Origin: Mariprofundus sp. EBB-1
GTDB taxonomy: Bacteria; Pseudomonadota; Zetaproteobacteria; Mariprofundales; Mariprofundaceae
Direction of reading: 5' to 3'
Length of the DNA stretch: 61,259 nt
Assembly: GCF_003665155.1 (NCBI RefSeq)
Contig: NZ_RCFQ01000016.1
Span: 1 to 61,259 of the forward strand
Shown here: positions 1 to 61,259 of the stretch, piece by piece
How positions within the stretch are numbered: the first letter of the stretch is position 1
How the letters are laid out: every line of letters begins with the position of its first letter
The notes under the pieces: generated by a model
The model's input: the letters and a program-made list of their open reading frames with translations, nothing else
Databases searched by the model: none
Told to the model about the DNA's origin: nothing
Made by a program: the position numbers and the translations under genes

Positions 1-107
1 TTGCCGAGTAGATTTCTTATAAGTCCGACAGACTCCTAGGTAGTGAATATATCCATAGCGACCATCCATAGCATGCGAGATGGCTGTAACGTGGTAAACT
101 CTGCCTC

Positions 108-491
108 ATGAAATCTATTCATTATCTGCTTTTTGCCCTGCTCACTATTGCATGCGGCAACATTCATATGGCGTATGCCAATAGTAGTCATAGCTTAAAA
201 GTCACCGCCAGCGCCTACAATTCGGTGCGTTCGCAAACACAGGGGAATCCTGCCATCGGTGCATGGGGAGACCGACTTAAACCCGGCATGAAAGTTATCG
301 CTGTATCCCGTGATCTGCTGCGCATGGGATTGAAACACAACACACGCGTTAAAATCGATGGTCTGCCCGGTATATATCTGGTCAAAGACAAGATGAATAA
401 ACGCTGGAGACGGAAAATTGATATTTACATGGGGCGTGATGTCAAATCGGCCCGGCGCTGGGGCAAGCGAAAAGTCACCATCAGATGGTGA
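108..491 (+). CDS. Secreted 3D-domain protein (double-psi beta-barrel)
   Basis: The 127-residue product has an N-terminal signal peptide (hydrophobic residues about 5-24, cleavage near AYA-NS). The rest is almost entirely a 3D domain: TASAYNS, then AWGDRL, VKIDGLPG, VKDKMN and IDIYMG, the spaced Asp positions that name the family. 3D domains adopt the barrel fold of the MltA lytic-transglycosylase C-terminus and of expansin-like proteins, so action on a cell-wall or other glycan in the periplasm or outside is plausible. Its stop overlaps the start of the GH6 gene, implying co-expression. No catalytic activity can be assigned from the domain alone. Confidence 0.8.
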   Translation: MKSIHYLLFALLTIACGNIHMAYANSSHSLKVTASAYNSVRSQTQGNPAIGAWGDRLKPGMKVIAVSRDLLRMGLKHNTRVKIDGLPGIYLVKDKMNKRWRRKIDIYMGRDVKSARRWGKRKVTIRW

Positions 492-2266
492 TGTTCATGT
501 TGGCCGCGATGGTGTTAGCCAGTACCGTTGCTTTTGCAGCACCTGATGCTGCAGAACTTAATGCACCCCACCTGACAACGACACAAGCTGATCAGGTCTG
601 TTTCAAGGCCACTATTCACGGTCAGGACCTGCATCTGGATGCCTCATGCACTACCATGCAAACGACCAACTACCATTGGCTACTCGGGGATGGTTCAAGC
701 AGAAAGGGACAGAAGCTAAAGTATCGTTACAACAAGGCTGGAGATTACCAAATTACTCTGACAGCCACAGGTAAGGGTGGAAAGGGTGTGGCCGTAGGAG
801 CGATGAGGGTTGTGAACGATCATATTTTGAAGGTGATTGGTAAAAAGAAACTGTCTCCTGAAAGAACGCATGTAGTGAATCCTTATGATGGTGCTGATAC
901 ATATATTAATCCCGATTATGCGCGATTAATTGAGACTTCAATCAAGCAGGTGGATAAGCCCGAATTAATAGCGCGCATGCGCAGTATGCAACAGATTGCT
1001 ACTGCGATCTGGCTGGACAGAATTCCTGCGATTTATGGTGGTAAGGAGAATAATGGCCGCAGCAGTCTGGAGCAGCATCTGATCAGGGCTTTGGCACAGC
1101 AGCGAGAAGGTGTTCCTATGCTGGTCGAGCTGGTTCTCTATAATCTACCCAACCGTGATTGCGCAGCGCTAAGTTCGAATGGTACACTGGATTTCCGTAG
1201 TGGTGGCCTGGAAACCTATAAAAAAGAGTATATTGATGTAATTGCCAATGTAATCGAAGATCCTCGTTTTGCTTCATTGCGTTTTGTGCTTATTTTAGAA
1301 CCTGATTCACTTCCCAATATGATTACTAATTTATGGCACCCAGAGTGTGCATTCGCCCATAAAAACAATGTTTATCTGATCGGTAATCAATATGCGATTC
1401 AGCGTATGAGTAAAGCGGTTAACACTTATCTCTATATGGATATTGGCCACTCCGGCTGGCTTGGCTGGGAAGAAAACCTGAAGGGTACGGTAGCGTATTA
1501 TACGAAAGTGGTTGCTGGCGCAGACAGTGATTCCGGTATGCGTGCAGTGGATGGGTTTATTACCAATACCTCCAATTTTACGCCCACGGAAGAACAGTTT
1601 CTCACTGATCCTAACCAGCAGGTGAACGGAGAAGTCGTAAAATCGGCAGAATTCTATGGTTGGAATCCGAATTTCGATGAGAAAGATTATATAGAAATAT
1701 TGCATGCAAAGTTCATCGAGAGTGGTTTTTCTAAGGATATGAAGTTTTTGATTGATACATCCCGCAATGGATGGGGTGGGGATAAACGGCCTAAAGCCAG
1801 CTCCGGGTCAGATACGGTAAACCACTATGTGGATCAGTCACGATTGGATCATCGTTTTCATCGGGGTAATTGGTGTAACCCGATCAATACAGGTTTAGGG
1901 GCGCGTCCGATCACACAACCTTATGGCGCGGCCCATCCCATTGCCGCCTTTATCTGGGCTAAGCCACCGGGAGAATCAGATGGCATCAGTGATCCGAATC
2001 AGGCTGAGGCCGATGGAGAGGGAAAACGCTTTGATAAAATGTGTGATCCGAATTATGTAGGGGATTTTGGCCCGACACCATCTGGAAAACCAACCGGGGC
2101 GATGGCCAGTGCACCAGCTTCAGGACACTGGTTTCATGAACAGTTTATGATGCTGATCAAGAATGCTTATCCAGCGGTGGAGGAGTCCGGGCAGATAGGC
2201 AAGCCTGTATATCTCGATATTCCCATCAACGATACCAAGACCTTTAGAAGTGTTGATCTTCAGTGA
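485..2266 (+). CDS. Secreted PKD-GH6 glucanase (cellulase/cellobiohydrolase family)
   Basis: A 593-residue secreted protein: signal peptide (1-18), a PKD-like beta domain (about 38-110, with WLLGDGS and YRYNKAGDY), then a glycoside hydrolase family 6 domain. GH6 landmarks are clear: YNLPNRDCAA (Asp225), LEPDSLPN (Asp274, matching the family acid), GHSGWLGW, GNWCNP, and PPGESDG (Asp499, matching the putative base). The cysteine pairs of the family are also present. Two aspartates of the usual YDLPDRDC motif are asparagines, but the third and key Asp is kept. The family cleaves beta-1,4-glucans with inversion. It overlaps the 3D-domain gene by 7 nt; ATG 491 (TGATG) is an alternative start. The true substrate could be a self-made exopolysaccharide rather than plant cellulose. 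Confidence 0.93.
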   Translation: MVMFMLAAMVLASTVAFAAPDAAELNAPHLTTTQADQVCFKATIHGQDLHLDASCTTMQTTNYHWLLGDGSSRKGQKLKYRYNKAGDYQITLTATGKGGKGVAVGAMRVVNDHILKVIGKKKLSPERTHVVNPYDGADTYINPDYARLIETSIKQVDKPELIARMRSMQQIATAIWLDRIPAIYGGKENNGRSSLEQHLIRALAQQREGVPMLVELVLYNLPNRDCAALSSNGTLDFRSGGLETYKKEYIDVIANVIEDPRFASLRFVLILEPDSLPNMITNLWHPECAFAHKNNVYLIGNQYAIQRMSKAVNTYLYMDIGHSGWLGWEENLKGTVAYYTKVVAGADSDSGMRAVDGFITNTSNFTPTEEQFLTDPNQQVNGEVVKSAEFYGWNPNFDEKDYIEILHAKFIESGFSKDMKFLIDTSRNGWGGDKRPKASSGSDTVNHYVDQSRLDHRFHRGNWCNPINTGLGARPITQPYGAAHPIAAFIWAKPPGESDGISDPNQAEADGEGKRFDKMCDPNYVGDFGPTPSGKPTGAMASAPASGHWFHEQFMMLIKNAYPAVEESGQIGKPVYLDIPINDTKTFRSVDLQ

Positions 2267-2389
2267 GCTGTTTTTATGTTCAATGAATAAGTGGAACCCT
2301 TAGGGATGCTCTGTGATGCCGAGGGCTAGAATACAGGGGCTCCCCACGTGTTCACATCAACAAGGAAGTGCTCACCTTAATGATCAGGT

Positions 2390-2794
2390 TTATTCGTCGG
2401 CAACCGCTGTTTTAATCTTTTCTAAGTGCGTTTCAACCAACATCAGGATACTTTGACACTTCTCTTCATCCAACAGACCAAGCCCATAGTGGGCAATGAT
2501 ATAACACAATGAAAATGCGATGACGGGATCATTCATGTTTCTGTTACCGGCCTCCACATTGGCCATGTAACTGCCCATTGCCGCATCTTTTGCTCTTGTG
2601 CGGGATTCCTGTGAACTCAGCAGGTCACGGAACTTCAGACATACCAGTGGTGCCATATGAAACAGATCGGCATCTGAGATGTTTTTTCCTGCCGCTTCAG
2701 CAAAAGGAATGGCTGCTTTTGCATCCTTGTATGCATCAATGATTTCAATGATCCAGCCTTCATTGGTTGTAGATATTGGTTTGGGGTATGTCAT
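2390..2794 (-). CDS. Hypothetical cytoplasmic protein
   Basis: A 134-residue soluble protein that I do not recognise. It has no signal peptide or membrane segment and appears largely helical, with a C-terminal stretch (about 85-130) rich in Leu, Cys and acidic residues. An AAGGAAA element lies upstream of the ATG. It is a single gene converging on the GH6 gene, with a dispersed repeat element upstream of it. Confidence 0.6.
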   Translation of the reverse strand: MTYPKPISTTNEGWIIEIIDAYKDAKAAIPFAEAAGKNISDADLFHMAPLVCLKFRDLLSSQESRTRAKDAAMGSYMANVEAGNRNMNDPVIAFSLCYIIAHYGLGLLDEEKCQSILMLVETHLEKIKTAVADE

Positions 2795-2883
2795 GTGTGG
2801 TTTCCTTAAAACAGTGCGTTGCCCGCACTATAAACGAACTGAATATGATGCGTAACTTATGTTTACGCTTTGCCAGGGCAATC

Positions 2884-2929
2884 GCATTAAAATATTTATG
2901 AAAAACGTATACCGCTAAGTACGCAAAGC
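2884..2929. repeat. Partial copy of dispersed heptamer-ended repeat
   Basis: It starts with GCATTAAAATATTTA, as does the element at 18440, and contains ACCGCTAAGTACGCAAAG with heptamers CGCTAAG (2913) and CGCAAAG (2922) spaced 9 nt apart. This is the same spacing seen in the ends at 18.6 and 58.6 kb. The third heptamer is degenerate. A related arm may be the TTTACC..CCCCAGGGA stretch at 3020-3060, so the whole gap 2884-3060 may be one decayed element. Confidence 0.6.
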
Positions 2930-3034
2930 AAAACCATACATAGTATTAGAAGCGCTTTGTCTTATATTAATATATCAGCTTGGGAATACTGTTTAGTTGG
3001 TCAAAGGCTCTCAAGAGCTGTTTACCGCTATTTA

Positions 3035-3059
3035 CCCCAGGGAGTTCTCTTCCCTGGGG
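3035..3059. terminator. Strong hairpin just after the membrane-protein gene
   Basis: A perfect 9-bp stem, CCCCAGGGA / TCCCTGGGG, with a 7-nt loop begins 2 nt beyond the stop codon of the minus-strand gene ending at 3062. No T-run follows on the minus strand, so it may be a weak or processing hairpin rather than a classic intrinsic terminator. It could alternatively be part of the decayed repeat element. Confidence 0.45.
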
Positions 3060-3061
3060 GA

Positions 3062-3583
3062 TCATTCTTTCGGGCTGGTCCATATCGTCTTTTTGATGAT
3101 CAGGCGTCCTAGCATGCTGACATGAATAGCTATCGCAGTGAATAACGCCCCAACGGTGACCGAAAAGGTGGTTATTGTATTCCAATCCATCGGTGATACG
3201 CCCACAAAATGCCGGGATATTTCACCAGCAATGGCTGGGAATATGATCACTGCAGACAGCGGTAGAAGGTAAATGGATGCCTTTCTTTTATGTTCGGGTT
3301 TGATCTCATAGCGCTGAATGGGATGACCATTTTTGTTGAGCTGGTAATGGTAGTTGTAACTACGGTCTGCCGGACGATCCTGAATTAGCGTGTAATCATT
3401 GCCATTAAATTCAAAATTGTAGGAAAATCCTGGCGTTGGGTTGTGCTCTTCAGAGACAATTACCCCATCGAATGCGACAGTTTCTCGGCCGGAGAAGGGA
3501 TGGTAGCAGAGTTCAAGGTCAAGATTCTCATCCTGAAATCGGTATGTGTTGCTACTTGTTAATGATAACTGATGATTGGTCAT
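3062..3583 (-). CDS. Hypothetical two-helix membrane protein
   Basis: A 173-residue protein not matched to a known family. The N-terminal half is soluble and beta-rich (Tyr/Asn/Phe rich). It is followed by two hydrophobic segments separated by a short loop: ASIYLLPLSAVIIFPAIAG, and then a second one beginning near TITTFSVTVGALF. The start is ATG 3583 because GGAGGT lies 7 nt upstream; an in-frame ATG at 3598 has no such site. A hairpin follows the stop. Confidence 0.6.
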   Translation of the reverse strand: MTNHQLSLTSSNTYRFQDENLDLELCYHPFSGRETVAFDGVIVSEEHNPTPGFSYNFEFNGNDYTLIQDRPADRSYNYHYQLNKNGHPIQRYEIKPEHKRKASIYLLPLSAVIIFPAIAGEISRHFVGVSPMDWNTITTFSVTVGALFTAIAIHVSMLGRLIIKKTIWTSPKE

Positions 3584-3640
3584 GTTATGCACCTCCATTT
3601 AAACGGCGATGCTGACAACGCAGCTAGTCTAAAATATGAC

Positions 3641-4348
3641 CTATCTCACAGTTTTAGAATGGGATGTGAACGAGAGATCACCATAATAGGTGGTGGCTTT
3701 TTGTCCGGAGTTATCACTATCGGTCATGATAGCAATAGCATCTATAAAGCGAATGTCTTTACCTGTGAACTTCCGTAGGTCTTCACGTACATTGCGGCTG
3801 TAGTGTTGCCATTGATTGATTCCCGAACGCCCTGATTCAACTGCAATCATCGTGGCATTAGAAGTGAAGGGATTGGGCCAGACTGCACCTGTAGCTTGAG
3901 AAGAAGACCATACATAGTTCAGAGCCTTGGTATTCCAGAAGAAGAGACCGCCATCCACAACGATATAAAGACGTGCTACGAAATCATCTCCGCGCTTTTC
4001 GGTCTCATTGAGGTTTGAATACAACTGTTCAGTCTTCCATGCCCAGTTGATCCAGGGGGTCTGTTCAAGATCGATATGAATTTTACGGAACAATCCAGAT
4101 GCTGCGGCATGACTGCTTGCTTTGAGCACTTTGCCATAGGAGGAATCCGTGACCAGGGTGTATTCTGTGTCGCCTGTAAAAGATCTGTTTTCCCAGCCTT
4201 CAATGTTTCCTTGTGAAAACAGCCCGATTTGCAGTTGATGGCTTTCAATGACTGCTGCTGAGCTAACAGCGAATGCTGAAAATAGTACAGGGCTTATGCT
4301 TAACAGGAATAATCTGATAACGCTCTTCCAATATTGAAGATAAGGCAT
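3641..4348 (-). CDS. DUF3047 secreted protein
   Basis: A 235-residue protein with an N-terminal hydrophobic signal (LFLLSISPVLFSAFAVSSAA). The remainder matches the DUF3047 pattern: TPWINWAWK, RGDDFVARLYIVVDGG, ALNYVWSSSQ, MIAVESG and AIAIMTDSDNSG near the C-terminus. The family has a jelly-roll-like exported domain of unknown function. ATG 4348 was chosen because GGGAGA lies 5-6 nt upstream; longer in-frame starts add an implausible polar leader. It is monocistronic, between a membrane protein and hslU. Confidence 0.8.
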   Translation of the reverse strand: MPYLQYWKSVIRLFLLSISPVLFSAFAVSSAAVIESHQLQIGLFSQGNIEGWENRSFTGDTEYTLVTDSSYGKVLKASSHAAASGLFRKIHIDLEQTPWINWAWKTEQLYSNLNETEKRGDDFVARLYIVVDGGLFFWNTKALNYVWSSSQATGAVWPNPFTSNATMIAVESGRSGINQWQHYSRNVREDLRKFTGKDIRFIDAIAIMTDSDNSGQKATTYYGDLSFTSHSKTVR

Positions 4349-4460
4349 CTTTTCTCCCTGGTGCATTCGTGTATTTCGCTGACTTGCTTCATGTTGCAAG
4401 TGTGAGATTGAATGCGTTGACATGGAAACGGTGCGTTCATTCAAAGTGATTGCGACGTCA

Positions 4461-4487
4461 GTAGAGCAATCATATAAACTGCTCTAC
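4461..4487. terminator. Hairpin downstream of hslU
   Basis: Perfect inverted repeat GTAGAGCA ... TGCTCTAC with an 11-nt AT-rich loop, 16 nt beyond the hslU stop. There is no U-tract on either side, so termination is only a possibility. Confidence 0.4.
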
Positions 4488-4502
4488 CGACATCTGAATC
4501 CA

Positions 4503-5846
4503 TTACAAGATATAACGGGAAAGATCCTCATCTTCACAGATTTCACCGAGTTGATCGCGTACATACTTAGCATCAACGTTTACTTTTGCGCCATTGCTAT
4601 CGGAAGCTTCAAAGCTGATCTCTTCGAGCACGCGCTCAAGCAGTGTGTGCAGACGGCGGGCACCTATATTCTCAGTTTTGTCATTCACCAATACAGCGAT
4701 GCGCGCAAGTTCGGCAATGCCTTCATCATCAAATACGATACTCACATTCTCAGTGTTGAGCAGTGCGACATATTGACGGGTAAGTGAAGCTTCAGGCTCA
4801 ACCAGAATACGACGGAACTCTTCTTCTCCGAGCGCCGACAGATTCACACGGATCGGGAAACGCCCCTGCAACTCAGGAATGAGGTCGGATGGTTTGGAGA
4901 GATGAAATGCACCGGATGCAATAAACAGAATATGATCGGTTTTGATATGACCATAACGTGTATTGACCGTAGTGCCTTCCACCAGTGGTAACAGATCACG
5001 CTGCACACCTTCGCGGGACACTTCGCCACCGGATGAGGTGCCGCTACGATGGGTGATTTTGTCCATCTCATCAAGGAATACGATACCATCATTTTCAGCC
5101 CGTTTAATGGCTTCATCTTTGATGGCGTCCTGATCAAGCAAACGGTCAGCTTCCTGTTGCTGAATGATTTTCAACGCATCGGCCACATCCATGCGTTTGG
5201 GCTTCTGTTTTTTGCCCATCATATTGCCCAGCATATCTTGCAGATCCATGCCGTCACCGCCCTGTCCTCCGGAAATGAATTGCATCATTGGAGCTTCCTG
5301 GGACTGTTCGACTTCAATTTCTACCTGACGTTTATTCAGTTCACCCAGGCGCAGTTTGTGGCGCATTTTTTCACGGGATTCGTTGGATGCACTATTGCTG
5401 TCGTTGCTTTGCGGGCCGGAATTGACCGGATGCGGAATAAGGATATCGAGCAGGCGATCTTCAGCCACCTTTTCAGCCTTGGTTTGTACGCGTGTGAGAT
5501 GTTCTTCACGCACGATTTTGATGGCTGTATCCACCAGATCGCGAATGATCGTTTCAACATCACGACCGACATAGCCGACTTCGGTGAATTTGGTTGCTTC
5601 AATTTTGATAAAAGGAGCATTGGCCAATCGCGCCAGTCGGCGGGCAATTTCAGTTTTACCTACACCTGTGGGGCCAATCATGAGAATGTTTTTCGGCGTG
5701 ATCTCTTCACGCATGGGGGATGCAACCTGCTGTCTGCGCCAGCGGTTACGCAGCGCAATGGCAACTGCACGTTTGGCATCGTTCTGGCCGACAATATGCC
5801 GGTCGAGTTCAGAGATTATTTCACGTGGGGTCATGGTTTGGCTCAT
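4503..5846 (-). CDS. hslU: HslU, ATPase subunit of the HslUV protease
   Basis: A 447-residue AAA+ unfoldase that forms a hexamer and feeds proteins into HslV in the cytoplasm. N-terminal [17 protein letters not shown] is the family signature, and Walker A GPTGVGKT is at 58-65. The Walker B stretch is [10 protein letters not shown], followed by the sensor/arginine region [10 protein letters not shown]. The C-terminus is DLSRYIL, which docks into HslV. ATG 5846 was chosen because it starts with the conserved N-terminus and sits 1 nt after the hslV stop, with AAGGAA inside the end of hslV. The upstream in-frame extension is not homologous. The I-domain is a Gln/Met-rich insert, as usual. Confidence 0.97.
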
Positions 5847-5847
5847 T

Positions 5848-6378
5848 TTATGATTCCTTGGTAATAGCGTGGATGATGATATTGTCATTGGTATAGACAC
5901 ATATATTTGCTGCAATTTTCATGGCTTCCAGCGTTGTTTCTTCGGCATTTAACGCACTGTGATTGACCAGAGCCGTTGCTGCAGCTTTGGCATAAGCACC
6001 GCCGGAACCAATTGTGGCAATGCCATCATCAGGTTCGAGTACATCACCGTTACCCGAGATGAGCAGGGTATTCTCACTATCCGCAACAATCATCATCGCT
6101 TCAAGTTGTCGCAGGTATTTGTCGGTACGCCAGTCTTTGGCCAGTGCTACCGCCGCCCGCATCAGGCTGCCGCCATGTTCATCGAGCTTGGCTTCAAAAC
6201 GTTCAAACAAGTTCATGGCATCGGCAGTAGAACCTGCAAAACCGGTCAGAATAGCGCCATCGCGTATGGTGCGTACTTTGCGGGCGCTGTGTTTCATGAC
6301 CGTATCACCGAGTGAGACTTGTCCATCGCCACCAATGGCGACGTCACCGTTTTTTCGTACGCAACATATTGTAGTCAT
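5848..6378 (-). CDS. hslV: HslV, peptidase subunit of the HslUV protease
   Basis: A 176-residue Ntn-hydrolase and proteasome-like peptidase. After removal of Met1 the catalytic Thr is exposed ([11 protein letters not shown]). Family blocks [26 protein letters not shown] and [14 protein letters not shown] are present at the expected positions and the length is normal. GAGGT lies 5 nt before the ATG. It is the first gene of the hslV-hslU operon. The upstream gap is divergent with the TonB receptor, so a promoter, possibly heat-shock type, should lie in 6380-6500, but I could not define one. Confidence 0.97.
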
Positions 6379-6767
6379 GGAATACCTCGTGAAGAGTGAT
6401 CTGAGGTGAGTGACTCTATCGTCAGAGCATCAGAGAGTCAGTAGTTATAATTGGTCGTTTAAGGTGTGATATCAGTGTATATTTTATACGGTCAATTTTT
6501 GAAATTAGTAAAGTCTGTAGTGGTTCACTACAGTTGTAACCTATCCCTTCAATCCATCATCGTGTTCCCTGTTGCGGTATCGTGATTTTATTGAGAGTCC
6601 TTCCACCTGATCTATTAGTGGGGACCTTTGGTCAGGCTAATATTGTACTCGGCCATACACATTCATTAATTACAATACTAGATTAATAACCAATCTTGCC
6701 CATTCTATTTCATTGCCATACTGTTTCCATACTATTGGTGGGGACCAAAGGAGGGAAGAGAAAGTTT
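6379..6767 (+). promoter_or_regulatory. Divergent control region and candidate leader RNA of the TonB receptor operon
   Basis: This is a gene-free 389-bp stretch between hslV and the receptor gene. CTATTAGTGGGGACC (6612-6626) recurs as CTATTGGTGGGGACC (6732-6746), 14/15 identical and exactly 120 nt apart. CCTTTGGTC (6625-6633) is perfectly complementary to GACCAAAGG (6743-6751). The latter overlaps AAGGAGG, the only good Shine-Dalgarno for the receptor. The leader could therefore mask its ribosome site, or the repeats could be operators. No Fur box or known riboswitch class was recognised. Confidence 0.45.
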
Positions 6768-8699
6768 ATGGCATGGATGTCAGTACTATTTTTATTAATG
6801 ATTATATTTCCTGTGTGGATCTCACATGCAGAGACACCGGTTGATCTGCTATTTGATGAGCAGGACAGTGTAATTACAGCAACTGAGTCGCAGCGAGTGC
6901 TGGGACAGGTGCCTGCCATAGTGACTGTGATTACAGAAAAACAGATTCGGGATATGGGGGCGCATACGCTGATTGAGGTGCTGGATGCTGTTCCCGGCAT
7001 GAATGTCAGCTATCCAATGGACTTGGCTACGGGTCACACGTTGACAGTGCGTGGCCTTAAAAGCAGTGAAGCAGAGAAAACACTGTTGATGATCAATGGT
7101 CATCGGGTTAATAACCCTTATTCCGGTTCATGGACTTTTCTGTTCGACGAGTTCCCTCTCAATGATGTACGCCGTATAGAGATTATTCGAGGTCCGGGTT
7201 CAGCACTTTATGGCTCCAATGCGATGGCTGCCGTGATTCATGTGATTACTAAGAGTGGTGAGGATTTCCGTGGCTCTGGAGCATCTGTTGCAGCAGGGAA
7301 TCATAACACCCAACTTGGTCATATCAGGGGAGGTAGCAAAAAAGATAACCGTAATATTTTGTTAAGTTTGAATGCCTCATCGACCGATGGGGATAGACTA
7401 ATGATTCCTAGTGATGCAGCAGGTGCGACAGGACTAAGTAACTTTTGGCGTAAGCAGCAGTCAGCTTTTCTATCTGCATCATCAGGGAATTTGTCATTGT
7501 TTGCCATGCATATAAATAAACGTCGTGGTTCTGTTCTCGATGGCAGTAATAGAATTGATCAGAGTACAAATGTTGCGATTCGTCAGAGTGCTGTGGCTGT
7601 AGCATGGAAGCTGAGTGGTGATGACTGGGATGCTGAGTTGCGAACTGATGCAGACTTATTTGATCTGGATCCGCAATGGCAGATGTTTGGTGGTGCACAG
7701 ACTCTGCGTCCACAGGTCAAAGATTTGACACTTTCTGCTCGTGCTCTGTTGCGTTATCGTGGTTGGGAAATGCAGGAGTGGACCATCAGTCTGGCTTATG
7801 AGCATATAAGGCAGTTTGGTGTGCATATGTCCAATAATGGCTTGGATGTTTCTACTCTGTTTAACCATAACCGGAATGCTGTGCGTCAGGTGCCAGCATT
7901 GGTCATTCAGAATGAATGGTCTCCTCTACCGCAGTTGTCTATTACAACTGGCATTCGTATAGAGCGCTATTCCGATGTGGGTAGCCATGTTTCGCCACGT
8001 TTTGCGGCAATATGGAGCCCAATGTCATCATTGGATATTAAAGCGATGTACGGCCATGCCTTTCGTGCTCCGAGTTTTGTCGAACTTTATTCAAGCAATA
8101 ACCCCACAGTGCAAGGAAATCCCAACATTAGCCCTGAAACTGTCGATACAATTGAGCTTGGTGGATCCTTTCATGATGGCCTCTGGCGTCTGGACAGCGG
8201 TATCTTTTACAGCCGTTATAAAAGACAGATCACGCGAATTTCACCAAGTCCTTTGACCGTTAATGTTGGTCGTACCAACCTCAGAGGGTTTGAAGTTGAA
8301 CTACGTGCTGATGTGAAAAAAGGGCTTTATGGTTCTCTTGCATATACATGGCAGAGAAGCAGTAATGATCTGACCAGTCAGCAACTGCCGGGTGTATCTG
8401 TACGGATGATTAAATTCAGTGGAGATGTTCCTCTGCCATTGGATACGCATCTGCATACAGATCTGCGTTGGATGGGGCCACAATCCCGTGATCTAGGTGA
8501 TACTCGACCACCGGTCGGTGCAATATGGCTGGCTAACCTTGCGTTACGTACAGGCAATCCGGTTGATGGGTTGAGTACGAGTGTGACTGTGCGTAACCTG
8601 TTTAACCGGAAAGTTTACAGTCCCATCACTGTGCCGGGTATGTCTGATTTAACGCTTTTTGACAGGCAGTGGATGGTTAATCTCGCATATGAGTTCTAG
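6768..8699 (+). CDS. TonB-dependent outer-membrane receptor
   Basis: A 643-residue receptor with a signal peptide (about 1-22). The plug domain follows: VPAIVTVITEKQIRDMGA, LDAVPGMNV, TVRGLKSSEAE, RRIEIIRGPGSALYGSNAMAAVIHV. A beta-barrel then ends in LAYEF with the terminal aromatic residue. The barrel contains the usual FRAPSFVELY segment. ATG 6768 fits the signal peptide; AAGGAGGG lies 12 nt upstream, a longish spacing. It is followed 3 nt later by a periplasmic binding protein and then a sensor kinase. Ligand unknown; small vitamin-type receptors of the BtuB/CirA class are the nearest match by length and plug. Confidence 0.92.
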   Translation: MAWMSVLFLLMIIFPVWISHAETPVDLLFDEQDSVITATESQRVLGQVPAIVTVITEKQIRDMGAHTLIEVLDAVPGMNVSYPMDLATGHTLTVRGLKSSEAEKTLLMINGHRVNNPYSGSWTFLFDEFPLNDVRRIEIIRGPGSALYGSNAMAAVIHVITKSGEDFRGSGASVAAGNHNTQLGHIRGGSKKDNRNILLSLNASSTDGDRLMIPSDAAGATGLSNFWRKQQSAFLSASSGNLSLFAMHINKRRGSVLDGSNRIDQSTNVAIRQSAVAVAWKLSGDDWDAELRTDADLFDLDPQWQMFGGAQTLRPQVKDLTLSARALLRYRGWEMQEWTISLAYEHIRQFGVHMSNNGLDVSTLFNHNRNAVRQVPALVIQNEWSPLPQLSITTGIRIERYSDVGSHVSPRFAAIWSPMSSLDIKAMYGHAFRAPSFVELYSSNNPTVQGNPNISPETVDTIELGGSFHDGLWRLDSGIFYSRYKRQITRISPSPLTVNVGRTNLRGFEVELRADVKKGLYGSLAYTWQRSSNDLTSQQLPGVSVRMIKFSGDVPLPLDTHLHTDLRWMGPQSRDLGDTRPPVGAIWLANLALRTGNPVDGLSTSVTVRNLFNRKVYSPITVPGMSDLTLFDRQWMVNLAYEF

Positions 8700-8702
8700 T
8701 CG

Positions 8703-9572
8703 ATGAAATACAGTTTCACATGTTTGGTACTATCGCTATTTTTCGTCATCACTACTGTTCAGGCCGTTGAAGTTGATGTGCTTTTTTCAGATCGCTATCG
8801 TCCTCATGTTGAGGCAGTGCAAGGTTTGAAACAGGGAGTTCGGGCTGATGATGTGCGTCTGTTTTCTATTGATAAACGCAGAGATCTTGCGGAAATGATG
8901 GAGCAACTTCAACGCATCAAGGAGAGAAAACCGGATCTGCTGGTTGTCGTTGGAGAGGATGCTCTACAAGCGGCTATCTCTTTGAATACAGGCATTCCGA
9001 CTGTGTCGATGATGTCGATGAGTCTGCGTGCGACGTTGCAAAATAAAATATCCCTCACCGGTGTTGATTTAAGGCCATCCCCTATTGTTGTGTCTGCAGA
9101 GTTGACGCATCAATTAACCAAGGGAGCTACGGTGATTAGTTATTATAACCCAGCACTTTCTAATGCTTATATTGAAGAGGCAAAAGCAGCATTTAAAAAA
9201 GAAGGTTTATTATTGATTGCGAAGCCATGGCCTGAACATGATGTGCAGAAATCCGTGAATGAAAGCATGAAGGATGCAAACTGTTACTGGATGCAGATGG
9301 AATATCAGAGTGTGAATCCTGACACACTACGGCTGCTATTTGGACTGGCCAAAAAAGGGAAAAATCTAGTGGGGTTGTCTGGAAAATATGTGCGTGCGGG
9401 TGCGCTATTGGCATGGACACCACAACCCAGGAAGATTGGTGAGCAGGCGTCTATCTTGGCTAACCGCATTTTAGCAGGAGAAGATCCAGTCAAAATCCCT
9501 TTGCAACACCCAACTGAAATGAAACTTTCAGTTCGTACAGCGGATACGAGAGAGGTAGGTGAAAATGAATAA
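8703..9572 (+). CDS. Periplasmic ABC-type substrate-binding protein, orphan
   Basis: A 289-residue protein with a signal peptide (to about residue 20, VQA-VE). The body resembles the COG2984/TrpX-type binding proteins (PF04392): KPDLLVVVGEDALQAA, GIPTVSMMSM, a second lobe with ATVISYYNPALSNAY, and the closing PRKIGEQASILANRILAGEDP motif. No ABC permease or ATPase lies nearby. It is sandwiched between a TonB receptor and a hybrid kinase, whose coding region it overlaps by 8 nt. A sensory role, presenting ligand to the kinase, is therefore as likely as transport. Confidence 0.82.
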   Translation: MKYSFTCLVLSLFFVITTVQAVEVDVLFSDRYRPHVEAVQGLKQGVRADDVRLFSIDKRRDLAEMMEQLQRIKERKPDLLVVVGEDALQAAISLNTGIPTVSMMSMSLRATLQNKISLTGVDLRPSPIVVSAELTHQLTKGATVISYYNPALSNAYIEEAKAAFKKEGLLLIAKPWPEHDVQKSVNESMKDANCYWMQMEYQSVNPDTLRLLFGLAKKGKNLVGLSGKYVRAGALLAWTPQPRKIGEQASILANRILAGEDPVKIPLQHPTEMKLSVRTADTREVGENE

Positions 9573-11787
9573 ATTTTTTCACCGTTTTTCACTTACCGGC
9601 CGATTGTATCTGCTTTTAACACTGACAACCGTTAGCATATTTTGTGCACTTTTTTTGGCAGTTTGGTGGACTGAAAAGGATTCGCTGGAAACGATGTTAC
9701 AGCAAAATGGAGAATCACTTTCTGCTGGTCTGGAACAAAATATACGGCTTGGAGTTCAGCTTGGCGAAACAGAATTTGTACGTGATGGCGCCACGAGTTT
9801 AATTGCAAACCCTGATATTCTATCGGTTGATATTTATAATGCGACTGGTAGCCGAATTGTACTGTTAAAGGGTGAGCACGATGTGCTGGCAATGGATCAT
9901 TTATTGCAAGCGTTTCGTGGGGGGCTTACTTTTGAAACGCTAGGAGATGGAAGAGAAGAGCGAATTATTACGTCTATTCGTACCTCTAGTGGTGAAGTGA
10001 TCGGGTATAGTGTGCTTGATCTTTCACGGGCCTCAATTAATAGAACACTTGAATCTTCATTGATGATCTCAGGTGCAATCAGCCTTTTACTGTTATTGGT
10101 TTTTTGGTGGTTAGCATGGTTGTCTGTCAGACAATTGAAACGGCCACTCGATGAGCTCGATAGGGCTGTCGAAGCGGTGACGCAGGGCAGGCTCGACGTC
10201 ACGATCAATGCTGATATCCCGGATCCCATCGCACGTATTGCCACAAGCTTTAATGATATGACAGATGCTCTGGCTAAAAATCGAGAGTCAATCCATCTGC
10301 AAACCAGTGCGCTTGAAAAGTCGGAAATGCGTTTCAGAGAGTTGTTTACGCATATGCCCGTAGCTATGTATATGGCCAATATCGATGGCTCATTGCATCA
10401 ATGTAACCCAGCAATGGCACGTCTGTTTGGTTATGAGACGCCTGAAGCGATGTTGGAATCAATAGAGGATATTCGGGCGATTTATAAGGATACAGCTGAT
10501 CGTGATGCACTCATCGTTGATTTGATGCGTAATCAAAGCGTAAGTCGAAGAGAAATTTCATATGTATCAAACTCTTATGGGGAGTTACGCTGTATATTGC
10601 ATGCGCGTTTAGTTGAAGATGAACATGGTCGCCCATCAGGTATTGAAGGCATGATTCAGGATATGACCCAGCTAAGGTTGCTTGAGGATAACCTTATTCA
10701 AGCTCAGAAAATGGAAGCGGTTGGTCAATTGGCAGGCGGTGTGGCTCATGATTTCAATAATCTGTTATCTGCTATTCTCGGGAATGTGGAATTACTCAGC
10801 ATACATACCGCTGCAGATGAGAAGAGTTTCCGTTACACAAGTCGAATTAAACAAGCTGCTAAACGCGCTGCTGAAGTGACTACAAATTTGCTTGGTTTTG
10901 CCCGTAAGGGAGAAATGCGCCGTGAACCGGTGCTTATTAAGGGAGTGATAGAAGAGGTCTTAAGTTTGATCAGAGAAACTTGTGATCGACGCGTAAATGT
11001 CTCTTTTCAAAGTGGTCCTGAACATTTACGCATTATGGGAGATCCGGGGCAGTTGCATCAAGTGCTTATGAACTTGGCTATTAATGCTCTGCATGCAATG
11101 CCAGATGGGGGTGAGTTGTCACTGAGTAGCTTCTCTGCCAATCATCAGGTTGTCATTCGTATCTCCGATACAGGGGTCGGGATGACAAAGAAGGTACTCA
11201 AACAGATATTTGAACCATTCTTTACGACCAAAGAAACAGGCAAAGGGACAGGGCTAGGTCTGGCTATGGTTTATGGTATTATTGAAAAGCAGGATGGCCA
11301 TATTTCGGTGAACTCTACGCCAGGAAAAGGTACATGCTTTGAAATAAAGTTACCTCTGTACGAGGGAGATAGAGGGCATGTTAATATCCAAAGCAATAGC
11401 ACAGAAATTCCTAATCTAATTGGTCATGTGTTATTGGTCGATGATGAAGACTTACTTCGGGAGCTTGGTGAAGAGATTCTAAGCCTTTCCGGTTTAGAGG
11501 TTTTAACGGCGATAAGTGGTGAGCAGGCTCTGGCTATTTTGGCGAATAGTGACGAGGTACAACCGGACGTTGTGTTGCTTGATATGAATATGCCGGGGAT
11601 TGGCGGTATGGCAACCTTGCGAGAGATTAGAAGCAGCTACGATAGTTTAAAGGTGATTGTGATGACTGGGTATAGTGAAACAACGTTTGATTCTGCTACG
11701 GAGTCGCTCTGTTACGATGGTTTTATTAGTAAACCATATCAAGCCAGTGACCTGTGTGCTGAGGTGCTGAGGGTGTTGCAAGAATAG
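9565..11787 (+). CDS. Membrane hybrid histidine kinase (HAMP-PAS-HisKA-HATPase-REC)
   Basis: A 740-residue sensor. TM1 is at about 13-33, then a periplasmic region of about 140 residues, TM2 at about 170-190, and a HAMP domain (to about 245). A PAS domain (FRELFTHMPVAMYMANIDG, about 250-370) follows. HisKA has phospho-acceptor His395 in GGVAHDFNNLL. The ATPase domain has NLAINALHA (N box), DTGVGM and GTGLGLAMVYG. A C-terminal receiver (LLVDDED) has acceptor Asp673 in LLDMNMPG. No output domain or separate response regulator is adjacent. ATG 9565 was preferred over in-frame GTG 9559 because AGGT lies just upstream. It overlaps the binding-protein gene, so the two are probably translated together. 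Confidence 0.92.
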   Translation: MNKFFHRFSLTGRLYLLLTLTTVSIFCALFLAVWWTEKDSLETMLQQNGESLSAGLEQNIRLGVQLGETEFVRDGATSLIANPDILSVDIYNATGSRIVLLKGEHDVLAMDHLLQAFRGGLTFETLGDGREERIITSIRTSSGEVIGYSVLDLSRASINRTLESSLMISGAISLLLLLVFWWLAWLSVRQLKRPLDELDRAVEAVTQGRLDVTINADIPDPIARIATSFNDMTDALAKNRESIHLQTSALEKSEMRFRELFTHMPVAMYMANIDGSLHQCNPAMARLFGYETPEAMLESIEDIRAIYKDTADRDALIVDLMRNQSVSRREISYVSNSYGELRCILHARLVEDEHGRPSGIEGMIQDMTQLRLLEDNLIQAQKMEAVGQLAGGVAHDFNNLLSAILGNVELLSIHTAADEKSFRYTSRIKQAAKRAAEVTTNLLGFARKGEMRREPVLIKGVIEEVLSLIRETCDRRVNVSFQSGPEHLRIMGDPGQLHQVLMNLAINALHAMPDGGELSLSSFSANHQVVIRISDTGVGMTKKVLKQIFEPFFTTKETGKGTGLGLAMVYGIIEKQDGHISVNSTPGKGTCFEIKLPLYEGDRGHVNIQSNSTEIPNLIGHVLLVDDEDLLRELGEEILSLSGLEVLTAISGEQALAILANSDEVQPDVVLLDMNMPGIGGMATLREIRSSYDSLKVIVMTGYSETTFDSATESLCYDGFISKPYQASDLCAEVLRVLQE

Positions 11788-12130
11788 GCCTTGCTCTGAG
11801 ATGAGGTGGTTATAAAAAGCCATCTGTAGTTTTATGGACGGGTGAGTAAGTCCATAACCCAAACCCATTCTTTGAAGGTCTCTGACACCAGATGTTTTCC
11901 GTGGAACAAGAAGGCCACGGATGAATATATGACGACTTCATCATAAATGACATGGTTTTCTCTTTTGTTGGTTTGGAAAGTTTTACTTCAAGGTCAAGCC
12001 GCATAGCCCTCTATTCAACATGTAATGCAGGTCACAGTTTTGTCATTTTTTACTGCTAAAATCGCGGCCGTAAGGGAAGGGCTCTGTTTTAAATACAGGG
12101 ATCTTCAGGAACAAGGATACAGGAGCTATT
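11788..12130. other. 343-bp intergenic region, no gene seen
   Basis: I see no credible reading frame, RNA gene or convincing terminator here. The region ends with AGGAG at 12121, the ribosome site of the next gene. A TTGTCA...TAAAAT pair near 12050-12070 has too short a spacer to be called a promoter. Confidence 0.4.
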
Positions 12131-12601
12131 TTGAAAATTGATATAGATTGGTTGGAACAACAGATCATTAAATCACCATTGAGTGAGACACAGAAGATGC
12201 AGTGGGCGGATACCATGCAAACTGTGACTGTAGCAAAGGGTGAAAGCATTGTCCGTGAGGGTGAGAAGGGCGGCACGCTCTACTTGGTTCGTTCGGGATC
12301 TGTCGATATCTTTCAACAGATGGATGCGAAAGAACAACATCTTGGCACACTGGGTGAGGGTGCTTTAATTGGTGAGATTACCTTTCTTTCCGATGAGGCT
12401 GCGACAGCATCAGCGACAGCAAAAGAAGAAAGTGTGCTCTACCGTATAAAACGCACTGACTTTACTAAGTTGATACAGCCAAGTGCTGACATGGTCTTTT
12501 CACTGTTTACCTATATGCTTTTATATCAGTCTAAAATGGTGCATCAATGCAACGAAGATCAGGTGAAAATGATGTCATTTATGACGGGCGCTCATAAATA
12601 A
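12131..12601 (+). CDS. Single-domain cyclic-nucleotide-binding (CNBD) protein
   Basis: A 156-residue soluble protein with a Crp-type cyclic-nucleotide-binding barrel: KGESIVREGEKGGTLYLVRSGSVDI, then GTLGEGALIGEITFLSDEA. It has no DNA-binding helix-turn-helix; the C-terminus is a short helical tail rich in Met and Gln. The phosphate-binding cassette lacks the arginine that contacts the cyclic phosphate (ATASATA follows GEITFLSDEA), so ligand binding may be lost or altered. The start is TTG, supported by AGGAG 5 nt upstream. It may serve as a stand-alone regulatory subunit. A hairpin begins at its stop codon. Confidence 0.78.
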   Translation: MKIDIDWLEQQIIKSPLSETQKMQWADTMQTVTVAKGESIVREGEKGGTLYLVRSGSVDIFQQMDAKEQHLGTLGEGALIGEITFLSDEAATASATAKEESVLYRIKRTDFTKLIQPSADMVFSLFTYMLLYQSKMVHQCNEDQVKMMSFMTGAHK

Positions 12602-12648
12602 GAAGCAAGGCCACAGTTCTATCAAACGGAACGATGCCATTGCTTCTC
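12601..12648. terminator. Bidirectional hairpin between convergent genes
   Basis: AGAAGCAAGGC pairs with GCCATTGCTTCT (one bulge) across a loop of about 25 nt. It lies between the stop of the CNBD gene and the stop of dbpA, the place for a shared terminator. It has no long U-tract. Confidence 0.4.
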
Positions 12649-12672
12649 TCTATGCTGTTTGGAAGCGTGAAG

Positions 12673-14052
12673 CTAAATCAACCGAACGCGGAATGAGCGA
12701 CCTTTTAATGTGCCTTCGCTGAGTTTTTTTAGTGCAATTTTTACAATCGACTGACTGACTGCGACATAGGCCCAGTTATCGAGAATTTGAATTTTTCCAA
12801 CCTGCTTGCCGGTAATACCATTACCACCAGTCAATGCGCCGAGAATATCACCGGGGCGTACCTTCTGCTTTTTACCACCGCCAATTTGCAGGGTGGCCAT
12901 CAGTGGTTTGGCAGGATGATTCTTGAGCAGGATGGCATCCGGTAGCGCTTCGCTTTTGATCGGAGTCTTAATGTAATCACTTAACATGGTGAGTTTGTAT
13001 GCATTGCCATTGTGCAGGGTAAATGATGAACCGGTGCTGCCGGCGCGCCCTGTTCGGCCAATGCGATGTACATAGGTGTCCGGTTCATGCGGTAGCTGAA
13101 AATTAAACACGGCATCAAGCGCATCGATATCCAGACCACGTGCTGCGACATCAGTGGCCACCAGAATCGAGATACTTTTATTGGCAAAACGTACAAGCGT
13201 CTGGTCACGATCCCATTGTTCAAGATCACCATTGAGTGCTAAAGCACTGAAACCGTTTTGATTCAATTCATTGGTGATATCCAGCGTTTCTTTTTTGGTA
13301 TTGCAGAAGACCACGCTGGATTCAGGTTTATGTTTCAGTAACAGTAGCCGCAGTCCAATCACGGACTGTTTGAAATCATCAACGTTATAAAAATGTTGCG
13401 AGATGGTATTGCTATCATGGGTTGATTCCACTTTTACCATAATCGGTTTGAGCATGATGCGCTTAACGATGGCTTGAATCTGATCCGGAAAAGTAGCGCT
13501 GAACAGCAGTGTTTGACGCCACTTTGGAATCTGATCGACAATATGATCAACAGAGGCCTGGAACCCCATATCAAGCATACGATCGGCTTCATCAAGCACC
13601 AGCGTGTTCACATCTTTCAGACTCAGTGTGCTGCGACTCAAATGATCTTCAATGCGGCCGGGGGTGCCTACAATGATATGCGCACCATGCTCTAACGAAC
13701 CAACCTGAGGGCCGAATGGCATGCCGCCACACAATGTTAATACTTTTACATTGGGCATCTGGCGGGCCAGACGACGAATTTCTTTGGTCACCTGATCGGC
13801 CAGCTCTCGGGTAGGGCAGAGTACCAGCGACTGTATCTTGTACTGCTTGAGATCAAGTTTTTGCAACAGGCCAAGACCAAACGCAGCCGTTTTTCCGGAG
13901 CCTGTTTTGCCCTGGCCGATTACATCTTTACCGGCCAGAATATCAGGCAGGCTCCGGGCCTGAATAGGGGTCATCTCATGATAGGAGAGAGATTCAAGAT
14001 TGTTTAAGAGATCAGGATGCATGTTCAGCTTGGAGAAAGATGTGTGTTCCAC
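12673..14052 (-). CDS. dbpA: DbpA, DEAD-box RNA helicase (23S rRNA-specific)
   Basis: A 459-residue ATP-dependent RNA helicase of normal DbpA length. The Q motif region is MTPIQARSLP, and motif I is GQGKTGSGKT (46-55). Later motifs are PTRELADQV, GTPGRIEDH, VLDEADRML, SAT, VATDVAARGLDID and HRIGRTGRAG. The C-terminal RNA-binding domain (about 385-459, IGGGKKQKVRPGDILGALTG) is the hallmark of DbpA, which binds the hairpin 92 region of 23S rRNA during 50S assembly. The start is GTG. It is the last gene of the pan-led minus-strand operon, 19 nt after the DUF1456 gene. Confidence 0.93.
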   Translation of the reverse strand: MEHTSFSKLNMHPDLLNNLESLSYHEMTPIQARSLPDILAGKDVIGQGKTGSGKTAAFGLGLLQKLDLKQYKIQSLVLCPTRELADQVTKEIRRLARQMPNVKVLTLCGGMPFGPQVGSLEHGAHIIVGTPGRIEDHLSRSTLSLKDVNTLVLDEADRMLDMGFQASVDHIVDQIPKWRQTLLFSATFPDQIQAIVKRIMLKPIMVKVESTHDSNTISQHFYNVDDFKQSVIGLRLLLLKHKPESSVVFCNTKKETLDITNELNQNGFSALALNGDLEQWDRDQTLVRFANKSISILVATDVAARGLDIDALDAVFNFQLPHEPDTYVHRIGRTGRAGSTGSSFTLHNGNAYKLTMLSDYIKTPIKSEALPDAILLKNHPAKPLMATLQIGGGKKQKVRPGDILGALTGGNGITGKQVGKIQILDNWAYVAVSQSIVKIALKKLSEGTLKGRSFRVRLI

Positions 14053-14071
14053 GGGTGTTGTCCTATGTTGC

Positions 14072-14659
14072 TTATTTATTGTTTTTTGAACTGTTTTTTA
14101 ACGCGATGGCGCTGGCCCATTTTAAGGTCGGTCGATCTTTTACGACGGTCGTTTTTTCTTTCATCGCTACGGTTTTCTTTGGGGGTGTGACGACCTTTTT
14201 CTCGCTGTGATATTTGATCTGCACACCATGCAGGAAGTTGCGGAGTACCTGATCTTTACAGTGACGGCGGTTCTTATGGTCATAGCGACGGAAAAATGCG
14301 CTGAGCTCCGGTTTTCCAATCACCAAACCGACCGATTTCAAAATGGCGAGGATATCATCATCTTTCAGGTTCAGGGCGATGCGTAATTTCATAAAAATAA
14401 GATTGTTGTTCAGCTCTGTTTCAGGCTTGGGTTGCGGGCCATCTTTTTTGCCACGTTTTTCATTGATAAAACCGTTTAGAAAAGCCGCCAGCTTCACATC
14501 TTCCAACTCTTTACAGGCAGGATCATCATCTTTTTTTAACCAGGCACTGATCTGGGTGCGGTTGGCTTTAAAACCACCAGATGCAAACAGTTCCATCACC
14601 TTGTTATCATCGAAACTAAAGCTGTAACGCAGCCTGCGCAGAATATCGTTATTGGTCAT
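14072..14659 (-). CDS. DUF1456 (YehS-like) protein
   Basis: A 195-residue protein with two copies of the DUF1456 repeat. Each opens with a NNDILRRLRYSF / NNLIFMKLRIAL type helix and continues with an acidic helix and a [LS]xFxxR type segment (ISAWLKKDDDPAC and LSAFFRRYDHKNRRHC). The C-terminal 50 residues are Lys/Thr-rich and probably disordered. The family (E. coli YehS) has no established function. Its ATG immediately follows the stop of the FAD-oxidoreductase gene, with GAGAGGG as ribosome site. The neighbouring dbpA and the basic tail are compatible with RNA binding, which is inference. Confidence 0.88.
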   Translation of the reverse strand: MTNNDILRRLRYSFSFDDNKVMELFASGGFKANRTQISAWLKKDDDPACKELEDVKLAAFLNGFINEKRGKKDGPQPKPETELNNNLIFMKLRIALNLKDDDILAILKSVGLVIGKPELSAFFRRYDHKNRRHCKDQVLRNFLHGVQIKYHSEKKVVTPPKKTVAMKEKTTVVKDRPTLKWASAIALKNSSKNNK

Positions 14660-16294
14660 TTAGCCCTCTCTATCGTTGCTATTCAAGATAACCGCAGCGG
14701 CTTTCAGACCATCGACGGCAGCGCTGACAATGCCGCCGGCATAACCTGCACCTTCACCAACCGGAAACAGGCCACGGGCATTCACAGATTGCATATTTTC
14801 GCCACGTTCAATGCGAATAGGGGAGCTGGTGCGGGTCTCTGCACCAAATAGATTGGCTTCTTCGGTGATATAGCCGCGCATTTTGCGATCAAATGTACGA
14901 ATACCCTCGGCCAGTGGTTGGCTGATCCAGTTTGGGAATAGGGTATGCAGGTCAGATGGGATGGCTTGTGGCTTAAAACGGTTTGAAGCCAGTGTACCAC
15001 TTGCTCTGCCGTTAATAAAATCGGTTAACTTCATAGTGGGTGACGCATATTGATAGTCTGCAGCTTTGAAGGTGGCAGCTTCCAGTTCACGTTGGAATGC
15101 GATGCCCATCAATGGGTTTTCAGCTATACCATGGCGCGTTAAGTCTTCCGGTGTCACCTGTACCACCAGTCCTGAATTAGCCCAGCGACCGCCACGTTTG
15201 GCATTGCTCATGCCGTTGACGGCCATATGCCCTTCTTCTGTGGGGGAGGGTACAATCAGTCCACCCGGACACATGCAGAAGCTGTAAATGCCACGTTTGC
15301 CGAGATGTTTGTCTTTGGTCTGGTGGGTTAGGCTATATTCTGCAGCATGCAGTTTAGGGTGTGATGCACCGAACTGAATATTATCGATCAGTTCCTGTGG
15401 GTGTTCCGCACGTACACCGATAGCAAAGGCCTTGGCTTCCATCTTGATACCAAGCGTTTGCAGGCGTTCAAAGGTATCACGGGCTGAATGGCCTGTAGCC
15501 AATACCACATGGGTAGCGCTGATTTCATCTTCCGTTTGTGTGGCAAGATTGGTGGCGCGCACGCCGGTTACTGCACCGTTGATCATAAGCAGATCATCAA
15601 CACGCGTTTCAAAACGATAATCCACACCGAGTTCAATCAATTTTTCACGCATATTGCGTACGATGCGAACCAGTTTATCGGTGCCCAGATGCGGATGCGC
15701 ATCAACGAGAATATCGTCTCTGGCGCCAAATCGCACAAACGTGTGCAGCACATGGCGCAGGAAGGGATGTTTGATGCGGGTATAGAGTTTGCCATCGGTA
15801 TAGGTGCCGGCACCGCCCTCACCAAAGCAGATATTACTTTCAGGGTTGAGTTCACCGCGAGAACGCAGGCGACCAATATCACGCATGCGTGTTTCAACCG
15901 GTTTACCGCGCTCAAGTAGTGTTACCTGAACACCCGATTCAGCCAGTGCTAGGGCGGTGAACAGACCGGCAGGCCCTGCACCAATGATGACCACATGATC
16001 ATCGTTGTTCACGGGCCTGCTTAATGGTTCAGGCGTGTTTGCAGTGAATGAGGAGTGTTCAATCAGGCGGCTGTTATTAGGCAGTGGATCGAGCAGATGA
16101 TTGAGTTCAACCTCATAGGTGCAGACAAAGTGGATATTGGTTTTTTTGCGTGCATCGAGGGCACGACGCGCACAGTTGAATGATACAAGGGCATCGGAAT
16201 TGAGGCTGCAATGATCTGCTAGTTGTTGTTTTATTTCACAATCGTGTGCGTCTAGTCCGATCTGGACGTTACTAATGGCATACAGATAAGACAC
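14660..16294 (-). CDS. FAD-dependent dehydrogenase, COG2509 family
   Basis: A 544-residue flavoprotein. An N-terminal alpha/beta domain of about 90 residues precedes the dinucleotide-binding motif VVIIGAGPAGLFTALALAESG (GAGPAG at 105-110). Further landmarks are the signature SNICFGEGGAGTYTDGKLYTR and the closing FPVGEGAGYAGGIVSAAVDG. This is the pattern of the uncharacterised COG2509 dehydrogenases; substrate unknown. It starts 2 nt after panD and directly abuts the DUF1456 gene, so it belongs to the pantothenate operon, though no pathway role is established. Confidence 0.9.
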   Translation of the reverse strand: MSYLYAISNVQIGLDAHDCEIKQQLADHCSLNSDALVSFNCARRALDARKKTNIHFVCTYEVELNHLLDPLPNNSRLIEHSSFTANTPEPLSRPVNNDDHVVIIGAGPAGLFTALALAESGVQVTLLERGKPVETRMRDIGRLRSRGELNPESNICFGEGGAGTYTDGKLYTRIKHPFLRHVLHTFVRFGARDDILVDAHPHLGTDKLVRIVRNMREKLIELGVDYRFETRVDDLLMINGAVTGVRATNLATQTEDEISATHVVLATGHSARDTFERLQTLGIKMEAKAFAIGVRAEHPQELIDNIQFGASHPKLHAAEYSLTHQTKDKHLGKRGIYSFCMCPGGLIVPSPTEEGHMAVNGMSNAKRGGRWANSGLVVQVTPEDLTRHGIAENPLMGIAFQRELEAATFKAADYQYASPTMKLTDFINGRASGTLASNRFKPQAIPSDLHTLFPNWISQPLAEGIRTFDRKMRGYITEEANLFGAETRTSSPIRIERGENMQSVNARGLFPVGEGAGYAGGIVSAAVDGLKAAAVILNSNDREG

Positions 16295-16296
16295 GC

Positions 16297-16674
16297 TCAG
16301 GCTGCTGCGAGGTGGCCGTGCGAGGTATGGGTGATGCTGTTGTCTGCATCCACATAGACTAAGGCGGGATTAAAATGTTCAGCCTCGGCAGCTTGCAGTT
16401 CGGCATAGGTGCAGATGATCAACAGATCACCGGGAGATGCTTTGTGGGCAGCGGCACCGTTGACTCCGATGGTGCCTGAATCGCGCGGAGCGGTAATAGC
16501 GTAAGTGGTGAAACGTTCACCGTTGGCAACATTATAAATATGCAGCATTTCAAAGGGCAGAATATTGGCTTTGTCCATGAGGTTCTGATCAATGGCGCAA
16601 GAGCCTTCGTAATCGAGTTCGGCATGCGTGACGCTGACGCGGTGAATTTTGGATTTTAACATAGTGAGTTTCAT
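16297..16674 (-). CDS. panD: PanD, aspartate 1-decarboxylase
   Basis: A 125-residue pyruvoyl enzyme that makes beta-alanine from L-aspartate for pantothenate synthesis. The self-cleavage site is Gly24-Ser25 in YEGSCAID; Ser25 becomes the pyruvoyl group. Other conserved stretches are [27 protein letters not shown] and [16 protein letters not shown]. The start overlaps the end of panC by 4 nt (ATGA). Length and N-terminus match the E. coli-type enzyme. Confidence 0.97.
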
Positions 16675-17531
16675 GAGGTTGGCTCCAACGGGGTGTAAGT
16701 AAGTGGCATATTGTCAATCAATCGTGCTGAACCGACTTGCGCAGCGATAAAGGCTCTACTGCTCAGGTGATTGAGTTTGCGTTTGCTTTTGAGAGATGTC
16801 GCATTGCGTACATCCAGATATTGGGTGGTGATATTGGCGGCAGTGAGAATCTCTTGTGCTGCTGCCTTGAGTGTTTCAATGTTGTTCTCACCCTGAGCAG
16901 CCAGCGTTTGCATGGCGATCAAGGCTTGCGAGAGGGCCAGCGCTTGTTGGCGATCAGTTTCGGATAAGTATCGGTTGCGGCTACTCATAGCCAGACCATC
17001 TGCTTCACGTACAATATTTACACCGATAATTTCAATAGGTATCTGCAGATCGTTGACCATGCGGCGAATAATGGCCAGTTGTTGCCAGTCTTTTTCGCCG
17101 AAGATGGCGAAATCCGGACGGATAATATTGAACAGGATATTTACGACTGTAACCACACCATCAAAATGGCCGGGGCGATCAGAACCGCACAGGCAGTCAG
17201 AGAGTTTGGTGGCTTTCAATGTTACCTTGGGGCCTGATTTGGGATAGAGCGATGTCGGGTGAAAAATAAAATCGACACCGGCTTCTTCACACATCTGCGC
17301 ATCACGTTCAAAAGGGCGTGGATATGTTTCGAGATCTTCATTCGGTCCGAACTGCAATGGGTTCACATAAATACTGACAACAACAATATCGGCCAGGGCT
17401 TTGGCTTCCTTGATCAGGCTTATATGGCCATCGTGCAAACAGCCCATGGTGGGTACGAAGGCAATCGTATTGTTCCCGCGCAGGGTTTTGAGCTGGCGAC
17501 GCATTTCAGCTGTCGTATGGGCGACTCTCAT
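16671..17531 (-). CDS. panC: PanC, pantothenate synthetase
   Basis: A 286-residue enzyme that joins pantoate and beta-alanine using ATP. The adenylate-binding motif [16 protein letters not shown] is at 25-40, [13 protein letters not shown] follows, and [15 protein letters not shown] and MSSRNRYL complete the ATP site. Full family length. It overlaps panB and panD by 4 nt each, so the three are translationally coupled in pathway order. Confidence 0.97.
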
Positions 17532-18319
17532 GCTTTGGGAAACTGACCGGCTTTGACATCTGCGGCCCAGCGTGAAATTGCGTCACTCATCACAGCGCGC
17601 ACATTGGCATAAGCCGGAGCAAAGGGTGGGTTGGAGGCAGAAATACCAAGCAAATCATTCCACACCAGCACCTGGGCATCACAATGATTTCCCGCGCCTA
17701 TACCTACGGTTGGCGTATCCAGCATATTGGTGATTTCAGTACCCAGATCAGCAGGGATATTTTCCAGTACAATGCATACCGCACCAGCAGCAGCGACCGC
17801 TTTTGCATCTTGGATCAATTGTGCTCGTCCTGCGTCATCTTTAGCGCGTTTACCGTAGGAGCCAAATTTTTTCACTGATTGAGGGGTGAGTCCGATATGG
17901 GCAACAACAGCGATGCCACGTTCAGACAGAAAGCTGATGGTATTAGCCATGTGTTCACCACCCTCAATTTTGACAGCGTCACAGGCACTCTCCTGCAATA
18001 CACGCACACTGCTTAAAAAAGCCTGTTCGGGATTTTGCTGGTAGGAACCAAAGGGGAGATCACACACAACCCACGCTTTGCTGCGGCCGCGTACAACGGC
18101 AGCTGTGTGGTGAATCATATGATCAAGGGTGACAGGCAGGGTGGAATCAAAGCCCAATGAAACCATGCCTAGTGAGTCGCCAACAAGCAGCACTTCAGCT
18201 CCGGCGGCTTCAGCAATCTGAGCACTGGCAGCGTCATATGCTGTCAGCCATACCATTTTTTCTTCTGCCTGCTTGGCGCGCGTAAGCGTCGCTGCAGTAA
18301 TGCGTTTAAGTGTAGTCAT
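17528..18319 (-). CDS. panB: PanB, ketopantoate hydroxymethyltransferase
   Basis: A 263-residue TIM-barrel enzyme that converts alpha-ketoisovalerate to ketopantoate with methylene-tetrahydrofolate, the first committed step of pantothenate synthesis. Motifs seen: MVWLTAYDAASAQIAEAAG, LLVGDSLGMV, VTLDHMIHHTAAV, DLPFGSYQ, VKIEGGEHM, HIGLTPQSVKKFG, and VGIGAGNHCDAQVLVWNDLLG. AAGGA lies just upstream of the ATG. It is the first gene of the panB-panC-panD operon. Upstream lies a dispersed repeat element separating it from divergent ribE. Confidence 0.97.
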   Translation of the reverse strand: MTTLKRITAATLTRAKQAEEKMVWLTAYDAASAQIAEAAGAEVLLVGDSLGMVSLGFDSTLPVTLDHMIHHTAAVVRGRSKAWVVCDLPFGSYQQNPEQAFLSSVRVLQESACDAVKIEGGEHMANTISFLSERGIAVVAHIGLTPQSVKKFGSYGKRAKDDAGRAQLIQDAKAVAAAGAVCIVLENIPADLGTEITNMLDTPTVGIGAGNHCDAQVLVWNDLLGISASNPPFAPAYANVRAVMSDAISRWAADVKAGQFPKA

Positions 18320-18439
18320 CTATTCCTTTCCGCTTCAGTCCGTCTGTTTACACAGCTGAGGTACCGTCTTTGAGGATGGACGAACGTTATAGCTAAGGGC
18401 TGTATAAAGGAAGTTATTGCACACATGCCTGCATGCAAG

Positions 18440-18686
18440 GCATTAAAATATTTAAAAGCGTTCACCGTGAAGGACGCAAAGTTCACCCCAGGGTGCCTTC
18501 TCTCTCGCAAACTCGATTCACCTTGGCGCAAAGTAAAATCAAAAACGAGAAAGTAAGAAGGTCTGGTAGTGTCGCTTGATTTAACCACCATCGAAATAGT
18601 TATAGCCAGACAATATCAGTTGAACTCTCTTTATTATAGAATTGCCGTTGACTTGCTTTGCGAAACTTTGCGTACTTAGCGGTGAA
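18440..18686. repeat. Dispersed ~250-bp element with heptamer-bearing inverted ends
   Basis: The left arm (18440-18535) contains heptamers CGTGAAG (18466) and CGCAAAG (18475) and a stretch with TTCACCCCAGGGTGC and CACCTTGGCGCAAAGTAA. The right arm, inverted, has CTTTGCG-aaa-CTTTGCG-ta-CTTAGCG (18656-18681). The left arm (18463-18535) is nearly identical, in reverse orientation, to 58707-58780. It encodes no credible protein; a minus-strand frame across it is repeat-derived. It sits between divergent panB and ribE. Confidence 0.8.
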
Positions 18687-18746
18687 AAAAATGCTGCATT
18701 GCAGTGGGGTTATTAATCATGCCATGAAGTATGTAGTGTTCGGTGC

Positions 18747-19349
18747 ATGTTTACCGGAATTATTCAGGATGTTGGCTCTATAGTGTCAATCCAACAGGAA
18801 TCTCTACAATCGCATATGGTTTTTGCAACTGCACTTGATATGTCAGACTGGCATATTGGTGATTCGGTAGCTTGCAATGGGTGCTGTCTGACCATTACTG
18901 CTTTCCCGGACAATAGAACGTTTGCTGCAACCTTATCGTTAGAGACATTGCAATTGACAACTTTTGCAGATGCTTGTGAGAAAGATGCGGTGAATCTTGA
19001 GCCGGCTTTGTGCATGGGCGATGCCCTCGGTGGACATATGGTGACAGGTCATGTGGATGGTATCGGTCTGGTTCAGTCGGTGCGCGAGATTGGCGAACAT
19101 CGTGAATTTAGTTTTACATTATCGGATGCTTTAGCACGCTATGTGGTGGTGAAAGGCTCGATCTGCATTAATGGTGTTAGTCTTACCGTGAACAAGGTGG
19201 GCAGGAATGACTTTACCGTGAACCTGATTCCTCATACCTTGTCGCACACAAATTTGGGCACTTTGAAAGCTGGTGCTATGGTAAATATCGAAACAGATAT
19301 GTATGGTCGTTATGTTGAACGACTGATGCAGTTCCCAACGGAGACATAA
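18747..19349 (+). CDS. ribE: RibE, riboflavin synthase (alpha chain)
   Basis: A 200-residue enzyme that dismutates two 6,7-dimethyl-8-ribityllumazines into riboflavin and the pyrimidinedione precursor. It shows the diagnostic N-terminus MFTGIIQDVG and two lumazine-binding repeats (about 1-97 and 98-190), with NGCCLTI in the first, and HVDGIG and INGVSLTVN in the second. The TAATG junction overlaps ribBA by 1 nt. No FMN riboswitch was recognised upstream. Confidence 0.96.
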   Translation: MFTGIIQDVGSIVSIQQESLQSHMVFATALDMSDWHIGDSVACNGCCLTITAFPDNRTFAATLSLETLQLTTFADACEKDAVNLEPALCMGDALGGHMVTGHVDGIGLVQSVREIGEHREFSFTLSDALARYVVVKGSICINGVSLTVNKVGRNDFTVNLIPHTLSHTNLGTLKAGAMVNIETDMYGRYVERLMQFPTET

Positions 19350-20563
19350 TGACTTTGGCAACAACTGAAGAGCTGCTTGAAGAGCTGCGCATTGGCCGCA
19401 TGATTATTCTGGCTGATGATGAAGATCGCGAGAATGAAGGTGATCTGGTGATGGCTGCGGAGTGGGTGACTCCCGAAGCGATTAATTTTATGGCAACCCA
19501 TGGGCGTGGCCTGATCTGTCTGGCCATGACGCAGGAGCAGACCGATCAACTGGATCTGCCGTTGATGGTAGCCAATACCAATTCCAAATTTAAAACCAAT
19601 TTCACCATTTCTATTGAAGCGGCAGAAGGTGTGACCACAGGTATTTCGGCCTATGATCGTGCCCATACAGTGCGTGCTGCAATTAAGGATAATGCAAAAC
19701 CGGGCGATATCCATACTCCTGGTCATGTGTTCCCGCTGGTGGGACGTGATGGTGGTTTACTGGTGCGCGCTGGCCATACCGAAGCCAGTATTGATTTGGC
19801 ACGCATGGCTGGATTGAAGCCTGCCGGTGTGATTTGCGAGATTATGAACGATGATGGTTCCATGGCGCGCTTGCCTGAATTGAAACTGTTTGCCAAAAAA
19901 CATGGTTTGAAAGTGGGTTCGATTGCAGATGTGATCAGTCACCGCTTGAAACATGATTCACTGGTGAAACGTGAAGTGGAAGTGCGTATGCCGACCGAAT
20001 TCGGTGAATTTCGTCTGATTGGCTACACCAATGCCGTGGATCAGGCCGAACATGTGGCTTTGGTAATGGGTAATCCTGATGCAGATAAGCCGTGTCTGGT
20101 GCGTGTGCATTCCGAATGTTTGACTGGTGATGTGTTTACTTCACGCCGTTGTGATTGTGGCTCGCAGCTACATGCAGCCATGCGACAGGTAGCAGAAGCG
20201 GGTGAAGGTGTGATTCTTTATTTGCGTCAGGAAGGGCGCGGTATTGGTCTGCTGAACAAGCTGCGTGCTTATGCGTTGCAGGATGTGGGCCACGATACGG
20301 TTGAAGCGAATGAGAAGCTTGGGTTCAAAGCCGATTTGCGTGATTATGGTATTGGAGCACAAATTTTGCGTGATCTGGGGCTGCGTCGGTTGAAACTGCT
20401 AACCAATAACCCCAAGAAAATTATTGCGCTTGATGGTTATGGTCTGGAAGTAAGTGAACGCGTGCAACTCGAAGTGGGTGAACATGAAGATAATGTTGCA
20501 TATCTGACCACCAAACGGGATAAAATGGGACATTTATTGAATATGAAAGGTGAAAAATCATGA
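19349..20563 (+). CDS. ribBA: RibBA, bifunctional DHBP synthase / GTP cyclohydrolase II
   Basis: A 404-residue fusion catalysing both entry reactions of riboflavin synthesis. The N-terminal DHBP synthase (about 1-205) has DDEDRENEGDLVMAAE, HGRGLICLAM and HTPGHVFPL. The C-terminal GTP cyclohydrolase II has the zinc cysteines in HSECLTGDVFTSRRCDCG, LRQEGRGIGL, and RDYGIGAQIL. Both halves keep their catalytic motifs, unlike some species with degenerate RibA halves. It overlaps ribH by 4 nt (ATGA). Confidence 0.97.
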   Translation: MTLATTEELLEELRIGRMIILADDEDRENEGDLVMAAEWVTPEAINFMATHGRGLICLAMTQEQTDQLDLPLMVANTNSKFKTNFTISIEAAEGVTTGISAYDRAHTVRAAIKDNAKPGDIHTPGHVFPLVGRDGGLLVRAGHTEASIDLARMAGLKPAGVICEIMNDDGSMARLPELKLFAKKHGLKVGSIADVISHRLKHDSLVKREVEVRMPTEFGEFRLIGYTNAVDQAEHVALVMGNPDADKPCLVRVHSECLTGDVFTSRRCDCGSQLHAAMRQVAEAGEGVILYLRQEGRGIGLLNKLRAYALQDVGHDTVEANEKLGFKADLRDYGIGAQILRDLGLRRLKLLTNNPKKIIALDGYGLEVSERVQLEVGEHEDNVAYLTTKRDKMGHLLNMKGEKS

Positions 20564-21066
20564 GTTTAGACGCGCCGCATTTGGCAGGAAACGTTGATGC
20601 AAGCGGTTTGAAGGTTGGCATCGTAGCGAGCAGGTTTAATGCTGATATTACCGAAGCACTGTTATCCGGTGCCGTTTCAGCATTGAAAGAGCACGGTTGT
20701 GCAGAATCTGATATGGTGATTTCGCATGTGCCGGGAGCGTTTGAAATTGGCACGATTGCGACAAAGATGGCAGATAGCGGTCGATTTGATGCGGTAGTGT
20801 GTCTGGGCTGCGTGATTCGTGGTGATACAGCGCATTTTGATTATGTATGTCAGGGTGCAATGGATGCGATTGGAAAAGTCGCACAGCGCGGTGATATCGG
20901 TGTTGGCAACGGCGTACTGACGGTAGAAACACATGCACAGGCACTTGAACGTGTGGGTGGTGCGCATGGGCACAAAGGCGAAGAAGCAGCCTTAACGGCT
21001 GTTGAAGTTGTCAGACAGTTACAATGGATTGACCAGATAGCTATCGATCAGGCTTTGGAGGCATAA
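20560..21066 (+). CDS. ribH: RibH, 6,7-dimethyl-8-ribityllumazine synthase
   Basis: A 168-residue enzyme condensing DHBP with the ribityl-pyrimidine. Conserved parts: VGIVASRFNADITEALLSGA, VPGAFEIG, VCLGCVIRGDTAHFDYVC, and GNGVLTVETHAQALER in place of the common GVLTTDTxEQAxER. It forms a pentamer or icosahedral capsid in most bacteria. It overlaps nusB by 1 nt. Confidence 0.96.
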   Translation: MSLDAPHLAGNVDASGLKVGIVASRFNADITEALLSGAVSALKEHGCAESDMVISHVPGAFEIGTIATKMADSGRFDAVVCLGCVIRGDTAHFDYVCQGAMDAIGKVAQRGDIGVGNGVLTVETHAQALERVGGAHGHKGEEAALTAVEVVRQLQWIDQIAIDQALEA

Positions 21067-21500
21067 TGGCAAATCGTCACATGGCGCGCGAATCGGCGCT
21101 GGAAACACTTTATGCATGGGGCACTGCCGAGCAGGACGGTGGTATGATCCCTGATCTGATCGCCAGTCGCTTGCAGCATGAAGAACGTGCAGATCAGGAC
21201 GAAAACTATTTTCGTGAGATGGTCTATGGTGTGACCGATCATGTTGATGATCTCGATACCATCATTAAAACAGCCGTACGTGGCAGAAGCCTGCGTTCAG
21301 TAGCGCAAATTGAGATTAATGTAATCCGCATGGCCGTATGGGAAATGCAGAATCGCTTGGAGATCCCATACAAGGTGATCATCAATGAAGCGCTCGAATT
21401 AACCCGTGCCTATGCAGGTGAACCACCACGTGGCTTCATCAACGGTGTACTGGATAACCTCGCTAAACAACTGCGTCCTGAAGAAGTGAAAAAGAAATAA
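21066..21500 (+). CDS. nusB: NusB, transcription antitermination factor
   Basis: A 144-residue all-helical RNA-binding protein that with NusE (S10) recognises boxA RNA and supports rRNA antitermination. Seen: ARESALETLYAW, the middle helix RSLRSVAQIEINVIRMAVWE, PYKVIINEALELTRAYAGE, and FINGVLDNLAK. Its place at the end of the rib operon is the common bacterial arrangement. TAATG coupling to ribH. Confidence 0.96.
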   Translation: MANRHMARESALETLYAWGTAEQDGGMIPDLIASRLQHEERADQDENYFREMVYGVTDHVDDLDTIIKTAVRGRSLRSVAQIEINVIRMAVWEMQNRLEIPYKVIINEALELTRAYAGEPPRGFINGVLDNLAKQLRPEEVKKK

Positions 21501-21690
21501 CTCTATGAAGAATGTTGTTCACTCAGATAGTGTGTAGTGCATGTTTTTACACTCATTAATTCAAGTTGTGAGCAGAAAAGCGCAACAGTTTCTGGTGAAT
21601 GCTATTTAGCGTTGATGAGAGATGAATGTCGAATTTTTTATAGGGGGTTGCATTGTTCCCATTAAATTTTATGACTGAACTCGTATTTAT

Positions 21691-23211
21691 ATGGTGAAAA
21701 AACTCAAAACCGACTTGTTCACAGCTCCAAGCCGTAAGCGTGCAACGCTGTTTCTTGCTGCTGGTGGTTATGTGAATACGGCTATTGTGATGCTGCAGAC
21801 ATTGCTGCTTATTCCGCTTTATCTTTACTATATTGGCGCACATACTTATGGCTTGTGGTTAGCGTCTGGTGGAATTCTGGGCATGTTGGCGATGATGAAC
21901 TTTGGCATAAGTTCGATGCTTATTCAGCGCGTGTCCCGTTCATATAGTGAGAAAGATTTCGAACGAACAGGTGCATACTTTTTCAATGGTATGATTGTCT
22001 ATCTTGTCATTTGTTTGTTGTTCGGTCTGGTAGGTTGGGCTGTTTCAGAAGCTATTCCGTTGATTTTGAAGGTGGCTGGTGATGATGCGGCAGTTTTGCA
22101 AGGGTGTTTTTTGCTTGCTGTCGTAGCGATGGTTGTTGCTATTTTGAATGAGTGTTTAAGAAGCTTCAGTCAGGCCTTGCTGCGCCCTGTTGTTCCCATG
22201 ATTGCAATGGCGATAGGTCGCATTATAGGCATAGCCGTGACAATTTGGATGCTCTATGATGGGTTTGCTTTGTGGTCGATCCCTATAGGTACTGTGGTTG
22301 GTGAATGTATCATAGGTATAGTGAGTTGCTTTCATGCGGCATTATTATTTCGTCAACTGAAAGTCAAAATCAGGGCCGATTATCAAATTATAAGAGAATA
22401 TGTGAGAACTAGTCCGGCTTTGTTGATGGCCAGGATGGGAGATGTGCTATCAAGAGAGTCTGAACCCTTGTTAATAACAGTGTTCCTTAGCCCCGAAGTA
22501 ACTGCTGCATATATGATAACCCGCAAGGCCGCAGATATGGTGTTTCAGGTATTGGGCGTGTTGTATGGAGCTAGTCATAGTTCATTCTCCCATCTGGCCG
22601 GAGAAGAAAACCTTGAAAAAACCTGGGCTATCGCATCAAAATTGCTACTTATTACCTTTGCGTCATCGCTTCTTGGCTTTGCTACTTATGTCGGATTAAA
22701 TGAATCTTTCGTGGGGTTGTGGGTAGGGAAGGAATTTGCACTTGATCATACTATTGTGTTTCTCATTGGTTGTGCTTTTTTTGTCTGTTCCTTACGGGCG
22801 ATGGTGTGGCAATTGCTGAACGGTTTAGGTGATTTTGTATATACATCAAGCATTATTGTTGGAGAAGGAGTCAGTCGAATTGCTCTGATGTTTATCGGCT
22901 TGAGTGCTTTTGGCGTGGTTGGCGTTCCTTGTGCGCTACTGTTGTCTTGTTTGTTGTCGCTGGTTTTTCTTGGTCTAAGGTTAAAGAAAACATTGTACGT
23001 AAACGTTGATATGAGATTTATGATAAATGCTCTGTTTACGGTAGTAGTTTTATTTGGCAGTGCATTACTGATTTCCCAAAGCATATTTATTAGTGAATCA
23101 TGGGGCATGTTTGTGATGTGTGCTGTGCTTTTATTCGGGACGTTAATGGTGTTGATGGGCTCATTGAATTATAGAATGTGTATGGCCTATCTTAAGAAAG
23201 GTGTATTATGA
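21691..23211 (+). CDS. Polysaccharide flippase (Wzx/MATE-like)
   Basis: A 506-residue integral membrane protein with about 12-14 hydrophobic segments beginning at AGGYVNTAIVMLQTLLLIPLY. The early helices carry the pattern of oligosaccharide flippases (GLWLASGGILGMLAMMNFGISSMLIQ). It should move lipid-linked oligosaccharide units across the inner membrane. It is the first gene of an AT-richer, tightly packed polysaccharide locus beginning 190 nt after nusB. No good ribosome site precedes the ATG, so the exact start is uncertain. Confidence 0.85.
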   Translation: MVKKLKTDLFTAPSRKRATLFLAAGGYVNTAIVMLQTLLLIPLYLYYIGAHTYGLWLASGGILGMLAMMNFGISSMLIQRVSRSYSEKDFERTGAYFFNGMIVYLVICLLFGLVGWAVSEAIPLILKVAGDDAAVLQGCFLLAVVAMVVAILNECLRSFSQALLRPVVPMIAMAIGRIIGIAVTIWMLYDGFALWSIPIGTVVGECIIGIVSCFHAALLFRQLKVKIRADYQIIREYVRTSPALLMARMGDVLSRESEPLLITVFLSPEVTAAYMITRKAADMVFQVLGVLYGASHSSFSHLAGEENLEKTWAIASKLLLITFASSLLGFATYVGLNESFVGLWVGKEFALDHTIVFLIGCAFFVCSLRAMVWQLLNGLGDFVYTSSIIVGEGVSRIALMFIGLSAFGVVGVPCALLLSCLLSLVFLGLRLKKTLYVNVDMRFMINALFTVVVLFGSALLISQSIFISESWGMFVMCAVLLFGTLMVLMGSLNYRMCMAYLKKGVL

Positions 23212-23723
23212 GTGTTCTGCGAAAATTATATGATCTGTTTACGGCTGCGTTAAGGCGATTGAATATGCTTTATCTAAGGCTTATTTTAGGCGGGCTTGGA
23301 AAGGCGTCGGTTATTTATTCAGGCTATAAAATTACCTATCCGTCACACATTTTTATTGGTGATAGTGTGTCGATCGCTCCCGGGGTACATCTTGGAGCAT
23401 CAAGTCAGGGTTCAATTCATATTGGTGATCGCTGCGCTATCGCTGCAGGAGTAAGGTTTGTCACGCCAACACATGATTATAATGTGTTGCCCGTTTCAAG
23501 TGTGGGTATTAATAAACCTATCGTTATTGGTAAGGATGTGTGGATTGGAACAGGGGCAATTATTCTGCCCGGGGTAACAGTTCAAGATGGTGCTGTTGTT
23601 GCAGCAGGAGCTGTGGTTTCAAAGGATGTATTACCTGATTGTGTTGTTGGCGGAGTACCTGCCCGTGAAATAAAAAAATTGGAGCCCCGAGAGTTAAGGT
23701 TGAAACGGGGGGAGATGATATGA
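23208..23723 (+). CDS. Left-handed beta-helix O-acetyltransferase
   Basis: A 171-residue hexapeptide-repeat acyltransferase of the WbbJ/maltose-acetyltransferase type. Repeats run IFIGDSVSIAPGVHLGA, IHIGDRCAIAAGVRF. THDYN contains the catalytic-type His, followed by IVIGKDVWIGTGAIILPGV and GAVVAAGAVVSKDV, and VVGGVPAREIKK closes the domain. It probably acetylates a sugar of the repeat unit using acetyl-CoA. ATGA overlaps on both sides couple it to flippase and methyltransferase. Confidence 0.9.
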   Translation: MSVLRKLYDLFTAALRRLNMLYLRLILGGLGKASVIYSGYKITYPSHIFIGDSVSIAPGVHLGASSQGSIHIGDRCAIAAGVRFVTPTHDYNVLPVSSVGINKPIVIGKDVWIGTGAIILPGVTVQDGAVVAAGAVVSKDVLPDCVVGGVPAREIKKLEPRELRLKRGEMI

Positions 23724-24256
23724 AGTTACACATTGGTTGTGGAAAAAAATATTTACCGGGTTTTAAACATGTTGATGTGATTGCTTTTGATCATGTTGAT
23801 TTTGTGTGTGATGCCAGGCGTCTGGAAAAAATTGAAGATAATAGCGTCTCCGAGATTTATGCATGTCATATATTGGAGCATGTAGAGCGTGGTGAAGTGG
23901 TCGGGGTTTTGAGAGAGTGGGCGAGAGTATTGCACCCCGGAGGGGTGTTGCGCTTGGCTGTGCCTGATTTTGAGGCCGTTGCGACCGAGTACCTGGAAAA
24001 TCGGGATTTAATGAATATGCAGGGTTTGCTCTATGGCGGACAAACCTATGATTATAATTTTCATCATGTGGCCTTTGATTTTATTTCGGTTCAATCAATG
24101 TTACGCGAAGCGGGTTTTTCCAAACCAGAGCGTTATGACTGGCGTGATTTCTTACCTTCTGAAAATTTTGATGACTATAGCAGATCATATCTTCCTCATA
24201 TGGATTTTGAACAAGGTAGATTAATGAGCTTGAATATTACCGCTAAAAGGCTGTAA
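23720..24256 (+). CDS. SAM-dependent methyltransferase (type 11)
   Basis: A 178-residue class I methyltransferase. The motif is MKLHIGCGKKYLPGFKHVDV, followed by YACHILEHVERGEV and a WARVLHPGGVLRLAVPDFE strand typical of polysaccharide-cluster type 11 methyltransferases. It is likely to modify a glycan or lipid intermediate; substrate unknown. It overlaps the acetyltransferase gene by 4 nt. Confidence 0.88.
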   Translation: MKLHIGCGKKYLPGFKHVDVIAFDHVDFVCDARRLEKIEDNSVSEIYACHILEHVERGEVVGVLREWARVLHPGGVLRLAVPDFEAVATEYLENRDLMNMQGLLYGGQTYDYNFHHVAFDFISVQSMLREAGFSKPERYDWRDFLPSENFDDYSRSYLPHMDFEQGRLMSLNITAKRL

Positions 24257-24300
24257 GACACTTTAACATGTGAAATGAATAGGTTGAGTTGAGGGAAAAT

Positions 24301-24981
24301 ATGTTGCAAATGATTCGAAATTTAAAACGTTTTTATGATGTGCGAATCCGGAAGGATTCAAAACGGATGGCATGCTACAATTATTATGATCAACATGGTG
24401 AAATGTTACGTCTTGATTATCCCTTGAATAAAAATGCTATCGTTATTGATGCTGGCGGTTATGTCGGAGATTTCGCATCGAGTATCTTTTGCAAGTTCGG
24501 GTGCCATGTGGATGTGTTTGAGCCAATAGCCGTTTACGCAGAGAAGATAAAAGAACGCTTTAAATACAACGATTGCATTGAGGTGCTTAAAGCTGGTTTA
24601 GCTGCTGCAGACAGAGAGGAGAATATCCATGTGACGGGTTTAGGCTCAAGCGTGTTTGATGCTCCGGATAATATCAGAAAAGATGATATTGAGAAAATAA
24701 AATTGGTTTCTGTAGTCGGTTATTTACAGGCTAAATCTTATGAGAAAGTAGATTTGTTGAAGATTAATATAGAGGGCGGGGAGTATGAGCTTTTAATTGC
24801 TTTGTTGGATCGACCTGAGTTGATAGAGCATATTGAATATTTACAGATTCAGTTTCATGATTTTGTTCCTGATGCAGTATCAAAACGAGAAAATATTCGC
24901 CAGCGTTTATCAGAAACGCACCAATTAATGTGGGACTTTCCATTTATTTGGGAGAGCTGGGAACGTAAACGAGAACAATGA
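24301..24981 (+). CDS. FkbM-family methyltransferase
   Basis: A 226-residue protein. The SAM-binding motif is AIVIDAGGYVGDFAS, with VDVFEPIAVYAEKI as the acidic loop and VDLLKINIEGGEYELL as the FkbM hallmark near residues 150-165. These enzymes commonly O-methylate sugars in surface glycans. ATG 24301 is chosen because GAGGG lies 5 nt upstream; an in-frame TTG at 24289 is less likely. It overlaps the next gene by 4 nt. Confidence 0.88.
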   Translation: MLQMIRNLKRFYDVRIRKDSKRMACYNYYDQHGEMLRLDYPLNKNAIVIDAGGYVGDFASSIFCKFGCHVDVFEPIAVYAEKIKERFKYNDCIEVLKAGLAAADREENIHVTGLGSSVFDAPDNIRKDDIEKIKLVSVVGYLQAKSYEKVDLLKINIEGGEYELLIALLDRPELIEHIEYLQIQFHDFVPDAVSKRENIRQRLSETHQLMWDFPFIWESWERKREQ

Positions 24982-26096
24982 TGAATAAATTGGTCGTAGG
25001 GATGGTTCCTTGTAGTCCTGCATTCACTGAAAATAGGATGTTTGATATTGAATCTGCAAGGGATAATGCTCTTGAACGGTTTGTAGAGACGCAATCTCTT
25101 TTGGAAGATCAGGGTATGATTTGTCAGACTTCGGATACATTGCATGCAAATCAAATTGATGTGTTACTATTTTATAATCTGGCCTTGGAATTTGAAGACA
25201 TACTCTCTGTGGTAAAAGCGAATCCCTGTGTATATTTGTTAAATATTCCGATTGAACCGTCCATGGTGGCTCCGTTGCATTTTGATTGTGTGTTACAACA
25301 TATGCCATTTGATCGGGTGCTAACGTGGAATGACAGATTGGTTACCAAAGGACTTCCCTTTGTGAAGGCAAACATCGGTGAGCCTGTGATACATTTGGAA
25401 AGCATTCCGCGTGTGAAATACGCTGATAAATATTTTATGGGGTGTGTTTATTCGAATAAGTCATCCAAAGATGAAAATAGCTTATATGGTGATCGTATTC
25501 GTGCTATAGAATTCTTTTCCGGGCAAGAAGAGAAAATGGATCTGTATGGAATTGGTTGGGAGTCTTCTTCACTTCAAGCTGTCCGAAAGTCATATAAGGG
25601 CAAGTGCGTTCGAAAAAGAGATGTGTTAAAACAGTATAAATTTTCATTATGTTTTGAGAACACACGAGATGATGCTGGTTTGATTACTGAGAAAATATTT
25701 GACTGTTTTGCAGCGGGAACGGTGCCGATTTATTATGGAGCACCTAATATTCAGGATTACATTCCTTCTGAGTGCTATATCGATTTCAGGGAATTCATCA
25801 ATTATGAGCGTCTCTATGATTTCATGGTGAAAATGACTGAGGAAGAATATCAGGTATATCTGGATGCGGTGAAGGCATTTATTGACTCGTCTGATTATCA
25901 GAGATTCACTTCTAAAGGGTTTTCGCAAACTGTATTGAGTCAGATTCAGTCTTTGAAGAGCGTCCCTGTGCCGAATCGTGGTTTCTGGACGTTTAAGCGT
26001 GATGTGATCCGTGCCGCAATGCACTATCGACCGCGCAGTATGAAAAATTTTTTGCGTCATATCAGGTTTGTTCTCAAATTTACGTTCGCCAGATAG
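24978..26096 (+). CDS. Family GT10 (alpha-fucosyltransferase-like) glycosyltransferase
   Basis: A 372-residue protein with the C-terminal GT10 fold signature. FENTRDDAGLITEKIFDCF (226-244) is followed by AAGTVPIYYGAPNIQDYIP (245-263), matching the FxxEN...TEK...GxVPVxxGxxN donor-binding pattern of alpha-1,3-fucosyltransferases. The N-terminal acceptor domain is divergent. GDP-fucose is the known donor of most characterised members, but no GDP-fucose synthesis genes are in the window, so the donor is an open question. ATG ATG start overlapping the FkbM gene. Confidence 0.82.
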   Translation: MMNKLVVGMVPCSPAFTENRMFDIESARDNALERFVETQSLLEDQGMICQTSDTLHANQIDVLLFYNLALEFEDILSVVKANPCVYLLNIPIEPSMVAPLHFDCVLQHMPFDRVLTWNDRLVTKGLPFVKANIGEPVIHLESIPRVKYADKYFMGCVYSNKSSKDENSLYGDRIRAIEFFSGQEEKMDLYGIGWESSSLQAVRKSYKGKCVRKRDVLKQYKFSLCFENTRDDAGLITEKIFDCFAAGTVPIYYGAPNIQDYIPSECYIDFREFINYERLYDFMVKMTEEEYQVYLDAVKAFIDSSDYQRFTSKGFSQTVLSQIQSLKSVPVPNRGFWTFKRDVIRAAMHYRPRSMKNFLRHIRFVLKFTFAR

Positions 26097-26106
26097 GAGT
26101 GAGTTT

Positions 26107-26850
26107 ATGGCTGATTATAAAAGTATTTATTATGGCTATCAGACCAAAGCTCGTGGCTTGTTAGATGAGCATAGCTTGCGCTTGCAGTTCGAAAAAATGG
26201 CAAAATGGTATGCTTGCCGTCTGAGTCCTTTTTTGCCGGAAAACCCCGATGCTCACTGTTTGGATCTGCCATGCGGATTTGGTAACTTTCTCTATTTTCT
26301 GGAGGGTCGTGGTTACAAAAACACGCTTGGTCTGGATCTCGATGCTGAGCAGGTGAGGCTTGCCCGATTGCTAAATCTTCCTGCTGAGGAAGGGGATGCA
26401 TTGCTTCACCTGCAAAGCAAACCGAATCAGTATGATCTGATTTCATCATTGGATTTTATTGAACACCTTAGCAAAGATGATGCTTTGGCACTGATTGAAT
26501 TATGTATGCAAGCGTTGCGACCTGGTGGACGATTGATTTTGAGAGCGCCCTGTGCAGATGGCCCTTTTGGTGCACATGATGCCTGGAATGATATGACGCA
26601 TGAGTGGGGGCTGACATCGAATGTGTTACGTACGATCCTGGAACTGAACGGTTTTCAAAATATAGAGCTTTTGGATGAGCGTCCACAACCAACCGGGTTA
26701 GTTGATACCGTTCGTTGGTTGGTCTTTTTTCCAACACGGCTGGTTGCCAATATGTTTTGTATGGGGCTTGGACTTAGACCTCCGCGTATCTGGACCCGCT
26801 CTATGATGGCGGTGGCACGAAAGCCAGAAGATCTGAATAGCGATCATTAA
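26107..26850 (+). CDS. Class I SAM methyltransferase (UbiG-like)
   Basis: A 247-residue protein. Motif I is CLDLPCGFGNFLYFLEGRG, GLDLDAEQVRLAR follows, then DLISSLDFIEHLSKDDAL and LRPGGRLILRAPCADG. A downstream helix pair and a hydrophobic C-terminal segment (TRLVANMFCMGLGL) suggest membrane association. ATG 26107 is chosen for AGGAG at 7 nt; an in-frame ATG at 26068 would overlap the GT10 gene and lacks a site. Substrate unknown. Confidence 0.85.
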   Translation: MADYKSIYYGYQTKARGLLDEHSLRLQFEKMAKWYACRLSPFLPENPDAHCLDLPCGFGNFLYFLEGRGYKNTLGLDLDAEQVRLARLLNLPAEEGDALLHLQSKPNQYDLISSLDFIEHLSKDDALALIELCMQALRPGGRLILRAPCADGPFGAHDAWNDMTHEWGLTSNVLRTILELNGFQNIELLDERPQPTGLVDTVRWLVFFPTRLVANMFCMGLGLRPPRIWTRSMMAVARKPEDLNSDH

Positions 26851-26852
26851 GC

Positions 26853-28073
26853 ATGAAAGTGCTTTGCGTATTTGGCAAACACAATTATGGTGATCCCGCT
26901 CGAGGTCTAGGTTACGAATACTCTAATTTTATTCCGGCCCTGGAAAACCTTGGTCATGAGGTGGTGTTTTTCGAAAGTTTGAATAAATCATCCTATCATG
27001 ATTTTGCAGATATGAATCGTCAATTATTGCAGTTGGTAGATTCTGAACAGCCTGACCTTATTTTTTGTGTGTTTATGACGTATGAAATCTGGATGGAAAC
27101 GCTGCAGTTGATTCGGGATGGTAGTCATGCGGCATTGATTCACTGGGCGGCGGATGATTCATGGAAATACGAACAGTTTTCTAAATTTATCGCGCCATTT
27201 TTTGATCTTTATGTGACTACTTATCCGTCAGCATTGAAGAAAAGTATCGCTGATGGATTGAATAACTTCACATTGTCGCAGTGGGCTGCTGATTCATCGC
27301 ACATGTTACCCCCGCTGATGTCGAAAGAATGTCAATATCAAGTGAGCTTTATTGGTTCAAATTATGGCAATCGTGCTGAGTGGGTGGAATCATTAAAAGA
27401 TAGAGGTATCCATGTTGATACATTTGGCTATGGCTGGCCGGCCGGACCCGTAGCTGCTGAAAAAATTACCGAAATTATGCGCGCCTCTCAGATCAGCCTT
27501 AATTTTGGAGATTCGGGTGTGGTGATCGAAGATGGAAAACATGTGCGTAGTCGGCAGATCAAGGCGCGTGTGTTTGAGGTGCCGGGAGCCGGAGGTTTAT
27601 TGGCAACTGAGCCTGCAGAGCATTTGGATGAGTTTTTTGAGTTGGGAAAAGAGATGGTTGTGTTTGAGAATATTGATGAATTAGCCAATCATATTCGTGA
27701 ACTGTTAGCGCATCCAGAGAAACGCGATACTATCGCGTTAGCTGGATTTGAGCGCACCAAAAATGAACATACGTACGAGTCGCGCTTTGGATGCATTATT
27801 GAAGAGGCACTCGCAAAGAGGCTTCTACGGTGCACCGCTGATCATGGTGTTGATTTCACTGCTTTCGATAAACTTGCGCGAGCATATCAACCGCACTTAC
27901 TGCTTTGTTTTCTGAAATATATACTGTTGCTGCCTTGTATCTTGATATGGGGGAAGCGGCGAGGGCCCAGAGCTGCTCGAAGGTTATTATATGAATTCAG
28001 CTGGCGTTATCTGGGTAAAAAAACCTATTCAGTAACAAATTGGGTTGGACGTATTTTTTACAAACAGAGTTAA
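26853..28073 (+). CDS. CgeB-like glycosyltransferase
   Basis: A 406-residue GT-B fold protein. The N-terminus (FIPALENLGHEVVFFES) and the segment HWAADDSWKYEQF are typical of DUF3880/CgeB proteins. The C-terminal half has the spore-protein-CgeB type glycosyltransferase pattern: VSFIGSNYGNRAEWVESL, SLNFGDSG, KARVFEVPGAGGLLATE, YESRFGCIIEEAL. Hydrophobic C-terminal segments may attach it to the membrane. Donor and acceptor unknown. It lies 2 nt after the preceding methyltransferase gene. Confidence 0.85.
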   Translation: MKVLCVFGKHNYGDPARGLGYEYSNFIPALENLGHEVVFFESLNKSSYHDFADMNRQLLQLVDSEQPDLIFCVFMTYEIWMETLQLIRDGSHAALIHWAADDSWKYEQFSKFIAPFFDLYVTTYPSALKKSIADGLNNFTLSQWAADSSHMLPPLMSKECQYQVSFIGSNYGNRAEWVESLKDRGIHVDTFGYGWPAGPVAAEKITEIMRASQISLNFGDSGVVIEDGKHVRSRQIKARVFEVPGAGGLLATEPAEHLDEFFELGKEMVVFENIDELANHIRELLAHPEKRDTIALAGFERTKNEHTYESRFGCIIEEALAKRLLRCTADHGVDFTAFDKLARAYQPHLLLCFLKYILLLPCILIWGKRRGPRAARRLLYEFSWRYLGKKTYSVTNWVGRIFYKQS

Positions 28074-28108
28074 ATGATTAGTATTTTGTTATTGATGTGG
28101 GGGTTTGC

Positions 28109-29020
28109 TTGAGAGTTTTAGTTCTAGGTGGCAATGGTTTTATTGGTTCTCATGTTGTAGATCATTTGGTTGCGGCAGGGCATAAAGTCCGTGTGTTTGA
28201 TCGGAGTGTTGAGCTTTATCGAGAGCCTCTTAAGCATGTCGAATACAGGTTCGGACGATTTGACGATACATTTCAGGTTGCAGAAGCGCTTGATGGTATG
28301 GATGCTGTTTGTCATCTAATTAGTTCGACGGTGCCAGGTACATCCAATTTGGATCCGGTTGTGGATGTTGAAAGCAATCTTGTGAATACATTGAAGTTGT
28401 TAGAGCAGATGAGAAAAAAAAATCTGCATCGGATATTATATCTCTCCTCTGGAGGGGCGGTATATGGGAATACGGTGACTTCACCTATTGGTGAAGATCA
28501 GCCTTTGAACCCGATTAGTTCATATGGTGTGGTGAAAGTCTCGATTGAGAAATATCTTCTGATGTATCAGCAACTTTATGGTTTTAAGCCTATTATTTTG
28601 CGCCCTTCAAATCCTTATGGGCCAAGACAGGGGCATGTTGGTGTGCAGGGTCTGATTGGTACTTTTCTGGCTCGGATATTGGCCGGCGAACGTCTGGAAA
28701 TCTGGGGCGATGGCTCTGTTGTGCGTGATTATATGCATGTCAGCGATCTGTCACGTTTATGTGTAAGTGCCCTGGAAAGTGAAACGTGTGGTGTCTTCAA
28801 CGCGGGTAGTGGAGAGGGAAATTCGATTAATCAGATTGTTGATTTGATCCGTAATCTGGCGGATGAAGAGTTACAGATCGACTATCGTCAAGGTCGTGCA
28901 TGTGATGTTCAAGAGGTGGTGTTGGATATTTCTAAAGCTATTGAAGCATTTAACTGGTCACCTGAAGTGTCGTTGTCTGATGGCATTCTTAACCATTTAG
29001 AATGGTTACGCGATCAGTGA
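28109..29020 (+). CDS. NAD-dependent sugar epimerase/dehydratase (extended SDR)
   Basis: A 303-residue Rossmann protein. RVLVLGGNGFIGSHVVDHL holds the GxxGxxG motif, YLSSGGAVYG the Ser, SSYGVVKVSIEKYL the YxxxK catalytic pair, and RPSNPYGPRQ follows. It resembles UDP-glucose 4-epimerases (GalE-type), giving a nucleotide sugar for this locus. The start is read as TTG 28109 because GGGGG lies 5 nt upstream and the protein then begins directly at the first strand; the alternative GTG at 28097 adds four residues. Confidence 0.88.
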   Translation: MRVLVLGGNGFIGSHVVDHLVAAGHKVRVFDRSVELYREPLKHVEYRFGRFDDTFQVAEALDGMDAVCHLISSTVPGTSNLDPVVDVESNLVNTLKLLEQMRKKNLHRILYLSSGGAVYGNTVTSPIGEDQPLNPISSYGVVKVSIEKYLLMYQQLYGFKPIILRPSNPYGPRQGHVGVQGLIGTFLARILAGERLEIWGDGSVVRDYMHVSDLSRLCVSALESETCGVFNAGSGEGNSINQIVDLIRNLADEELQIDYRQGRACDVQEVVLDISKAIEAFNWSPEVSLSDGILNHLEWLRDQ

Positions 29021-29928
29021 AATCGTTAGATGTTAGAGGGGGAACTGGCTCCGATAAACAGCCGTTGGTGACTATTGCACTGCCTGTTTATAACGGCGCT
29101 GCGACCTTGTCTGTCGCTGTGCATTCAATTCTGATGCAGAGCTTTAGTGACTGGGAGTTAATCATTCTGAATGATGCATCGACTGATGACAGTTTGGCTG
29201 TTATGCGTTCCTTTGATGATTCAAGAATTCGGCTGGTGGAGGGCGAGGAAAATATCGGTCTTTCTGCGCGTTTGAATATGGCTATGGATATGGCTAGAGG
29301 AGAGTACTTTGCCAGAATGGATCAGGATGATATCAGTTTTCCTCAGCGATTAGAGAAGCAGTTGGCTTATCTACAGTCGCATCCTGATGTGGATCTGTTA
29401 TCCGCTAATGTTGTTGTATTTGAAGGGGTTGATGAGGTTCTGGGACAGTGGGATGTGGGTAGCGGTACGCATGAATATATCTGCAGGCATCCGTGGCGTG
29501 GATTTTATATGGCTCATCCAACATGGATGGGACGTTTGCATTGGTTTCGTCATTATCGCTATCGTACATGTGCAGATGGTGCAGAAGATCAGGATCTGCT
29601 ATATCGAAGTTTTAGGCATAGCCACTTTGCCTGTTTATCGGAACCTTTATTGGCCTACCGGGAAGCCAGAGTGCTGAAAAAAATGTTTCGTGCCCGCATG
29701 GTGGTGTTGCGTTCATTGGGGCGTGAAGCATTGGTGTCAGGTTTTTATGTGGATGCGGTGAAAATTTTATCCGTTCAAATGGCAAAAATATTTGCTGATA
29801 TGCTGAGGCATGGGTTGGGTTTGCATGCTTTACGCAACGCTTTACTTCCTCTTGATGAAAAAACGCGAGCCGAGTGGTGCGATATTTTACAGAAATTGAA
29901 GTGTATTCAGGCGGGTGAAAGGGTGTGA
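29002..29928 (+). CDS. Family GT2 glycosyltransferase
   Basis: A 308-residue GT-A enzyme: VTIALPVYNGAATLSVAV, LIILNDASTDDS (56-64), GEYFARMDQDD (DxD-type metal site at 107-110), and a downstream EDQDL acidic motif for the catalytic base. No transmembrane segments. Likely adds one sugar to the lipid-linked repeat on the cytoplasmic face. The start overlaps the epimerase gene by 19 nt; GTG 29017 is an alternative. It is coupled to the following GT4 gene by GTGA. Confidence 0.9.
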   Translation: MVTRSVKSLDVRGGTGSDKQPLVTIALPVYNGAATLSVAVHSILMQSFSDWELIILNDASTDDSLAVMRSFDDSRIRLVEGEENIGLSARLNMAMDMARGEYFARMDQDDISFPQRLEKQLAYLQSHPDVDLLSANVVVFEGVDEVLGQWDVGSGTHEYICRHPWRGFYMAHPTWMGRLHWFRHYRYRTCADGAEDQDLLYRSFRHSHFACLSEPLLAYREARVLKKMFRARMVVLRSLGREALVSGFYVDAVKILSVQMAKIFADMLRHGLGLHALRNALLPLDEKTRAEWCDILQKLKCIQAGERV

Positions 29929-31064
29929 AAAAGATATGTCTGGTTGCATCTGCGGAAATCGTGGTGCACTTTTTTCTTATAGAACCGTTACGTGTATTGA
30001 GCCGGGAATATGATGTTACGCTTGTGGTGAATACTGATAATTGCCATTTTCTTGATGATTATGGTTTGAGTGATGTGCGTGTGATCCCTGTTGCGATTGA
30101 AAGAGAGATCAAGCCTCTGGCTGATTTGCGGGCCTTATCTCGACTTATTCGTTTGTTTCGAGCGGAATCATTTGATGTTGTCCATTCGATTACGCCCAAA
30201 GCGGGGCTGCTGGCGATGTTAGCTGCAAAGCTCACCTCGCATGCCGTGCGAATCCATAACCTTAGTGGTCAGGTGTGGGTGACAAGAGATGGATTGTCTC
30301 GATTGTTGCTTAAAAATATTGACCGCATGACGATGAAGTTCGCTACACATTTATTATCAGATAGTCAGTCTCAGATTGACTTTTTGGTGGCCGGTAAATT
30401 GGTTGGCCGGAGTAAATGTCGTGTGCTGGGTGATGGTTCTGTTGCCGGGGTCAATATTGACCGCTTTAAGCCTGATCTGCAGATGAAACATGCCATGCGA
30501 CAGAAGATGAATACGCCTGAGTCAGCAAAGGTAGTGTTGTTTCTTGGCAGACTGAAAAGAGATAAGGGTGTTTTGGATTTGGCGCGTGCTTTCGCCTTGT
30601 TGGAAGATCCGAATGAGACGGTATGGCTATGGGTTGTTGGCCCGGATGAAGATGGATTAGGAAAAGAGATTGAAGCTGCCTGTGGCTCGCGTAGTAATCG
30701 TTTGCGTATAGAGGGTTATACGCGAAATTCTCAACAGTATTTCGCAGCAGCTGATCTATTTTGTCTGCCAAGTTACCGTGAGAGTTTTGGCGTGGCTATT
30801 CTGGAGGCGGCTGCATGTGGGGTGCCAACGGTTGGTTCACGTATTTATGGCATTACTGATGCAGTGAAAGAAAATGAAACAGGTGTGTTGTTTAATGTCG
30901 GGCAACCGCAGTCGTTAAGCGATGCTATGCAGCAGATGCTAGATGATGATCTATTACGCGAGCAGCTTGGTAAGCGTGCAATGGATCGAGTCCATAGGTT
31001 GTTTTCCAGTGCACGCGTGACCCATTTATGGGTGGAGTTTTATCAGATGCTCTTGAAAAGATAA
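29925..31064 (+). CDS. Family GT4 glycosyltransferase
   Basis: A 379-residue GT-B enzyme with a GTG start. The donor-binding domain has VVLFLGRLKRDKGVLDLARAF, the loop LRIEGYTRN, DLFCLPSYRESFGVAILEAAACGVPTVGS (the E(x7)E motif) and NETGVLFNVG. The N-terminal domain (HSITPKAGLLAMLAA) is typical of WbpH/TuaC-like enzymes. It ends the first run of coupled genes in the locus. Confidence 0.92.
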   Translation: MKKICLVASAEIVVHFFLIEPLRVLSREYDVTLVVNTDNCHFLDDYGLSDVRVIPVAIEREIKPLADLRALSRLIRLFRAESFDVVHSITPKAGLLAMLAAKLTSHAVRIHNLSGQVWVTRDGLSRLLLKNIDRMTMKFATHLLSDSQSQIDFLVAGKLVGRSKCRVLGDGSVAGVNIDRFKPDLQMKHAMRQKMNTPESAKVVLFLGRLKRDKGVLDLARAFALLEDPNETVWLWVVGPDEDGLGKEIEAACGSRSNRLRIEGYTRNSQQYFAAADLFCLPSYRESFGVAILEAAACGVPTVGSRIYGITDAVKENETGVLFNVGQPQSLSDAMQQMLDDDLLREQLGKRAMDRVHRLFSSARVTHLWVEFYQMLLKR

Positions 31065-31122
31065 TGAATTGAGATGTGAGATTGTAGTAGTTTTTAGTAT
31101 AATCTTTGTTTTGAAGTGCGTC

Positions 31123-31245
31123 GTGGTGAATGAAAAGCGTGTTAGTCGAAATGAAATATTAAAGTTGATAAAAAAAGGGGAAGAACAGTTAATGATACAG
31201 GATGATTGCTTGGATCAGGATGCGCTGGAGGTATCAATATTATGA
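31123..31245 (+). CDS. Small coupled ORF upstream of the WecA-like gene
   Basis: A 40-codon reading frame starting GTG (31123 or 31126) and ending TTATGA, so its stop overlaps the ATG of the WecA-like gene (31242) exactly as do other coupled genes here. The product is charged, with a basic first half (RNEILKLIKKG) and an acidic second half (DDCLDQDALEV), and has no signal. TATAAT at 31098-31103 could be a -10 box; no good -35 was found. It may be a small protein or a translational-coupling leader peptide. Function unknown. Confidence 0.4.
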   Translation: MVNEKRVSRNEILKLIKKGEEQLMIQDDCLDQDALEVSIL

Positions 31246-32216
31246 TCGTATTGATGGTTTCAGCTGTATTAGCACTTTTGCTTACGCTGTGGTTAATTTC
31301 TGATAAATCCCCTTTGACCATTATGGATACGCCTAATGAACGTTCTTTGCATGAACAGCCCACACCTCGCAGTGGTGGAGTGGCCATATTAATTGCCATC
31401 AGCGTAACGTGGTTGATTTTGACATTTACTGAGTCGTGGCCTGAAGCGATGAGCTGGATTGCTGTTGCAGCGGCATTGATCGCTACAATATCATTATTAG
31501 ATGACCTGTGTGAACTCAGTCCCTTACATCGTATTCTGGTGCATGGCATTGCTGCTGCTATATTGATTGTTGGTGAAATGATTTTGTTCGATGGATGGTT
31601 TGGAGCGATATTTACCTGGTTTGCCATTGTCTGGATGCTTAATCTGTATAATTTTATGGATGGTATGGATGGATTCGCTGGTGGTATGACTTTGCTTGGT
31701 TTCGGCTTCCTTGCTTTAGGGGGTTGGTTGCAGGGAGGATCTGAATATGCCTTGTATGCTGGCGTTGTAGCAACGGCAGCACTTGGTTTTCTCGGTGTGA
31801 ACTTTCCACCTGCCAGAATATTCATGGGCGATGCAGGTTCGGCTACGCTGGGGTTGTTGGCTGCTGCTTTTAGCTTGTGGGGTATTCATGATGGCTTTTT
31901 TGTCTGGTGGTTTCCGTTGCTTGTCTTTTCGCCCTTCGTTGTAGATGCAACGGTGACTCTGATTCGCCGAATCATGAACAAAGAGCGGATTTGGGAAGCG
32001 CATCGTTCGCATTATTATCAACGTTTGGTTCAATTGGGTTGGGGGCATAAAAAAACGGTCTTAGCCGAATATGTGTTGATGGTGCTGGCTGGTTCATCTG
32101 CGCTCCTGCTAGTTCTCTTGCATAACAGCGTGCTGACTTACGCAGTGCTCTTGGGTTGGGTGCTGTTGTACATTCTGCTGGCTATACAGGTTCACCGTAT
32201 GGAGGCACAACAGTGA
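31242..32216 (+). CDS. WecA/MraY-family glycosyl-1-phosphate transferase
   Basis: A 324-residue polytopic membrane enzyme that transfers a sugar-1-phosphate to undecaprenyl phosphate to start glycan assembly. Seen: DTPNERSLHEQPTPRSGGVAI, SLLDDLCELSPLHRI (the DD motif), NLYNFMDGMDGFAGG, FPPARIFMGDAGSATLG, and the cytoplasmic HRSHYYQRL motif, all typical of WecA/WbpL/TagO. ATG 31242 is chosen for GGAGGT 9 nt upstream and coupling to the small ORF. The stop overlaps the next start (GTGA). Confidence 0.92.
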   Translation: MIVLMVSAVLALLLTLWLISDKSPLTIMDTPNERSLHEQPTPRSGGVAILIAISVTWLILTFTESWPEAMSWIAVAAALIATISLLDDLCELSPLHRILVHGIAAAILIVGEMILFDGWFGAIFTWFAIVWMLNLYNFMDGMDGFAGGMTLLGFGFLALGGWLQGGSEYALYAGVVATAALGFLGVNFPPARIFMGDAGSATLGLLAAAFSLWGIHDGFFVWWFPLLVFSPFVVDATVTLIRRIMNKERIWEAHRSHYYQRLVQLGWGHKKTVLAEYVLMVLAGSSALLLVLLHNSVLTYAVLLGWVLLYILLAIQVHRMEAQQ

Positions 32217-33457
32217 GAATGAAATGGATCTCTCAGCTGAGCCCTTTCTTTCTCTGTATTGGAGCGCTCGCATTTCCATTTTCGGTAGGGGCAACCAATG
32301 TGGCATTGGGGGTTGCACTAGGTGTGGCGGTGTTATCAGGTCAATGGTGGCAAGGGTTGGTCCGCTTTTGGCAAGATAACAGGCTGCTGTTGATCGCATT
32401 TATTGCCTATTTTCTTTTGATGGTCATGGGGTTGATTTGGAGTCTGGATGTGGCGTGGGGAGTACATGTCTTAGGACGTCAATGGTTCTGGTTATTAATT
32501 CCGGTAGTAATCGCCGTGCTCGCAGATGCGCAGTGGCGTAGGCGTTTTCTTGTCGCTTTATCTGCCGGGCTTACCTTGAATCTGTTTTATTGTGTGATGC
32601 AAATGTTTGGCTTGGTTGAAGTCACTGTACAAGGTTCTAATGCTATTGATGCAACCGGTCATATCGGACATATTGGATTTGGTGTGGTGTACGGGCTGTG
32701 GGGCGCATGGTTGTTGCATCTGGGTTGGATTTATAGTGGCTCGCAACGTATATGGTTGTGGGTTCTGACCTCTTGGGCTTATCTGATGATTTTGCTGGCT
32801 CAGGGGCGAGCAGGGCTGTTGGTGGCGACCTTATTGATGATGGTTATTGCTATTTATCATCTTCGCAAGGTGAATATACGCCGATTGATGATTGGTGCCG
32901 GTCTGTTTGTTGTGCTGATTATCTTGAGTCTGTTGATTGGTCCGAATAAAGATCGGTGGCAAATGGCCTGGCAAGGTGTAATAGACAATATATCGACTGG
33001 TGTCGTCAGTAAGTCGGCGTACACGGGAACTTCAACAGATCAGCGTTTTTATATGCTAGCCGTGAGTGTTGATATCTGGAAACAATATCCTCTGCTGGGC
33101 GTAGGAACCGGCGGTTTACCGCAAGCTGTGAAAAACATATCGGAACTGCAAGGGCATACGCAGCGCATCACGTTTGCACACCCCCATAATCAATATCTGC
33201 TTGATCTTGTCCGATGGGGGCCTATAGGGCTTGGTTTATTGCTGTTTCTCTTTGTAGTTTGGGTGCGGGAAAGCAGGGGGCAAGACTGGGGTGGATCCGG
33301 CACAGCACCATTGATTTGCCTTTCGGCAGTAGCGCTTGCCAGCCATGGTTTATTTGCGCCATCGATGGAGGAACACTTTTCTGGCCTGTTGGCGGCCTTA
33401 TTGTTAGGTGTTGGTTTGTCTGATTCTAGTGGAGATATATCAAGCGAACATACATGA
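32213..33457 (+). CDS. O-antigen ligase/polymerase-family membrane protein
   Basis: A 414-residue protein with about 10-12 transmembrane helices and one large loop. The loop contains KSAYTGTSTDQRF and the YPLLGVGTGGLPQAV and HPHNQYLLDLVRWGPIGLGLLL motifs typical of the Wzy_C/WaaL superfamily. It could ligate O-antigen to lipid A core or polymerise repeat units; sequence alone does not decide. GTG 32213 is chosen because GGAGG lies 7 nt upstream and overlaps the previous stop. It ends the polysaccharide locus. Confidence 0.88.
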   Translation: MRMKWISQLSPFFLCIGALAFPFSVGATNVALGVALGVAVLSGQWWQGLVRFWQDNRLLLIAFIAYFLLMVMGLIWSLDVAWGVHVLGRQWFWLLIPVVIAVLADAQWRRRFLVALSAGLTLNLFYCVMQMFGLVEVTVQGSNAIDATGHIGHIGFGVVYGLWGAWLLHLGWIYSGSQRIWLWVLTSWAYLMILLAQGRAGLLVATLLMMVIAIYHLRKVNIRRLMIGAGLFVVLIILSLLIGPNKDRWQMAWQGVIDNISTGVVSKSAYTGTSTDQRFYMLAVSVDIWKQYPLLGVGTGGLPQAVKNISELQGHTQRITFAHPHNQYLLDLVRWGPIGLGLLLFLFVVWVRESRGQDWGGSGTAPLICLSAVALASHGLFAPSMEEHFSGLLAALLLGVGLSDSSGDISSEHT

Positions 33458-33529
33458 GGTTCGTTGTTTTTCTGGACAGCATGACGTCTGATCATGGAAT
33501 GACAATTAGAGTGCTGCTAGCGTGCTGGC

Positions 33530-34681
33530 ATGGGTGATTTGGAAACAAAATTAAACAAACTACGCGTGTCGATTGATGCAGTTGATGATGAAATTCTGGG
33601 CTTGATTCGCAAGCGGGCGCAGTTGGCTACGCAGGTGGGTGAAGCCAAACAGAATACCGGTGATGCACCATTTTATGTGCCGAGCCGTGAGGCCTCCATT
33701 ATTCGCAGATTGCTATCGCAAAATGATGCGGCGGCTGAATGTTCGCATGAAACCAAAATTCCTGATGCTGCGATTCACGGTATTTATCGTGAAATTATTG
33801 GTGCCTGTCTGGCGCTTGAACATCCGATGACTATTGCATATCTGGGGCCTGAAGGAACGTTTAGCCATACCGCATCCACACGGCAATTTGGTGCAACGCC
33901 GACTTATATGGCTTGTGGTTCATTGGCCATGGTCTTTGATGAAGTGGAGTCCGGACGTGCAACCTATGGTGTTGTGCCGGTGGAAAATGCCTTTGAAGGG
34001 GCTGTGACGCCGACTTTGGATCTGTTTGCAGATATGGAGCGCAATGTCTTTATTTGTGCTGAAGTGCAGCTATCGATTCATCACCATCTGTTCTCTTATG
34101 CTGATAATCTTCATGAGATTGAAACGGTTATTTCGCATCCGCAGCCATTGGGCCAGTGTCGAAACTGGATTGCATCACATCTGCCCAATGCCGGTTTGAT
34201 GGAATCGTCATCCACGATCAGGGCGGCTCAAATCGTGGATGAAGCCAGAAACAGTAGTGTAAGTGCTCTGGATTGGAAAAAGTGTGCTGTGGTTGGCCCA
34301 TATTCTATTGTGGATCAGTCAGAGCTACCTTTAATGCAACGTAATATTGAAGATTTTCATGATAATACCACCCGTTTCTTTGTGATCGGCCAGCATGATT
34401 CTCCAGCTTCCGGTGAAGATAAGACATCATTGGTGATGTCGATTAAAGATGAACCGGGCGCACTGCATAAGCTGATTACCTCATTTGCCGAACGTGGTAT
34501 TGGTTTGACACGCATCGAATCCCGCCCATCCAAAAAACAGCTTTGGCAGTATGTGTTCTTTGCAGACATTGAGGGTCATCGTGATGATGTTGATGTCGCC
34601 AATGCGATTGCTGAGATTCAATCAAAATTGGGTGGTTTTATCAAAGTGCTGGGTTCATACCCTGTTTCCAGACCGCTTTAG
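33530..34681 (+). CDS. pheA: PheA, chorismate mutase / prephenate dehydratase
   Basis: A 383-residue bifunctional P-protein making phenylpyruvate from chorismate. The AroQ chorismate mutase is N-terminal (about 1-90, LRVSIDAVDDEILGLIRKRAQL). Prephenate dehydratase begins at IAYLGPEGTFSHTA and includes GVVPVENAFEGAV, and the ACT domain (GALHKLITSFAERGIGLTRIESRPS) provides phenylalanine feedback. The start is ATG 33530 within GCATGGGTG; no strong ribosome site is visible. A GxxExxY cassette separates it from hisC. Confidence 0.95.
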   Translation: MGDLETKLNKLRVSIDAVDDEILGLIRKRAQLATQVGEAKQNTGDAPFYVPSREASIIRRLLSQNDAAAECSHETKIPDAAIHGIYREIIGACLALEHPMTIAYLGPEGTFSHTASTRQFGATPTYMACGSLAMVFDEVESGRATYGVVPVENAFEGAVTPTLDLFADMERNVFICAEVQLSIHHHLFSYADNLHEIETVISHPQPLGQCRNWIASHLPNAGLMESSSTIRAAQIVDEARNSSVSALDWKKCAVVGPYSIVDQSELPLMQRNIEDFHDNTTRFFVIGQHDSPASGEDKTSLVMSIKDEPGALHKLITSFAERGIGLTRIESRPSKKQLWQYVFFADIEGHRDDVDVANAIAEIQSKLGGFIKVLGSYPVSRPL

Positions 34682-34690
34682 TCAAAAGTT

Positions 34691-35174
34691 TTTACCACGA
34701 AGAACACAGAGGGCACGAAGGGAATGAAATTTGATGAGTTGTCAAACAGGGTGATCGGTTGCGCTATTGAGGTGCATCGTAATCTTGGTCCGGGACTGCT
34801 TGAATCGGCCTACGAAAAATGCTTGGCTTATGAGCTGGGATGCAACGGGATTAGATATGCCTTGCAAGTTCCTGTTCCTGTCGATTACAAAGGCGTTCAC
34901 ATGGAGTGTGGTTATCGTATTGATATGCTGGTAGATGAACGGTTGATTATCGAACTGAAGAGCGTCGATAAGCTATCGAGCATTCATCAGGCGCAGTTGC
35001 TCACATATATGAAGCTGACACAAGTAGAGACAGGTCTGCTAATGAATTTTAATGTACGTATGCTGAAGGATGGGATTCAGCGTTTTGTTTTATAACACGA
35101 TATCAGGATGGAAACAGTGAATAAAGACTATTGGACAATAAACGTCTTCGTGCCCTTCGTGCTCTCTGTGGTGA
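34691..35174. mobile_element. GxxExxY cassette with heptamer inverted repeats
   Basis: The single gene 34724-35095 is bracketed by inverted arrays. The left array has CACGAAG (34696), CACAGAG (34705) and CACGAAG (34714). The right, in reverse complement, has CACAGAG, CACGAAG and CACGAAG (35146-35170). All are spaced exactly 9 nt. The block interrupts an otherwise tight aromatic amino-acid gene run between pheA and hisC, and its right end sits 8 nt before the hisC start. This looks like a small insertion unit lacking its own transposase. Confidence 0.7.
34724..35095 (+). CDS. GxxExxY protein
   Basis: A 123-residue protein of the GxxExxY family. The name-giving motif is G24-L-L-E27-S-A-Y30, preceded by IGCAIEVHRNLGPG. 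It is followed by VPVDYKG, a RIDMLVDERLIIELKSVD segment resembling a nuclease-like PD-(D/E)xK core, and HQAQLLTYMKLT. The family has no established biochemical role; the D...ExK pattern hints at a nuclease fold, which is inference. It lies inside a cassette with inverted heptamer repeats. Confidence 0.9.
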   Translation: MKFDELSNRVIGCAIEVHRNLGPGLLESAYEKCLAYELGCNGIRYALQVPVPVDYKGVHMECGYRIDMLVDERLIIELKSVDKLSSIHQAQLLTYMKLTQVETGLLMNFNVRMLKDGIQRFVL

Positions 35175-35177
35175 GTA

Positions 35178-36281
35178 ATGATGGGTATTGATTGGATGGC
35201 ACGGGCCGTTGCCCAAACTGCTGGCCTTTACCCTTATGTGCCGGGTAAACCGATAGAGCAACTGTTGCGTGAGAAAGGGCTTTCACATGCAGTAAAACTG
35301 GCTTCAAATGAGAATCCATATGGGCCATCACCAAAAGCGATTGTAGCGATGCAAAAGGCTGCGAGTGAGGTGCACCGCTACCCTGATGGTGATGCCAATG
35401 CTTTGAAGTTGAAACTGGCTGAATTTCATACTGTAAAGAAAGAACAAGTGCTGGTTGGTAATGGGTCTAATGAAGTGTTGGAACTGTTGATTCGCAGCTT
35501 TGCCGGTTCCGGTGATGAAGTGATTTATGCGCAGCGTGCTTTTATTGTCTATGCGCTGGCGACACAAGCGGCAGGCGCAACTGGCATTGCCGTGCCGGAA
35601 TCCGATGGTTTAACACATGATCTGGATGCAATGGCTATTGCTGTTACAGATAAAACCAAAGTCGTGTGCATTGCTAATCCGAATAATCCAACCGGCACAT
35701 TGTTAGGTAATGATGCGATGCAGTTATTCCTCGATCAGTTACCACGAAATGTCGTCGTGATTATTGATGAAGCCTATTATGATTTTGTGGCGCATCAACT
35801 GGGTGATTCCGTACACACATTGAAACATCCTGGTTTGGTGATTAGCCGGACCTTTTCCAAGGCTTATGGGCTGGCCGGTTGTCGTGTTGGTTATGCTGTA
35901 GCTGATGCTGAGCTTGTTGCTGTAGTGAATCGTTTTCGGGAACCCTTTAATGTGAATCTGTTGGCGCAAGTAGCAGCCATGGCTGCTCTGGATGATCATG
36001 ACTGGGTAAAGGACAAAGTGGCTAAAACGGCAATTGAGCGTGATAAACTTGAAGCTGAACTCGATGCTATGGGAGTATTGGGAGGCCGCTGTTTTGCGAA
36101 TTTTGTATTGCTGAGGCACAGTAGAAGTGCAGATATTTTGAGACGATTGGAAGATCAGGGCATCATTCCTCGTCCCTTAGCTGGATATGGAATGCCTGAA
36201 TATTTGCGTATATCGGTGGGTAGTGCTGAGGAAAATGCCGCATTTCTAGCGGCGTTAAATCATATTGCAGGAGAGATTTAA
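35178..36281 (+). CDS. hisC: HisC, histidinol-phosphate aminotransferase
   Basis: A 367-residue class II aminotransferase using PLP. Seen: LASNENPYGPSPKA, NGSNEVLELLIRSF, IANPNNPTG, VVIIDEAYYDF, and SRTFSKAYGLAGCRVGY with the PLP lysine. In this context, between pheA and tyrA, it may also act on aromatic keto acids (phenylpyruvate, 4-hydroxyphenylpyruvate), which is known for HisC paralogues in such clusters. Its start (ATGATG) lies only a few bases after the GxxExxY cassette's right repeat, so its original upstream region has been replaced. Confidence 0.94.
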   Translation: MMGIDWMARAVAQTAGLYPYVPGKPIEQLLREKGLSHAVKLASNENPYGPSPKAIVAMQKAASEVHRYPDGDANALKLKLAEFHTVKKEQVLVGNGSNEVLELLIRSFAGSGDEVIYAQRAFIVYALATQAAGATGIAVPESDGLTHDLDAMAIAVTDKTKVVCIANPNNPTGTLLGNDAMQLFLDQLPRNVVVIIDEAYYDFVAHQLGDSVHTLKHPGLVISRTFSKAYGLAGCRVGYAVADAELVAVVNRFREPFNVNLLAQVAAMAALDDHDWVKDKVAKTAIERDKLEAELDAMGVLGGRCFANFVLLRHSRSADILRRLEDQGIIPRPLAGYGMPEYLRISVGSAEENAAFLAALNHIAGEI

Positions 36282-36285
36282 GCCC

Positions 36286-37167
36286 ATGAATCCAATACAA
36301 CATATGGTCGTAATTGGCACGGGTCTCATTGGAGGCTCGCTTAGTTTGGCTTTGAGAAAAGCAGCCCTTGTTGAGCGCGTTACCGGAGTAGGGCGTAGTC
36401 GTGCCAATCTGGAGCTGGCTAAAGAACTGGGAATAGTTGATGACTGGACACATGATATTGCTGAAGCCGTGCGTGGTGCAGATATGGTGGTTGTGGCTGT
36501 ACCGATGTCTGCGTATGCGTCGGTATTCAAAACGATGGCACCCCACCTCTCAGCAACGACAATAATCACGGATGTTGGTAGTACCAAACAGTCTGCGATG
36601 ATCGAAGCACGCTCTTATCTATCTGATAGTTCTCGATTTGTGGCAGGGCATCCGATTGCCGGTACAGAACAATCCGGTGCAGGAGCGGCGTTTGCCGAGC
36701 TGTTTGATGGGCGTCTGTGTATTTTGACCCCGGATGCCGATACCAGAGCTGATGCTGTGCAGCGCGTGCAAGAGATGTGGAAAGTGGTTGGTAGTCGTGT
36801 GATGTGTATGGCGCCGGCAGAGCATGATGATTTTTTGGCGGCAGTCAGTCATTTACCTCATTTGGCTGCGTTTGCATTGGTCAATGCCGTGCGCAAACAG
36901 GGTAATGAAGAGCATGATCCGTTTGAATTTGCTGCCGGAGGCTTTCGTGATTTTACACGTATCGCTTCATCTTCTCCGCAGATGTGGCGTGATATTGCCC
37001 TGTGTAATCGCGATGCTGTGATTCGCCAAGTCGATGCATTACAGGATGAATTAAATAGTTTGAAAGATGCTTTAAGGTCAGATGACGGCGAGCAGTTGTT
37101 GGAACATTTCAGTTCAGCCAAACAGGCACGTGATGCATGGCTTAACACGTATGGGAAATCGTTATGA
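36286..37167 (+). CDS. tyrA: TyrA, prephenate/arogenate dehydrogenase
   Basis: A 293-residue NAD(P)-dependent enzyme for tyrosine synthesis. The dinucleotide motif is VVIGTGLIGGSL near the N-terminus, then VVVAVPMSAY, ITDVGSTKQ, VAGHPIAGTEQSGAGAA and the catalytic-site AVSHLPHLAAFAL. It lacks an ACT domain, as in cyclohexadienyl dehydrogenases. ATG 36286 was chosen; GGAGAG lies 10 nt upstream, and it begins 4 nt after the hisC stop. Confidence 0.94.
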   Translation: MNPIQHMVVIGTGLIGGSLSLALRKAALVERVTGVGRSRANLELAKELGIVDDWTHDIAEAVRGADMVVVAVPMSAYASVFKTMAPHLSATTIITDVGSTKQSAMIEARSYLSDSSRFVAGHPIAGTEQSGAGAAFAELFDGRLCILTPDADTRADAVQRVQEMWKVVGSRVMCMAPAEHDDFLAAVSHLPHLAAFALVNAVRKQGNEEHDPFEFAAGGFRDFTRIASSSPQMWRDIALCNRDAVIRQVDALQDELNSLKDALRSDDGEQLLEHFSSAKQARDAWLNTYGKSL

Positions 37168-37180
37168 TGGGAAAAATGCT

Positions 37181-38521
37181 ATGAATGTTGGTGGAACACT
37201 AATTGCAGGCCCTGCTAGCGGGCCATTGAAAGGGGATATTGTCGTACCCGGTGATAAATCCATGTCGCATCGTTCGGTGATGCTGGCATCACTGGCTGAT
37301 GGTGTGACAGAAGTGCACGGCTTTTTACCCGGTGAAGATAATATTTCAACCGCTCAGATGTTTATCGACATGGGCGTCAACATCGAGTGGCTCAATGATA
37401 AGAAGACTTCGTTACGTATTCACGGCGTAGGTCTGCATGGTCTGAAAGCGCCGATAGGGGTGCTCGATGCCGGTAATGCGGGTACTTGTGTGCGTTTGAT
37501 GACTGGTGTGTTGGCCGGTCAAGACTTTGCATCAACGATTTCTGGAGATGCTTCGTTATGTAAGCGTCCGATGCAGCGGGTAGTAGCACCTGTACGCCGT
37601 ATGGGAGCCAAGGTGGAAGGTGGTGATGGAGGCAATCTGTTACCGCTCACCATTCGCGGTGGTAAATTAAAAGCCATCCATCATGTCTCTGAAGTGGCCA
37701 GTGCGCAGGTGAAATCATGTGTGTTACTGGCAGGTCTCTATGCTGATGGTGTGACCACCTTGAATGAACCCAAACCAACCCGTGATCATACTGAGCGCAT
37801 GTTACCGCTATTCGGTCAGCCGGTGGATGTGGCTGATGATGGTACTATTTCGCTCTCACCATGTGATCAACTTACGGCACCTAAGGATGCAGTGCATATT
37901 CCTGCTGATCCTTCATCGGCCTGCTTCTTTGCGGTAGCCGCCAGTTTGGTTGAAGGCTCAGATATCACGCTGAAAAGTATTGGTATCAATGCGCGCAGAG
38001 ATGGTTGGCGCCGTGTGATGCATGGTATGGGCGCGAATGTAACATTGTTGAATGAGAGTATGGTGGGTAAAGAACCTGTTGCTGATGTGCGTGTCAGGTC
38101 GGGTGGGTTGCATGCTCTGCTGGTTGATCCGAATGATGTGCCGGATGCCATTGATGAATTTCCGGTGATTTTTGCAGCGGCATCGTTGGCTGATGGTGAG
38201 TTTGTATTGCGTGATGCTGAAGAGTTGCGGGTAAAAGAGTCAGATCGCATTGCTGTGATGGCAGATGCACTGCGTGCAGCAGGAGCTGATATTGCTGAGA
38301 AACCTGATGGTGCGGTGATTCAGGGCTTAGCTAGTCTGGCTGGTGGCACCGATGTCGATGCGCATGGTGATCATCGCATTGCGATGGCCATGGTAGTGGC
38401 AGCACAACGGGCTAAATCTGAAATTCGTATCCATAATGCAGCAGCTATTGCGACCAGTTTTCCAAATTTTGTATCTTTAGCACAGCGTATTGGTATGAAT
38501 GTACGCTGGGAGAATGCCTGA
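37181..38521 (+). CDS. aroA: AroA, EPSP synthase
   Basis: A 446-residue 5-enolpyruvylshikimate-3-phosphate synthase, penultimate enzyme of the shikimate pathway. Seen: VVPGDKSMSHRSVMLASLA, NAGTCVRLMTGVLAG (a variant of NxGTxxR), KRPMQRV, DPSSACFFAVAA, DEFPVIFAAA, and DHRIAMAMVVAA. ATG 37181 fits the family N-terminus; ATG 37151 is a possible earlier start. The class-II-like NAGT-CVRL loop differs from the glyphosate-sensitive enterobacterial form. It overlaps cmk by 1 nt. Confidence 0.95.
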   Translation: MNVGGTLIAGPASGPLKGDIVVPGDKSMSHRSVMLASLADGVTEVHGFLPGEDNISTAQMFIDMGVNIEWLNDKKTSLRIHGVGLHGLKAPIGVLDAGNAGTCVRLMTGVLAGQDFASTISGDASLCKRPMQRVVAPVRRMGAKVEGGDGGNLLPLTIRGGKLKAIHHVSEVASAQVKSCVLLAGLYADGVTTLNEPKPTRDHTERMLPLFGQPVDVADDGTISLSPCDQLTAPKDAVHIPADPSSACFFAVAASLVEGSDITLKSIGINARRDGWRRVMHGMGANVTLLNESMVGKEPVADVRVRSGGLHALLVDPNDVPDAIDEFPVIFAAASLADGEFVLRDAEELRVKESDRIAVMADALRAAGADIAEKPDGAVIQGLASLAGGTDVDAHGDHRIAMAMVVAAQRAKSEIRIHNAAAIATSFPNFVSLAQRIGMNVRWENA

Positions 38522-39234
38522 TGAGTGAGGAGTCAGGCGTGAGTGACTGGAATCCTGTCGAGGGCTTAACGATTGCGATTGATGGGCCATCGGGCTCAGG
38601 CAAAGGCACCGTTGCTAAAATGTTGGCTGATGAACTGGCTTTGCCGGTATTGGATACCGGTCTGTTATATCGTCTGACAGGTTCAGTGGCGTTGCAACGT
38701 GATGTGTCATTAGATTGTGAATCCGATGTGGCTGCACTGGTGGATGATTTACTGACAGACATTGACTGGACAGTAGATGGTGTTTTTTTTGCAGGTGAAA
38801 ATGTGACATCTCAGTTGCGTAATGAGCAGGTAGGTGCGGCAGCATCACAGGTTGCAGCGATGCTCTCAGTACGTGAGAAATTATTAGGATTACAACATCT
38901 TCTGGCTGAAAAAGGCTGTATTATGGATGGTCGTGATATTGGTACGGTTGTCTTACCCAACGCGCCAGCCAAGTTCTTTTTGACCGCCTCAGTGCGTGAA
39001 CGAGCTCGCAGGCGTTGGGCTCAGCTCAAAGATGATAGCGATAGTAGCCTTGAAGGCGTGCTGGCAGAGTTGAAAATGCGTGACCAACGCGACGCTGAAC
39101 GTCAGCATGCGCCACTGAAACAGGCTAATGATGCAATTGGCATAGATTCAACTACTTTGCGTGTTGATGAAGTCATCGATCGCATGCTTGGTGTGTTAGA
39201 ACGTAGAAAACTGATTGCAAGGTCAGTGTCGTAA
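38521..39234 (+). CDS. cmk: Cmk, cytidylate kinase
   Basis: A 237-residue NMP kinase phosphorylating CMP and dCMP. The P-loop is IAIDGPSGSGKGTVAKMLA (18-36), followed by LDTGLLYRL (nucleotide-binding) and DGRDIGTVVLPNAPAKFFLTAS, then RARRRWAQLK and RDAERQHAPLKQANDAIGIDST. Full length. It is coupled to aroA by TGATG and lies 81 nt before rpsA; aroA-cmk-rpsA is a conserved proteobacterial order. Confidence 0.96.
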   Translation: MSEESGVSDWNPVEGLTIAIDGPSGSGKGTVAKMLADELALPVLDTGLLYRLTGSVALQRDVSLDCESDVAALVDDLLTDIDWTVDGVFFAGENVTSQLRNEQVGAAASQVAAMLSVREKLLGLQHLLAEKGCIMDGRDIGTVVLPNAPAKFFLTASVRERARRRWAQLKDDSDSSLEGVLAELKMRDQRDAERQHAPLKQANDAIGIDSTTLRVDEVIDRMLGVLERRKLIARSVS

Positions 39235-39315
39235 TAAAGCAATAGAAAACGAGATAAAAAATACACAATACTGAATAACAATTCTTGATGAATTGAGTAA
39301 CCGGGATGGTACAAC

Positions 39316-41145
39316 ATGAGCGAAACCAACAGCTTGGAAAGCACACAGCAAGAGAAGACCGCTGCAGTGACACAAGACGCCGAAGTGAAACAAGAGGCTG
39401 AAGTGACATTGACACCAAATATCGAAGTGAAACAGGATGTTGAGGTGACAGAAGAGAAAACTGTGTCATCAACAGTTGAGGCTGAAGAGGAAGAGTCGTT
39501 CAAACTGATGTTTGAAGCTTCCTTGAAAGAGAAGCCAATTGTTAAACGCGGAGAAATGATCACAGGTATGGTGGTGAGCGTAACCGCTGATACTGTAACT
39601 ATTGATGTGGGTGCCAAAGATGAGGGTACGATCCCTGCGGCTGAGTTTGTTCAGGCTGGTATCGCATTACCTGCTGTTGGCGATGAAATTGATGCGTTGG
39701 TTCAGTCCACTAGCGGTGGCGTGAAGTTGTCTGTTCTGGAAGTGAAACAACGTGAGGCATGGACAGCAGTTGCTGCAGCCGCTGAAAGTGGTGAAGCGGT
39801 TGAAGCTGTTGTAACGGCGGCTGTGAAGGGTGGTTATCGCGTTAGCCTGTCTGGTTTAAACGCATTTATGCCACGCTCAGAAGCTGATACGGATATGCAC
39901 ATTAATGCTGAAGATATCATAGGAAAAACGTGTAAGGTGGCAGTGCTGGAAGCACGTCGTAAACCTGAAAATGTGGTGGTATCGCGTAAGAAACCAATGG
40001 CTGCTGAGCGTGATGCGCAGCGTGCTGTTTTCTTCGAAGGAAAAGCCGTTGGTGATAAACTTACCGGTGTAGTCAAACGCATGGCCGACTTTGGTGCTTT
40101 TGTTGACTTGGGTGGTGTCGATGCACTTTTACACGTATCAGATATCTCATGGAGACGCATTAAACATCCATCTGAAATGTTGGCTGCTGGCCAGAGTGTG
40201 ACTGTTGAGATTGTGAAATTAAATGCAGAAACTGGAAAAGTATCTGTATCTATGAAGGCATTACAGTCTGACCCATGGGATAATGTGGCTGCAAATTACG
40301 AAACAGGTATGCGTTTAACCGGTACGGTACGCCGTTTGCTGGACTTTGGTGCAGTGATTGAAATTGAACCGGGTATTGAAGGCATGATCCATCGCTCAGA
40401 ACTAAGCTGGATCAAGCATGATGTGAAACCTGCCTCTGTGTTAGCAGAAGGGGATGTGGTTGATGTCTCTGTTTTGGAAGTAGATGCTGAAGCACGTCGT
40501 ATCCGTTTGAGTTTGAAAGCAGTGAGTGAAAACCCATGGCAGTCTTGGTTGGCTGATCATCCCATCGGTTCACATGTGACTGGTAAAATCAAAAATGTTA
40601 CTGATTTTGGTTTCTTTGTGCCGGTTGCTGGTGGTATGGATGGACTGGTTCACCTGGAAAATCTGTCATGGGATAAAAAAGGTGCGGAAGTACTACCTGA
40701 ATACAGCAAGGGTCAGGAAATTGAAGCTGTCGTATTGGGTGTGGATGTTGCACAACAGCGTATATCGCTTGGCATTAAACAGCTTTCCGGAGATCCGTTT
40801 GAAGTATTTATGTCGGGTGTGAAGCGTGGCGATAGCGTTAATGGCAAGGTGATTGAGCTTAATCAGGGTGGTTCTGTGGTTGAAGTTGCCGATGGTGTGC
40901 AGGCTTTTCTGGCCCGTCGCGAAGTACCCCGTGAAGATGCAGACCTGAAAGTTGGTGATACGGTTGAAGCAAAAATTATTGAAGTCAATCGCAAGCGCAG
41001 ACAGGTAAGTTTGTCTATTAGCCAGCAATTGCGTGATGAAGAACGGGATGCAGTACGTAACTATTCACAGAAAAATGCTTCAGAGTCAACGCCATCTGCA
41101 TTGGCGTTGGAATTGCAACGTAAATTTTTAGATAAACAGCTGTAA
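39316..41145 (+). CDS. rpsA: RpsA, 30S ribosomal protein S1
   Basis: A 609-residue S1 with six S1 (OB-fold) repeats from about residue 75 onward, including GMVVSVTADTVTIDVGAKDEG, GVVKRMADFGAFVDLGGVDALLHVSDISW and GKIKNVTDFGFFVPV. It binds mRNA on the 30S subunit and aids initiation. Unlike E. coli S1 (557 residues) it has an N-terminal acidic extension of about 55 residues containing two copies of an EVKQxxEVT segment (near 23-31 and 37-45). A terminator hairpin follows the stop. Confidence 0.97.
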   Translation: MSETNSLESTQQEKTAAVTQDAEVKQEAEVTLTPNIEVKQDVEVTEEKTVSSTVEAEEEESFKLMFEASLKEKPIVKRGEMITGMVVSVTADTVTIDVGAKDEGTIPAAEFVQAGIALPAVGDEIDALVQSTSGGVKLSVLEVKQREAWTAVAAAAESGEAVEAVVTAAVKGGYRVSLSGLNAFMPRSEADTDMHINAEDIIGKTCKVAVLEARRKPENVVVSRKKPMAAERDAQRAVFFEGKAVGDKLTGVVKRMADFGAFVDLGGVDALLHVSDISWRRIKHPSEMLAAGQSVTVEIVKLNAETGKVSVSMKALQSDPWDNVAANYETGMRLTGTVRRLLDFGAVIEIEPGIEGMIHRSELSWIKHDVKPASVLAEGDVVDVSVLEVDAEARRIRLSLKAVSENPWQSWLADHPIGSHVTGKIKNVTDFGFFVPVAGGMDGLVHLENLSWDKKGAEVLPEYSKGQEIEAVVLGVDVAQQRISLGIKQLSGDPFEVFMSGVKRGDSVNGKVIELNQGGSVVEVADGVQAFLARREVPREDADLKVGDTVEAKIIEVNRKRRQVSLSISQQLRDEERDAVRNYSQKNASESTPSALALELQRKFLDKQL

Positions 41146-41166
41146 TAAGCAGATATGAAAAGGTGA

Positions 41167-41215
41167 CTTGTAAAGCTTGGGTGGGGGTATCATTCTCCAC
41201 CCGGGCTTTTACAAG
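41167..41215 (+). terminator. Terminator hairpin after rpsA
   Basis: The long inverted repeat CTTGTAAA...TTTACAAG encloses a GC-rich inner stem GGGTGG/CCACCC, with AAGC pairing GCTT at its base. The inner stem is directly followed by GGGCTTTT. It lies 22 nt after the rpsA stop and before ihfB. The T-run is short. Confidence 0.6.
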
Positions 41216-41295
41216 ACTCTTGAGTTGGTTCTGTTTTTGCGAAGGACTTGTGGATTGGCGGGGAGTATCTAGTCTTGCCATGCTTGGAGAGTGAA

Positions 41296-41583
41296 ATGAC
41301 AAAATCTGAATTGATTGAAATGATTACTGAAAAGCAGGAAGGCATTACTCGCCGCGAAGCTGAAGTGGTAGTGAATACGATTTTCACTGTGATTGGTGAT
41401 GCTCTGGCAACAGGGGATCATGTTGAATTGCGTGGTTTTGGTAGTTTTACCACCAAACAGCGTAATGCACGCTTGGGCAGAAATCCAAAGTCTGGTGACT
41501 CTGTTATGGTTCCAGCTAAAAGTGTTCCACATTTCAAACCCGGTAAAGAGCTGCGTGAGCGCGTGGATAGCTCCGCTGAATAA
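41296..41583 (+). CDS. ihfB: IhfB, integration host factor beta subunit
   Basis: A 95-residue DNA-bending protein of the HU/IHF family. MTKSELIEMITEKQ begins the dimerisation helices, and the beta-arm has VELRGFGSFTTKQRNARLGRNPKSGD, with the Pro that intercalates in the minor groove. The acidic/basic pattern and rpsA-ihfB order fit IhfB rather than HU. ATG 41296 is chosen for GGAGAG 4 nt upstream. It is the first gene of the ihfB-lapA-lapB-pyrF group. Confidence 0.93.
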   Translation: MTKSELIEMITEKQEGITRREAEVVVNTIFTVIGDALATGDHVELRGFGSFTTKQRNARLGRNPKSGDSVMVPAKSVPHFKPGKELRERVDSSAE

Positions 41584-41590
41584 TCATTTT

Positions 41591-41902
41591 ATGCAAAGTT
41601 TTAACTCGGTGAACTGGATAAACGTTCTACTGGTCATTGTCTTGACCTCGTTTGCCACCATGTTTGCCATGGCAAACCTATTGCCGGTACAAGTACATTT
41701 TCTTGGTGTTACTAGCTCTGAAGTTCCTATTTATATCCCGGTTTTTTTGGCATTTATGCTTGGTTTTACTGGCGGAGTGTTGGCCTTGACCTTCTCCAGG
41801 CGCAAACACAAACAAGAGATTGCCTGGCTGAAAGCCGAGCATGCACGCTTACAACGAGAAGTGGATAATCTCAGAAATATTCCCTTGCAAGACGACGTAT
41901 GA
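41591..41902 (+). CDS. lapA: LapA, lipopolysaccharide assembly protein A
   Basis: A 103-residue protein with two transmembrane helices (about 9-29 and 45-66) and a cytoplasmic coiled tail rich in Glu/Lys/Arg (RRKHKQEIAWLKAEHARLQREVDNL). This is the LapA/DUF1049 pattern. LapA works beside LapB to tune LpxC turnover and LPS synthesis. ATG 41591 lies 7 nt after ihfB; the stop overlaps lapB by 4 nt. A second, unlinked LapA-like gene is at 49403. Confidence 0.9.
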   Translation: MQSFNSVNWINVLLVIVLTSFATMFAMANLLPVQVHFLGVTSSEVPIYIPVFLAFMLGFTGGVLALTFSRRKHKQEIAWLKAEHARLQREVDNLRNIPLQDDV

Positions 41903-43038
41903 ATACACTGTTGTTGGCTATTACAGCCTTTGCACTGGTGGTCTTGGTGGCGTTGGTCTTACGTCCGGTCCAAGAAGATGTCGAATCCAATCATGAAGAA
42001 GATGAGCGTATTTCTCCACTTTTACGTGGCATCAATTATCTGCTCTCTGATGAGCCGGATCGTGCATTGCAAGAGATGGTGCAGGTGGCGCGTTTACGTT
42101 CTGAAGCAGCTGATGTCTATATGGCACTTGGTGAAATGTTTCGTGCCCGTGGTGAAATTGGCCGTGCTGTTCGTATCCATCAGAACCTATTAGCGCGTCC
42201 TGATTTGTCTCAGGATATTCATCTGCAGGCGCATGTGGCTCTGGCCATCGATTTTCAGACAGGTGGTTTGCTGGATCGGGCTCTTGTACAGTATCAGAAA
42301 GCTTTGAATATCCAGTCTGATCATGCCGCTGCTTTAGAAGCAAGTTTAAGAATTCGTGAGCAGAGTAAAGAGTGGTTACTGGCTGAGGAGTTGTTATCCC
42401 GCCTGGAACGTGTGCGCAATGAATCATACGGTTCTCATCGTGCGTATTTGTTTGCTGAAGTGGCGCGGCAGCGTTTTGAGCAGCATGATGAGGAAGGTGC
42501 ACAGGCGGATGCAGCCCGGGCACTTGAGCTTGATGTTAGATGTGCACCTGCGCGTATTGTTGAAATCGATCTGGCTTTGCATCGACAGGATCTTGATGCT
42601 GCTGAAACTGGTGTTCGGACGTTGTGGAAGCAGGCACGCGAACATTTTCCGCTGGTGATCCCTTCGTTGTTACAGCATGAAACATTTTATCAAACCCGTG
42701 GTCTGAATCTGTTACGTGAATTGTGGTTGGATGGACAAGATGCGGAGTTGATCCTGGCCTGGATTGAATCACTGACCGAGAAGCGAGGCATTACAGAAGC
42801 TCGAAATTTATGTAATGAGTTATCATTTGTCCCACACTCTCTGCGTGAATCCTTACGTTTAAATGCTACGTTGGGAGAAGATTCAGATGTACACACCGGT
42901 TTTGCACGCCAGTGGCGCAAAACAGCCAAGAATTATGTTTGTGAACAGTGCGGTGTCGAAGTGGTAGAAGTGCGTTGGCAGTGCCCGCAATGCCATTCTT
43001 GGGGCACGTTGCATCCTAAAGCTGAGGAGAACGTGTAA
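41899..43038 (+). CDS. lapB: LapB (YciM), LPS assembly regulator
   Basis: A 379-residue inner-membrane anchored protein. An N-terminal helix (LLLAITAFALVVLVALVL) is followed by TPR repeats, starting with RGINYLLSDEPDRALQEMVQ, and a C-terminal rubredoxin-like zinc domain with two CxxC pairs (YVCEQCG and WQCPQCHSWGTLHP). LapB helps FtsH degrade LpxC, balancing LPS and phospholipid. Overlaps lapA by 4 nt and pyrF by 1 nt. Confidence 0.95.
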   Translation: MNTLLLAITAFALVVLVALVLRPVQEDVESNHEEDERISPLLRGINYLLSDEPDRALQEMVQVARLRSEAADVYMALGEMFRARGEIGRAVRIHQNLLARPDLSQDIHLQAHVALAIDFQTGGLLDRALVQYQKALNIQSDHAAALEASLRIREQSKEWLLAEELLSRLERVRNESYGSHRAYLFAEVARQRFEQHDEEGAQADAARALELDVRCAPARIVEIDLALHRQDLDAAETGVRTLWKQAREHFPLVIPSLLQHETFYQTRGLNLLRELWLDGQDAELILAWIESLTEKRGITEARNLCNELSFVPHSLRESLRLNATLGEDSDVHTGFARQWRKTAKNYVCEQCGVEVVEVRWQCPQCHSWGTLHPKAEENV

Positions 43039-43751
43039 TGTCGAATGATGTTATGACTGGAGTAGCAAATCAGAACGATGATATGTTGAATCGTTTGATG
43101 GTGGCACTTGATGTGGACAGTAGCGATGCTGCATTGCAAATGCGGGATAGATTGGGTGATTCGGTTGGTTGGTTAAAAGTGGGACTGCGCTTGTTTGTAG
43201 CAGAAGGACCTGCCTTGGTACGTGATTTGAATCAGTCGCATCGTGTGTTTCTTGATCTGAAATTTCATGATATTCCCAATACAGTGGCGCAGGCGGTTGA
43301 AAGTGCGGGTGGTTTGGGCGTGAATATGATCAATGTCCACGCTGGAGGTGGTTCTGAAATGCTCAATGCGGCAGCTCAGGCTGCGGTGGCATTTCCGGAT
43401 ATGCGTCTGATTGCAGTCACTGTGTTAACCAGTGATGCGATGCCAAAAGAGCAAGCCAGGGTTGTAGCGCTTGAACGTGCCAAAATGGCGCAGGATGCAG
43501 GCTTGGATGGAGTAGTTTGCAGTGTGTTTGAGGCTGCGGCGATTAAAACGGCTTGTGGTAGTGATTTTATCACGGTTACCCCCGGTATTCGTTGGGGGGG
43601 GCAAGATGTGCAGGATCAGAAACGTGTCGCTGATCCGGCTTCTGCAATTGCTGGCGGTTCCGACTTTTTAGTGGTTGGTCGTCCCATTCTACACGCTTTA
43701 GATCCTCGTCAGGCAGCGCTGGAAGCATTGTCTCTGATGCGTTCCGCTTAA
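43038..43751 (+). CDS. pyrF: PyrF, orotidine-5'-phosphate decarboxylase
   Basis: A 237-residue TIM-barrel enzyme for the last step of UMP synthesis. RLMVALDVDSSDAAL begins the barrel, and VFLDLKFHDIPNTVAQA holds the DxKxxDIPxT catalytic motif. ITVTPGIRWGG and SDFLVVGRPI form the phosphate-binding loops. Start ATG 43038 has GAGGAG 8 nt upstream; residues 1-18 precede the conserved core, so ATG 43053 or ATG 43083 are alternatives. Confidence 0.96.
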   Translation: MSNDVMTGVANQNDDMLNRLMVALDVDSSDAALQMRDRLGDSVGWLKVGLRLFVAEGPALVRDLNQSHRVFLDLKFHDIPNTVAQAVESAGGLGVNMINVHAGGGSEMLNAAAQAAVAFPDMRLIAVTVLTSDAMPKEQARVVALERAKMAQDAGLDGVVCSVFEAAAIKTACGSDFITVTPGIRWGGQDVQDQKRVADPASAIAGGSDFLVVGRPILHALDPRQAALEALSLMRSA

Positions 43752-43768
43752 GTTATAAGGTTGGTAAG

Positions 43769-44941
43769 ATGACGGAACAGGCGTATGAAACAACACTGGC
43801 CTCTTATGCCTGTAAAACATGCCATTCGCGAGGGCGCGTGCATGATGAACCTGAATCACCATATCGAAACCCTTATCAGCGTGATCGTGATCGTATTATT
43901 CATTCCACCGCGTTTCGCCGCCTTGAATATAAAACACAGGTGTTTGTTAACCATGAAGGGGATCACTACCGTACCCGTTTGACCCACTCTATCGAAGTGG
44001 CTCAGATTGCCCGCTCTATTTGTCGATCCATGCGTCTGCATGAAGATTTGGCTGAGGCTGTAGCGTTGGCTCATGATTTGGGACACACGCCATTCGGGCA
44101 CTCCGGGCAGGATGCTTTGAATTCTGTGATGAAGCCTTATGGTGGTTTTGAACATAATCGTCAGTCACTGCGCATTGTAGAGAGCCTGGAACATAAATAT
44201 GCCGCTTTCACTGGCTTGAATCTGAGTTATGAGACACGCGAAGGTATTGTGAAACATCACTCCACCTATGATACACCACAAAATAGTGATTTGAGCCATT
44301 TTAACCTGCATGAGCAGCCGGCACTGGAAGCCCAGATTGGTAACTTGGCAGATGAAATTGCTTACAATAATCACGATATCGATGATGGATATCGCGCTGG
44401 TATGTTATCCATTGATGACTTGATGGGGTTGGAGTTGTTTGGCCGTTTTTATGAACAGGCAGAACGCGAATTCCCAGATGTAATTGAACGTTTAAAAGTC
44501 AATGAAACCGTGCGTATGATGATCAATTTTCTTATCGGTGATGTGGTTGAAGAAACAAGTCAACGCATTAAAGCTGAGGGCATCAAAAGCTTTGCTGATG
44601 TACGTGCCGCAGGCTCCACCCTTGTCGGGTTTTCAAAACCTGTGCGTCGGATCAATGGAGAGATGAAAAAATTCCTTTATAAAAATATGTATCGCCATTA
44701 CCGCGTTGCTCGCATGGCCAATAAAGCTGAACGGGTATTATGTGAAATTTTTGATGTTTATATTCAGAATCCATCCATGTTACCTGAGAATCAGCAACAT
44801 GAGATGCTCGAAGCTAAAGCTTCGGATGGACTGAGTAAGCAACGTCAGGCAAGGATTATAGCCGATTATATTGCCGGCATGACCGATCGTTATGCACTGG
44901 AAGAACACGAGCGCCTGTTCAATGTGCATGTGCGCCCATAA
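43769..44941 (+). CDS. dgt: Dgt, deoxyguanosinetriphosphate triphosphohydrolase
   Basis: A 390-residue HD-domain dNTPase releasing tripolyphosphate from dGTP. Seen: NPYQRDRDRIIHSTAFRRLEYKTQVF, TRLTHSIEVAQIARSICRSM (first metal His), AVALAHDLGHTPFGHSGQDAL (HD motif), and a later GNLADEIAYNNHDIDDG. The length fits the non-enterobacterial dgt-type 2 subfamily. It follows pyrF by 17 nt and probably shares its transcript. Confidence 0.94.
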   Translation: MTEQAYETTLASYACKTCHSRGRVHDEPESPYRNPYQRDRDRIIHSTAFRRLEYKTQVFVNHEGDHYRTRLTHSIEVAQIARSICRSMRLHEDLAEAVALAHDLGHTPFGHSGQDALNSVMKPYGGFEHNRQSLRIVESLEHKYAAFTGLNLSYETREGIVKHHSTYDTPQNSDLSHFNLHEQPALEAQIGNLADEIAYNNHDIDDGYRAGMLSIDDLMGLELFGRFYEQAEREFPDVIERLKVNETVRMMINFLIGDVVEETSQRIKAEGIKSFADVRAAGSTLVGFSKPVRRINGEMKKFLYKNMYRHYRVARMANKAERVLCEIFDVYIQNPSMLPENQQHEMLEAKASDGLSKQRQARIIADYIAGMTDRYALEEHERLFNVHVRP

Positions 44942-45023
44942 AGATAAAGCTTCAACGCGGTTGCCACAGCGTTACTAACACCTAGAGCATAAACAGAGAT
45001 AGGAATAAAAAAATAGGCCTTTT

Positions 45024-45437
45024 TCAGCGTGGTTTCATCGGATCAAAGTCGAAAGCGGATAGCGGGTCGAAGAAAAAAGACTCTTTGGTAAACTCTTTGA
45101 GGCATTGTTCTTTGTTGTTCGAGTGTTGAAGAATCATGCTCTCCAGTTCTTCATGTGATTCAAAACCGATGGTATCAAATTTAATACCAAAATGATGATC
45201 TTCAACTCTTGTGATCGCCCCCTCCGCATGAATGGGCAGTTCATCTTCATGGTTCTCAAATTGGATGGTGATTTTACACGCTTGACCAATTTTAAGATCA
45301 TGCTTGGCCTTAGCCCAAGTCCCGTGAAGACTTAAATCCTTGATGACGGCATCAAAGGGATCTCCATCTGCAGGGGTGATTTGTGCAGGCAGGGAAATAG
45401 TGGTGCGCTGAAACGCTCTATTTTGATCATCGGGCAT
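45024..45437 (-). CDS. PilZ-domain protein (c-di-GMP receptor candidate)
   Basis: A 137-residue protein with a PilZ domain. The N-terminal arginine cluster NRAFQRTTISLPAQI and IKDLSLHGTW (D/NxSxxG) are the two c-di-GMP motifs, spaced as in the family. A Lys/Glu-rich C-terminal tail follows. GGAGGT lies 4 nt before the ATG. Single minus-strand gene convergent with dgt. The RxxxR motif is read as R7-A-F-Q-R; binding is likely but untested. Confidence 0.85.
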   Translation of the reverse strand: MPDDQNRAFQRTTISLPAQITPADGDPFDAVIKDLSLHGTWAKAKHDLKIGQACKITIQFENHEDELPIHAEGAITRVEDHHFGIKFDTIGFESHEELESMILQHSNNKEQCLKEFTKESFFFDPLSAFDFDPMKPR

Positions 45438-45705
45438 GCATACCTCCAGCCACTAGTGCTTACATTCCGAGTAGATTCATGGCAAAAATGAAAACAGCAT
45501 AGCTACACTCTTTGGGTTGGTTTGTGACTTGTCAATTGATACGGCCACCGTACAATTTTATGCAGATATATGGATATCTAACCTGAATAATATTTGGGCT
45601 AATGACTGTCTGTAAGCCATGCTAATAGGGCCTTGCTTAATCTACGGCCGTTCAATGTGACAAACAGTCGATCCAAAGATCTTCTTTCTGCTGCTTTAGA
45701 ATGAT

Positions 45706-45873
45706 TTAGTCGTGATCGTTGTGATCTTCACCATGATTTCGTTCACCTTCATAATTACCGTTGTTATAATGACCATTGCGGTAACCAAAATCATGCAGTG
45801 GATCGAAATAACAGCCAGTCATGGCCGCACTGAATATCAGTACTAACAAAGCCGCAAGTATATGTTTATACAT
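45706..45873 (-). CDS. Small His/Asn/Asp-rich lipoprotein
   Basis: A 55-residue frame below common size cut-offs. MYKHILAALLVLIFSAA is a lipoprotein signal with lipobox MTGC; Cys21 would be lipidated. The mature part is short and rich in Tyr, Asn, His, Asp and Glu, ending HGEDHNDHD, and might bind a metal. GAGG lies 7 nt upstream of the ATG. A small membrane frame ends 14 nt upstream on the same strand. Family unknown. Confidence 0.65.
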   Translation of the reverse strand: MYKHILAALLVLIFSAAMTGCYFDPLHDFGYRNGHYNNGNYEGERNHGEDHNDHD

Positions 45874-45886
45874 GAAATATCCTCAA

Positions 45887-46012
45887 CTACGTTTGTTTTC
45901 TCAATCTTTTTGAAAAATTCGCTATGCGTTTAAGCGGATCAAACAGAAAGAATGGACTTCTCAACCTATATAAAAAATATCCAAGTGTCGAAGTCACTAT
46001 AAAAATAATCAA
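45887..46012 (-). CDS. Possible small single-helix membrane protein
   Basis: A 41-codon frame read from TTG 46012: a hydrophobic segment IIFIVTSTLGYFLY followed by a basic tail (RLRSPFFLFDPLKRI...KRLRKQT), a plausible positive-inside single-pass protein. The same frame is open a further 40 codons upstream with no ATG, so a longer product or a decayed gene is possible. It ends 14 nt before the lipoprotein gene. Its start and reality are uncertain. Confidence 0.3.
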   Translation of the reverse strand: MIIFIVTSTLGYFLYRLRSPFFLFDPLKRIANFSKRLRKQT

Positions 46013-46154
46013 GCCAGGCTCTTGTTGCAGGGTGTAATAAATAAACTTCTCCTTAGTAAGTAGCCGTTGGCCGATGAAAATACTTGTCAGGGTATAGATG
46101 GTATGTGGTAGTTTCCGCTGGCTGCGAATAAAAGAGATTTGGGTCTGAGGTCAG

Positions 46155-48071
46155 ATGATGGGTGAAATAAGTTGGACAACAGACGATGCTGCAGAGCTCT
46201 ATCAGGTTGAAGGCTGGGGTAACGGTTTCTTTGATATTAACAAAGCGGGCAATATGGTGGCCATTCCCGATGGTGAACATCAGGTTGATCTGAAGCAGCT
46301 ATGTGATGAACTGGCTGAAAAGGATTTATATCCGCCGTTTCTGCTGCGTTTCTCCGATATCCTTAAACAGCGCATGGGCCAGATTCATGATCGCTTTTCC
46401 ATTGCCCGCAAAGATGCTGCCTATGAGGGGCGCTATTACGGTGTTTATCCGATCAAGGTCAATCAGCAGCGTCAGGTAGTAGAAGAAATTGTTGAATTCG
46501 GTGCTGAGTTCAACTGGGGGCTGGAGGCTGGTTCCAAACCTGAACTGCACGCCACACTGGCTATGCTTGAAGATGTTGAAGGATTGATTGTGTGTAATGG
46601 CTATAAGGATCGTGAATTTATCGAACTGGCCATGATCGGTCGCAAGATGGGTAAACGAGTCTTTATCGTGGTCGAGAAACTCGGTGAGCTGGATATGATT
46701 CTGGAAGCATCGGAACGGTTGGATGTTGAGCCACTGATCGGCCTGCGCTGTCGATTGGCGGCCACCTCTGATGGTAAATGGGAGGATTCCGGCGGTGATA
46801 ATTCCAAGTTCGGTCTCTCTGCCCATGAGTTGATGGAGGTAGTCGAAAAACTAAAAGCTGCTGACAAGCTCAATACGCTCAGATTGCTACATTTCCATAT
46901 CGGTTCGCAGGTGCCGCGTATCCGTCGTATCAAGCAGGCCATGCAGGAAGCTGCCCGATTTTATGTTGAGCTGCACAAGCTCGGTGCACCGATTGAGTTC
47001 ATGGATGTCGGTGGTGGCCTCGGCGTGAATTACGATGGTTCTATTTCCGGTTCGCACACCTCGGTGGATTATTCATTGCAAGAGTATGCCAACGATATTG
47101 TCTGGACGCTGAAAGCTGTCTGTGACGATGAAGAGCTGCCGCATCCTAATATTATCTCTGAATCCGGCCGTGCTCTGGTGGCACATCATTCGGTGATGGT
47201 GATTGATGTGCTCGGAGTTACCAAACGCGCCAGTAATCTTTCGCTCAATGAACCGGATGAACATGCCCCGATGCAGTTGCGTCAATTGTGGGATACATAT
47301 AGTGCTTTTGAACAAATCTCACCGCGTGAAGCACTGCATGATGTGGTATCTCTGCGCGAAGATATCAATCGCCTTTTTGTGCTTGGCCACTGCACGCTGA
47401 TGGAGCGCGCCCAAGCCGATGAGTTATACTGGCATATGCTGATTCGCTTGCTGGAACTACTTGATGAGGATGAGGCTGCCGAGCTGGTACCGGGCATTCG
47501 CAGCCAGATGGCTGATCGATACTTCTGTAATTTTTCCCTGTTTCAGTCGCTGCCCGATGCATGGGCTATTGATCAGGTCTTTCCTGTGGTGCCTATTCAC
47601 CGTCTGGATGAAGAGCCGGACCGGCAGGGTATTCTGGTGGATATCACCTGCGATTCCGATGGCACTATTAAGAACTTTCCACTTGCATCAGGTCATTCAC
47701 CCACGCTGCCGCTGCATGGAATAGCAAACGGAGATGACTATCTGATTGGCGTATTTCTGACCGGTGCTTATCAGGAAATTTTGGGTGATTTGCATAATCT
47801 CTTCGGTGATACACATGCTGTGCATATACGCATGGATGGTGATCAGTACGAACTAGAGCAGATCGTGGAGGGGGAATCGGTAGCCGATGTCCTTGATTAT
47901 GTGCAGTTCAATGAGAAGGTGTTGCTTGATCGCATGCGCCGCCAGCTCACTCAGGCCCGTTCGGAAGGTCGCCTGACTGCGGCTCAGTCCAATAAATTTC
48001 TACGTTTCTACAAAGACGGTTTAGCCGGTTACACCTATCTCGAAGAGCAGATGCCCGGCACAGGAATCTAA
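46155..48071 (+). CDS. speA: SpeA, biosynthetic arginine decarboxylase
   Basis: A 638-residue PLP enzyme (alanine-racemase fold) converting arginine to agmatine. YYGVYPIKVNQQRQVVEEI contains the PLP lysine. GLEAGSKPELHATLAM, LRLLHFHIGSQVPRI and FMDVGGGLGVNYDGS follow, and ISESGRALVAHHSVMVIDV is the C-terminal active-site block. Length matches SpeA. The ATGATG start has GAGG 4-7 nt upstream. Its product is the substrate of agmatinase encoded at 60163. Confidence 0.96.
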   Translation: MMGEISWTTDDAAELYQVEGWGNGFFDINKAGNMVAIPDGEHQVDLKQLCDELAEKDLYPPFLLRFSDILKQRMGQIHDRFSIARKDAAYEGRYYGVYPIKVNQQRQVVEEIVEFGAEFNWGLEAGSKPELHATLAMLEDVEGLIVCNGYKDREFIELAMIGRKMGKRVFIVVEKLGELDMILEASERLDVEPLIGLRCRLAATSDGKWEDSGGDNSKFGLSAHELMEVVEKLKAADKLNTLRLLHFHIGSQVPRIRRIKQAMQEAARFYVELHKLGAPIEFMDVGGGLGVNYDGSISGSHTSVDYSLQEYANDIVWTLKAVCDDEELPHPNIISESGRALVAHHSVMVIDVLGVTKRASNLSLNEPDEHAPMQLRQLWDTYSAFEQISPREALHDVVSLREDINRLFVLGHCTLMERAQADELYWHMLIRLLELLDEDEAAELVPGIRSQMADRYFCNFSLFQSLPDAWAIDQVFPVVPIHRLDEEPDRQGILVDITCDSDGTIKNFPLASGHSPTLPLHGIANGDDYLIGVFLTGAYQEILGDLHNLFGDTHAVHIRMDGDQYELEQIVEGESVADVLDYVQFNEKVLLDRMRRQLTQARSEGRLTAAQSNKFLRFYKDGLAGYTYLEEQMPGTGI

Positions 48072-48253
48072 CATCCTTAGGATAGTGCATACCGACCTCA
48101 TAACGGATCTATGGTCATGCTGGAAGAGGGCAGAAGCGTGGTGAAACTTCATGTATGTATAGCAATTCTTTTCTATTTCTAAGCTGTTTGAATATTGATG
48201 CGAAAACATGAGTAAAGAATTCGGAGGGTTGTAGCGAGTCAAAGCAAGGGTAA

Positions 48254-48288
48254 AAGCTTCATGGTTTCTGAGTTTGATGCCGAAGCTT
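48254..48288. other. Hairpin in the speA-corA gap
   Basis: AAGCTTC (48254) pairs with GAAGCTT (48282) across a 21-nt loop, about 50 nt before the corA reading frame. It does not match the magnesium M-box riboswitch as I know it; the function is unassigned. Confidence 0.3.
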
Positions 48289-48340
48289 AATAATCGCTAT
48301 TTGGATTTATTAAACATATAGTATTGCAAGAGGATACAAT

Positions 48341-48487
48341 ATGCCGCCAGCCAATGAAACCATTGAAATAAAATCATCGGTGCATGTTCACCTGCTGGAA
48401 GACATGCGGGAAATTGACCTGCAAGAAGCGCTGGCAACGCCTGAACATACATTGTGGAGCATGCGCCTGAGATGCTGGATATGCTAA
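48341..48487 (+). pseudogene. 5' fragment of corA in a different frame
   Basis: ATG 48341 has a strong ribosome site (AGAGGA, 6 nt). Its 48-codon frame encodes VHVHLLEDMREIDLQEALATP, typical of a CorA N-terminal domain, but runs into TAA at 48485. The homologous continuation (EHAPEMLDMLSERF) is in the -1 frame, entering near the TGG at 48455-48457. A single-base deletion or a sequence error explains this; no slippery heptamer is present in the overlap 48445-48487. Confidence 0.7.
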
Positions 48488-49284
48488 GTGAACGCTTTGC
48501 TCTGGATGCGTTGCATATCAAGGATATTCGCAACCTTATTCATCCGCCCCATTTCACGCGTCTTGAAAATGCAGCCATGCATATTATTTTGCGTTTCCCT
48601 GTTGAAAAAGAGACAGAGGATCCATTCAGTGAAGTGACCAGTGTATCTATTCTCGTGGATCGAGATATGTGTGCTTTGGTTTGGCCCGGCAAGCGGTTTC
48701 ATCGATTCACCAATGCGGATTTCAAGGGTTTAAATGTTAATGAGTGCGCTAGCATGATTATTCATATGCTGGTGGATTATCTGCTTTCTCGTGTGTATAT
48801 CTTGCGTGAGGAGATGGATGAGTTTGAAGAGGAGTGTCTGGCAGATGTAAACCGTGCCGATCTAGGCAGATTACTCAATATGCGTAAGGAGATGGCGACA
48901 CTGGCTCGGCATGCACGAACCAATGGAATTGCCATTGAAAAGCTGATGGATGACCCTGTTTATAAGGGTAATTTGCGATTGATTGATGCGCATGAGCATA
49001 TGGAAAGGGCGACTGCAATTGCTGAATCCAAGGCGGAACATGCACTGAATGTGATGCAGGCGGCGCAGTCACTCCTTAGCCAGCGACTGAATGAGGTGAT
49101 GACCTTCCTGGCTGTGATCACGGTGGTTTTGACTCCGATGGGTATTATTGCAGGTGTGTTTGGCATGAATTTCACACATATGGATGTGCTGGCTTATCCC
49201 AATGGTTTCGCCTTGTCGGTTTGGGGTATGTTGTTGTTGGGCGCAATGCTGGCTGCTTTCTTCAGGTTCAAGAAGTGGTGGTAG
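48454..49284 (+). CDS. CorA-family divalent cation transporter (main frame)
   Basis: This 276-residue frame holds most of a CorA/ZntB-type channel. A helical cytoplasmic domain includes the long helix YLLSRVYILREEMDEFEEE. Two C-terminal transmembrane segments follow, with the selectivity motif GVFGMNF at the end of TM1 and FFRFKKWW at the basic C-terminus. The true N-terminus lies in another frame at 48341, so the gene is disrupted or the sequence has an error. Independent initiation at GTG 48454 would give a protein missing the first beta strands. Confidence 0.85.
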   Translation: MEHAPEMLDMLSERFALDALHIKDIRNLIHPPHFTRLENAAMHIILRFPVEKETEDPFSEVTSVSILVDRDMCALVWPGKRFHRFTNADFKGLNVNECASMIIHMLVDYLLSRVYILREEMDEFEEECLADVNRADLGRLLNMRKEMATLARHARTNGIAIEKLMDDPVYKGNLRLIDAHEHMERATAIAESKAEHALNVMQAAQSLLSQRLNEVMTFLAVITVVLTPMGIIAGVFGMNFTHMDVLAYPNGFALSVWGMLLLGAMLAAFFRFKKWW

Positions 49285-49402
49285 CGGTAAGGTGGCTGTA
49301 AAACCCGGCGTTGCCGACAAGGAAGATGTAGTCCGTGTAGGTGTCGTGCTAGCAGATACTCATGCAGAACAAACAAAGGAATGATTTGAGCATGGAGTCT
49401 CA

Positions 49403-49624
49403 ATGAATCTGAAATTATCTATCACGCTATGTTTGATTGCACTGGGCTCGATTTTTATCGTTCAGAACGCTGATATTGTCGAGTTGCACTTCTTGTTCTG
49501 GAAGATCGCCATGTCGCGGGCATTGATGTTTATCTTTCTCATCCTGATTGGCGTAGCTATAGGTTGGTTACTGCGTGGGCAAAGACTGCATGAGATGCAG
49601 AAACGAGAGCACATAGCGAAGTAA
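49403..49624 (+). CDS. Small LapA-domain (DUF1049) membrane protein
   Basis: A 73-residue protein with two transmembrane helices (about 4-24 and 36-58). The sequence LGSIFIVQNADIVELHFLFWKIAMSRAL is the LapA/DUF1049 signature, followed by a short basic tail. It is a paralogue, shorter than LapA at 41591, and lacks its coiled tail. GGAGT lies 5 nt upstream of the ATG. It follows the corA frame by about 120 nt and may be cotranscribed. Confidence 0.85.
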   Translation: MNLKLSITLCLIALGSIFIVQNADIVELHFLFWKIAMSRALMFIFLILIGVAIGWLLRGQRLHEMQKREHIAK

Positions 49625-49652
49625 TCCCGCCTGATAATGCTTGAGCGTGTGT

Positions 49653-52600
49653 TTAAGGTGTTATGCCACGCGCCGTCGTTTTTTTCGGTGAACCGAACCA
49701 CTCTTTGCTATAACGCAAGCCAACCTTAGGAGCCATGTCCAGAGCCTGACGGGCAAACAGCGAGACGCTTTTGGTTAGCATGTACTCCAGGGTTAACGCA
49801 GAGCTGGGCTCTTTGGAAATAGTCTGTTCTACCGTCAACGTCATCTCCTCGGAGAGTCTGCGTCCTGCCTTCAACTTACCGCCTGAAGTATCGCCACCAA
49901 TCTCGAACACATCGAGTCCAGTGACCTGTTTTACCTTACCCTGCACCTCCTGCATCATGGTGCCGGGGCCGAGAATAAATTCAGATGCGGTCATCAGATC
50001 GCTAACAGTATCGCTGCCAAGCGAGGCAAGCGGGCGACCAGTGGCAATGTAGGAGAATATTTCGGCATTGGACATCGCAGGGTCAGAGAAGAGCTGAGAA
50101 TTCAGTTGATCGGCAGGGCCATCAACGATGACTCCGGCTGAAATATCTCCGATTTTTCGGGCTGCGATGACATGGATGGATGGTCGTTTGGGATCACCGG
50201 AAAAGACAACGCGGCTGCCCGGTTGAATATCGAGTTTGACACTGCGGAACTCAATTTTACCACTGGCCAGATCCAGTACACCGGTTAGCAGCGGTTGAGA
50301 AAGACTGCTGCCAAGATGTAATCGTCCTTTTGGTTTAAGCTGCATGCCTCTGCCATATATTTCGGAGTCGTCGTTTAACACCAGATTCAAGTCGATTTTC
50401 GTTAATGGCGTTTTTTTATTACTTGTTACCATCTTTGTTTCATCTGGCCATTGAAGATCAGTAGTAGGACCGGGAACCGGATCGGGTATTTCCAGACGCA
50501 TACGGGTGACTTCAAGATCACCCTTGATGATGCTGATGTCTTGCTGCTCGGAAGTGGCAATGGTGCCGCTGACTGCCAGTTGTTGATCAGGCAGATCGAT
50601 CAGAGAAAATTGATTGAACCGAATCTCCGGGATAGTGCGCTTATTGATGTCGATCAGGCCGCGCATGCTCAATTCGCCGCTACCGCTGTGCAGGCGCAGA
50701 TCAGTATGGGGTTTCCCCTCCGTGATGGTGGTGTTGATATCACCTTTCATATCCAGACCAAATTCAGGTATGCCGAGGGCATCAAAGCTGATGTTGCTAT
50801 TGCCACTGATAGCACTCAAACGCATCGGCATGCTCCAGCTTAAATCGAGGTTCGCCTTACCTTCAAAGGGGTCGATGCGTGGAAGCAGTGGTTGAAAATC
50901 AGACAGGCGGGCCAGTTTGAGCGCAAGCGATCCCGAACCATTTAATTGCTCAGGTAATTCCAGTTGCCACGGCTGCATGCTAAACCGCATCGAGAAGCGA
51001 CCATGACTTGCTAATGATCCTTCTGCAGAAGCTTTTGCGTTGAGCTGCCAGGCTAGCCAAGGCTGTTGATAATCGAGTTTAAGACTGACATCGGCAAGTG
51101 TTAGTGCGCGACCATTCTTTCCTGTGAACATGGCATGCTTGATATTGAATGCAGGTGCTGTGAGATGAAATTGAGCAGTAGGTGATGTTGATTGGCCTGC
51201 TAGTTCGAGTGATAGATCACCCTTGCCTGAGAGATGATATTTCATGCCGCTCAACCATGGCTCATTGCCGCTGATAATCAGACCTGCCATATGCAAGGTG
51301 CCCTTGACCTGTCCATTTGTAATTGCAAAAGCAGCCTTGGCTTTGGCATCAAGTATGTGCAGGTCGGCATCGGATAAAAGGATGTTTGGGCCATCAATGT
51401 GCAATACCAGTTTGTCTGCCTTCAATAATCGGGCAGATGCGTAGTTCAGGTCTGCGCCGGTGATAGCAAAATCGAGATGCTCAAGATCGCTGATATCGAC
51501 CTGAACCTTGGCGCGACTCTGTAGCCTGCCTTGTGAAGCCATGCTTACGCTCAGCTGATTGGACTTCAGATTGCTTGTTACACTCAACCTCTTCATCTCA
51601 CGCCTGCCAGAGACCGACATACCTGTGGCTGTCAGTTGAGCACTTCCATGTGTGAGGTTGTGTTGAGCACTAAGCGTGAGTGTATCAATGTGAATAGATT
51701 CCAGTGAGATCCCGGCTGTTTTTGCTGTGAGTTGCAGGTGTGGGTCTTTGTAGCTGCCTTGCAGTTTTATATCTGCCGTAAGACTGCCGGAGGCTTGCGC
51801 TAAACCCGCAAAGGTAAGTGCAGGTGTGATGCTCTTGCCTGCGAGTTCTCCAGAGGCTGTGAATTGATCATGATCGCCCTGACCGCTGGCCTTTAAAATC
51901 AGTCCGAGCGCGCGCAAATCAGCCCTGTGTATCTTCCAGTGTGCTGCATCTCCCTCACCATCGATCTTTAAGCGGGCTATTAAACCGGCCAGTTCACCCT
52001 TGTCGATATCGCCATGTAGTTGCCATGTTTGATTATCCTGCTGCCATGATCCGTGGATGCGGCCGCTCAGTCGGCCAACGGCATTTTTCAACGGAGATAT
52101 CCATTCTGCCAGTGTCATCTCTCCTTCTAATTGCGCTTGTTTGTAGGTGAGATGCAGCTTGAGTGATGCTCCACGTTCTTCGATCACGGCGGATAAACCG
52201 CTTTCGTTCAAACTGGCGCTGATATCCAGTGGTATTGACCTGATGAGCAAAGGGCTCATCGCTGCAGTTCGCATGTTCAGATTGACTTGGGAGAAGTCGG
52301 TTGGCGTGCTGAGTGTCCAGTCTCCTGTCAGTTTGGATGTGCCTGCTTGCGTTATTAGTGTGCCACTAGCCTTCAAGGTGCTGTTGTCGTACTGCCAGCG
52401 TGCTTCCAGATGGCCATCGGTATCACCGGAGATCATGGCTAGTTCGGCTTTGCCGCTATTTAGAAAGTGACCTGCTAGCGTGATGTCGAGTGTGTTTGTA
52501 TCATCCCGTTTGAGGTTGTTACCCCGTATCAAATGGCCATCAAGCTTCCAATCAGCCATTGAACCGACTACATGCAATTTCAGATCCGCATCGGGCAGGC

Positions 52601-53105
52601 GCGCCTGCAATGCACCGGAAAGGGTTGTGCCGAAATTTGCTCTCTCTATCCGGATGTCGGTGAGCCGGGTTGTGCTGGAATCACTTTTTTCTACGATCAA
52701 TTCGCCGACATGCATCGACTCCAATCCGATGGTGATGGCCGGTAAGGTGGCCGGGGAATCGTCATTCGCTTGAGCAGCCTCGATCATGCGTAGATGTACC
52801 TTGTCACTATCCAGCGTGGCGATGCTCAGTTTTCCGCTTAACAAACGCCATGGTGACCAGTCCAATATCACCGTTTCTGCGGTCATTGCCAGCGTGGGGC
52901 TGGTCAATAGCACTGCATCAGCAGTGGCTTGTGATAAGGGATGTCCGCTTAAACCGCGAATGGTTACGCTGCCATGGCTCAGTGTATGTACCGAGTCGGA
53001 AACCCATTGGCGTCCTGCACTGCTATCCAGCCAGAACCACAGACCGGTAGAGGCAGTCAGGCCGAGCATTGTGATTGCTGCGATAACAATCGAAGCCCGT
53101 CGCAT
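49653..53105 (-). CDS. tamB: TamB, translocation and assembly module subunit
   Basis: A 1150-residue periplasm-spanning protein: one N-terminal inner-membrane helix (IVIAAITMLGLTASTGLWFWL), a long beta-taco region, and the C-terminal DUF490 domain (about 800-1150). The latter has SKPLLTGVL-like, GSRVVFSGDPKRPSIHVIAARKIGD and SNAEIFSYIATGRPL motifs. It ends with a beta-barrel-interacting segment, VGLRYSKEWFG. With TamA it inserts outer-membrane proteins and moves phospholipids. ATG 53105 overlaps the tamA stop (TGATG); a TTG three bases upstream is an alternative. Confidence 0.93.
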   Translation of the reverse strand: MRRASIVIAAITMLGLTASTGLWFWLDSSAGRQWVSDSVHTLSHGSVTIRGLSGHPLSQATADAVLLTSPTLAMTAETVILDWSPWRLLSGKLSIATLDSDKVHLRMIEAAQANDDSPATLPAITIGLESMHVGELIVEKSDSSTTRLTDIRIERANFGTTLSGALQARLPDADLKLHVVGSMADWKLDGHLIRGNNLKRDDTNTLDITLAGHFLNSGKAELAMISGDTDGHLEARWQYDNSTLKASGTLITQAGTSKLTGDWTLSTPTDFSQVNLNMRTAAMSPLLIRSIPLDISASLNESGLSAVIEERGASLKLHLTYKQAQLEGEMTLAEWISPLKNAVGRLSGRIHGSWQQDNQTWQLHGDIDKGELAGLIARLKIDGEGDAAHWKIHRADLRALGLILKASGQGDHDQFTASGELAGKSITPALTFAGLAQASGSLTADIKLQGSYKDPHLQLTAKTAGISLESIHIDTLTLSAQHNLTHGSAQLTATGMSVSGRREMKRLSVTSNLKSNQLSVSMASQGRLQSRAKVQVDISDLEHLDFAITGADLNYASARLLKADKLVLHIDGPNILLSDADLHILDAKAKAAFAITNGQVKGTLHMAGLIISGNEPWLSGMKYHLSGKGDLSLELAGQSTSPTAQFHLTAPAFNIKHAMFTGKNGRALTLADVSLKLDYQQPWLAWQLNAKASAEGSLASHGRFSMRFSMQPWQLELPEQLNGSGSLALKLARLSDFQPLLPRIDPFEGKANLDLSWSMPMRLSAISGNSNISFDALGIPEFGLDMKGDINTTITEGKPHTDLRLHSGSGELSMRGLIDINKRTIPEIRFNQFSLIDLPDQQLAVSGTIATSEQQDISIIKGDLEVTRMRLEIPDPVPGPTTDLQWPDETKMVTSNKKTPLTKIDLNLVLNDDSEIYGRGMQLKPKGRLHLGSSLSQPLLTGVLDLASGKIEFRSVKLDIQPGSRVVFSGDPKRPSIHVIAARKIGDISAGVIVDGPADQLNSQLFSDPAMSNAEIFSYIATGRPLASLGSDTVSDLMTASEFILGPGTMMQEVQGKVKQVTGLDVFEIGGDTSGGKLKAGRRLSEEMTLTVEQTISKEPSSALTLEYMLTKSVSLFARQALDMAPKVGLRYSKEWFGSPKKTTARGITP

Positions 53106-54829
53106 CAAAATATATCTCCAAGGGTAAGGTAGAACTGAAAGCGGGCATCCTGTGTGCGCCTGTTCAATGGCAGAGCCAGATCAAGGCGTAAAGGGCCAGC
53201 CGGGGTTTGTATAATCATACCTGCACCAACCGACCAGACAGGTTGAGTTTTGCTGCCGATGGCCTGCCATATTTTAGCTACATCCCCGAACAGTACCGGT
53301 GAAAACCTTTCGGCTGATGGCATCAAGACCAGGTCCACGCCGCCAAAGGCCTTCATTAGTCCACCTGTTGCCAGTCCGTCAATGCCAGTAGACCCCAGCG
53401 AGTCGAGTGCAAATCCGCGTACACTGGTCGCTCCACCGGCAAACTGACGATATGTTTTCGGCACCGTACCCTGCAAATTAAGCGTGCGCCCGTAACCGAC
53501 GCGGGGAGAGAGGAGAGCCCAATCAACAGGTTGATAAAACAGTCGCCCGGACACATTCATCACTGTCCATAGTCCGGTGCTATTCACGCGTAACGGCAAA
53601 CCAACCCCTGCATTCACGCGCCAGCCACGTGAAGGCAGCATGCCACCACTCTCACGGGAAAAATGGACATCAACACGAGGGCCAAGGGTGATCAGTCCGA
53701 TTCCTTCCTCGCGTACATTTTCGGCCTGCAGCGACAGGCGCAGGTAATCGGTGTGATGGAAATTCCATTGCCAGAAGGGGCCACCACTGACGGAGTCATA
53801 ACGCCGTCCATCACTGTCAGCTCTGTAGTAGTCGATATTCATGCCGACCTGCTGGTTGGCGGCAGGCCAGGCCGGGCGCTTTAATGTGCCGCCAATCCCG
53901 GATGCAGTACGCGAAGCTTCACCACGCAGTGCGTATTCAATATTGCCCTGCATCAGACTGCGATCTACCCAGGCGGCAGCGAGCCCGAAACCGGCGTCCG
54001 TTGAGAAACCGGCATCACCGCTAAGTTTTCTCCAACCGGCCTCGGTGACGGTGATGCGAACCGGGACCTGATTGCCGGTCGCATGCTGAAGATCTGGCAC
54101 AATCATCGCATGTTGATAACGGGAATCATCAGCCAGGTGCTGCATTGCTTCGTGCAGCCGTTGTTGGGCGGGCACCAGACCAGGTTTCAAGCGACTGATC
54201 TTCACGGCCAGTTCAGCTGCATACTGACGGGCACCTTCAACATGAATATCTGATATATAAAATAGTGGCCCGGGATTAATCTCCCAGATAATATCAACTT
54301 GCTTATTCTGTGCATCGGGGATGACGACAGCTTTACTAAATTCTGCCTTCAGATAACCGCGATCACGCCAAGACCAGTGCAATGCAGTTTTGGCGTTTTC
54401 ATAATTCGCACTGACAAAAGCTTCGCCACTGAGCGGAACGGGCATCCGGCTGTCGGGTTCAGGTTTAATATTGATGAGACGAATGTGCCACAGTTTGCCT
54501 GCGTTTACGCGCCAGATCGCTTTTCCTTCCTCAATGAGGACTGCCACCTTGGCATCCAGGTAGCCTTCACTACGCAACCATTGCCGAATTAACAAAGAGT
54601 CCTGTTTCGCGACGTAGCCAACGATGGCTGAGCCGGCGGATGCTTTAAGACGCAAGGTGTCCATTTTTTTTAACAGGGAATCAGGAGCGGTAATGGGGCT
54701 GTCCAGAATATGGCCTGCATCACCAGCTAAAACAGGTGGCGAATACGTCAGCAGCAGACCCAGTACGATTGTCTGAAGGGCTAAGATGTGGTTATTTGTA
54801 GATTTAATTACTGCTATCCACCAATACAT
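53105..54829 (-). CDS. tamA: TamA, Omp85-family outer-membrane assembly protein
   Basis: A 574-residue protein. Signal peptide (to about residue 35, VLA-GD), three POTRA-like domains (about 40-260; e.g. GPLFYISDIHVEGARQY), then a C-terminal 16-strand barrel. The barrel ends with QTPAGPLRLDLALPLNRRTQDARFQFYLTLGDIF and has the VRGF motif (TSVRGFALDSLG) of the Omp85 lid loop. Partner of TamB. First gene of the tamA-tamB operon; the start has only a weak ribosome site (GGACG). Confidence 0.93.
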   Translation of the reverse strand: MYWWIAVIKSTNNHILALQTIVLGLLLTYSPPVLAGDAGHILDSPITAPDSLLKKMDTLRLKASAGSAIVGYVAKQDSLLIRQWLRSEGYLDAKVAVLIEEGKAIWRVNAGKLWHIRLINIKPEPDSRMPVPLSGEAFVSANYENAKTALHWSWRDRGYLKAEFSKAVVIPDAQNKQVDIIWEINPGPLFYISDIHVEGARQYAAELAVKISRLKPGLVPAQQRLHEAMQHLADDSRYQHAMIVPDLQHATGNQVPVRITVTEAGWRKLSGDAGFSTDAGFGLAAAWVDRSLMQGNIEYALRGEASRTASGIGGTLKRPAWPAANQQVGMNIDYYRADSDGRRYDSVSGGPFWQWNFHHTDYLRLSLQAENVREEGIGLITLGPRVDVHFSRESGGMLPSRGWRVNAGVGLPLRVNSTGLWTVMNVSGRLFYQPVDWALLSPRVGYGRTLNLQGTVPKTYRQFAGGATSVRGFALDSLGSTGIDGLATGGLMKAFGGVDLVLMPSAERFSPVLFGDVAKIWQAIGSKTQPVWSVGAGMIIQTPAGPLRLDLALPLNRRTQDARFQFYLTLGDIF

Positions 54830-55090
54830 GATACGTCCACCTGTTATCAGCCATCTGAACTATGGTACTGAGACTGTCGCATCATCAACTGGATTGATTT
54901 TGCTGACAATAAAATAATATCAGTGTTAGGGGGGATTTTACGCACTGTACGGTGTGCCATTGTCTGCAATCGGTTGTCGAAAGCATGCAAAGGCATATGA
55001 TGTGATCATCTGTTTGAATACAGCAATCAAGTTATTTTTCCTACCAAGTGACGGGGCAGAAGGTGTAGAACAGATGTTACAGGGAGTTTT
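54830..55090. other. 261-bp divergent intergenic region
   Basis: This gap between divergent tamA and the mscS-like gene must hold both promoters. I could not identify convincing -10/-35 pairs or a known operator; the ribosome site AGGGAG at 55081 serves the channel gene. Confidence 0.35.
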
Positions 55091-56407
55091 ATGTTAGAAC
55101 GCTTTCAAAGTAATTATGAAACAATAATAAACCATATCATGCAATCTGACTTCTGGTGGCAGGTGATCATATTGGCATTCGCCGTGATTCTCGCCAGTTC
55201 GGTGCGTAGCTTCATTTTACGCTCGGAGGGTGAAGGGCGGGAGACAGCAGAAAGCAGACTGCGAAAGATGTCTCGCAAGGGTCTGCATCGCATACAATTT
55301 CCGATTTCGATGTTGTTGGTGACGTTGATCGGTAAAGCTATTCTCCAGAATCTTGATATACAGACGCCATTGTTAACGATTGCCACACCGTTGCTGCTTT
55401 CGCTGGCCGCCATTCGCATTCTTATATATATGTTGCGTAAAGGGTTTTCCAGTGGTCGCTTGGTCAAAGCTTGGGAGAGTATCATCAGTACAATGATCTG
55501 GCTGATGGTTGTCCTGCATCTGCTCGGCTGGCTTCCCAGCGTTATTTCAGCACTTGATGCATTCGCATTCAATCTTGGCGAAAGCCATATATCTCTATTG
55601 CTGGTAATTAAACTGATTTTGACGATTGCTTTCTTCTGGATGCTGGCGCAATGGCTGACCAAATGGATCGAACAACGGGTAAAACAGTCTGAGAATTTTA
55701 GCGGCAGTACTCAGGTTGCACTGGCTAAGCTCAGTAAATTTGTGCTGTTTGCCATCGCTATTTTCGTGGCACTGGATGCCGCAGGCATTGATTTGACCGC
55801 ACTGACAGTGTTCAGTGGTGCGGTTGGTGTGGGTATCGGTTTTGGTTTGCAACGTATCTCAAGTAATTTCATCAGTGGTTTTATTCTATTGTTTGATCGC
55901 TCCATTAAACCGGGTGATGTGATTACCGTACGCGATAAATTTGGCTGGGTGCAGGAGTTGTGTGCCCGCTATATTGTTGTGCGTGACCGCGATGGTGTGG
56001 AAACGCTGATACCGAATGAAAATCTGGTGACTTCTGAAGTCATCAACTGGAGTTATACTGATTCAAATATTCGCATGAAGATACGTGTGCAGATCAGTTA
56101 TCATGATGATCCGGAAGAAGCGATGCAGCTGATGCTTGAATGCGCCAACGCTTCCCCCCGTGTTCAGCATGATCCGGTGCCATTAACACGACTGATGGAG
56201 TTCGGTGACAATGGGATTGTACTGGAACTGCGAATCTGGATACTTGATCCCGAAAATGGATTGGGTGGTGTTAGATCAGAAGTGAATCTTGCTATCTGGC
56301 GGGCCTTTAAAAAGGCAGGCATCACTATTCCGTATCCACAGCGTGATGTTCACATCAGCTATGCTAATGATACTGGATTACAGCAAAAGGATGCACATAA
56401 TGAATAG
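55091..56407 (+). CDS. MscS-family mechanosensitive channel
   Basis: A 438-residue protein with about five transmembrane helices. The pore helix and MscS core are GAVGVGIGFGLQRISSNFISGF, then ILLFDRSIKPGDVITV, RYIVVRDRDGVETLIPNENLVTSEVINWS and a C-terminal vestibule ending YPQRDVHI. It acts as an osmotic safety valve in the inner membrane. AGGGAG lies 4 nt before the ATG. The start of the RimB-like gene overlaps its last 8 nt. Confidence 0.93.
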   Translation: MLERFQSNYETIINHIMQSDFWWQVIILAFAVILASSVRSFILRSEGEGRETAESRLRKMSRKGLHRIQFPISMLLVTLIGKAILQNLDIQTPLLTIATPLLLSLAAIRILIYMLRKGFSSGRLVKAWESIISTMIWLMVVLHLLGWLPSVISALDAFAFNLGESHISLLLVIKLILTIAFFWMLAQWLTKWIEQRVKQSENFSGSTQVALAKLSKFVLFAIAIFVALDAAGIDLTALTVFSGAVGVGIGFGLQRISSNFISGFILLFDRSIKPGDVITVRDKFGWVQELCARYIVVRDRDGVETLIPNENLVTSEVINWSYTDSNIRMKIRVQISYHDDPEEAMQLMLECANASPRVQHDPVPLTRLMEFGDNGIVLELRIWILDPENGLGGVRSEVNLAIWRAFKKAGITIPYPQRDVHISYANDTGLQQKDAHNE

Positions 56408-56852
56408 ATTAGTGCTCGGTTGGCGAGAATGGGCCTCACTGCCTGGATTGGGCATTGTGGCCATCAAGGTAAAAGTGGACACCGGCGCTCGCAGTTCTGC
56501 ACTGCACACATTTGAAATGGAACCTTTCAGTGAAGCTGGCATTGCCATGGTACGGTTTTCTGTTCATCCTTATCAGCATGATGCGTCGATAGTAAAGACA
56601 TGCGTTGCCCCGCTGCTGGATGAACGTAATGTCACCGACTCAGGTGGTCACACCGAGCAGCGTGCGGTGATATTAACGTCGTTGGTATTGGGTGGTCTGC
56701 GTAAAAATATTGAGATCACACTGACCAACCGTGAAAATATGAAATTTAGAATGCTACTGGGTCGAACAGCTATGGCGGGAGACTGCATTGTAGATCCCAG
56801 ACGTTCCTATCTATTAGGCAACCGGACGAATGAATTGAACAACGGAAGTTAA
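56400..56852 (+). CDS. RimB-like retropepsin-type protease (ATP-dependent zinc protease family)
   Basis: A 150-residue COG4067 protein: LVLGWREWASLPGLG and IKVKVDTGARSSALHTF, which carries the D-T-G aspartic-protease-like triad, and MLLGRTAMAGDCIVDPRRSYLLG. In gammaproteobacteria and pseudomonads the family member RimB accompanies RimK and counteracts glutamylation of ribosomal protein S6. ATG 56400 has AAAGGA 8 nt upstream and overlaps the channel gene. The following rimK is a pseudogene, so its present role is uncertain. Confidence 0.85.
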   Translation: MNRLVLGWREWASLPGLGIVAIKVKVDTGARSSALHTFEMEPFSEAGIAMVRFSVHPYQHDASIVKTCVAPLLDERNVTDSGGHTEQRAVILTSLVLGGLRKNIEITLTNRENMKFRMLLGRTAMAGDCIVDPRRSYLLGNRTNELNNGS

Positions 56853-56854
56853 AT

Positions 56855-57367
56855 ATGATAATTGCAATTATGTAAGGAAATCCAAAACTCTATTCAACGA
56901 AGCGACTGGTTGAAGCGGCTAAAGAACGAGGCCATGAGGTGCACGTGTTTGATCACCTGCGGTGTTATATGAATATCACATCGATGCGTCCATCCATTCG
57001 TTATAAAGGTGTAAAAGTAGAAGGTTTTGATGCGGTTATTTCACGTATCGGTGCATCCGTCACCTTTTATGGTACTGCGGTTCTGCGCCAGTTTGAAATG
57101 ATGGGGGGCTATCCATTCAATGAGTCGGTCGCCATCTCGCGTTCGCGTGACAAGTTGCGTTCCACCCAGCTGTTGGCGCGCAAAGGTATCGGCCTGCCGG
57201 TAACCGGGTTTTCCCACAATCCGGATGATATTGGTGACCTGTTGAATTCCGTAGGTGGCAATCAATTTGTCATTAAACTGCTGGAAGGTATGCAGGGTAT
57301 CGGTGTGGTTCTGACTGAGAATAAAAAAGCGGCTGAAAGTATTTCAGGTTTTACTCCGATCACTTGA
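56855..57367 (+). pseudogene. rimK: rimK pseudogene (premature stop, C-terminus missing)
   Basis: ATG 56855, with GGAAG upstream, opens MIIAIM then TAA at 56873-56875, at the position of a Ser in the usual MKIAILSRNPKLYS start. The same frame resumes with [61 protein letters not shown] and [13 protein letters not shown], all clear RimK sequence. It ends at 57367 after about 170 of roughly 300 codons, with the catalytic ATP-grasp half absent. A product from GTG 56939 would still lack that half. RimK adds glutamates to ribosomal protein S6. Confidence 0.88.
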
Positions 57368-57442
57368 ATAGCAGTAAAACTTTCTGGGCTTGGCAATATA
57401 CGCTGGATTGTCTGGCATATCTGTGTTGAACCGTTCACATCA

Positions 57443-58576
57443 TCAGGAGAGACGGTCGCGGAAATCCTCATAGGTAAAACGACGTACCAGTTCGAAGCTG
57501 TCGTTGCTGTGCCAGATGCCGATATCAGGATGACAGACACCATTGAACATGGTGGTTTTTACCATGGTGTAGTGAATCATATCCTCAAATACCAGTCGTG
57601 AACCAACACTCAGTTTTTCATCGAAGGAATAATCTCCAATGACATCGCCGGCAAGGCAAGAGGTGCCACCGAGTTTGTAGGTGTGTGGTTTCTCTTTAGC
57701 CACACCCGCGTTTGTGATCGCAGGGCGGTAGGGCATCTCCAGTACATCGGGCATGTGGGCTGTGGCGGAGATATCGAGAATGGCTACGTCGAGCCCATCG
57801 GTCGGTACAATATCGAGCACAGAGGCGATAAGCGGGCCGGTACGCCAAGCAATAGCACCGCCAGGTTCCAGATAGACCTCTTTATTCCACTTGTTTTTAA
57901 AGGCCTTAATGCGCTCAATCAGTAGGTCAACATCATAATCTTTGTGGGTCATCAGATGACCACCACCGAAATTGACCCATTGCAGGCCGGGAATGTAGGT
58001 GGCGAATTTCTTTTCAAAGGCATCAATCAGGGCAATGGAAGAATCCGCCATGTTTTCGCATAGGGCATGCACATGCATACCTTCGATTCCGGAGAGCGCT
58101 GCACTATCGATATGTTCAGGGCGTACACCCAGACGAGAGCCAGAAAAACATGGGTTGTAGAGGTCGGTTTTTACTTCCGAGATGCCCGGGTTCACCCGTA
58201 GTCCACAGGATATACCTGAATCTATGGCGCGCTGACTGAACTGATGCCACTGGTTCATCGAGTTGAATACGATATGCCCAGCCATGCAACAGATCTCATC
58301 AAACTCATCCTCGCGAAAAGCCGCCGAATAGATGTGATTCTCGCGCCCGAACTGCTCATTAGAAAGCTTTAGTTCATATAGTGAACTGGCCGTACAGCCC
58401 GGCAAGTAATCTTTGATAAGATCAAATGTGGACCACATGGCAAAACCTTTTAGTGCCAGAATAATCTTGCAGCCGGACTCCTCCTGAACACGTTTAAGCA
58501 GTTCGAGGTTTGCAATCAGCTTCTCTTCTTCCAGTACATAGCATGGCGAAGGCACCTGAGTGATATCCAAGCTCAA
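57443..58576 (-). CDS. nspC: NspC, carboxynorspermidine/carboxyspermidine decarboxylase
   Basis: A 377-residue PLP enzyme of the alanine-racemase fold. PSPCYVLEEEKLIANLELL begins the barrel and IILALKGFAMWS holds the PLP lysine. LRVNPGIS, HALCENMADS, NFGGGHLM, LEPGGAIAW and LGGTSCLAGDVIGDYSF (substrate and catalytic Cys loop) are NspC landmarks. It decarboxylates carboxy(nor)spermidine to the polyamine. Start TTG 58576 (or 58570). The upstream sequence is the end of a repeat element (GCGGTAAAAGTC), so there is no good Shine-Dalgarno. Confidence 0.92.
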   Translation of the reverse strand: MSLDITQVPSPCYVLEEEKLIANLELLKRVQEESGCKIILALKGFAMWSTFDLIKDYLPGCTASSLYELKLSNEQFGRENHIYSAAFREDEFDEICCMAGHIVFNSMNQWHQFSQRAIDSGISCGLRVNPGISEVKTDLYNPCFSGSRLGVRPEHIDSAALSGIEGMHVHALCENMADSSIALIDAFEKKFATYIPGLQWVNFGGGHLMTHKDYDVDLLIERIKAFKNKWNKEVYLEPGGAIAWRTGPLIASVLDIVPTDGLDVAILDISATAHMPDVLEMPYRPAITNAGVAKEKPHTYKLGGTSCLAGDVIGDYSFDEKLSVGSRLVFEDMIHYTMVKTTMFNGVCHPDIGIWHSNDSFELVRRFTYEDFRDRLS

Positions 58577-58580
58577 AGAC

Positions 58581-58823
58581 TTTTACCGCAGAGTACGCAA
58601 AGTTTCGCAGAGTAGAAACTTAAATGGGGTGCACCGACTGCTCGTATGTGCTTATTGAATAGAACAACATCAGTGTTCATACGGCCTGTTAAAAATGCCT
58701 TGTGCCTTACTTTGCGCCAAGGTGAATTGCGTTTACGCAAGAGAATGCACCCTGGGGTGAACTCTGCGTCCTGAAGGTGAGTGTGTTTACACAAGAGAGA
58801 CTCTCCTGGGGGATTGCGGTGAG
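58581..58823. repeat. Dispersed repeat element filling the nspC/dehydrogenase gap
   Basis: One end carries CGCAGAG-ta-CGCAAAG-ttt-CGCAGAG (58587-58612), the same spacing as the inverted end at 18656. The other arm (58707-58780) is nearly the reverse complement of 18463-18535, including TTACTTTGCGCCAAGGTGAAT and CACCCTGGGGTGAA. A further degenerate copy of this arm (58781-58823) follows. The element fills the space from 4 nt after the dehydrogenase stop to the nspC start. A minus-strand frame here (58573-58830) is repeat-derived. Confidence 0.8.
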
Positions 58824-58826
58824 TAT

Positions 58827-60041
58827 TCATACTGGTAGTGCATCCACATCAATATCGGTTGCGATATCGGTCCAGGGCAGGCCATGTTCGTTGAGAGCTG
58901 CCATAAATGGATCGGGATCAAACTCTTCCATATTGTAAACGCCCGGTTTCATCCAGTGGCCCTGAATCATCATCATGGCACCGATCATGGCCGGTACACC
59001 GGTGGTGTAGGAGACACCCTGAGCATTGGTCTCTTTAAAACACTCCTGATGATCACAGATATTATAGACATAACGTGAAACAGGTTTGCCATCTTTAAAA
59101 CCCTTGCAGATCACACCGATATTGGTTTTACCAACGGTGCGCGGGCCAAGGCTGGCTGGATCAGGCAGTAGCGCTTTCAGAAACTGAATCGGTACGATTT
59201 GCTGGCCTTGAAATTCAATCGGTTCAATCGAATCAAGACCGATATTACGGAACACCTCCAGATGTGTGAGATAGGCATCACCAAAGGTCATCCAGAAACG
59301 CATGCGTTTTACACCGTTCAGGTTTACAGATAATGATTCCATCTCTTCATGGTAGAGCAGGTACATATTTTTCGGGCCGACCTGCTCAAAATTGAACTGT
59401 TTTTTATACTGCATAGGCGTGGTCTCTATCCACGCGCCATTTTCAAAATAACGACCGTTGGAGGTGACTTCGCGGATATTGATTTCAGGATTGAAGTTGG
59501 TGGCAAAGGCGTAACCGTGATCACCACCATTGCAGTCGAGAATATCAACATAATCCATCGTATCAAAATGGTGTTTCTGCATATGGGCCGAAAAGACATT
59601 GGTAACACCCGGATCAAAACCGGAACCGAGCAGTGCCATCAGGCCAGCATCTTCAAAACGCTGGCGGTAAGCCCACTGCCAGCTGTATTCGAATTTTGCT
59701 TCATCCAGTGGTTCATAGTTGGCGGTATCCAGATAATGGGTGCCAGTTTCAAGACAGGCATCCATGATAGTCAGATCCTGATATGGCAGTGCCACATTGA
59801 TGATCATAAACGGCTTCACGCGCTTAATTAACGCAATCAGTTCAGGCACGTTATCGGCATCAACGGCTGCTGTTTCAATACGGCGACCTGTTTTCTCATG
59901 CACTTCCAGTGCAATCTGATCGCACTTGGACTTAGTGCGGCTGGCCAGCCAGATGTCTGAAAACACACTTTCATTTTGTGCACATTTATGTGTCACCACG
60001 CGTCCAACGCCGCCGGCGCCAATAATCAGAACTCTACTCAT
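58827..60041 (-). CDS. Carboxy(nor)spermidine dehydrogenase (saccharopine dehydrogenase family)
   Basis: A 404-residue NAD(P)-dependent enzyme: RVLIIGAGGVGRVVTHKCAQ, MIINVALPYQDLTIMDAC, LDTANYEPLDEAKFEYSWQW and ALLGSGFDPGVTNVFSAHMQ are family motifs. Combined with nspC it reduces the Schiff base of putrescine (or diaminopropane) with aspartate semialdehyde to carboxyspermidine (or carboxynorspermidine). ATG 60041 is chosen for GAGGT 5 nt upstream. It is separated from nspC only by a repeat element and diverges from speB. Confidence 0.93.
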   Translation of the reverse strand: MSRVLIIGAGGVGRVVTHKCAQNESVFSDIWLASRTKSKCDQIALEVHEKTGRRIETAAVDADNVPELIALIKRVKPFMIINVALPYQDLTIMDACLETGTHYLDTANYEPLDEAKFEYSWQWAYRQRFEDAGLMALLGSGFDPGVTNVFSAHMQKHHFDTMDYVDILDCNGGDHGYAFATNFNPEINIREVTSNGRYFENGAWIETTPMQYKKQFNFEQVGPKNMYLLYHEEMESLSVNLNGVKRMRFWMTFGDAYLTHLEVFRNIGLDSIEPIEFQGQQIVPIQFLKALLPDPASLGPRTVGKTNIGVICKGFKDGKPVSRYVYNICDHQECFKETNAQGVSYTTGVPAMIGAMMMIQGHWMKPGVYNMEEFDPDPFMAALNEHGLPWTDIATDIDVDALPV

Positions 60042-60162
60042 GATAGACCTCAATATGTTGATTTCCGGATTCAGCCGGGCCGGAGAGTGTAATAGCAGTC
60101 AACAAGGCTGGGAATTAAAAAGTGATATTCCGTCTGTAGGGCTAAGGCGTTACACTAGGGCC

Positions 60163-60996
60163 ATGTATGACTTAACCAATCTCGATCTGAATGAGCATCA
60201 CGATATTCGCATCATTGGCGTGCCCTTTGATGGCACGGTTTCGTTTCGTCCCGGTGCTCGTTTTGGCCCGGCGGCCATGCGAGATGCTTCTGATGGCATT
60301 GAAACCTATTCGCCATATCTCGATGCTGATCTTGAATCGGTGCACTATGCCGATGCAGGTGATCTGGAACTGCCGATGGGCAATAGTGAAGCGGTACTCT
60401 CCATTATTCGGGAGGCTGTTGATGAGTGTATGGCCGATGGAGTGATTCCATTTATGCTGGGTGGTGAACATCTGGTTAGTCTGCCGGCGATTGAATCAGT
60501 GTTTGAAAAATACCCTGATCTGGTGGTGGTGCAGCTGGATGCACATGCCGATCAGCGTGAAGATTACCTGGGTGTGAAGCTTTCACATGCTTGTGTCATG
60601 CGGCGTGTGTCTGAATTTCTGGGTGATGAGAATATACGTCAGTTGGGTATTCGATCCGGCACCAAAGATGAATATGACCTGATGAAAAATTTTGCGACTC
60701 TAAGCACATTCCGTGAGGACGATCTCGATGCCTTGATCGGCTGGATTGCTGATCGTCCGGTCTATTTGACGGTGGATCTTGATGTGTTCGATCCAGCTTG
60801 TTTTCCGGGTACCGGCACACCAGAGCCGGGCGGCATTGATTGGTGGACTTTCCAGCGCTTTATTAAAGTAATGCAGGATTGTGATATTGTCGGCCTTGAT
60901 GCGGTTGAGTTGGCACCGCAACTGGATACATCTGGCTGCTCATCCGTCCTTGCTGCCAAATGTGTGCGCGAAATGCTGCTGATCGCAGCGCCGTGA
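60163..60996 (+). CDS. speB: SpeB, agmatinase
   Basis: A 277-residue ureohydrolase making putrescine and urea from agmatine. Binuclear manganese ligands are in FMLGGEHLVSL, VQLDAHADQREDYLG and LTVDLDVFDPACFPGTGTPEPGG. The substrate-binding end of the barrel has DAVELAPQLDTSG. ATG 60163 starts the conserved N-terminus; the frame is open further upstream but without homology. Together with speA and the carboxyspermidine enzymes it completes spermidine synthesis. Confidence 0.94.
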   Translation: MYDLTNLDLNEHHDIRIIGVPFDGTVSFRPGARFGPAAMRDASDGIETYSPYLDADLESVHYADAGDLELPMGNSEAVLSIIREAVDECMADGVIPFMLGGEHLVSLPAIESVFEKYPDLVVVQLDAHADQREDYLGVKLSHACVMRRVSEFLGDENIRQLGIRSGTKDEYDLMKNFATLSTFREDDLDALIGWIADRPVYLTVDLDVFDPACFPGTGTPEPGGIDWWTFQRFIKVMQDCDIVGLDAVELAPQLDTSGCSSVLAAKCVREMLLIAAP

Positions 60997-61259
60997 TCAT
61001 CAACTTATGGAAACTGTTCGTCGTTATTTAATTAAAAAAACCGGCCATTAGGTAAAGAGAGTATCCACTGGGCGACGAATACACAGAAAGAGAATTGCGA
61101 AGCAAGAGATGCTATCTTGGGGAACGAATATTAATCAGCGTAGTTTGTGAATTTTATTGTACTAGGGTACATTTTCTAGTTTTACTCGTTGTTAAAGAAG
61201 CTTGGTTTTTATGATGTTTATCAGATGTTCCGCACGTTATTACCCTGCCGTATCCTTCT
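60997..61259. other. Window-end noncoding stretch
   Basis: I found no credible gene, repeat copy or RNA in this 263-bp tail. AT-rich sequence after 61140 could be part of an upstream region of a gene beyond the window. Confidence 0.3.

Follow-up and report, generated by a model that had tools for sequence, protein, structure and literature searches.

A TonB-dependent receptor, a COG2984-type binding protein and a hybrid kinase encoded together in Mariprofundus sp. EBB-1: a possible trans-envelope signalling module

Mariprofundus sp. EBB-1 carries three adjacent genes in the order TonB-dependent receptor (TBDR), COG2984/PF04392 binding protein (SBP) and hybrid histidine kinase. What does a binding protein do between an outer-membrane receptor and a kinase, with no importer genes beside it? 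An initial sequence-only reading proposed that the SBP senses rather than imports, and that the three proteins form a trans-envelope signalling route.

Gene layout and domain composition

The gene set and its order were established by an ORF check, which confirmed the coordinates to the base, together with Pfam. All three genes lie on the + strand. The TBDR gene (6768..8699) encodes 643 aa, the SBP gene (8703..9572) encodes 289 aa, and the gene of the membrane hybrid histidine kinase (9565..11787) encodes 740 aa. The 3-nt gap between the first two genes and the 8-nt overlap between the last two were found as the sequence-only reading had given them. The overlap results from the ATG at 9565, and a GTG at 9559 is also possible; for the TBDR, the start is the ATG at 6768, with a possible upstream TTG at 6696. 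The trio is flanked by HslV/HslU (identified by sequence) and a gene for a cNMP-binding protein. Anti-sigma and ECF sigma factor genes were absent from the flanks. The claimed lack of an ABC permease or ATPase held, as no such gene was found beside the SBP gene in the trio's surroundings. No second PF04392 gene was found in the whole genome (2.88 Mb, 99.5% complete), the trio SBP being the sole match. Scans for promoters and terminators found no excess of sites over shuffled sequences, so the limits of the operon could not be defined.

The TBDR matched the Pfam Plug (4e-22; residues 47-156, 6906-7235, + strand) and TonB barrel (3e-38; residues 243-611, + strand) families. Its nearest solved relatives were Cir and BtuB. 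Pfam detected no STN signalling domain at its N-terminus, ruling out a FecA-type transducer identity. FecA-FecR transducers and the trio have in common a TonB-dependent receptor tied to signalling, but the trio receptor lacks the N-terminal STN, and the trio has a kinase where FecA-FecR systems have anti-sigma and sigma factors. The suggestion of a metal, vitamin or siderophore as the ligand was not supported, because no riboswitch was found and the receptor stayed below every curated cut-off. Rfam gave no match in the window (the whole stretch of DNA analysed, 61,259 nt) and none of relevance in ten relatives; the best curated substrate families (TonB-B12, hemin and siderophore) all scored far below their own cut-offs.

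For the kinase, Pfam identified, all on the + strand, HAMP (residues 188-236; 10126..10272), a cytoplasmic PAS (residues 256-367; 10330..10665), HisKA (residues 387-449, with the phospho-acceptor His395) and HATPase_c (7e-26; residues 492-599), together at 10723..11361, and a C-terminal Response_reg receiver (6e-23; residues 622-734, with the phospho-acceptor Asp673; 11428..11766). No HPt or output domain was detected by Pfam. This agrees with the earlier description of a membrane HAMP-PAS-HisKA-REC hybrid kinase with its own receiver and no output domain. His395 and the receiver's Asp673 and Lys723 are intact. The kinase core contains HDFNN and is CckA-like. The periplasmic region, previously placed at about residues 35-170, does contain a sensor; an AlphaFold2 model and Foldseek narrowed it to a single Cache domain at about residues 69-154 (9769..10026, + strand), located between the long first helix and TM2 in the model. 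Its Foldseek matches were WalK, CitA and a LapD orthologue. The EBB-1 genome contains one stand-alone HPt gene, with no demonstrated link to the trio kinase.

The binding protein and conservation of the trio

The SBP matched ABC_sub_bind (PF04392, 2e-12). It is a periplasmic class I binding protein, for which an N-terminal signal peptide is inferred from the sequence. Its AlphaFold2 model (pLDDT 89.6) and fold matches (best: 3lft, 3lkv and CD0873) indicated that the two-lobed class I fold is retained in full. The motif GLSGKYVRAGAL (residues 224-235; 9372..9407, + strand) is characteristic of Mariprofundaceae module SBPs. The EBB-1 SBP shares family (COG2984, PF04392) and fold with the aromatic amino-acid binding proteins TrpX, CD0873 and VC_1101, but has neither their permease partner nor their ligand-holding residues. 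In SP1069, the residues holding the amino acid include D163 and N244 (PMC6816091, PMC9382623). Equivalents of both were present in all 29 permease-linked SBPs and in none of the 30 module-linked SBPs. In the EBB-1 SBP, SP1069 T119, A138, T140, D163 and N244 are replaced by E85, M104, M106, L123 and Y201, respectively. As judged from sequence comparison, module SBPs no longer have the residues by which TrpX and CD0873 grip the amino acid. Most of the replacements in the pocket are hydrophobic, so the SBP may lack a small ligand altogether.

Distant homologues do adjoin permease and ATPase genes (loci L034 and L078-L130). Regular linkage of this kind would have refuted a sensing role; it was observed only for a separate SBP branch, whose members have the pocket residues that module SBPs lack. 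The branch splitting module from permease-linked SBPs had 99% SH-aLRT support, and no SBP accompanied by a TBDR and a transducer fell among the permease-linked ones. On the grounds of the tree, gene context and pocket residues, the reading of the EBB-1 SBP as a COG2984 ABC importer subunit of the TrpX type was rejected.

Relatives of the trio were collected with an alignment-based scan of genome contigs; a single-protein scan gave no match. The trio is kept across Mariprofundaceae. It was found in 22 of the 30 gammaproteobacterial loci examined, at all 18 loci of one Pseudomonas-type genus, and on the Geobacter plasmid pSD. Its order recurs in diverged relatives with differing outer neighbours, and pairwise distances are correlated among the three proteins at r = 0.97-0.99, a level that none of 5000 permutations reached; both observations indicate linkage beyond chance. 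Failure of the three genes to co-occur elsewhere, the second possible refutation, was thus not observed. Since neither refutation materialized, comparative evidence (separate branch, pocket loss and co-occurrence) supports both a sensing SBP and a trans-envelope route; physical interaction of the proteins is inferred.

Where examined, the third gene encoded a membrane transducer, namely a hybrid kinase, HK-REC-Hpt, GGDEF, HK-GGDEF-EAL or SpoIIE protein; a diguanylate cyclase or a SpoIIE-type phosphatase can stand in for the kinase. In some relatives (L092 and L131), no TBDR gene accompanies the SBP gene. The arrangement had been called non-standard. No paper describing the trio was found in the literature, and Kong 2013 and Bhagirath 2017 could still mention the genes neighbouring PA1611; the arrangement is, however, widespread rather than unique, and it includes the PA1611 locus of Pseudomonas aeruginosa.

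Proposed relay and alternative explanations

We lean somewhat towards the trio being a dedicated trans-envelope sensor, with the TBDR as input, the SBP as carrier, and a Cache-kinase feeding a phosphorelay to an HPt protein. The TBDR would admit a scarce external compound or report its binding. The SBP, no longer an amino-acid importer subunit, would carry the TBDR state across the periplasm and dock on the kinase's single Cache domain. Docking would shift the kinase/phosphatase balance via HAMP and PAS. Within the kinase, phosphate would pass from His395 to the receiver's Asp673; a separate HPt protein would then take it up and hand it on to a response regulator, by analogy with the P. aeruginosa HptB branch. 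The protein contacts, direction of signalling, identity of the ligand and HPt partner in this scheme are inferred. Besides the comparative evidence above, the varied transducer outputs, a parallel YfiR-hybrid kinase-TBDR operon in the same genome, the PA1611 trio and the stand-alone HPt gene speak for this relay. Against it, the TBDR might be controlled by the system and not be its input, the SBP may have no small ligand, the kinase core differs from that of PA1611, and some relatives have no TBDR beside the SBP (L092 and L131) or a porin in its position (L030-L032).

The alternative that survives best, although we consider it unlikely, is YfiBNR-like partner switching without a small ligand. 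An SBP-fold messenger would repress or activate the kinase Cache domain, and the state of the TBDR would decide whether the receptor binds it or lets it go. The precedent is YfiR, a repressor of YfiN that YfiB sequesters at the outer membrane (PMC3375315). In the parallel YfiR-hybrid kinase-TBDR operon of the EBB-1 genome, a YfiR-type protein occupies the SBP's place and the kinase sensor is CHASE8, which also speaks for this alternative. The bulky hydrophobic residues in the former importer pocket (M104, M106, L123 and Y201) fit such a messenger, but a full two-lobed fold would be unneeded without a ligand, and the specific conserved motif GLSxKYVRAGA is kept, as expected of a binding site.

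Ranked behind it, and improbable in our estimate, is ordinary two-component control of uptake. The TBDR would import a nutrient without being part of signalling, the SBP-kinase pair would sense the compound in the periplasm, and the kinase would regulate the operon and catabolic genes. A TBDR without STN domain speaks for this explanation, as do four relatives with metabolic genes between TBDR and SBP (two citryl-CoA lyase-like proteins and one acetolactate-synthase-like enzyme) and three loci (L030-L032) in which a porin replaces the TBDR next to the SBP-kinase pair. However, neither the operon nor its immediate neighbours encode an inner-membrane importer, and type A loci differ from one another in their metabolic surroundings.

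That the SBP works with an ABC permease whose gene lies elsewhere, with the kinase an unrelated neighbour, is very improbable and was already disfavoured: distant homologues beside permease and ATPase genes speak for it, but these form a separate branch only, the amino-acid-holding residues are gone from the EBB-1 SBP, and its gene order and co-inheritance tie it to the kinase.

Relation to known signalling systems and the PA1611 locus

LuxPQ, TorTS, AioXS and ChvE-VirA are binding-protein-dependent sensor kinases, in which a periplasmic binding protein works with a membrane kinase, often a hybrid one. The trio meets the LuxPQ/TorTS pattern of an SBP gene adjoining the gene of a membrane hybrid kinase with a periplasmic sensor. 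In contrast to the trio, these four systems have no outer-membrane TBDR, and their binding proteins come from other families. With YfiBNR (PMC3375315, PMC2837407), the trio shares three-part signalling from the outer membrane through the periplasm to the inner membrane, and an inner-membrane protein that carries HAMP and, in the periplasm, a single-PAS/Cache sensor. The parts differ: YfiBNR has a Pal-like lipoprotein, YfiR and a diguanylate cyclase output, whereas the trio has a TBDR, an SBP and a hybrid kinase. Pfam found no YfiR (PF13689), Pal-like outer-membrane lipoprotein or GGDEF output in the trio, and the sole PF13689 gene of the genome belongs to a separate operon on a different contig. 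By analogy, the best explanation is a system that would operate as LuxPQ or TorTS does, but with a gate added at the outer membrane, and in a YfiBNR-like layout; the trio belongs to none of these systems.

In P. aeruginosa, the gene order is fabA - PA1611 hybrid kinase - SBP - 702-aa TBDR - gpsA, so that the three gene types and their order are common to both loci. PA1611 is a hybrid kinase without HPt, from which HptB receives phosphate (PMC5812489, PMC7467158, PMC12054119 Table 4). Its signal is listed as unknown. The genes of the locus appear in a table of PMC12054119, and no description of the role of its SBP and TBDR genes was found in the accessible literature. The PA1611 and EBB-1 kinases both have their own receiver and no HPt. 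Their cores differ, being of the BarA/GacS type in PA1611 and the CckA type in EBB-1, so the output wiring of PA1611 is not directly transferable to EBB-1. The two SBPs are only distantly related.

It is possible, though we stop short of calling it probable, that these loci represent a widespread class of trans-envelope signalling, apparently not described before, that spans Pseudomonadota and Geobacter. In this class, a TBDR and a repurposed COG2984 SBP would feed a transducer with interchangeable output (histidine phosphorelay, c-di-GMP synthesis or SpoIIE phosphatase), and would be the input still missing for PA1611 in the RetS/GacS-HptB network. Annotation pipelines now lump both kinds of COG2984 protein as 'ABC transporter substrate-binding protein'; the pocket signature offers a simple sequence test to distinguish signalling proteins from importer subunits. 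Few ways are known in which bacteria can sense what lies outside their outer membrane. If the proposal is true, the trio would add one with a defined parts list in many genera, and PA1611, which is among the kinases setting the sessile/motile balance of P. aeruginosa via HptB and RetS, would gain a concrete, testable input.

The trio and its relatives in Mariprofundaceae

The window forms contig 8 of a genome of 2.88 Mb, which is related to Mariprofundus and other Zetaproteobacteria. The TonB-dependent receptor (TBDR, 6768-8699), the COG2984/PF04392 periplasmic binding protein (SBP, 8703-9572) and the hybrid kinase (9565-11787), all on the plus strand, had exactly the coordinates and junctions (a 3-nt gap, then an 8-nt overlap) claimed by the sequence-only reading, and its domain calls agreed with the Pfam assignments. 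A whole-genome search found no PF04392 protein besides the trio SBP. A GH6 family cellulase with a PKD domain is encoded at 485-2266, in this genome of an iron-oxidiser lineage.

TBDR, SBP and kinase were found in the same order in close relatives with 46-65% identity (loci L020, L021, L022, L117, L118 and L119). The more distant subtypes type C (L024, L026) and type D (L029, L120-L122) also kept the set directly. Type B loci (L023, L025, L027, L028) kept it as well; there, three metabolic genes separate TBDR from SBP and encode two citryl-CoA lyase-like proteins and one TPP enzyme resembling acetolactate synthase (L025 3818-7274), a possible hint at the ligand of that subtype or at how this ligand is metabolised. 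In type E loci (L030, 5312-10250; L031; L032), SBP and hybrid kinase follow a non-TBDR outer-membrane protein, with a Porin_O_P match and a CHASE4-like kinase sensor in L030. Type E is the trio logic with a porin replacing the TBDR.

Pairwise distances among SBP, kinase and TBDR were correlated at 0.973, 0.973 and 0.990, and none of 5000 permutations reached such values. Outer neighbours varied between loci; therefore, the trio travels as a unit. A riboflavin synthesis cluster lies within ~10 kb of the trio in three type A genomes (window 18747-21066; L020 11438-14000; L021 10560-13352), probably reflecting a shared ancestral location. L019, from Mariprofundus sp. OFTM252, kept the trio order, and an IS30-like transposase frame follows the first kinase codons. 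The kinase gene is apparently broken there just past its start, at the contig end (8802-9284). The same strain has two further SBP-kinase modules.

Occurrence outside Zetaproteobacteria and the PA1611 locus

For occurrence beyond the class, 398 Pseudomonadota genomes were surveyed, together with the SBP neighbourhoods in them. Most SBP matches outside Mariprofundaceae belonged to canonical SBP-permease-ATPase sets. The remainder included TBDR-SBP-transducer modules (L096, L097, L110, L111 with changed order, L112, L114 and L132), the transducer being the membrane signalling protein in the third slot. Its outputs varied, hybrid kinases among them: kinase-receiver-HPt (L112), HK-REC-REC-Hpt-GGDEF-EAL (L097, 1968-8999), a plain GGDEF diguanylate cyclase (L110, 1917-5961) and a SpoIIE phosphatase (L132, 2323-7876). 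Several carried sCache_4 or CHASE8 sensors. A profile built from the module SBPs of Gammaproteobacteria had matches in 66 of the 274 members of that class searched; 52 matches, from 50 genomes, scored above 130 bits, and all three genes lay within 1.5 kb flanks in 22 of the 30 best loci. A TBDR-SBP-kinase trio, all annotated hypothetical, was present on Geobacter anodireducens plasmid pSD (L134, 2953-7311). The co-occurrence in other genomes whose absence would refute the sequence-only reading was found in Mariprofundaceae, in Gammaproteobacteria and on this plasmid.

The Pseudomonas-type locus L114 encodes a 340-aa protein reading as GpsA, a 702-aa TBDR, a 306-aa SBP, a 637-aa kinase and a 171-aa protein reading as FabA. 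Its kinase receiver scored 210 bits against the PA1611 receiver, for which the structure is solved (7c1j/7cfw). The SBP occurred in 18 of 25 genomes of this genus, with the full trio each time. A P. aeruginosa gene table lists fabB, fabA, a hybrid kinase, an "ABC-type uncharacterized transport system periplasmic component", a TBDR (702 aa) and gpsA (PMC12054119). Order and sizes in L114 were the same. That the kinase in the table is PA1611 is inferred from the L114 receiver match, its length of 651 aa and its adjacency to fabA, the neighbour of PA1611. The SBP and TBDR are presumably PA1612 and PA1613.

PA1611 lacks its own HPt, phosphorylates HptB and binds RetS; the signal to which it responds is given as unknown (PMC5812489, PMC7467158). 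Neither paper mentions PA1612 or PA1613. The phage-resistant P. aeruginosa strain Ned 5 carries an 11.4 kb tandem duplication holding TBDR, SBP and hybrid-kinase genes, of which the paper takes up the receptor alone, naming it FepA (PMC12054119). This duplication spans the whole PA1611 trio.

Signalling and importer branches of the SBP

The SBP model (pLDDT 89.6) had a two-lobed class I fold, nearest to 3lft, 3lkv and CD0873. In a quick tree of 73 SBPs, a branch with 99% SH-aLRT support split all 29 permease/ATPase-linked SBPs (with 10 unclassified and two kinase-linked ones) from the module SBPs. On this tree 3 changes suffice for the TBDR-transducer label, versus 22.5 with shuffled labels. 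Branches were long, and the deep order within the signalling side is unsure. The sequence-only reading, in which the SBP senses rather than imports, would be refuted by homologues regularly encoded beside an ABC permease. Most matches outside Mariprofundaceae had such neighbours, but the module SBPs, on their own side of the branch, did not.

Solved SBP relatives bind aromatic amino acids, and their binding residues have been described (PMC6816091, PMC9382623). Pocket columns were given SP1069 numbers from the SBP alignment and the residue numbers in these papers. T119, D163 and N244 were invariant in permease-linked SBPs (29/29). Among 30 module SBPs, from five transducer-bearing groups and the porin-linked group, none kept D163 or N244, and only three kept T119. 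The window SBP has E85, M104, M106, L123 and Y201 in its pocket columns.

A possible route across the envelope

Every part of the trio is already known singly. Among 5.39 million open papers, none turned up that treats the three together as one system; subscription papers were outside the search. The trio would work similarly to binding-protein-dependent kinases, and it fails the defining tests of FecAR and of COG2984 importers. With YfiBNR it shares a layout but fails the defining tests.

The SBP could still be a ligandless messenger, as in YfiBNR. The window genome has only four TonB-receptor plugs, one being the trio TBDR. Another belongs to a second three-gene operon, YfiR/PF13689 protein-CHASE8 hybrid kinase-TBDR (L140, G000:C5:20000-36000, 11085-5669, minus strand), which is suggestive of such a messenger. 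Judging by sequence, the remaining two (L141, L142) appear to be a receptor of the B12 type, next to ABC importer genes, and a receptor that neighbours a TonB gene. Simple feedback control of uptake is also an open alternative.

The model of the kinase N terminus (pLDDT 81.8) placed TM1 inside a long helix, followed by a single Cache domain and TM2-HAMP; the Cache domain resembled WalK, CitA and the periplasmic domain of a LapD orthologue. The genome encodes one stand-alone HPt (111 aa, L193), with no demonstrated tie to the trio kinase. With protein contacts only inferred, an envelope-spanning sensor is the most economical reading of the trio. The TBDR would admit or report a scarce compound, the SBP would carry the state set there, and the kinase Cache domain would read this state, the kinase then passing phosphate via its own receiver to a separate HPt.
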